Source: a virus
Direction: 5' to 3' (one strand)
Length of the DNA stretch: 24,166 nt
Virus record (IMG/VR): IMGVR_UViG_3300048437_000094
Location: 1 to 24,166 of that record
Below the pieces are notes generated by a model, which searched no databases, was not told where the DNA came from, and was given only the letters and a program-made list of their open reading frames with translations. Below, in pieces: positions 1 through 24,166 of this stretch (position 1 is its first letter; every line of letters begins with the position of its first letter). Position numbers and translations under genes: made by a program.

Positions 1-705
1 GAACCACTGGTCATGCTCTGTGTCTGGATCGACTGAGGCCAGCATGGTTCGCACATCGTCCATGTCAGCCTCGAACTTGGGGCGCAGTGCCAACAGTTCG
101 TCGTACTCACTGGCACTGCTGTCGCTGCCTTTACGGCTTTCCTGCCAACCGGCCTCATGCGCTTTACGCTCGAAGAACGCGACGAATTTACGCGCCATGT
201 CTTCCGTCAGTTCCGGCAGTTCCGCGTGGTTCACACTGTCGAGGCTGGCGTATGACTTCAGCCATCGGTAGGGCTTCTGCGTGTCGGGGTGTATGCCGAA
301 AGCCACAAACTGCTGACCGTCACCCAGCACCTCGACGGCGTGCTTGTTACCTTCCTGGCACTCAAACTCAGACGATTTAATCTTCTTGCGCGGATTTCCG
401 CGATAAGCGAACAGCATCTTTGGCTGGTTGCCTATTCGCGCAGCGGCGATGCCGACATTCTCTTCGAGCCACGCAGCCAGCTTTTTGACCATGCTTGTGT
501 TCCGGCAGTCTACGTCAACGGCGATAGTGTTTTTGCATAGCACACCGACACCGCTGTCCGGCCATTCGGCAGTCCACCGTTTTAAATCGTCATGCGTGGC
601 CTGTGCTTTTTGCCATTCGTCAATGCACGGGTATTTCTTGGCCCTCTTTATGGGGATGATTTGATACCCACGGTCAATTAACCGTGCGCCTACTTCTTCC
701 AACAT
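1..705 (-). CDS. Bifunctional primase-polymerase, N-terminal part (partial at window edge)
   Basis: This frame is open from an ATG at 705 to the left edge (235 residues, no stop), so the gene is cut. Residues about 1-150 read as a phage/plasmid primase-polymerase (Prim-Pol, archaeo-eukaryotic primase fold): a conserved start ('LIDRGYQIIPIKRAKKYP'), the metal-binding D64-x-D66 in 'IAVDVDCRN', and the family signature 'VEVLGDGQQFVAFGIHP' around 124-140. Residues about 216-235 ('DVRTMLASVDPDTEHDQW') look like the beginning of a PriCT-2 linker, which normally leads to a D5/AAA+ helicase; that part would lie outside the window. Expected role: primer synthesis and fork unwinding for phage replication. 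An AAGGGGGAG Shine-Dalgarno lies just before the start. It is the third gene of a minus-strand operon opposite to the other replication genes. The family call is confident; the helicase half is inferred. Confidence 0.85.
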   Translation of the reverse strand, partial: MLEEVGARLIDRGYQIIPIKRAKKYPCIDEWQKAQATHDDLKRWTAEWPDSGVGVLCKNTIAVDVDCRNTSMVKKLAAWLEENVGIAAARIGNQPKMLFAYRGNPRKKIKSSEFECQEGNKHAVEVLGDGQQFVAFGIHPDTQKPYRWLKSYASLDSVNHAELPELTEDMARKFVAFFERKAHEAGWQESRKGSDSSASEYDELLALRPKFEADMDDVRTMLASVDPDTEHDQWF

Positions 706-719
706 AACTCCCCCTTAGA

Positions 720-869
720 TTATCTGTTCACGTTGTTAGCTTTTTCGTCGCAGAACTCCGCGAAGTCTCGGCAAGAATCCGCAGCCATCTCACTCAAAGA
801 CGAGATGAGCAAGAAGAATGCCTCGCACACCGTGGAAACCACCGACAAGCCTTTATATAAGCTGCTCAT
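720..869 (-). CDS. Small hypothetical protein (49 aa) in the Cro-primase operon
   Basis: A 49-residue ORF sits exactly between its neighbours: its ATG at 869 is two bases after the stop of the Cro-like gene, an AAGGGG ribosome site overlaps that stop, and its TAA at 720 is 14 bases before the next start. The protein begins MSSLYKGLSVVSTVCEAF and is mildly hydrophobic over residues 8-28 with an acidic, Cys-containing C-terminal half ('DSCRDFAEFCDEK'). I do not recognise a family. Its spacing and ribosome site make it a likely real gene; the function is unknown. It may be a membrane-associated peptide or a small regulator. Confidence 0.55.
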   Translation of the reverse strand: MSSLYKGLSVVSTVCEAFFLLISSLSEMAADSCRDFAEFCDEKANNVNR

Positions 870-871
870 GC

Positions 872-1144
872 TCACCCCTTCTGCCATTCTTGCGTCAGGT
901 TTTCAGTGGTTTTTACCAAGTCAGGACATAGCGACTGCCACTTAACTTCGCCGTTCGTCAGCAACTCAATCTGGCAAGCCCTGGAGGCAGGAACAGCCCC
1001 GCTCGTCCGCCACTTGCTTATCGCTTGCTTGGTGACATCAAGTCTTCCAGCGAGTCTGTTGAAGGAATCGTTAGCCAGAAGGTGGCAAGCAAGGTCAAGT
1101 TGCTCGACAGCTTTTCTTCGATCTGGATCACTTTGATAACGCAT
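872..1144 (-). CDS. YdaS/Cro-like HTH transcriptional regulator
   Basis: A 90-residue protein with a helix-turn-helix around residues 30-46 ('LAGRLDVTKQAISKW') followed by 'SGAVPASRACQIELLTNG', a pattern typical of the YdaS/Cro family (phage regulators originally described as a putative antitoxin in the Rac prophage). It would bind operators near its own promoter and promote lytic development by repressing the repressor or early genes. The ATG at 1144 has a strong AAGGAGA ribosome site nine bases upstream. It is the first gene of the minus-strand operon (regulator, 49-aa protein, primase-polymerase) and is divergent from the replication operon, so it lies at a classical switch position. No ydaT-like partner is visible next to it, so a toxin-antitoxin role is less likely than a Cro role. 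Confidence 0.8.
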   Translation of the reverse strand: MRYQSDPDRRKAVEQLDLACHLLANDSFNRLAGRLDVTKQAISKWRTSGAVPASRACQIELLTNGEVKWQSLCPDLVKTTENLTQEWQKG

Positions 1145-1177
1145 TTCGCAAAATCTCCTTTTAGTTGCGATTTCGTG

Positions 1178-1206
1178 TTGACAAGATAAACGACGGCAAA
1201 TACGCT
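1178..1206 (+). promoter_or_regulatory. Candidate sigma70 promoter for the replication operon
   Basis: TTGACA at 1178-1183, then 17 bases, then TACGCT at 1201-1206. The -35 box is a consensus match; the -10 box keeps the T, A and final T. The start site would be near 1213, leaving about 45 bases of leader before the GTG at 1258. The candidate operator at 1229-1241 would lie just downstream of the start site. Confidence 0.5.
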
Positions 1207-1212
1207 TTGCAA
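1183..1212 (-). promoter_or_regulatory. Candidate divergent promoter for the Cro-primase operon
   Basis: On the minus strand, TTGCAA (1212-1207), an 18-base spacer and TATCTT (1188-1183) form a moderate sigma70 match (four of six in each box). It overlaps the plus-strand promoter, so the two directions would compete for polymerase, a layout seen at phage switches. It leads into the AAGGAGA ribosome site before the ATG at 1144. Confidence 0.35.
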
Positions 1213-1228
1213 CCTCTAATCATTATTT

Positions 1229-1241
1229 CAACATCTTGTTG
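1229..1241. promoter_or_regulatory. Palindromic candidate operator CAACA-N3-TGTTG
   Basis: CAACATCTTGTTG is a perfect five-base inverted repeat with a three-base centre, placed between the divergent starts. The same CAACA-N3-TGTTG form occurs at 8181-8193, and a one-mismatch version at 7261-7273 touches the promoter-like -35 box of the repressor gene. A nearby ACAAGAT at 1181-1187 is the inverse of ATCTTGT at 1233-1239. Which of the two regulators would bind is not known. Confidence 0.4.
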
Positions 1242-1257
1242 TTTATTTGGGGGCGCA

Positions 1258-2400
1258 GTGCAGCAATACGACTTAGATTTGGATGAACCGGCTCACGCTG
1301 AACTTAGCGCAAGCTCTGCTCACCGTTGGATCGCATGTCCTGCGAGTGTGCAAGCCAGCCGTGGGATGCCTGACAGTTCAGGTCAAGCAGCAGAAGAAGG
1401 CACCGCCGCACACGAACTCGCAGAGCAGTGCCTGCGAACCGGCTTAGAGCCTCACGAGTTCATTGGCAACGAGTTTAATGGGTTTCGCGTCGGCCAAGAG
1501 ATGGCAAATCTGGTTAAGGTGTACACCGACCACTGTCGAAGCCTTCCACAAGGATTTACGCTCGTTGAACGTAAAGTCGATTACAGCCTTTGGGTGCAAG
1601 ACGGCTGGGGCACGGCGGACTATATCGCCATAAAGGCTGGCGAAGCGTGGGTGTGCGATCTCAAGTTTGGACGTGTGCCGGTAAAAGCAGATTGCGACCA
1701 GTTGAAATGTTACGCCTTGGGCGTTTTTAACGACTTTGGCTTCGACTCTCAAATCGACACCGTTCACATGACAATCGTGCAGCCACGGCTGGGTTCCATC
1801 GACACCCACACGATGCGGCACAAAGAACTCTTGAAGTGGGGGCAGGAAGTGTTAGTCCCTGCCGCTGAAGAGGCGTTAGGCGATGACCCCAAGTTCAACG
1901 CTGGCGAAAGCCAATGCCGCTACTGCAAAGCCGCGCCAACGTGCGCTGCGTTAGCAGACCACAACATGAAACTGCTGCAAGCCGCGATAGATGAACCAAT
2001 AACACCACCAGAGCCAGAGAAACTGACGGTTGAGCAGATAGCAAAACTGCTGCCGGAGCTTGGCCTCATCAAATCTTGGTGCGACAAAATTGCGGCACAC
2101 GCATCTGAAATGGCTCAAGACGGTCAAGAAATAGACGGCTACAAGCTAGTTGAGTCCAGAACTAACAGGCGCTGGTCAGACGATCAAGAAGCGATCCGAG
2201 TGATGCAGCGATTAACGAATGAGCCGGTGTATTCGGCCAAACCAATTTCGCCAACCCAAGCAATAGGAATGCTGGGAACGAAATGCGATGACGTGAATGC
2301 GCTCATCGTCAAACCGGCAGGTAAGCCGACACTGGTGCCCGAATCAGATAAGAGGCAGGCGATCAGTAAACCGGCGGACTTGCTAGATAAATTGGATTAA
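1258..2400 (+). CDS. DUF2800-like phage protein, RecB/Cas4-type PD-(D/E)XK nuclease fold
   Basis: Starting at the GTG at 1258 (380 residues), the protein opens with 'HAELSASSAHRWIACPAS', the usual N-terminus of DUF2800 proteins; the extension to an ATG at 1165 would cross the promoter and is not family-like. A PD-(D/E)XK core is visible: D121 in 'GWGTADYIAIK', then D134-L-K136 in 'VCDLKFGR'. Four cysteines sit as in Fe-S-stapled AddB/Cas4 nucleases: C27 near the start and C220, C223, C229 near the end of the domain ('CRYCKAAPTC'). Members of this family usually sit beside DUF2815 and a family A polymerase in phages, as here, and probably act in recombination or DNA-end processing. The family call is strong; enzymatic activity and the Fe-S cluster are inferred from residues only. 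Confidence 0.85.
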   Translation: MQQYDLDLDEPAHAELSASSAHRWIACPASVQASRGMPDSSGQAAEEGTAAHELAEQCLRTGLEPHEFIGNEFNGFRVGQEMANLVKVYTDHCRSLPQGFTLVERKVDYSLWVQDGWGTADYIAIKAGEAWVCDLKFGRVPVKADCDQLKCYALGVFNDFGFDSQIDTVHMTIVQPRLGSIDTHTMRHKELLKWGQEVLVPAAEEALGDDPKFNAGESQCRYCKAAPTCAALADHNMKLLQAAIDEPITPPEPEKLTVEQIAKLLPELGLIKSWCDKIAAHASEMAQDGQEIDGYKLVESRTNRRWSDDQEAIRVMQRLTNEPVYSAKPISPTQAIGMLGTKCDDVNALIVKPAGKPTLVPESDKRQAISKPADLLDKLD

Positions 2401-2414
2401 ATAGGTAAATAGGT

Positions 2415-2975
2415 ATGGATAAGACAATTGTCTTGAAAAACGTGCGTTTGTCATTTGCTGATATTTGGCAACCAAAAGCGTTTAACCCAGGTTCTCCGCT
2501 GAAATACTCGTGCAACTTTTTGTTGGATAAAGACACGCAGGGGGATCAGATCAAAGCCCTAGAAAAGAAAATGTCAGAGATGGCGATGGATTTTTTCAAT
2601 GGCAAACCGCCCAAGGGTATCAAGAGGTGTTTGGGCGACGGCGAAGAAAAATCATATGAAGGGTATGAGGGCCAGATGTTTGTAAGCGCAAGCACAGTCA
2701 GAAAACCGCAAATTGTTGACCGCGACAAAAGCGAATTGGTTGAGTTAGACAACAAGCCGTACTCCGGATGCTACGTCAACGCGGTTATCGGATTGTGGGT
2801 GCAGGACAACCAGTACGGAAAGCGTGTTAACGCGAACCTCGATTTGATCCAGTTCGTTAAAGACGGTGAGCGGTTTGGTGGCGGGGGCGGTAACGCTGTT
2901 GATCTGCTTGACGATATCGAAGACGAAACTGCTGCCGACGTTGTTGCCGAAGCAGAGGACTCGTTTTTCGAGTGA
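2415..2975 (+). CDS. DUF2815-like ssDNA-binding protein
   Basis: A 186-residue protein with the DUF2815 pattern: 'LKNVRLSFADIWQPKAF' near the N-terminus, 'YSCNFLLDKDT', and 'GCYVNAVIGLWVQDN' in the second half. Members of this family are regarded as ssDNA-binding (OB-fold type) phage replication proteins. The Gly-rich hinge 'FGGGGG' leads to a very acidic tail ending 'EAEDSFFE', which resembles the acidic protein-docking tails of SSB proteins. It begins 14 bases after the DUF2800 gene and overlaps the next GTG by four bases (GTGA), so it is translationally coupled to the polymerase. Likely role: coating single strands and loading the polymerase or nuclease partners. Confidence 0.82.
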   Translation: MDKTIVLKNVRLSFADIWQPKAFNPGSPLKYSCNFLLDKDTQGDQIKALEKKMSEMAMDFFNGKPPKGIKRCLGDGEEKSYEGYEGQMFVSASTVRKPQIVDRDKSELVELDNKPYSGCYVNAVIGLWVQDNQYGKRVNANLDLIQFVKDGERFGGGGGNAVDLLDDIEDETAADVVAEAEDSFFE

Positions 2976-3412
2976 TCATCTCAATCGACTTTGAGACTTA
3001 CAGCGAGTGCGACATTCGCTCCGCTGGCGCATACGCATATGCCGACCACCCGTCTACTGAGGTGATCTGCTTGGCGTGGCAGGTAAACGAGGAACCCCCA
3101 GAGCTTTGGCTTTGGGGTGACCCTCCACCCGTAGAGCTTTTTGGCTACATAGAGAAAGGCGCTCAAATCTGGGCGTGGAACAGCTTTTTCGAGATGTGCG
3201 TTTGGAATCTAGTTCTGAAGTGGCCTCTCATACCATTTGAGCAGTGGAACGACACCGCAGCCCTTAGCTCCGTGCAGGCTTACCCCCGTGCGCTGGGCAA
3301 CTGCGGCACGTTCTTAGGTCTGGAGGGTGATCAAGCGAAAGACAAACGCGGCAAGCTGCTGATTCAGCGGCTGTGCAAGCCACAAAAAGTAAGGGCCAAG
3401 CGTGCGAAATAG
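2972..3412 (+). CDS. Family A DNA polymerase, 5' part: 3'-5' exonuclease motifs I and II
   Basis: A 146-residue ORF from a GTG that overlaps the previous stop (GTGA). It begins with Exo I, 'ISIDFET' (D6, E8), and has the Exo II region 'AWNSFFEMCVW' (about 68-78) and 'WNDTAALSS' (about 92-100). It ends in 'LCKPQK' plus a short basic tail at a TAG (3410-3412). Phage polymerases of this type continue directly into an Exo III motif and the polymerase domain; here these are in the next ORF, in the +1 frame. This is therefore half of an exonuclease domain and not a complete enzyme. Either a programmed +1 shift between 3393 and 3409 (for example AAA-TAG to AAT-AGA), a true split gene, or a one-base sequence error explains it. 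Confidence 0.8.
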   Translation: MIISIDFETYSECDIRSAGAYAYADHPSTEVICLAWQVNEEPPELWLWGDPPPVELFGYIEKGAQIWAWNSFFEMCVWNLVLKWPLIPFEQWNDTAALSSVQAYPRALGNCGTFLGLEGDQAKDKRGKLLIQRLCKPQKVRAKRAK

Positions 3413-4871
3413 AGATCCTGAACTGCTTCAAGAACTGTACGACTACTGTGAGCAGGACGTGGTTGCAGAAAGCGAGATACGAAAACGCCTGCGAGATCTG
3501 CGAGGGACGGAGCGCCAAATATGGGAACTCGACCAGCGGATTAACTGGCGAGGTGTGCGCTTAGACAAAGAGAACATTGAACATGCGTTGGCGATCATCG
3601 CGGACGTAGAGAAAAAGCTAAACGCCGAAGTGTTTGAGCTAACCAATGGCGAGATGTCATCAACCAGCAGCCGCGCCAAGGCTCTGGATTGGATCAATCG
3701 CCAAGGTGTGTCGATGGACAGCTACGACAAAGCTGCTGTCGTTTGTGCGCTAGAAGGTGCTTGCCCCCCGAAGGTCGAGCGGTTCCTGCAAATCAGACAG
3801 GCGTTGTCACGCAGCAGCACGAAGAAGTACCAGGCTATGCTGTCCTGCCTTGGCCGAGATGGACGGGCGCATGGCAGCATGATCTACCACGGCGCTGCCA
3901 CGGGCAGATGGACAGGCCGACACTTCCAGCCGCAGAACTTACCGCGCCCAACAGTCGATGACGTTGATGCGGTTATTGATCTCTTCAAACACAGAGACCC
4001 TTCACTGTTTCCATGCGAACCGATGGAGGCACTGTCCAGTTGTTTGCGGGGAATGCTTATTGCCAGCGAAGGTAACAGGCTAATCGTCAGCGACTACAGC
4101 GCCATCGAAGCGCGTGTGATTGCGTGGTTGGCCGGTCACGACACAGTATTGCAGTCGTTTCGTGACGGCCTTGATCTGTACAAGGTCACAGCGTCAGAGA
4201 TGTACGGAATTGCGTACAGCGACGTGGACAAAGATCAGCGATTTCTCGGCAAGGTAGCCAGTTTAGCACTTAATTATCAGGGTGGTGTCCGCGCCTTCCA
4301 AAAAATGGCACAGAACTACGGCACCGATGTCGATGAGCCTACCGCCATCAAAATCAGAGACGATTGGCGTGCAGCTAACAAGCCGATAGTGAAGCTGTGG
4401 AACGAAGTTGAACGCGCAGCGATGAACGCGGTGCGTTATGGCACTGAGCAAGATACCCGCTGTGGATCGTTCAAGTTTGTTAAAGGCGACCTTCTATTCA
4501 AACTGCCATCGAAGCGAATACTTTCATTCCCCAGAGCCTCATTGGCGGACAGCGCATACGGCGAGAAGCTGGTTTATGAAGGCGTCAACAACCACACCCA
4601 CCGCTGGGGCGAGATAGATAGCTACGGCGGTTCGCTTGTGCAGTCTATTACACAGGCTGTTGCCAGAGACTTGTTAGCTCAGTCAGTGCTGAACATAGAG
4701 AACGCTGGCTACCCCGTTGTGCTGACAGTGCATGACGAGATTGTCGCAGACGTTCCGAAAGGATTCGGATCGCTAGACGAATTCAACACTTTAATGTGCG
4801 AACTACCTTCATGGGCCAAGGGTCTTCCCGCTGACGTTGAAGGTTACGAATCAGAACGATATAGGAAGTAA
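3402..4871 (+). CDS. Family A (Pol I-type) phage DNA polymerase, main part with Exo III and polymerase domain
   Basis: A 489-residue ORF that starts at a GTG inside the end of the preceding ORF. Exo III comes first, 'YDYCEQDV' (Y15-x3-D19), followed by the polymerase: motif A 'SDYSAIEARVIAW' with D231, motif B 'RFLGKVASLALNYQGG' (R280, K284, Y292) and motif C 'VHDEI' (H444, D445, E446). All catalytic positions are present, so polymerase activity is expected; proofreading would require joining to the upstream ORF. The two ORFs together would give about 632 residues, the normal size for these phage enzymes. A weak ribosome site (TAAGGG) precedes the GTG, so separate translation is possible. It is the replicative polymerase of the operon. 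Confidence 0.88.
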   Translation: MRNRDPELLQELYDYCEQDVVAESEIRKRLRDLRGTERQIWELDQRINWRGVRLDKENIEHALAIIADVEKKLNAEVFELTNGEMSSTSSRAKALDWINRQGVSMDSYDKAAVVCALEGACPPKVERFLQIRQALSRSSTKKYQAMLSCLGRDGRAHGSMIYHGAATGRWTGRHFQPQNLPRPTVDDVDAVIDLFKHRDPSLFPCEPMEALSSCLRGMLIASEGNRLIVSDYSAIEARVIAWLAGHDTVLQSFRDGLDLYKVTASEMYGIAYSDVDKDQRFLGKVASLALNYQGGVRAFQKMAQNYGTDVDEPTAIKIRDDWRAANKPIVKLWNEVERAAMNAVRYGTEQDTRCGSFKFVKGDLLFKLPSKRILSFPRASLADSAYGEKLVYEGVNNHTHRWGEIDSYGGSLVQSITQAVARDLLAQSVLNIENAGYPVVLTVHDEIVADVPKGFGSLDEFNTLMCELPSWAKGLPADVEGYESERYRK

Positions 4872-4873
4872 GA

Positions 4874-5584
4874 ATGTGGATAGTACCCACCAACTACCAA
4901 CTGTCCTCAGCCTCTGCACTGGGTACGGCGGCATTGAGAGAGGACTTGAGCTTGCCGGGTTTGCGCATCGAGTCATCGCTCATGTGGAGATCGAAGCCTT
5001 CGCAGTTGCCAACTTGGTTGCGAAGATGGAAAAGGGAAAACTGGTTCCGGCTCCTGTGTGGACGGATCTTAAAACCCTGCCAGCGCAATGCTTTCGAGAC
5101 CGCGTTGACGTGCTCACTGGCGGTTATCCCTGCCAACCGTTCAGTGCGGCTGGAAAGCGAAGAGGTGCAGAAGACCCCAGGCACCTCTGGCCGTACATCA
5201 AACGACATGTCGAAACAATTAGACCTGTTCGATGCCTCTTCGAGAACGTCGAAGGACACATCAACCTGGGACTCAGAGAAGTCCTTGGCGACTTGGAAAG
5301 CCTTGGTTACAAAACGACGTGGGGAGTATTCAGCGCGGTTGAAGTCGGCGCGCCTCATCAGAGAAAGCGAGTCTTCATTATGGCCCACACCGACAGCCTC
5401 GGACTACAAGGGGTCAGGCCCGACAGTAATACGCAAGGACGGGAAGGACAGGTCGAAAGATCGTTTAGATTACGCGGTAGAGCAGCAACCCAACACCACT
5501 GGGAAGCTCAACCCTCAGTGGGTCGAGTGGTTGATGGGCTTGAGCACAGGGTGGACAGACTTAGGCTTCTGGGCAACGGCGTAG
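4874..5584 (+). CDS. Alternate-frame ORF within the methyltransferase gene; possible dual-coded phage protein
   Basis: A 236-codon ORF begins at an ATG two bases upstream of the methyltransferase GTG (the starts read ATGTG) and stays open to 5584. Its second half is protein-like: an internal ATG at 5207 gives 'MSKQLDLFDASSRTSKDT', then 'SLWPTPTASDYKGSG' (W170 onward) and 'GKLNPQWVEWLMG' (about 210-222). These 'WPTPTASD' and 'LNPxWVEWLMG' blocks resemble phage proteins I recall from other genomes. In the methyltransferase frame the same bases encode conserved motifs VIII-X, so resemblance between such ORFs could simply mirror methyltransferase conservation. Either a real overlapping gene or a shadow; no function is proposed. 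Confidence 0.35.
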   Translation: MWIVPTNYQLSSASALGTAALREDLSLPGLRIESSLMWRSKPSQLPTWLRRWKRENWFRLLCGRILKPCQRNAFETALTCSLAVIPANRSVRLESEEVQKTPGTSGRTSNDMSKQLDLFDASSRTSKDTSTWDSEKSLATWKALVTKRRGEYSARLKSARLIRESESSLWPTPTASDYKGSGPTVIRKDGKDRSKDRLDYAVEQQPNTTGKLNPQWVEWLMGLSTGWTDLGFWATA

Positions 5585-5649
5585 TGCCTCAGACAGCCGC
5601 GCTTGCTTGGACTGTTTTGTCGGAACAAATACAACAAGATGGTGAGTAA
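4876..5649 (+). CDS. DNA (cytosine-5) methyltransferase
   Basis: With the GTG at 4876 (five bases after the polymerase stop, AGGA about ten bases upstream) the protein has 257 residues. C5-MTase motifs appear in order: motif I 'LSLCTGYGGIERG' (AdoMet binding), motif IV 'GGYPCQPFSAAGKRRG' with catalytic C86, motif VI 'ENVEG' (E123), motif VIII 'QRKRVF' (162-167) and motif X 'LLGNGVVPQTAALAW' (around 232-246). It would methylate cytosine in phage DNA, probably to evade host restriction. The target-recognition segment between VIII and X is short. A TTG at 4837 would add 13 residues inside the polymerase gene and is less likely. A second frame is open through almost the whole gene (see the 4874-5584 entry). 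Confidence 0.88.
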   Translation: MDSTHQLPTVLSLCTGYGGIERGLELAGFAHRVIAHVEIEAFAVANLVAKMEKGKLVPAPVWTDLKTLPAQCFRDRVDVLTGGYPCQPFSAAGKRRGAEDPRHLWPYIKRHVETIRPVRCLFENVEGHINLGLREVLGDLESLGYKTTWGVFSAVEVGAPHQRKRVFIMAHTDSLGLQGVRPDSNTQGREGQVERSFRLRGRAATQHHWEAQPSVGRVVDGLEHRVDRLRLLGNGVVPQTAALAWTVLSEQIQQDGE

Positions 5650-5656
5650 TCAATAT

Positions 5657-5917
5657 ATGAGAGAGTCTCGCATCGAACAGACTGTCAACCAATATGCCAG
5701 AGCGCAAGGTTGGCTGACCTTCAAATGGACATCTCCGTCTCAGCGCGGCGTGCCGGACATGATTTATTTCCGTGACGGAGAGTGTTTGATGATCGAATTT
5801 AAGGCTCCAGGCAGGAAGCCCACCGCTTATCAGCACTCCATCCACAAGAGACTTAAAGAACATGGTTTCCATGTTTACGTCGTGGATAACGTAGCTCAGG
5901 GGAAATTACTATTTTAG
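5657..5917 (+). CDS. VRR-NUC domain nuclease
   Basis: An 86-residue stand-alone VRR-NUC protein (PD-(D/E)XK superfamily). Visible signature: 'RESRIEQTVNQYARAQGW' at the N-terminus, 'SPSQRGVPDMIYF' with the conserved G-V-P-D, then 'CLMIEFKAPGRKPTAYQ' with the catalytic E-F-K. Phage members are small nucleases that cut branched DNA or assist replication and recombination. I chose the ATG at 5657 because a GGTGAG site precedes it and the family begins there; an ATG at 5639 (11 bases inside the methyltransferase) would add six residues. It lies between methyltransferase and helicase in the same operon. Confidence 0.85.
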   Translation: MRESRIEQTVNQYARAQGWLTFKWTSPSQRGVPDMIYFRDGECLMIEFKAPGRKPTAYQHSIHKRLKEHGFHVYVVDNVAQGKLLF

Positions 5918-7305
5918 ACCACAGCAATCTGCATCAGTACCAACTGCGAGCAGCACAATTTATCAAAGACAATCCTATGTGCGCCCTGTGGGTCGATATG
6001 GGTTTGGGCAAGACTATCAGCACGTTGACCGCTTTCGTCGATCTTCTTGTATCAAGAAAAATCAAGAAAGTTCTAGTTATTGCACCGCTTCGTGTTGCGC
6101 AACACACATGGCCTCAAGAGATTAATAACTGGTCGCACCTCAAAGCGTTACGGTTTTCAGTATTAGCAGGACTTAGCGCCAAGCAACGCGAGGAGGCAAT
6201 GCACTCCTCCGCTCAGATTCACATCATTAACAGGGAGAACGTGCAATGGTTGGTAAACGCTTTGCGGCACGGGTGGCATTACGACGCCGTAATTATAGAC
6301 GAGAGCAGCAGCTTCAAAAGCCACAGCAGTCAGCGTTGGAAAGCACTGCGACAAGTTGTGAAGACGGGAAAGATCAAACGGTTAGTGCAGCTAACCGGAA
6401 CACCGTCACCCAACAGCTTGATGGATCTGTGGCCCCAAATTTACCTTCTAGATCAAGGTAAGAGGCTAGGTGACACCAGAGGGCGTTTTGTAGATGCTTT
6501 TTGCAAACAGGTTGGCAACCCGCAGTGGAGCCAGTACGAAGTGCGCGCGGATATGAAAGAGGTTCTGCAACGACGAGTTGCTGATTTGGTTTTGCGCATG
6601 GCCGCAAAAGACTACTTAGAACTACCGGATCGCATAGATAGCAACGTAGTGGTGCAGTTGCCGCCCAAAGCAAAGAAAGCCTATGACCAGATGGAAAAAG
6701 ACTTTTTGATAGAGATTGATGATGGCGAAGTCTTGGCAGCAAACGCTGCGGTCAAAATAAACAAGCTGTTACAGGTTTCATCAGGCTCCATCTACACAGA
6801 GGACGGGTACTCTGTCTTGCACGACGCAAAGATAGAGGCGCTTAAAGAAATTGTTGAAGCGTCAAACGAGCCTGTGCTTGTTGCTTACAACTTCAAATCC
6901 GACGCTGAGAGGATCTGCAAAGCTATTAAAGGCGCAAAGGTCTTAGGGAAGGACACGCAGTTAATTGATAAATGGAACCAGGGGGGCGTTCCGTTGATGC
7001 TTGCGCACCCTGCGAGTGCGGGGCACGGCCTCAACTTACAACACGGGGGGTCGCTCATCGTCTGGTTCGGTCTTTCGTGGTCGCTAGAACTCTACCAGCA
7101 GTTTAATGCGCGCCTCCATCGGCAAGGTCAAAAGAAGCCGGTTCGCGTCATACATTTGCTGGCGAACACGGGCGCAGATTGGACAGTTAAGAACGTCTTA
7201 GAAAACAAAGAAACAGATCAAAACGTTTTGTTTACGGTTGTCAACGCATTCAGGAATCGACAACAAACAGTTGACAGATCATATAATAACTATGATACGG
7301 TGTAG
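5911..7305 (+). CDS. SNF2/DEAD-like superfamily 2 helicase, probable ATT start
   Basis: The ORF has Walker A 'MGLGKT' (K34 counted from 5911), motif II 'IIDESSSF' (D130, E131), motif III 'LTGTPSPN' (161-168) and C-terminal SF2 motifs 'SAGHGLNLQHGG' and 'QFNARLHRQGQ' (motif VI, about 396-406), as in phage SNF2-like ATPases. The first ATG (5977) leaves only 11 residues before the Walker lysine and removes the segment 'LHQYQLRAAQFIKDNP', which is conserved upstream of motif I. The frame is open upstream to a TAA at 5887 and holds no ATG, GTG or TTG there. An ATT at 5911, preceded by AGGGGA at a good distance and overlapping the VRR-NUC stop, is the likeliest start (464 aa). Role: ATP-driven DNA remodelling or unwinding during replication or recombination. 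Confidence 0.87.
   Translation: MLDHSNLHQYQLRAAQFIKDNPMCALWVDMGLGKTISTLTAFVDLLVSRKIKKVLVIAPLRVAQHTWPQEINNWSHLKALRFSVLAGLSAKQREEAMHSSAQIHIINRENVQWLVNALRHGWHYDAVIIDESSSFKSHSSQRWKALRQVVKTGKIKRLVQLTGTPSPNSLMDLWPQIYLLDQGKRLGDTRGRFVDAFCKQVGNPQWSQYEVRADMKEVLQRRVADLVLRMAAKDYLELPDRIDSNVVVQLPPKAKKAYDQMEKDFLIEIDDGEVLAANAAVKINKLLQVSSGSIYTEDGYSVLHDAKIEALKEIVEASNEPVLVAYNFKSDAERICKAIKGAKVLGKDTQLIDKWNQGGVPLMLAHPASAGHGLNLQHGGSLIVWFGLSWSLELYQQFNARLHRQGQKKPVRVIHLLANTGADWTVKNVLENKETDQNVLFTVVNAFRNRQQTVDRSYNNYDTV
7261..7273. promoter_or_regulatory. Near-palindromic candidate operator at the repressor promoter
   Basis: CAACAAACAGTTG keeps the CAACA-N3-xGTTG form of the palindromes at 1229 and 8181 with one mismatch. 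It overlaps the TTGACA at 7271-7276, so binding here would compete with RNA polymerase for the repressor gene. It lies inside the last codons of the helicase gene. Confidence 0.3.
7271..7299 (+). promoter_or_regulatory. Candidate promoter for the HTH repressor gene
   Basis: TTGACA at 7271-7276 with GATACG 17 bases later (7294-7299). A TATAAT at 7282-7287 and TATGAT at 7291-7296 are also present but badly spaced from it, so the -10 box is uncertain. An internal promoter just before the repressor would let it be expressed in a lysogen when the operon promoter is off. Two near-direct repeats, GTTAACGAAA (7317-7326) and GTTACGAAAA (7327-7336), lie between it and the TTG start. Confidence 0.35.
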
Positions 7306-7346
7306 CACTACTAAATGTTAACGAAAGTTACGAAAAGGGAAGTGTT

Positions 7347-7985
7347 TTGAAAGAGTTCAAAGATAGATTTGCAAAAGCGTGTTTAGACAATCCAGACATC
7401 CCACCGTTCAACAGAGGCCAACAAACTTTCTTAGCGCAGAATGTTGGGGTTAGCCAAGAAGCGGTTAGAAAATGGTTTTACGGAGAGAGCAAGCCAAAAC
7501 CCCCTACTGCTAAAAAGTTAGCAAAGTTACTCGGTGTGGACTACCTGTGGCTGATGATGGGCACAGAGCACGGTGAAATAGAAGTTAAAAAAGTGGCCGC
7601 GCAACGGCAGGACGCAGCCGTCTATGCCTTCATGGCGTTTCTAATAGAGCAAGGCCACAGTGCAGCGTTTGAACAGCGCGACAGTGATGTAGATATCGTT
7701 TCTATCCACGGAGGATCGCAAAACCAATACACGGTGCGCGCCACGGAGTCCGTCGAAGAGAGCATGTTAGTTCGTTTTCCGTCTAGCAGTCTTTCTTCGA
7801 GTGATTCTATCGTTGCAGTAAAGACAAAAACCAGCAGCCTGTCGTTCGACTTTCTTATTGTTGACTCTGAAACGTGGGAGTCGCAGTCCAAAAAGAAAGG
7901 AAACATGTCTGTGTTAGAGATAACTAGCCCGTCGAAAAGAAAGTATCTTGTTGGCGACACCAAAATACCGTTTTATTTGGAGTGA
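7347..7985 (+). CDS. CI-like HTH repressor with a non-S24 C-terminal domain
   Basis: A 212-residue protein starting at TTG (AAGGGA six bases upstream). Residues about 20-75 are a phage-repressor HTH: 'LAQNVGVSQEAVRKWFYG' followed by 'AKKLAKLLGVDYLWLMMGTE', the usual end of a CI-like DNA-binding domain. The C-terminal 120 residues lack the S24/LexA features (no catalytic Ser-Lys pair or Ala-Gly cleavage site seen). They instead contain 'SDVDIVSIHGGSQNQYTVRA', which recalls the beta-hairpin of PD-(D/E)XK nucleases but without the E-x-K residues. It likely controls lysogeny; induction could not follow LexA-type self-cleavage if this reading is right. It begins 41 bases after the helicase with its own promoter-like sequence, and ends two bases before the next start. 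Confidence 0.7.
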   Translation: MKEFKDRFAKACLDNPDIPPFNRGQQTFLAQNVGVSQEAVRKWFYGESKPKPPTAKKLAKLLGVDYLWLMMGTEHGEIEVKKVAAQRQDAAVYAFMAFLIEQGHSAAFEQRDSDVDIVSIHGGSQNQYTVRATESVEESMLVRFPSSSLSSSDSIVAVKTKTSSLSFDFLIVDSETWESQSKKKGNMSVLEITSPSKRKYLVGDTKIPFYLE

Positions 7986-7987
7986 TA

Positions 7988-8188
7988 ATGGATAAACCAT
8001 ACCTTACATCCGTCGAACTAGCTGATCTGTTCGGCATCAGCAAAGGCGCGTTGATGAATTCAATCTCACGCGCTGACTTCCCTGTACCTACCTACCGGCT
8101 AGGGAAACAGCGAGTCGCTGACAAAGTAGTTGTTGAGGCTTTTTTTAAGGCGCGTCGGCTTGAAGGTCTTGAAAACATTACAACATAA
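7988..8188 (+). CDS. AlpA/Xis-like winged HTH DNA-binding protein
   Basis: A 66-residue protein from the ATG at 7988 with GGAG five bases upstream. It has a MerR/AlpA-type helix-turn-helix: 'YLTSVELADLFGISKGAL' then 'FPVPTYRLGKQR' and 'VVVEAFFKARR'. Proteins of this type act as excisionases or as activators of integrase genes. Position next to the repressor and near the integrase supports an excisionase or directionality role, but regulation of other promoters is equally possible. Its last codons overlap a perfect CAACA-N3-TGTTG palindrome (8181-8193). Confidence 0.75.
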   Translation: MDKPYLTSVELADLFGISKGALMNSISRADFPVPTYRLGKQRVADKVVVEAFFKARRLEGLENITT

Positions 8189-8193
8189 TGTTG
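8181..8193. promoter_or_regulatory. Palindromic candidate operator CAACATAATGTTG
   Basis: A perfect palindrome with six-base arms and one central base, at the end of the AlpA-like gene and before the DUF3310 start. It has the same CAACA-N3-TGTTG form as 1229-1241. A second inverted pair, GTTG and CAAC (8190-8203), overlaps it. It could be an operator or an mRNA hairpin. Confidence 0.35.
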
Positions 8194-8220
8194 TTTGAAC
8201 AACATTTAACCGAGTTATCT

Positions 8221-8478
8221 ATGGCGGACTCTATGACTGAATGGGAAAACGCAAAACAAGACATGGTCAATCGACCCCCCCACTACAACCACGGGGAGAT
8301 CGAATGTATCGACTACTTAAAGGACAACTTGGGTGAGGGGTATTCTTTCTACCTTGAAGGCAATGTCAAAAAGTACATGCACCGCTTTAGGCACAAGGGC
8401 CAAACGGTGCAGGATCTTGAGAAGGCGCAATGGTACTTAGCTAGACTGCTAGAGCACTGTTCGACTCAGCATCCATAG
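8221..8478 (+). CDS. DUF3310 family phage protein
   Basis: From the ATG at 8221 (85 residues) the protein contains the DUF3310 signature: 'VNRPPHYNHGEIECIDYLKD', then 'GNVKKYMHRFRHKG' and 'DLEKAQWYLARLLE'. These proteins are common in phages; some are annotated as nucleotide kinase-like, but no biochemical role can be claimed here and no P-loop is present. An ATG at 8188 would add 11 residues but has no ribosome site and lies in the palindrome. It is the last plus-strand gene, and its end overlaps the end of the convergent integrase by 38 bases. Confidence 0.8.
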   Translation: MADSMTEWENAKQDMVNRPPHYNHGEIECIDYLKDNLGEGYSFYLEGNVKKYMHRFRHKGQTVQDLEKAQWYLARLLEHCSTQHP

Positions 8479-9445
8479 CCGCTACCACTTTGTCAGCGTT
8501 AAGGTGCGTATATCTTTTCAGCATGTTTAGATCTCTATGACCAGAGAAAAGCTGCACGCGCATGATGTCATAGCCAAGCTCGAACAAACGACTGATGCCT
8601 TCATGGCGCAAATCGTGAAAGCGAACTTGTAGACCGGCTTTCTTGGCAGCATCCCTCCATCGGTTGCTGAGAGTCTCATCCCTGTATGGAAATATCCTGG
8701 CACTGGTTCTATCTTGCCTTTGGACGATCTTAGCTGCTTCCTCTTGCAGAGGTACGCGCACATACCTCTTTCCTTTTCTTGGGCATTTCCGCCACAAACC
8801 TATCGTCCTACCATCTTCGCCTAGCTCGTCCCAAGTCATCTCAAGTATCTCGCCTCGGCGCATGGCTGACAGAACCGCAAACTTAACAATATCTCTAAAT
8901 GGCATCTTAGTGCTGGCGCTGTCAATGACGCGGTCAATCTCTGCGTCGGTCACTCTGACTTCTCGCTCATCAGACTCTGACACGATCCGCATTGATCTAA
9001 GAAAGTGCGAAGCCTTTCTAAACTCGTCCAGTTTAGGTGTGCAATCGTAGGCTGCTTCCGCTGCTTTCAAAACACTGCCGAGATACAGCATGTCTTTTTG
9101 CACGGTGCTGGGGTGAACCTTCTCGCCACGCTTTCGCGCAAACTTGATTATGACCGGAGAAGTTAGCTCGTTTAGGTTGAAGTTGCCCAGTTCGGCCTTT
9201 ACACCTTTGAGGTGTCCAACCTTGTCTCTGCGAAACGGGCCGTAATCTTCTAAGTAGTTGGTTATCAGCACGCCAAGGTTTGACGTGTCCTCGAACCAAG
9301 TGCCTTTGCTCAACTTGGTTTCAATCTCTTTCATTCTCGCATCAGCCTCAGACTTTGTGGCAAACCCGCTTTCAGAAATTGTATCTATTCCAGCCTTGCG
9401 GATAAGAACCCTATAGCCCTTTCCGTGCTTCGTAATGCTACCCAT
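8441..9445 (-). CDS. int: Tyrosine recombinase (phage integrase)
   Basis: A 334-residue integrase. The N-terminal arm-binding region (about 1-50, 'KGYRVLIRKAGIDTISESGF') is followed by a core-binding SAM-like domain and the catalytic domain with the complete set: R196 in 'SAMRRGE', H277-x-x-R280 in 'FHDLRHEG', H303 in 'SGHRD', and nucleophile Y312 in 'LKRYTH'; a Lys in 'RKGKRYVRVPL' (about 224-232) fits the beta-hairpin lysine. It catalyses phage integration and excision. The ATG at 9445 has AAGGTG upstream, and that ribosome site lies inside a pair of TTGGTACA repeats, so recombinase or excisionase binding there could repress its own synthesis. It converges on DUF3310. Confidence 0.93.
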   Translation of the reverse strand: MGSITKHGKGYRVLIRKAGIDTISESGFATKSEADARMKEIETKLSKGTWFEDTSNLGVLITNYLEDYGPFRRDKVGHLKGVKAELGNFNLNELTSPVIIKFARKRGEKVHPSTVQKDMLYLGSVLKAAEAAYDCTPKLDEFRKASHFLRSMRIVSESDEREVRVTDAEIDRVIDSASTKMPFRDIVKFAVLSAMRRGEILEMTWDELGEDGRTIGLWRKCPRKGKRYVRVPLQEEAAKIVQRQDRTSARIFPYRDETLSNRWRDAAKKAGLQVRFHDLRHEGISRLFELGYDIMRVQLFSGHRDLNMLKRYTHLNADKVVAAMDAESNSALAV

Positions 9446-9446
9446 A

Positions 9447-9528
9447 TTGGTACACCTTTTGGTACATGATGAGTATTACTCTATAGGGTCAATCGTTAAT
9501 TGACAAGGAAAATTGACCCATTGGTACA
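9447..9528. repeat. Three TTGGTACA direct repeats (possible arm-type or Xis sites)
   Basis: Identical octamers at 9447-9454, 9459-9466 and 9521-9528. The first two are spaced 12 bp, roughly one helical turn, and overlap the integrase translation start region. The third adjoins the ATTGACCC arm of the inverted repeat. Confidence 0.5.
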
Positions 9529-9543
9529 GTGCATACGTTAGGT

Positions 9544-9556
9544 TAAGTTATTGATT
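9544..9556 (-). promoter_or_regulatory. IHF consensus match
   Basis: The minus strand reads AATCAATAACTTA, an exact match to WATCAANNNNTTR. It is one of two such matches in the attP candidate. AT-rich DNA produces occasional chance matches. Confidence 0.4.
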
Positions 9557-9610
9557 ATTAACAACTATTAAGTATTACGGGGGATGATGGATAAAATGAT
9601 AGGTCTTACA

Positions 9611-9623
9611 AATCAATGACTTA
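9611..9623 (+). promoter_or_regulatory. IHF consensus match
   Basis: AATCAATGACTTA matches WATCAANNNNTTR exactly on the plus strand, 67 bp from the other match and in the opposite orientation, between the integrase and the end of the late operon. Confidence 0.4.
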
Positions 9624-9646
9624 GAGCCGATTGGTTCGTTTTTGGT

Positions 9647-9814
9647 TCATTTTTTTGATTTTTTCTTCTTTGCCGTCTTAGCAGCGGCCTTGAAGTCAGA
9701 ATCTGAAGGCGCTCCTTTACTGCCTTTTTTCCGCATCTTTTCTTTAGATCCGGCGGCTATCCTTTTCTTCTTGGCAGCGATGTTAGCATAAAGTCCCTTT
9801 CGCTTTGCAGGCAT
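9647..9814 (-). CDS. Small lysine-rich basic phage protein (55 aa)
   Basis: From the ATG at 9814 with GGAGA upstream, the protein begins 'MPAKRKGLYANIAAKKKRIA', continues 'GSKEKMRKKGSKGAP' and ends in a Lys run. This pattern is one I recall in many aquatic phages; its role is not established to my knowledge. The strongly positive charge suggests nucleic-acid binding. It is the last gene of the late operon, its start overlapping the previous stop by one base (TAATG). An ATG at 9844 in the same frame would add ten residues but lies inside the neighbour. Confidence 0.7.
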   Translation of the reverse strand: MPAKRKGLYANIAAKKKRIAAGSKEKMRKKGSKGAPSDSDFKAAAKTAKKKKSKK

Positions 9815-10071
9815 TACTTTCTCCGTGATTTTGCGCCAGAGCACTTCCAGCGTTTGCGTGACAGGTTGTTAGGTGTGTTCGGATCGTTTGCTTTTTTCTT
9901 TGGCAGGCGCTTCTTGATTCCAAGGCTCCGGGCGCAATAAGAGTCGCCTTTGCTAGTCCCAGGCTTTACTCTGGAGCCGCCCCCTTTAGCCTTACCGGCT
10001 TGACCGTATGACACCTTCTTTCCAGAAGCTGTCACTTTGACTTTCGCTTTTCCTTTGCGCGGTGTTGGCAT
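9814..10071 (-). CDS. Small basic phage protein (85 aa)
   Basis: The ATG at 10071 has a strong AGGAGG-type site and gives 'MPTPRKGKAKVKVTASGKKV'; a longer frame to 10137 would lie in the preceding gene. The middle contains 'GGGSRVKPGTSKGDSYCARS' and the end is rich in Lys/Arg with a second Cys ('RKRWKCSGAKSRRK'). Similar short proteins are frequent in aquatic phages, with no assigned function. Like its neighbour it is highly cationic, so DNA or RNA binding, or packing inside the virion, is a reasonable inference. Confidence 0.7.
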   Translation of the reverse strand: MPTPRKGKAKVKVTASGKKVSYGQAGKAKGGGSRVKPGTSKGDSYCARSLGIKKRLPKKKANDPNTPNNLSRKRWKCSGAKSRRK

Positions 10072-10079
10072 GTGTCCTC

Positions 10080-10523
10080 CTAGCTTGTTGCCCACCAAAG
10101 CACCAATCCAACAGCCAACGGGACTAACCCAAGGCAAATGGCGATGGCTATTAATATCTCGATCAGTTGCTTTTTCTTTTTTCGGGCCAGAGCTTCTTGT
10201 CTCTTGACCTCTTCCTGACGGTTCTTTCTCGCCTCAGCCATCTTCTGCTGCATATCATCCCAGAGGTCAGTTCGGTTCAGGGACAAGAATAAATCCTTCA
10301 TCCTCTGACGTGACTGACGAACCATCTCCTCTGCCATAACGGCCTTGGCGGCCTCGGCCTCGCTCATGGTTCGGGTAGAGTTCTTGGCTTTTTGCAGATC
10401 GAACTCGGCAGCGCCCATGCGGCCTATAAAAGCACCAAGGGACTCGATGTTGTTGGCCGCGCCAGCCGCCATCTCTAGCGTTTTGCACGCCGCCGTAACC
10501 GCTGCTACTGCTTCGAGGATCAT
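10080..10523 (-). CDS. Helical phage protein with C-terminal membrane segment
   Basis: A 147-residue protein. The N-terminus is Ala-rich and amphipathic ('AVAAVTAACKTLEMAAGAAN'); the middle is a charged helix likely to form a coiled coil (about 55-115, 'QKMAEARKNRQEEVKRQEAL'); and the last 30 residues are one hydrophobic span ('LIEILIAIAICLGLVPLAVG') preceded by a Lys cluster. This fits a membrane-anchored or membrane-penetrating protein. Proteins of this look are found near internal-virion genes in marine podoviruses, so a role in DNA ejection is possible; the sequence does not prove it. It ends nine bases before the 85-aa gene's start. Confidence 0.65.
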   Translation of the reverse strand: MILEAVAAVTAACKTLEMAAGAANNIESLGAFIGRMGAAEFDLQKAKNSTRTMSEAEAAKAVMAEEMVRQSRQRMKDLFLSLNRTDLWDDMQQKMAEARKNRQEEVKRQEALARKKKKQLIEILIAIAICLGLVPLAVGLVLWWATS

Positions 10524-10528
10524 TGCGA

Positions 10529-11008
10529 CTATCTAACAACCCTAGAGTCGAGCATCCCGCTACGGATCGTGTTCATGTCTCTGTCAAAATCAGTCATGAC
10601 TGCACCATCAGGCGGGTTGAGTCGTTTATAGTCTTCCAGCATGGCCGCTGCCATGTCGCTATAGGCGGGTTGCGGCTCCTCTTCTAACGAGCCTTTGTCC
10701 ATTGCTTTTCGAGGGTCTATATCTGTCAACGATGGCAACTGAGGTGTAGCCAGTGAAGGAAGACCGCCGGACAACATGTTGGATGAGTCCTGCACACCAG
10801 CCGCTTGATTCACTTGCTTCAGCATCGTCGCGCTATCAACCATGCCAGTAGGCGTAACCGTCGAGGGGTTGTTCATTAAACCCAACACGCTAGTGCCGTA
10901 CTTTTTATCCAAGTCACTTAGCATGTTTGCTGTACTACCTGCCTGCCCACCGCCTAAACCTCCAAAGGCGTCAGACACTCGGCCCATCACACTGCTTAAT
11001 AATCCCAT
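10529..11008 (-). CDS. Hypothetical virion-associated protein (159 aa)
   Basis: The protein starts 'MGLLSSVMGRVSDAFGGLGG', a short amphipathic, Gly-rich N-terminus seen in several phage structural proteins, and then is Ser/Pro/Met-rich and probably disordered ('SGGLPSLATPQLPSLTDIDP'). I do not recognise a family. GGAG lies six bases before the ATG, and the start is three bases after the stop of the 660-residue gene. Its position in the block of putative ejection proteins suggests a minor virion component. Confidence 0.6.
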   Translation of the reverse strand: MGLLSSVMGRVSDAFGGLGGGQAGSTANMLSDLDKKYGTSVLGLMNNPSTVTPTGMVDSATMLKQVNQAAGVQDSSNMLSGGLPSLATPQLPSLTDIDPRKAMDKGSLEEEPQPAYSDMAAAMLEDYKRLNPPDGAVMTDFDRDMNTIRSGMLDSRVVR

Positions 11009-11011
11009 TAC

Positions 11012-12994
11012 TTACTCCGCTAATGCGCCTTGTGACACACCTTGTAGACCTCTTGTTACGCCTTTCACCGCACCTGACATTGCGCCTAGAACACGCTCTT
11101 CAAAAACCGGACGCAAAGGCCCAAGTGCTTTTATGACTTCTTCGTTAGACATCATGTCTTGAAGCTGCTGGCGCGACAGACCGTTACTCACCATTACGTC
11201 AGCCATTTGAACTACTGCTTCTTGACTCAGTTTTGGGTCCGCAATTTTTCCTATGCCTTGCAATACAGAAACGGCTTGCGTTAGGGGGTTGCCTCCCCCA
11301 GCTACACCGGCTCCTACGCGGGTCATATCCACGGCGTTATCTATTGAAGCCAGCGTAGTGTTTCGCTCTGTTGTTTTACTGTTCCCAGACACTTCGTTTC
11401 TGGTTTTAGCCATTTCATGTTCTGCTTTCATTTGTTTTAACAACGGCCCCGGGTTGTCAAATGCAGCCGTTATTCGTTTTTTGGCTGCATCACTGCCGTA
11501 GGCATCTACAGCAGAGCTTGCGTCTCGGTTACGACCAATCAAATCCAGCTTGTCTTCAATAGCTTCTAACGCGCCACGGCGGTAAAAGACTTTTTCTGGC
11601 TCGGTCATAAACTCTAAATCATCTGCAATTTGCCGTGGCTTGGTTTTGAATATGTCTTGACCCAGTTCTCCAGCCTTCTTCTGCTCTGCACCTTTACCCC
11701 ATATCTGCCTAGCCGCTGCAAGATCAGGAACAGCTTCTTCTAACAAACCGTTTAGCTCTCGTCGCAAAGCCTGTTTCTGACGGCGGCTGTTAGAGCCACG
11801 TTCAGCCTTTAATGCCATGTCAAAAAGGTTGCGTCCTGTGTGGTCTAAGCGCATGACGGGCGACAGGCTCTCTGGGCCTAACTCATCTTTTACAGTTAAC
11901 TTTGCTTGCCTATATGCTTTTGCAACGGAAGGGTGACGCTCTAAAAAACTCTTTAACCCTTTGTGGTCATCCATATAGAACGGCGTGTCGTATGCCATTT
12001 GGTAGAAAGGCGCTGCTTGTGTACTCATTTCCTCTTCAAGTTGTGCTGTAGTGGTGCTTAAACGACCAGCTTTTTCTCCAACGGACTCTTCTGCCGCAGA
12101 CAACACCCTCGCTCTAGCACCGGCTTGACGCTCGTCAAGAAAACCACCTATCTTGGCTTTGCCTTCCCCGAAACCCGCTTTGGCTCTAAAAGCCTCTGAT
12201 TGAAAGTTAGCTCCTAAGTCCATCAATGTGGCGTTAGGGCCAAGATCGTCAAGCATCTTCAACGCTTCATCTGCGTCGAGGCCGTCAGCCTTAGCGGCTT
12301 TTGCTATCGCCCTTCGCACTTCGTCTTGCGGTGTGTCTTTTAGCTTACGTTTGGCAAGCTCAACGCCACCGCCCAAGACTCGGAAGGTCTCTTCTAGCAA
12401 CTTGGCTCCCGCAGTACCTGCTACGAACCCTAGTCCCGCGCCGATAGCAGCGTCACCTGCTCTGTCTTCAAGCGTGTCGCCGCCCATGAAACCAGCGAAA
12501 GCACCTTCACCTGCGGCTATTAGTCCTGCTCCTAACCCAGTTTGCGAAAAACCTTTTGCCCCCAGCTTCGCAGCGCCAGCAAGACCTAAAGGCACTGCAC
12601 TAGCTAACGCGCCACCTACTTCAGCAAGAGGAGCCATTTTTTGGTTTGCGTTTTCATACAGTTGCATCTGCTCTGCGAAATCTTTCTGGTTCTGGTTGTA
12701 ACGTGACATGAAGTCACCACCAGAGGTGAACGCAGCGTTTAAGGCAGATCCTATCTCGTCTGAAGAGTTCAACGACGCAGCGTTACCAAACTTCATCAAC
12801 GCACCCACAGCCGCGTTAGGCGTGGCCGTTGCGGGGTCAAAGCCTTGCACCTCCATCGGCGTAGCTCTGCCATCGTTAAGCGACATCTCTTCAAACCTGG
12901 CAGCAGCCATGTCTTTGAAGGCTTGGTCTTTAGACATTAAGAAGTTGGAATCGAACTCAAACACCTTGCCGTTCTTTGCTACATATTTGCCCAT
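11012..12994 (-). CDS. Large internal virion / DNA-ejection-like protein (660 aa)
   Basis: A 660-residue protein. Residues about 125-205 are Gly/Ala-rich with hydrophobic stretches ('LASAVPLGLAGAAKLGAKGF', 'DAAIGAGLGFVAGTAGAKLL'), resembling the membrane-inserting segments of podovirus ejection proteins. The rest is mainly charged helix ('EVRRAIAKAAKADGLDADEA', 'NSRRQKQALRRELNGLLEEA') with no enzymatic motif that I can see; no lysozyme or peptidase motif is visible. Size, composition and place between the tail-hub genes and small membrane proteins suggest an internal virion protein released during DNA entry. Its ATG overlaps the preceding TGA by one base (TGATG). Confidence 0.65.
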   Translation of the reverse strand: MGKYVAKNGKVFEFDSNFLMSKDQAFKDMAAARFEEMSLNDGRATPMEVQGFDPATATPNAAVGALMKFGNAASLNSSDEIGSALNAAFTSGGDFMSRYNQNQKDFAEQMQLYENANQKMAPLAEVGGALASAVPLGLAGAAKLGAKGFSQTGLGAGLIAAGEGAFAGFMGGDTLEDRAGDAAIGAGLGFVAGTAGAKLLEETFRVLGGGVELAKRKLKDTPQDEVRRAIAKAAKADGLDADEALKMLDDLGPNATLMDLGANFQSEAFRAKAGFGEGKAKIGGFLDERQAGARARVLSAAEESVGEKAGRLSTTTAQLEEEMSTQAAPFYQMAYDTPFYMDDHKGLKSFLERHPSVAKAYRQAKLTVKDELGPESLSPVMRLDHTGRNLFDMALKAERGSNSRRQKQALRRELNGLLEEAVPDLAAARQIWGKGAEQKKAGELGQDIFKTKPRQIADDLEFMTEPEKVFYRRGALEAIEDKLDLIGRNRDASSAVDAYGSDAAKKRITAAFDNPGPLLKQMKAEHEMAKTRNEVSGNSKTTERNTTLASIDNAVDMTRVGAGVAGGGNPLTQAVSVLQGIGKIADPKLSQEAVVQMADVMVSNGLSRQQLQDMMSNEEVIKALGPLRPVFEERVLGAMSGAVKGVTRGLQGVSQGALAE

Positions 12995-14643
12995 CAGTAG
13001 TTAAATCCCTGCTGCAAGTTGTTGTTGTTCTGCCCTTGCCCTTGCCCTTGCCCTTGCCCTTGCCCTTGCCCTTGCCCTTGCCCGTTAAACATTTGGTTTA
13101 TCTCTTCAGGCGACAGCGCGTCCTCACTAACATCTCGTGTAGGAACGCCTTCTGGGTAGGGCGTTAAAGGCTGTTGCTTAAAGAAAGAATTAAGGGTTCC
13201 GTCTCCCTCAAGCATATACTGACCAAATTCAACTGCGTTGTTGTATCCCGATCCGTACAGCTTATCCATTTCAAACATCGTGCCTTCTAACTTGTCACCT
13301 AAACGCATGTAGTGTCTTTCCACGTTATCAAGAGCTATGTTTAACTCTTCCTGCGTTGTCGCTTGGTCAAGTGCGTCAATAGAGTTCTGCAAGGCATCAA
13401 GCTCTTGAACAGCCACTTGACCCAACGCTCCACCTGTCTTGTTGTCTGGGTCAGTCCGCATTGCTTGCAACGTGTCAAAACCGATTCGGTTTTTCATCAC
13501 TTGCAGCGTGTTTTTTAGCCTCCTACCTTCTGTAAACCACATATCTTTGAAAGCGTTGCCTGTTAAACCAGCGCCACCTTTAGCCATTGAGTCTCTGGCG
13601 CGACTGATAAGATCCGACATCTCACTGGCTTTGTTATTCCATTCGGATATCTTGCTCTTATAGCTTCTCCGCTCACCAAAATAAGTGGACTGGTCATTCA
13701 TAAAGCTGGAGCGCAGCGTCATTAACTGGCCTTTTGGGGAGTCTCGATCAATGTTTTCTACTGTTCCCTCGCGAGTTGAAGAGCCACCTTTCCCCATGTC
13801 GAAGATGTCGCTGCCACCAAGCGCGTTAGCAATTGCCGTGTACTCGGGAGTGAACGCTAATGCGTCAAATTTTACTTTTGAGGGGTCGTTTGTGTTGAGG
13901 GCATCTTGAACTGAGCGATACCAAGTTTGATAAGACTCTGGCGTATAATCCCTTGAATTAACTTTAGCTACGCCAGCGAGAATCTGCTCTCTTACTGAAT
14001 TACCTGAGCTTGTTCTTGCGTTCAAACGATTAGTAAAAGCTGTAGAACGGTCATTTGACATTTTCTCTAAAGCAGCAAACCGACCATCCTTCGCAGCGTC
14101 ATACAGCCTAGCGTTCTCCCCATTCAAAGCATCAAGCTCTTTTAGACGCTGCTCATGGCGTGACTGCGCTTCGCGGCTAGGGTCGTTGCTAAATGCCTCA
14201 CCGCCGGACAGTATGTGGAAAGGTAAACCGACTGTGTTTCTCGCCACATCGGTCATGGTGTCTCTAAAGCGAAACATAGGATCACTTAACTGTTCCTGCG
14301 CTCTTGCTGTCTCTCTAGCACGCTCTTGGTCAGCCAACCTGTCGTAGTATCGACGGGTTGCAGCCGCTGGATCACTGTATGTTTGAGGGCCGAGTTGTTG
14401 CGTTGGCTCGCCAACACCCCCTTCCGGCGCGACCATTGTCGTTTGGCGAGGCAGAGCAGTCATGGTTTGCTGTGCAAAATCCTGCGCTACCAAGTTGTTC
14501 GCCTGCGGAGTGAACGCTTGCGTTATGGGCTTGGTCTCGTTCAAGAACGCTGTGTTAGCTAGGGTCTCTTTGTCTTTAGAGGACACAAGATCTAACGCGC
14601 CACTGTTGGTAAAGCTGTCGGCTATGTAACTGAATAATTTCAT
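12994..14643 (-). CDS. Phage structural protein with C-terminal Gly-Gln repeat (549 aa)
   Basis: A helical, polar 549-residue protein without a recognised domain. It begins 'MKLFSYIADSFTNSGALDLV' and has long charged helices around residues 320-460. The C-terminus is low complexity: nine Gly-Gln dipeptides, then NNNN and 'LQQGFNY'. The repeat is encoded by an almost pure hexanucleotide tract (13033-13083). It lies between two other virion-type genes in the late operon and probably belongs to the internal core or tail. GGAAAA precedes the ATG at 14643. Confidence 0.6.
   Translation of the reverse strand: MKLFSYIADSFTNSGALDLVSSKDKETLANTAFLNETKPITQAFTPQANNLVAQDFAQQTMTALPRQTTMVAPEGGVGEPTQQLGPQTYSDPAAATRRYYDRLADQERARETARAQEQLSDPMFRFRDTMTDVARNTVGLPFHILSGGEAFSNDPSREAQSRHEQRLKELDALNGENARLYDAAKDGRFAALEKMSNDRSTAFTNRLNARTSSGNSVREQILAGVAKVNSRDYTPESYQTWYRSVQDALNTNDPSKVKFDALAFTPEYTAIANALGGSDIFDMGKGGSSTREGTVENIDRDSPKGQLMTLRSSFMNDQSTYFGERRSYKSKISEWNNKASEMSDLISRARDSMAKGGAGLTGNAFKDMWFTEGRRLKNTLQVMKNRIGFDTLQAMRTDPDNKTGGALGQVAVQELDALQNSIDALDQATTQEELNIALDNVERHYMRLGDKLEGTMFEMDKLYGSGYNNAVEFGQYMLEGDGTLNSFFKQQPLTPYPEGVPTRDVSEDALSPEEINQMFNGQGQGQGQGQGQGQGQGQNNNNLQQGFNY
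13033..13083. repeat. CCCTTG hexanucleotide microsatellite
   Basis: Eight perfect CCCTTG units (13033-13080) plus a trailing CCC. On the coding strand these are GGG CAA codons encoding a (Gly-Gln)n linker. As the unit is six bases, slippage would change repeat number without breaking the frame. Confidence 0.95.
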
Positions 14644-14652
14644 TACTTTTCC

Positions 14653-16482
14653 TTATCCCAATGCGAATCCGAAGTTTCGGCTCTTAGAACTTCCGGTGCT
14701 GCTTGAGTTGGCACTGGACAAGTTGTTAGGCGCTCCAACGATCTGGTTGTAGAAGTTAAGAGAGTTGTACGGTGCCATGCCTTGACGGAACTGCTGGTTT
14801 AGTAGCTGCTGCTCAAAGTCCCTGCCGTACTGCCCACTTGCAAGTTGTTGTCCCACGCCTGTGTTGTACATGCTGGCACCGGCTCGCATGTCGCTTGTTC
14901 CCTGCGCCCCAAGCCGTGCGGCCAAGCTGGCACCAAACTGCTGGTTTTGCTGGTTGGTGTTAAATGCGTTCTGACCGATACCCGCACCGAACTGCCTTGC
15001 TTGATTGAACTGTCCAGCGTTGAACTGATTGCCTTGCTGCTGCCGAGCCAAGTTAGATTCAAGCTGCGATGCACCAATGCCGTAGCCTTGACCCAGCAAG
15101 GCGTTACCGGCCTGCGCGTTGTACATGTTCGCCTGCTGACCGAAGCCAGCGTTTTGACTAGCCGTTGCCGCATCAATGCCAAAGCCTTGCCCCGTCATCT
15201 GGTTAAACGCATTCTGGTTCGCCATACCCTGCTGCTGGCGATAGCCGGTGTTCATGGCGTCTACGCCCGTAGCGGTGTTGATGCCTTGAGACAACATGTT
15301 GTTAGATTGGCCGGTGTTGAACTGCTGATTCTGCTGACCCATCTGCGCGTTCTGCTGCGCTCTGCCTGCTTCGATTCCAACAGCTTGATTATACGCCTGC
15401 CCACGCATCTGCGAAGACACGTCCGCAGATCTGTCGTTAGCGCCACGGGTGGCAATGGCGTCCATCACTGCGCGCCTGCTTGAGCCGCTGTTACCGGATG
15501 CAGCCGCGTTAGACGCGCTGGCGGTTAGCTGGTTCTCATTGAGATTGCGTGATATGTCTCTAGTTGCCGCGTTAATCTGACCCTGCAAAACATCGTTGTT
15601 GATGTAGTTGCTGAGGTTGTTCTGATTGAAACCTTGGTTCTGTGTGCCAGCCGATTGGCCTGCCATACCTCCAATCTGCGAGGCCATACCAAGGTTTGGC
15701 CCTTGGCCCTGTGCGGCTGTACCGATCATCGCCTGATCGCCGTAGCGTCCAGCAGAGCCTACGTCTGCGCCTCGATTAACAGCGGCGTTCGCGTTGACGG
15801 CGTTTCCTGCCATCTCGTTAGCCATGTCAGAGTTCACGCCAGATCCTTGGGCTATGCCTCCTCCTGCAACGCCTCCGGCGTATCGGTTACCCGCACCGAA
15901 TGCCGTGCCAATAGGGCCAGCGGCAGGTTGAAAGCGCGGTTGAGTCCTTCCGTTGGAAAGCGCTGGCTTTTCCATTTCTTGGTAGTTACCCATCAGGCTC
16001 TCTGGGCCTTGAGATTGCATCTGCGGCCTACCGTTTGACCCCATTACGATAGACCCGCCACCGAACATCCCGGTGTGTTGCATCATGCCACCCGGATCTT
16101 GCGTCCGCGCTAGTTCTATTCGTTCCATAAGGCTCATCGGGCCTTGAGATCTCATTTGCGGCATATCAACCTGACCGCCCATTGCTCGATTTGCAAAACC
16201 CAAGGCCGACGCAGACCCGCCAGCCAGAGCAGAGCCAGACCCCATGAGACCCGCGCCAGCACCGGCCTGCATGTTGCCGCCCATGTACTGATTTTGCAGT
16301 GCGCCTGCGAGGTTGGGATTGATACCCGCAACACCCTCAACGGGCATACCTTGATTGCTAAGTTGCTGCGCCTGCTGCATAAGATCTCGACGAAACGGCT
16401 GTTGAGTCGGATCAACGTATGTGTTCGAGGAACTGTTAGATTTGCTTTTTGATTTGCTGCTTCCGAATGAAAATAAACCCAT
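14653..16482 (-). CDS. Gly/Asn/Gln-rich low-complexity virion protein (609 aa)
   Basis: A 609-residue protein whose start 'MGLFSFGSSKSKSKSNSSSN' followed by 'TYVDPTQQPFRRDL' is typical of a class of structural proteins in aquatic podovirus-like phages. Most of the remainder is rich in Gly, Asn, Gln and Ala in loosely periodic blocks ('QGYGIGASQLE', 'GQQNQQFNTGQSNNMLSQG'). Two copies of a Met-rich segment ('MRSQGPMSLMERIE' and 'MQSQGPESLMGNYQ', about 45 residues apart) are visible. It ends 'SKSRNFGFALG'. No enzymatic motif is seen. It may be an internal or tail-associated fibrous protein. Ribosome site AGGAAAAG precedes the ATG. Confidence 0.6.
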   Translation of the reverse strand: MGLFSFGSSKSKSKSNSSSNTYVDPTQQPFRRDLMQQAQQLSNQGMPVEGVAGINPNLAGALQNQYMGGNMQAGAGAGLMGSGSALAGGSASALGFANRAMGGQVDMPQMRSQGPMSLMERIELARTQDPGGMMQHTGMFGGGSIVMGSNGRPQMQSQGPESLMGNYQEMEKPALSNGRTQPRFQPAAGPIGTAFGAGNRYAGGVAGGGIAQGSGVNSDMANEMAGNAVNANAAVNRGADVGSAGRYGDQAMIGTAAQGQGPNLGMASQIGGMAGQSAGTQNQGFNQNNLSNYINNDVLQGQINAATRDISRNLNENQLTASASNAAASGNSGSSRRAVMDAIATRGANDRSADVSSQMRGQAYNQAVGIEAGRAQQNAQMGQQNQQFNTGQSNNMLSQGINTATGVDAMNTGYRQQQGMANQNAFNQMTGQGFGIDAATASQNAGFGQQANMYNAQAGNALLGQGYGIGASQLESNLARQQQGNQFNAGQFNQARQFGAGIGQNAFNTNQQNQQFGASLAARLGAQGTSDMRAGASMYNTGVGQQLASGQYGRDFEQQLLNQQFRQGMAPYNSLNFYNQIVGAPNNLSSANSSSTGSSKSRNFGFALG

Positions 16483-16491
16483 TTTCTTTTC

Positions 16492-16740
16492 CTATGCTAT
16501 GTGCTGCCAGCCAGCGTCGTAGTAGTACAAACCCCTGCCGCTCCCAGGGTTCCAAGCCGTGCCGTCTGCGAACACCACCTGACCAATCTCTGGCTTCGAT
16601 GGCTCCACGGTCAGCAATGGCAGCGTTGTTGTTTGCCCCGCAACGGTGAATCCGTTGGCGATTCTGTTTAGCTCCTGCACCAGCCAGCTACGCAGGCCCA
16701 CCGCCGTATCGGCGGCTGTGCTTGAAGGGATGTAGCTCAC
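16492..16740 (-). CDS. Small tail-associated protein (82 aa)
   Basis: The 82-residue ORF starts at a GTG that overlaps the stop of the tail hub gene (GTGA), with AGGAGG about ten bases upstream. The protein begins 'MSYIPSSTAADTAVGLRSWL' and ends with 'GTAWNPGSGRGLYYYDAGW', a pattern common in short phage tail/fibre-associated proteins (the 'F-A-D-G-T-x-W-N-P-G-x-G-x-G-L-Y' strand). The role is structural by context only. Confidence 0.65.
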   Translation of the reverse strand: MSYIPSSTAADTAVGLRSWLVQELNRIANGFTVAGQTTTLPLLTVEPSKPEIGQVVFADGTAWNPGSGRGLYYYDAGWQHIA

Positions 16741-18293
16741 CGGCCAGCAACCTCCTGAACGTCAATGTCGAGTCCGGTCAGACGCCAGTAGTCGGACGCT
16801 GAGTTGGACTCGATTCGCAGCGCGAAGTACCTGCCAGATGTGCGAAAGTCGATTTTATGATCCGACTCGACATTGAAGGTCTTATCGACTTGCCAGCGGA
16901 TACCGTCCTGAGGCGCGTCGGAGATACCGACCTGAACTCGCACGGTTCCAGTGCCCTCGATCTGCGGCATAATCCCGTTAAGCTGTTTTATGTTGCGTGT
17001 TGACTGACCCAGCACCTGATCGAGATCGATTTTTGTAGCCTCTAGGTATGCAGGCATGGGGGAGCCGGACAGACCAGTAGTGTCGTTCATCATGCGGATC
17101 GTGTTGTCAACCGAGTCGGCTGCGAAGACCTTGATGTTGTTTGCCTGCGTGCCGAGCGACACGTTTGACCAGTAGTCGGTTGACGTGTTCCAAGAGGCAG
17201 TCGAGTTGGTGTAGTTGCCGCTTGTGTCCATGCGATCAGCAACCGTCAACGCCCTAGTGTTCGGCAGGTCGATGAACGTGAAGGCGTCCTGCGTCCAGTT
17301 GTAGACCAGTGCGCGGTTTGCAGACTGCGAGTCTGCGGCGTCATCGTCGGCGTAGCACACCCAGACCTCTGTTGTGTCTGGTATCGTCTGACAGAAAACT
17401 GATCGCGTATCGGCTAGGTCGTTGAAGAAGGTTCGACGCACTTTGTTGTCCACGATGCTGCGCTTCTGTGATCCATCGTGCAGGTAGATGTCGTTCTGAC
17501 CAACCACAACGTGACCGTTAGGGATTGATGCCACAGCGCCTCTGTTGATGATGCCGTCATCGCTGAAGACCTCGCGGAAGCTGAACACCAGTGGGAACCC
17601 GATAAAGTCCATTGCGAACACGCCGCGCTCGGCGTAGATGATGTTCGAGTTGTTGAGCGTCAGTTGATCAATAAGTTCGCCATTGGAGCCGCCTAGCGTT
17701 GTCTCGCCTGACAAGTTGGTTGTGCTTGTGATGTCGTAGGAGCCGGGTATGCCCGATGGGTCATATTCGTCAGACCAGCGGACGGTGAACGGCCTTACGT
17801 TAGTGCCTTCAACGTATCCTGTCATAACCAAGAAGCTGTTGAAGGGCTTCAGACACTGCGTGACCAAGCCGCTGGGCCAAGAGGGCAGGTCAGCAAATCG
17901 AGTGCCTGACGGCAACATGTACTGCGGTGCCTGCGCGCCGTTGTTCATCATCATCGCCGTACCAAGTTGAGCGCCTTGCCACCTAGGCGAGTTGCTGTAG
18001 TTAGTAGAGTCCGATGTCTTGGTCACATTGGTCACGGTTGTCCCATCAAACCTATACAGTTTGTTGAGGCTTCCGATGACCAACGTGTTATTTCCGCCAT
18101 AAAGCCATCCCTGCACGGCGGTAGGTGAGAAACTCAAAGACTCTCGGGCGCTGTGCCCTAGCGCCTTGCCGATGCGTCCGCTGTGGAATGTGACGTTGTT
18201 GCCATCGGGGAACTGCGTAAGCTCCAGATCGTATGGATCTTGATCTGTGACGATTCCGCCTGCGCCAATTTTTCTTAGTGGTATGTACGTCAT
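16737..18293 (-). CDS. Phage stabilisation / tail hub protein, P22 gp10-like
   Basis: A 518-residue, beta-rich protein with the pattern of podovirus gp10-type tail hub (stabilisation) proteins: 'DLELTQFPDGNNVTFHSGRI' near the N-terminus, 'VQGWLYGGNNTLVIGSLNKL' with 'YRFDG', repeated propeller-like strands such as 'NHVVVGQNDIYLHDGSQKRS'-type segments (about 265-285), and 'RTFFNDLADTRSVFCQTIPD'. Family proteins close the portal channel and attach the tail tip. No gp4 or gp26 homologue is in view. The ATG at 18293 overlaps the previous stop by one base (TAATG). The family assignment is by pattern recognition and fits a podovirus. Confidence 0.7.
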   Translation of the reverse strand: MTYIPLRKIGAGGIVTDQDPYDLELTQFPDGNNVTFHSGRIGKALGHSARESLSFSPTAVQGWLYGGNNTLVIGSLNKLYRFDGTTVTNVTKTSDSTNYSNSPRWQGAQLGTAMMMNNGAQAPQYMLPSGTRFADLPSWPSGLVTQCLKPFNSFLVMTGYVEGTNVRPFTVRWSDEYDPSGIPGSYDITSTTNLSGETTLGGSNGELIDQLTLNNSNIIYAERGVFAMDFIGFPLVFSFREVFSDDGIINRGAVASIPNGHVVVGQNDIYLHDGSQKRSIVDNKVRRTFFNDLADTRSVFCQTIPDTTEVWVCYADDDAADSQSANRALVYNWTQDAFTFIDLPNTRALTVADRMDTSGNYTNSTASWNTSTDYWSNVSLGTQANNIKVFAADSVDNTIRMMNDTTGLSGSPMPAYLEATKIDLDQVLGQSTRNIKQLNGIMPQIEGTGTVRVQVGISDAPQDGIRWQVDKTFNVESDHKIDFRTSGRYFALRIESNSASDYWRLTGLDIDVQEVAGR

Positions 18294-18754
18294 TACGCTA
18301 CATCCACCGTGAGAACACCCGAGCCGTCCCAGTTGGAAGGCGAGCTAAAAAGACTCCACTGAAATGTTGTCCTGTTGTTGGCGGAGTCATAGTTCCTCGC
18401 TGCTGATGAAGAAGTTAGGGTTCCTAAGCTAGATTCGCTGATCGAGGTGAAAAAGTTTTGCGCCCTGTTGCCTGGGAACTGTAGAAAAAAGGAGCGAGTG
18501 ACATTTCCGTTTTTACTAGTGAATGTGAAATAAGCGATTTGAAAAAACGCCACATCCTTAAAAGTGCTTGGGTTGATGCTGCCGTACCCTGGGCCGTATC
18601 CAACAATACCGCCGCCTGCGACTCCCTGAGTCAGCGACAAGGTAACCGCATCTCCCGCTGACCACACCAACGTGCTGCCGACATAGACCTCGTTGATCGT
18701 GGTTGATCCGATCTTGATCTCGGTTATTTCTGATCCGCCAACGAAAATGCTCAA
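18293..18754 (-). CDS. Putative fibre-associated structural protein (153 aa)
   Basis: The likely start is a TTG at 18754 (AGGA seven bases upstream), three bases after the fibre stop. The N-terminus 'IFVGGSEITEIKIGSTTINE' and 'VYVGSTLVWS' is a short repeat of G-S-T-x-I-x-x-V-Y-x-G seen in many phage tail-fibre or baseplate attachment proteins. The rest is Gly/Ser-rich beta-type sequence. Function is inferred from context; it could be a connector or adhesin. Confidence 0.6.
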   Translation of the reverse strand: MSIFVGGSEITEIKIGSTTINEVYVGSTLVWSAGDAVTLSLTQGVAGGGIVGYGPGYGSINPSTFKDVAFFQIAYFTFTSKNGNVTRSFFLQFPGNRAQNFFTSISESSLGTLTSSSAARNYDSANNRTTFQWSLFSSPSNWDGSGVLTVDVA

Positions 18755-18756
18755 GG

Positions 18757-19758
18757 CTACGTCCTGAAGTATATGGTGTTTGCATCGCTGCCAGTTGCAG
18801 AGCGGCTGATGTTGTATCCATCAACCTTGTCAGCATCAATGCCAGATCCAGAGCCATCGACGGTGGTCAGCAATGACCGTATCTCCGTCGCTGTCTGATC
18901 CCCTTTCGCTCCGCTCTCAATGCCGTCTAGTTTGTTTTTTAAAGCAGTCGTGAAATTCTTAGTCGTTAACCCACCATCACCAACCGAGTAGGTCGTGTTG
19001 GTGTCGGTGAATACCGCGTTAACAGGCACGTTAGTCAAAACCTGTGAGTCATCAACCTTCGCGTTTAACGCGGCTTGAAGGCCGTCTACGTTAGAAATGA
19101 CGTGGTTGTGGCTGTCATCTGCGACTGTTGCGCTGATGGATACGTTAGCGTCTCCGCGAATGGTTGTTGTCCCGCTAACGCCGCCAGTTAATGTTATTGA
19201 TCTGGCGGCGGCCCACCGGCTTGCGGTTGCCGCGTTTCCCGATGTGCTCTGATTGCCAGCGGTGTTTACGCCGGGGAGGTTGATGTTGGCAGTGCCGTTA
19301 AAGGAAACGCCGCCGATGTTTCTGGATGTCGCAAGTCGAGTAGCGGTTGCCGCGTTCCCCGATGTGCTCTGGTTGCCAGAGGTGTTTACGCCGGGCAAGT
19401 TAATACTGGAGGTGCCGTTAAAAGAGACGCCGCCGATGTTTCTGGCAGTTTGCAGCCTAGTGGCCGTCGTGGCGTTTCCGCTCAACGCGGCTGTAATCGT
19501 ACCGGCGGTGAAATTACCGGAGCCGTCACGCTTCACGAGCTTGCTTGCTGTGTTGGCATTCGTTGCGTCGTTGGCTGCGATCACCGCGCTGTTGATAGCT
19601 GTGTGACTGCCGCTTACCGCGCCAGTGACATTCGGGAACGTAGCCTTGATTGTAGTCTTCAGAAGGCGAATGTGATCGTCCCCCTGACTGATGTTGTCGG
19701 AGCCTGTGGGGTTTGTCACCACCAAGCCGTTAATGTATGTGCTGGATTCCAATGCCAT
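18757..19758 (-). CDS. Tail fibre protein with tandem repeats (333 aa)
   Basis: A 333-residue fibre. The N-terminal segment 'YINGLVVTNPTGSDNISQGD' followed by 'DHIRLLKTTIKATFPN' is a common phage fibre attachment pattern. A 40-residue unit containing 'RNIGGVSFNGT' and 'INLPGVNT' is present twice almost unchanged, with a decayed third edge. Further on come 'TNVPVNAVFTDTNTTYSVGD' and 'LKNKLDGIESGAK', typical of triple-beta-helical fibre shafts, and a C-terminal 'GSGSGIDADKVDGYNIS' block also found in the larger fibre. Role: receptor binding or shaft. The ATG overlaps the holin stop by one base. Confidence 0.8.
   Translation of the reverse strand: MALESSTYINGLVVTNPTGSDNISQGDDHIRLLKTTIKATFPNVTGAVSGSHTAINSAVIAANDATNANTASKLVKRDGSGNFTAGTITAALSGNATTATRLQTARNIGGVSFNGTSSINLPGVNTSGNQSTSGNAATATRLATSRNIGGVSFNGTANINLPGVNTAGNQSTSGNAATASRWAAARSITLTGGVSGTTTIRGDANVSISATVADDSHNHVISNVDGLQAALNAKVDDSQVLTNVPVNAVFTDTNTTYSVGDGGLTTKNFTTALKNKLDGIESGAKGDQTATEIRSLLTTVDGSGSGIDADKVDGYNISRSATGSDANTIYFRT
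19224..19446. repeat. 120-bp tandem duplication in the fibre gene
   Basis: Two near-identical copies with a 120-bp period (for example GGTTGCCGCG at 19225 and 19345; GCCGCCGATGTTTCTGG ending at 19325 and 19445) encode the repeated 40-residue fibre unit. The few differences are mostly third-position changes. A third unit toward the 5' end of the gene is only partly recognisable. Confidence 0.9.
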
Positions 19759-20156
19759 TAGCGGCTTACTCCTTTTGTCTTTTCAAACGAGCGCATCGCG
19801 CCAAGCCCCAACATGCCCATCAGTACAGGCATCATGGTGTCGAGCGGGACAAGCGGAATGTTCACGTCGATGTCGAGCAAAGCTAAAACGAAATTAGCGA
19901 ACGGGATGACCATGAAGTTACCGGCCATGCCCATCACGCAAACCCAACCCACCGCCGGTCTCCATCCGCTGACCCACAAGCTAGAGCTTGCCGCCTCAAC
20001 CTTGTTGACCTCTATCTGAGCCTTGGCTATGTCGTTGGCGTGCTTCTCTGCCATCGTGGCGATCTCGTGCGCCAGAGCCTTAGACTTATCCTTATCCTCA
20101 ACAAACTCAGAGATCAGTCCTGTGACCGGCCCGATCAATTCGCCTAGTAATTTCAT
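19758..20156 (-). CDS. Holin, 3TM family
   Basis: From the ATG at 20156 (GGAG seven bases upstream; overlaps the preceding TGA as ATGA) the protein has 132 residues. It has an amphipathic N-terminal helix, a charged coiled segment (20-55), then the 3TM-holin signature 'SSLWVSGWRPAVGWVCVMGM', a second hydrophobic span 'NFMVIPFANFVLALL' and a third 'VLMGMLGLGAMRSFEK'. These match the phage 3TM holin family. It would permeabilise the inner membrane at the time of lysis, giving the endolysin upstream in the same cassette access to the wall. The 149-residue version starting at 20207 begins inside the neighbour and is unlikely. Confidence 0.85.
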   Translation of the reverse strand: MKLLGELIGPVTGLISEFVEDKDKSKALAHEIATMAEKHANDIAKAQIEVNKVEAASSSLWVSGWRPAVGWVCVMGMAGNFMVIPFANFVLALLDIDVNIPLVPLDTMMPVLMGMLGLGAMRSFEKTKGVSR

Positions 20157-20440
20157 ACCGCCACTCCGCTGGCTAAAAGACCGGCAAACACCGTCATACC
20201 GATCCAAAACAATCTTTCACCCCTGCCAAGTGTGAACTCCTGCACCGCGCTCTGTGACTCAAGCTCATCAATCCGGCTGTCTAGCTCCCTGACCTGCTCG
20301 TGAATCCTGTCGTTGTGTTTCAATATCGTCGTGACGCGCTCCTCGATACGGGCCAGTGAGACCAGTGCGTCATTGATCGTGTCCAGCTTCTCCTCGAAGC
20401 GCGTCAGGCGCTGTTCGACATCCACTAGCTGTATTGCCAC
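20153..20440 (-). CDS. Coiled-coil/TM lysis-cassette protein (XhlA-like architecture)
   Basis: A 95-residue protein (GTG start) between endolysin and holin. Residues 5-65 form a coiled coil ('RFEEKLDTINDALVSLARIE', 'RIHEQVRELDSRIDELESQ'), followed by a single C-terminal transmembrane span ('LFWIGMTVFAGLLASGVAV'). The layout is that of XhlA-type proteins, which assist holin function; an inner-membrane spanin would have the opposite layout (N-terminal anchor, periplasmic coil). It overlaps the endolysin by 16 bases. A GTG at 20425 is an alternative start. The name is from architecture, not from a conserved motif. Confidence 0.65.
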   Translation of the reverse strand: MAIQLVDVEQRLTRFEEKLDTINDALVSLARIEERVTTILKHNDRIHEQVRELDSRIDELESQSAVQEFTLGRGERLFWIGMTVFAGLLASGVAV

Positions 20441-20775
20441 ATCATCGGGTCTGTTTCGCGCCTATCGACGTGAACAAACGTCTTCGCTACACCGATGCCC
20501 TTGAACCCGAGCTTGATGGCGTTGCTCACAATCGCGTGCCGCTGCGCCCCGCCCGTGACCTTGATATCGGCGGCGATACCATGGGTGTGCTGCCCAGGGT
20601 AGGTCTTCTGGGCCTCGGCGCTGTGGGACGGCGAGCGGTAACCCGATGTGATTATGAACGGGAATCCGCACACGCCGCGTAGGTCATCGAGAGCAGACAC
20701 GAAGTCCCATTGGATCTCGTTCTCTCCGGTCTCGCTGCACGCAAAGTCTTCGATTTTGAAATATCGAAAGTCCAT
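20425..20775 (-). CDS. Endolysin, peptidase M15 family (D-Ala-D-Ala carboxypeptidase-like)
   Basis: A 116-residue M15-type peptidase. It shows 'IITSGYRSPSHSAEAQ' (the conserved S-G-Y-R-S-P strand), the zinc-binding 'QHTHGIAADIKV' with H63 and D70, and the final 'FVHVDRRE' with H102 and D104. The enzyme would cut peptide cross-links in host peptidoglycan. No signal peptide or membrane segment is present, so it depends on the holin for release. GGAG precedes the ATG at 20775. It is the first gene of the lysis cassette, after a 91-bp non-coding gap (20776-20866) in which I see no clear promoter, terminator or RNA gene. Confidence 0.9.
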   Translation of the reverse strand: MDFRYFKIEDFACSETGENEIQWDFVSALDDLRGVCGFPFIITSGYRSPSHSAEAQKTYPGQHTHGIAADIKVTGGAQRHAIVSNAIKLGFKGIGVAKTFVHVDRRETDPMMWQYS

Positions 20776-20866
20776 AAAGCTCCAAGAGGGTTGTGTGCTG
20801 TCGCGGACGCGGTGTAGCAGAGTGGTTGTTGTCGATTCTACTGAAAGTTGTATCTAAATCAAAGGC

Positions 20867-21409
20867 TTATAAGTATCTGTATTTGATGGTTGCCGTCGTA
20901 GCACCGCCCGATTCTGATAAATCCTCGACGCCAGCCAAAGACACGTCGTAGATATTTGACGCAAAGCCTTTGCTCATGTGGTAGTTGAAGAGGCTACTGT
21001 TGTGATTGCACCTTATTAAAAAGCCAAGCATCCCTAGCTGGTCACGCAAAAAATCTCTTGTAGCCTCGACGTAGGCTAAATCGTGCAGCCAGCTTTTGCT
21101 GCCTCCAGCGTCTGCACCGTACAGGGCGTACTGGAAAACAATGTAATCGTTTTCCACTGGATCGATGTTGCAGGCCGCTATTTGAACTGGGTGCCCATCT
21201 TTTTGCCACAAAAGAACTTTTACCACAGGGATATCTGAGTGTAAAAATTGTTCATATTGCCCCCTTATGACTTCCTTTTTAGCGTCGTTATCTGCGGGGC
21301 TTCCGTAATACGTCCAATCAAATGTGCCTGATTCCATGCTTGGCAGAGACTGCGCAAACAGGGTGTCAAAGCTCTCCGGCAATGTGTCAATTTGTGACAG
21401 TGTGTACAT
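20867..21409 (-). CDS. GNAT-like phage protein in the tail-fibre region (180 aa)
   Basis: A 180-residue protein with mixed alpha/beta sequence. The C-terminal part 'LAYVEATRDFLRDQLGMLGF' followed by 'NHNSSLFNYHMSKGF' recalls the last helices and strand of GNAT acetyltransferases ('N-x-x-S-x-x-x-Y-x-x-x-G-F'); the central 'VVKVLLWQKDGHPVQIAACN' could be the early beta strands. A clear acetyl-CoA loop (Q/R-x-x-G-x-G/A) is not visible, so activity is doubtful. It sits between tail proteins and the lysis cassette, and its ATG overlaps the previous stop by one base (TAATG). It might modify a virion or host component, or be a structural use of the fold. Confidence 0.5.
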   Translation of the reverse strand: MYTLSQIDTLPESFDTLFAQSLPSMESGTFDWTYYGSPADNDAKKEVIRGQYEQFLHSDIPVVKVLLWQKDGHPVQIAACNIDPVENDYIVFQYALYGADAGGSKSWLHDLAYVEATRDFLRDQLGMLGFLIRCNHNSSLFNYHMSKGFASNIYDVSLAGVEDLSESGGATTATIKYRYL

Positions 21410-21825
21410 TAGCCTTGGCCTCCGTAAAATTGGTTCATTGAGATTGTTCCGCTGCTTGGTATTCCTGTGTTGATGCTGGCAGCCGCAGTGCCACGGCGAA
21501 CGTAGTAATAGGACGTAGATGAATATTTGCCGGAGATAGTCGTGTAAAGCGAGCCTCGCTGATATGTGTAGCCGCCAGCCGTGGCGCTTGTCGCGCCAGC
21601 ACTCACATTAGCCACCTGCGAGCCGTTCCAGACCACAATGCCGTGGTTGGTAAAGTAGTATTGCGGGGATTGTAAATTAGCCTGATAGCTTGAATACGAC
21701 CCAGAGCCGGTTGTCGGGACATAGCTCCCCCCACGATAGTACTCCGACATTGAGACCGGGTTGCTTCCGCCGAACTCAGACTGCACTTGGCTGAGTGATA
21801 TTGCGCCAGAGGTTTGCAGGGTCAT
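21409..21825 (-). CDS. Gly/Ser/Tyr-rich tail protein (138 aa)
   Basis: The N-terminus 'GAISLSQVQSEFGGSNPVSM' with 'SEYYRGG', and the C-terminal echo 'GTISMNQFYGGQG', are a well-known arrangement in phage tail or fibre proteins. The middle is Gly/Ser/Tyr-rich beta sequence. It probably forms part of the host-binding tip or its connector. ATG overlaps the preceding TAA by one base (TAATG). Confidence 0.65.
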   Translation of the reverse strand: MTLQTSGAISLSQVQSEFGGSNPVSMSEYYRGGSYVPTTGSGSYSSYQANLQSPQYYFTNHGIVVWNGSQVANVSAGATSATAGGYTYQRGSLYTTISGKYSSTSYYYVRRGTAAASINTGIPSSGTISMNQFYGGQG

Positions 21826-22136
21826 TAGCTAATCACGCCAACCGCAATCTTGTTGGCAACACCCATGCAGTTCTCCTCGACGCGCTCAAGTGTAGCCTCG
21901 TGGTCGTAGTTGCCCTCAGAGTCACGGCAGACATTGACGTTGCGCTCGTGGGTGATGGTGCCATCCGTGAAGCGAACCCTAATGTCAGAGCAGGGTGACT
22001 CCTCGCTTATCGTCTCGCCCTCGTTCTCCATGTCGGGCATTTCGTTGGTGCGAGTGCCGGTGAATTCTTCTAAAAGTTCATAGGTTACGGGGCAGGCTTG
22101 CGGGGTTACGATCTCTTCCATTACGACTTCTGACAT
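21825..22136 (-). CDS. Acidic hypothetical protein downstream of the tail fibre (103 aa)
   Basis: A 103-residue, acidic protein with four cysteines ('PQACPVTYELLEEFTGTR', 'ESPCSDIRVRFTDGTITHER', 'NVCRDSEGNYDHEA', 'ENCMGV'). I do not recognise the family. Immediate coupling to the fibre gene (TAATG) suggests a fibre assembly factor or tail component. Confidence 0.55.
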   Translation of the reverse strand: MSEVVMEEIVTPQACPVTYELLEEFTGTRTNEMPDMENEGETISEESPCSDIRVRFTDGTITHERNVNVCRDSEGNYDHEATLERVEENCMGVANKIAVGVIS

Positions 22137-24166
22137 TATTTTGTCCTCAATTGTTCTTTGAGGTCATCGACCTCGGTTTTAAGTTCTTTTATTGATTCAA
22201 TAAGAAGGGGCACGAGTCTGGAGTAATCAACCGTGAGGTACTCTTCTCCGCTCTTGCTTGTGATCTCGCCAGTTTCTTCATTGGTTTCGTAGTCGAATGG
22301 CGCGAGGGATACGGCTTCAGGAAGTACAGACTGTACCTGCTGCGCTGACACACCTACCTGCTGCTTGTCGTTGCTGTACCCGACTGACTTAGCTAGATCA
22401 TTCTCGACGTAGGTGAAGCCTTCGAGGCTTTGCACCTTCTGAAGTGCGTTCTCAATGGAGCCTGTTTTAGTTTTAAGGCGCTCGTCAGAGTAGTAGGCGG
22501 TGACGTTGCCTGTTGCGGCTATTTCATTTGGCACATAAAAACGCTTGCCGTTGTACACACGCACCCATGTGGTATCCACCATGTAGAGACCGCCGCCGTA
22601 AGACTGGTTGTACCAGCCTTTTGAGCCGTTTGTACGATACCACCCGTTATTGTAGATTTCGTTAATAGTTTGACCGCTAATTATTTGGTCGCGGAATGTA
22701 GCTGGTGTGACGTATCTGATGTAAGCGTCGTTACTCGCGTAAATCCTGCTGATGGTGCCTGTCGTGGCACCGCTGGTGGTGTTAATCCAGCCAAAGTTCG
22801 CGTAACCATTGCCATCACGGATTGGGATTGTGTTTGCCGCGTTACGAGTAGTGCTGGCGTGGTAGCCGTCTAACAGATCAGCGTCTAACCCACTACCAGA
22901 GCCGTCATTGTTGTTAGTCCATGCTACAGACCAAGGCGTCCAAGTGCCGCTATATCGGTGCCTGACAGCAAATCTGGATGTAGATCCGTTATATGTTGTT
23001 GCGTGTTGAGCAACATTGCCCCCGACGCTACTCCACCAATGGTTTTGGATGTGTGAATAAATGCCGCCAAACGGTGCGTTACCGTTATTGGTTAAAAAAT
23101 GTGAATCAGTCCTAGAGTTAGGGTCGGAGTTAGACGCACCGCCTGCCACATTAAATGTGCTTGACGCAAAGCTAGTAGAATGCAGGCCATCCAACAAATC
23201 AGCATCTAACCCAGAACCTGAGCCGTCATTGCCTGTGTGCCAAACTACATTTGTACCGTTAGCATATATATTATTTGCTCTAAGATTTTCATAGCCTGTT
23301 CCGGGATTATTCCTTATTAGTATAGCGCCCGCTGTATCTATAGATATATTTGAAGCGACTACCCCGCCCCAGTGAAAACCAAGCCTTGGGGCGGAATACC
23401 CAGAAGTGGCGCCATATGCACCTTCTCTTATTTCAATACCAGCATCGCTATAACCTGTTGTGCTACTGCTTGCAGAAGCAAACTCGTGATTTCCAAGATG
23501 CGATCCACCTGCTCTAAGACTGACACTACCAGAAGCAGTATCAGTAGCGTCACTACGAAGGAATGAAGCGCCTTGAATACCATCAACAGTATCAGCGTCT
23601 AGACCAGAGCCTGAGCCGTCGTTGAGGTTATCCCACATGAATCTATGAGCTTGCCACGTTCCGCTATTTTTGCCCCTTGTAGAGAGTTTTCCTGTCCGAA
23701 AGTCTACAAATAACTGCCCTACCCAAGAACTGCTATACGCGGCAGAAAACCCTGCGCCATCGGAGTACCCGGCAGCAGAGGAGCTATTCACATAGCCGAC
23801 CATGTTGGTGGTGACGCTGTCTATTGCAATTGGGTTGCTACTATTGCGAGAGGTAAACGCAGAGCCTGTGAACTGTGATTGGTTGTAATAGCTACCTTGC
23901 TGACCATCCAACAGATCAGCATCCAGCCCAGAGCCGGTGCCGTCGTTTCCGTCCGTCCAGACTTTACGCCACGCATACCAAGTACCGTTGTAGTAACTGC
24001 GGTGGTAGTACGCATTGCCGTTGTACTGGTGATAGGTCTGATAAACCATTAAGCCGTCTGACGTGACGGTCAGCATTCCGGCTGCATTTACGGGGTAGTT
24101 GGAACCGCTCGTCGCGCTAGAGTTAGAGTTTTGGTGATAAAACCCATTGGCGGTGTAGCTGTTGAG
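22136..24166 (-). CDS. Tail fibre/tailspike with C-terminal S74 intramolecular chaperone (5' partial)
   Basis: The frame is open to the right edge with no stop, so the start lies outside; 676 codons are visible and the ATG at 24076 is internal. The visible shaft contains four copies of a block built on 'DGSGSGLDADLLDG', separated by phage fibre sequence ('YHQYNGNAYYHRSYYNGTWY' type 'W-T/W-Y' strands). The last 125 residues are a peptidase S74 (endosialidase-type) chaperone: 'YYSDERLKTKTGSIENALQK' with the Ser before D-E-R-L-K as the expected self-cleavage site, then 'YSNDKQQVGVSAQQVQSVLP' and a C-terminal coiled coil. The chaperone trimerises the fibre and is then released. This is the receptor-recognition protein. 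Confidence 0.88.
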   Translation of the reverse strand, partial: LNSYTANGFYHQNSNSSATSGSNYPVNAAGMLTVTSDGLMVYQTYHQYNGNAYYHRSYYNGTWYAWRKVWTDGNDGTGSGLDADLLDGQQGSYYNQSQFTGSAFTSRNSSNPIAIDSVTTNMVGYVNSSSAAGYSDGAGFSAAYSSSWVGQLFVDFRTGKLSTRGKNSGTWQAHRFMWDNLNDGSGSGLDADTVDGIQGASFLRSDATDTASGSVSLRAGGSHLGNHEFASASSSTTGYSDAGIEIREGAYGATSGYSAPRLGFHWGGVVASNISIDTAGAILIRNNPGTGYENLRANNIYANGTNVVWHTGNDGSGSGLDADLLDGLHSTSFASSTFNVAGGASNSDPNSRTDSHFLTNNGNAPFGGIYSHIQNHWWSSVGGNVAQHATTYNGSTSRFAVRHRYSGTWTPWSVAWTNNNDGSGSGLDADLLDGYHASTTRNAANTIPIRDGNGYANFGWINTTSGATTGTISRIYASNDAYIRYVTPATFRDQIISGQTINEIYNNGWYRTNGSKGWYNQSYGGGLYMVDTTWVRVYNGKRFYVPNEIAATGNVTAYYSDERLKTKTGSIENALQKVQSLEGFTYVENDLAKSVGYSNDKQQVGVSAQQVQSVLPEAVSLAPFDYETNEETGEITSKSGEEYLTVDYSRLVPLLIESIKELKTEVDDLKEQLRTK
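22879..23951. repeat. Dispersed GSGLDAD fibre blocks
   Basis: Four related DNA blocks encoding GSGLDADxxDG start near 22879, 23200, 23593 and 23918 (intervals about 320, 395 and 325 bp); a fifth lies in the other fibre gene near 18831. They mark the repeated modules of the fibre shaft and provide homology for recombination within and between the two fibre genes. Confidence 0.8.

Follow-up and report, generated by a model that had tools for sequence, protein, structure and literature searches.

Does one stretch of phage DNA encode two proteins in two reading frames, and if so, which two? The question is raised by a DNA (cytosine-5) methyltransferase (C5-MTase) gene in the stretch referred to here as the window, an IMG/VR record taken in full (24,166 bases). 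The first-pass annotation had observed that a second frame is open through this gene for 236 codons from an ATG at 4874, two bases ahead of the GTG at 4876 that opens the main frame, and had suggested that, if real, this would make the segment code for two proteins, possibly a methyltransferase with its partner. The sequence and the avoidance of stop codons bear out the frame open from this ATG, and the analysis presented below makes it very probable that the segment encodes both subunits of one C5-MTase of the M.EcoHK31I kind, called here alpha (main frame) and beta (second, +1 frame).

The left part of the window is a phage replication module, and an integrase is found further right. The order in this left part is a DUF2800 nuclease-like protein, an Enc34-type ssDNA-binding protein, a family A DNA polymerase, the MTase, a VRR-NUC protein and an SNF2 helicase; no restriction enzyme was recognised among the neighbours scanned around the MTase. 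The family A DNA polymerase is apparently broken into an exonuclease-like ORF (2972-3412) and a polymerase ORF (3402-4871) in different frames, and the break around 3390-3410 may be a genuine split, or may stem from a frameshift or a sequencing error. The features of the MTase locus are the following.

4863-4868, plus strand: possible Shine-Dalgarno sequence AGGAAG, read from the sequence, a candidate for both starts
4874-4878, plus strand: overlapping start codons ATGTG (beta ATG 4874-4876, alpha GTG 4876-4878)
4876-5649, plus strand: alpha, main frame, GTG 4876 to TAA 5647-5649, 257 aa; C5-methyltransferase motifs I-VIII and X, without motif IX
4874-5584, plus strand: beta, +1 frame, ATG 4874 to TAG 5582-5584, 236 aa, nested in alpha
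4874-5080, plus strand: N-terminal extension of beta, found where the beta start coincides with the alpha start or lies close to it; weakly constrained in sequence and avoiding stops
4906-4941, plus strand: alpha motif I (LSLCTGYGGIER), from the 55-row alpha alignment
5081-5380, plus strand: dual-coded stretch, alpha motifs IV-VIII and beta N-terminal core, from stop avoidance and third-position rates
5119-5148, plus strand: alpha motif IV with the catalytic Cys (GGYPCQPFSA), same alignment
5242-5250, plus strand: alpha motif VI (ENV), same alignment
5347-5382, plus strand: alpha motif VIII (GAPHQRKRVFIM), same alignment
5381-5506, plus strand: target-recognition region (TRD) in the beta frame (WPTPTASDYKGSG...), from substitution rates; alpha is a loosely constrained linker here
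5507-5563, plus strand: motif IX in the beta frame (LNPQWVEWLMGLSTGWTDL), from substitution rates, block conservation and alignment to single-chain MTases
5566-5619, plus strand: alpha motif X (LLGNGVVPQTAALAWTVL), same alignment; main-frame coded, third-position rate 0.403

The openness of the second frame was compared with a null model in which synonymous codons are shuffled within each gene, preserving the alpha protein and its codon usage. In the window alone, the 160-codon core of the +1 frame contains no stop, against about 3.1 by shuffling. Further loci came from viral contigs matching the second-frame protein, from viral contigs matching the MTase N-terminus only, and from 84,980 genomes searched with a 27-row profile of beta; they amount to 217 usable loci, about 178 of which are non-redundant and were used for stop counts. 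Alternate-frame stops, which the first-pass annotation had thought of looking for among relatives, are nearly absent. Over the 178 loci, some of which came via the beta sequence so that their openness is partly ascertained, the +1 frame holds 8 stops against about 750 by shuffling, with 0 against about 296 in the part encoding the TRD and motif IX and 8 against about 455 over motifs IV-VIII, while the +2 control frame holds 1940 against 1931. The 44 loci found by the alpha N-terminus alone, retained only if they also matched the beta profile, have 0 stops against 76 (TRD and motif IX) and 7 against 105.5 (motifs IV-VIII). The motif IX block is found in the +1 frame of 156 of 161 loci, compared with a mean of 0.25 after codon shuffling. 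Single-chain relatives, used as a negative control, show 97 stops in this frame against 101 expected. The openness of the second frame is real and far beyond chance.

Alpha matches PF00145 (E=3e-33) over residues 9-178 only, i.e., up to motif VIII, beyond which an unusual tail is followed by a clear motif X (GNGVVPQ). It also matches phrog_363 (1.3e-61), and the invariant residues of motifs I, IV, VI, VIII and X are all present in the 55-row alignment. The main frame, credited in the first-pass annotation with all its motifs, has in fact only I-VIII and X; LNPQWVEWLMG, the block for motif IX, lies in the second frame. By sequence, beta has no match in Pfam or PADLOC and nothing significant in NCBIfam or the PDB, and its N-terminal half is without a known relative. 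It does match phrog_1008 (4.7e-24, beta residues 76-192), whose label, 'DNA methyltransferase', conceals that what matches is the product of the nested frame and not the catalytic MTase. The families phrog_31772 and phrog_10223 bear the same name and, like phrog_1008, match the window's nested-frame product rather than mainly the catalytic protein. AlphaFold modelling of beta alone gave a poor result (pLDDT 61.5, pTM 0.26), as one might expect when a subunit is modelled on its own.

Substitution rates at main-frame codon positions 1/2/3 were obtained from 65 independent pairs, position 1 of the main frame being the wobble position of the +1 frame. They are 0.177/0.103/0.372 in motifs I-III, 0.156/0.093/0.274 in motifs IV-VIII, 0.418/0.284/0.342 in the TRD, 0.208/0.073/0.056 in motif IX and 0.169/0.117/0.403 in motif X. 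Judged by these position-specific rates, motifs I-III and X evolve as main-frame sequence, the TRD and motif IX as +1-frame sequence, and motifs IV-VIII as sequence read in both frames. The synonymous-site constraint that the first-pass annotation had wanted measured is strong, with main-frame third positions substituted at 0.372 per site upstream, at 0.274 where the beta ORF overlies them and at 0.056 in the motif IX block; in clades other than the window's, the third-position rate is 0.278 in the dual-coded stretch against 0.479 upstream. Between the window and its relative L011, substitutions in the TRD number 13/2/2 at positions 1/2/3, and identity is 0.96 for beta and 0.74 for alpha. The alpha peptide lying under motif IX, VGRVAxG, is written in nearly invariant codons (GTG GGT CGA/AGA GTG GCT/GTT xAT GGG) in loci of different phyla, and the beta motif IX consensus, LNPxWVExLMGxPxGWT, is conserved and constrained in the +1 frame. 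Both frames are under selection, and each group of motifs is assigned to its frame. Because of stop avoidance and these frame-specific substitutions, the second ORF is read here as the beta subunit, with the TRD and motif IX, and the main frame as alpha.

In single-chain C5-MTases, the motif IX element sits between motifs VIII and X. Such chains from actinophages and metagenomic phages align with the C-terminal half of beta (E 6e-11 to 7e-13); they carry (L/W)PTPxAxD modules and the block RLxxxFxEWMMGxPxGWVT between these two motifs, all in one frame. One such chain, L235 (298 aa), gives a model (pLDDT 89.9, pTM 0.90) that superposes on M.HhaI over its whole length (Z 25.3, 247 residues, 2.8 A). 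This alignment and the M.HhaI-like model suggest that beta supplies the TRD and motif IX absent from alpha, and it is the in-frame occurrence of the C-terminal half of beta inside single chains that points to the identity of the partner. The idea of one segment for two proteins, a methyltransferase and a partner, is supported at the level of sequence by stop counts, substitutions and this homology. The alternate-frame blocks once described as phage-like are indeed there, but they belong to an MTase, as its target-recognition region and its motif IX, and are not a generic phage block. The copy number of the WPTPxAxD module varies among beta ORFs (e.g., L008, L065, L089 and L104), which suggests modular or multi-specific target recognition.

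These data lead to a model in which alpha would provide AdoMet binding, the catalytic Cys, motifs I-VIII, a passenger linker and motif X, while beta, translated from the +1 frame of the same mRNA segment, would provide the target-recognition region and motif IX. We infer that the two polypeptides join to form an active enzyme, in which beta would confer sequence recognition along with motif IX. Judging from phage MTases in general, the phage probably methylates its own DNA with this enzyme against host restriction.

Other explanations account for part of the observations. The counter-argument raised in the first-pass annotation was that conservation of the first frame drags the second along, which would stay open without encoding any second protein. 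Such drag exists, as shuffled genes keep a median of 48 bits to the beta profile, but it is small beside the median of 144 bits reached by the real non-training loci, 152 of 153 of which outscore every shuffle. Nor would drag produce so few stops, or substitutions that track the second frame in the TRD and motif IX, and single-chain relatives do not keep this frame open. Codon shuffling and the substitution pattern exclude this explanation, whose chance of being right is practically nil.

Programmed frameshifting would instead involve a +1 shift after motif VIII and a return before motif X, yielding one full-length enzyme, with no separate beta protein. The order of frames (motifs I-VIII main, TRD and IX +1, X main) matches the requirements of such a product, and L094, L115 and L198 have the TRD, IX and X together in the +1 frame; in most loci, however, two opposite shifts would be needed. 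Frameshifting also leaves unexplained the avoidance of stops across the 100 or more codons that precede the TRD, the internal Shine-Dalgarno sequence and ATG of beta, and the full-length openness from ATGTG in the window's clade, all of which make it a very improbable account. It has also to be considered that beta might be a functionally separate partner, such as an anti-restriction protein, a nuclease or a toxin, nested by chance. The absence of Pfam, PADLOC or significant NCBIfam matches and of a known relative for its N-terminal half would be in line with this, but the C-terminal half shares homology with the part of single-chain C5-MTases that holds the TRD and motif IX, exactly this part is lacking from alpha, and no stand-alone copy was found among the best 80 of 344 genome matches. 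A partner of this kind is very improbable, and the reading of alpha and beta as two subunits of one methyltransferase is retained.

Several placements of the beta start are found. The N-terminus could be read in 137 non-redundant loci; the beta ORF extends back to the alpha start in 70 of them and opens within alpha in the other 67. An ATG preceded by a Shine-Dalgarno-like sequence, e.g., AAAGGAGGATTTTTATG, is available to beta in 54 of 65 internal-start loci, compared with 20.5 expected and a maximum of 27 in 100 shuffles. The window's clade comprises 29 loci with SLCxGYGGI as alpha motif I, and ahead of the beta core their +1 frame has 1 stop against 49.7 expected; the same region in 75 loci of other clades has 204 against 165 expected, i.e., no avoidance. 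In most listed loci of the window's clade, the DNA at the beta start is NTGTGG[AG]T, in the same phase, and translates to [MLV]W[IV]xP. Because of this recurring start and of stop avoidance, the two-base spacing is considered recurrent and conserved in the clade. Two further near-start forms of beta are ATGAATGAG and TTAAATGG. A second near-co-start form, (A/G)TGAATGAG, is seen in L007, L088, L244 and similar loci (the alpha MNELALFAGxGGG group), where the alpha start and the beta ATG are four bases apart.

In the window, the AGGA of the candidate Shine-Dalgarno sequence lies about 7 nt ahead of ATG 4874 and about 9 nt ahead of GTG 4876. One ribosome site at ATGTG would then start both subunits, with ATG for beta and GTG for alpha, so that the ribosome's choice of start would set the subunit ratio; the true beta start of the window could also be internal. 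With fair confidence, we propose for the window's clade near end-to-end dual coding, both subunits being launched from one site at ATGTG and their ratio fixed by start choice, and, more broadly, nested split MTases that are widespread and mostly unannotated in phages, with beta starts placed at ATGTG, at ATGAATGAG, at TTAAATGG or at an internal Shine-Dalgarno sequence and ATG.

The search of phage records with the alternate-frame protein, which the first-pass annotation had recommended, gave 85 matched records by tblastn. In 8 of the 9 regions first examined, the match is the +1 frame of an annotated C5-MTase; in the ninth, from EcoPhCCP1, the annotators had called the +1 frame itself the MTase. 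Both ORFs are already annotated in Kagunavirus K1ind1 and phage Lily ('Mte8-like', 'g62 internal gene'), and 'Mte8-like', followed as a literature lead, yielded one relevant mention and no function. In 80 of 80 genome loci, which are the best 80 of 344 matches in the 84,980 genomes, the match to the beta profile is nested in an MTase at phase +1, and so it is in nearly all other loci. Stand-alone homologues, also mentioned in the first-pass annotation, were not found among these 80, and nearly every inspected match to the window's beta in viral contigs overlaps an MTase at +1; what does occur outside nested genes is the C-terminal half of beta, in frame within single-chain C5-MTases. The nested arrangement is present in phages that infect many hosts and in genome records bearing the labels Proteobacteria, Firmicutes, Bacteroidetes and Actinobacteria, among others. 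Four E. coli genomes contain a close match; the annotation of the matched stretch there is limited to the MTase, with a neighbouring ead/Ea22-like gene in two of them. No earlier report of the arrangement in phages was found in the literature searched, which is not proof of absence.

The nested split MTase is conserved in many phages and prophages, for the most part without annotation. Since only the MTase is annotated in those E. coli genomes, and beta carries the label 'DNA methyltransferase' in phage protein families, alpha expressed alone would seem to be an inactive 'orphan' MTase, and its specificity determinant would be missed. The locus offers a clean natural case in which two subunits of one enzyme would share the same DNA.

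To our knowledge, the nested split design is known from a single bacterial enzyme, M.EcoHK31I, whose small gene was reportedly described by Lee, Kam and Shaw in 1995 as lying inside the large one in another frame. The same nesting of a small gene in a large gene is encountered in the window. The beta start of M.EcoHK31I lies inside alpha, whereas beta in the window's clade covers almost all of the gene, its start lying two bases ahead of that of alpha. The window's system also differs in being phage-borne, with no restriction enzyme recognised among the scanned neighbours. M.EcoHK31I (YGGCCR) consists of two polypeptides, the larger with motifs I-VIII and X and the smaller with motif IX, and two-polypeptide C5-MTases are cited as rare exceptions (PMC3404938). 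Its division of motifs is that of the window, where the larger polypeptide likewise lacks motif IX and the smaller one carries it. The predicted TRD of M.EcoHK31I, in contrast, has been placed in the larger subunit (PMC3404938), while in the window's family the TRD is constrained in beta, and the substitution data argue for its location there.

M.AquI (CYCGRG) is also a C5-MTase of two polypeptides, with the break in the variable region (PMC3404938). Its smaller subunit carries motifs IX and X, unlike the window, where motif X belongs to alpha. An M.AquI-like division of motifs is seen in L094, L115 and L198, where the main frame ends after motif VIII. Genes 75/76 of phage Seabastian were considered as an M.AquI-type pair and rejected, as the frame break cuts both alpha and beta; in this locus (L243, 419-1178), which represents a group of Cheoctovirus phages, the break lies near codon 123, and what is left has been annotated as a pair of 'DNA methylase' genes.

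A canonical single-chain C5-MTase has motifs I-X in one frame, whereas the window's main frame is without motif IX and its TRD and motif IX do not evolve as main-frame coding. The actinophage single-chain C5-MTases Ramsey gp69, Sanjuju gp4 and Rita gp76 resemble the window in their catalytic part, in the (L/W)PTPxAxD type of module, in the motif IX block and in motif X, but everything lies in one frame and the +1 frame is not kept open. In L228 (Mycobacterium phage Rita gp76, 101-1270), a single chain, the +1 frame retains an open N-terminal part of beta (101 bits), and the locus looks like a nested pair fused by indels. Fused, nested and tandem forms of the enzyme persist side by side and are open to study.
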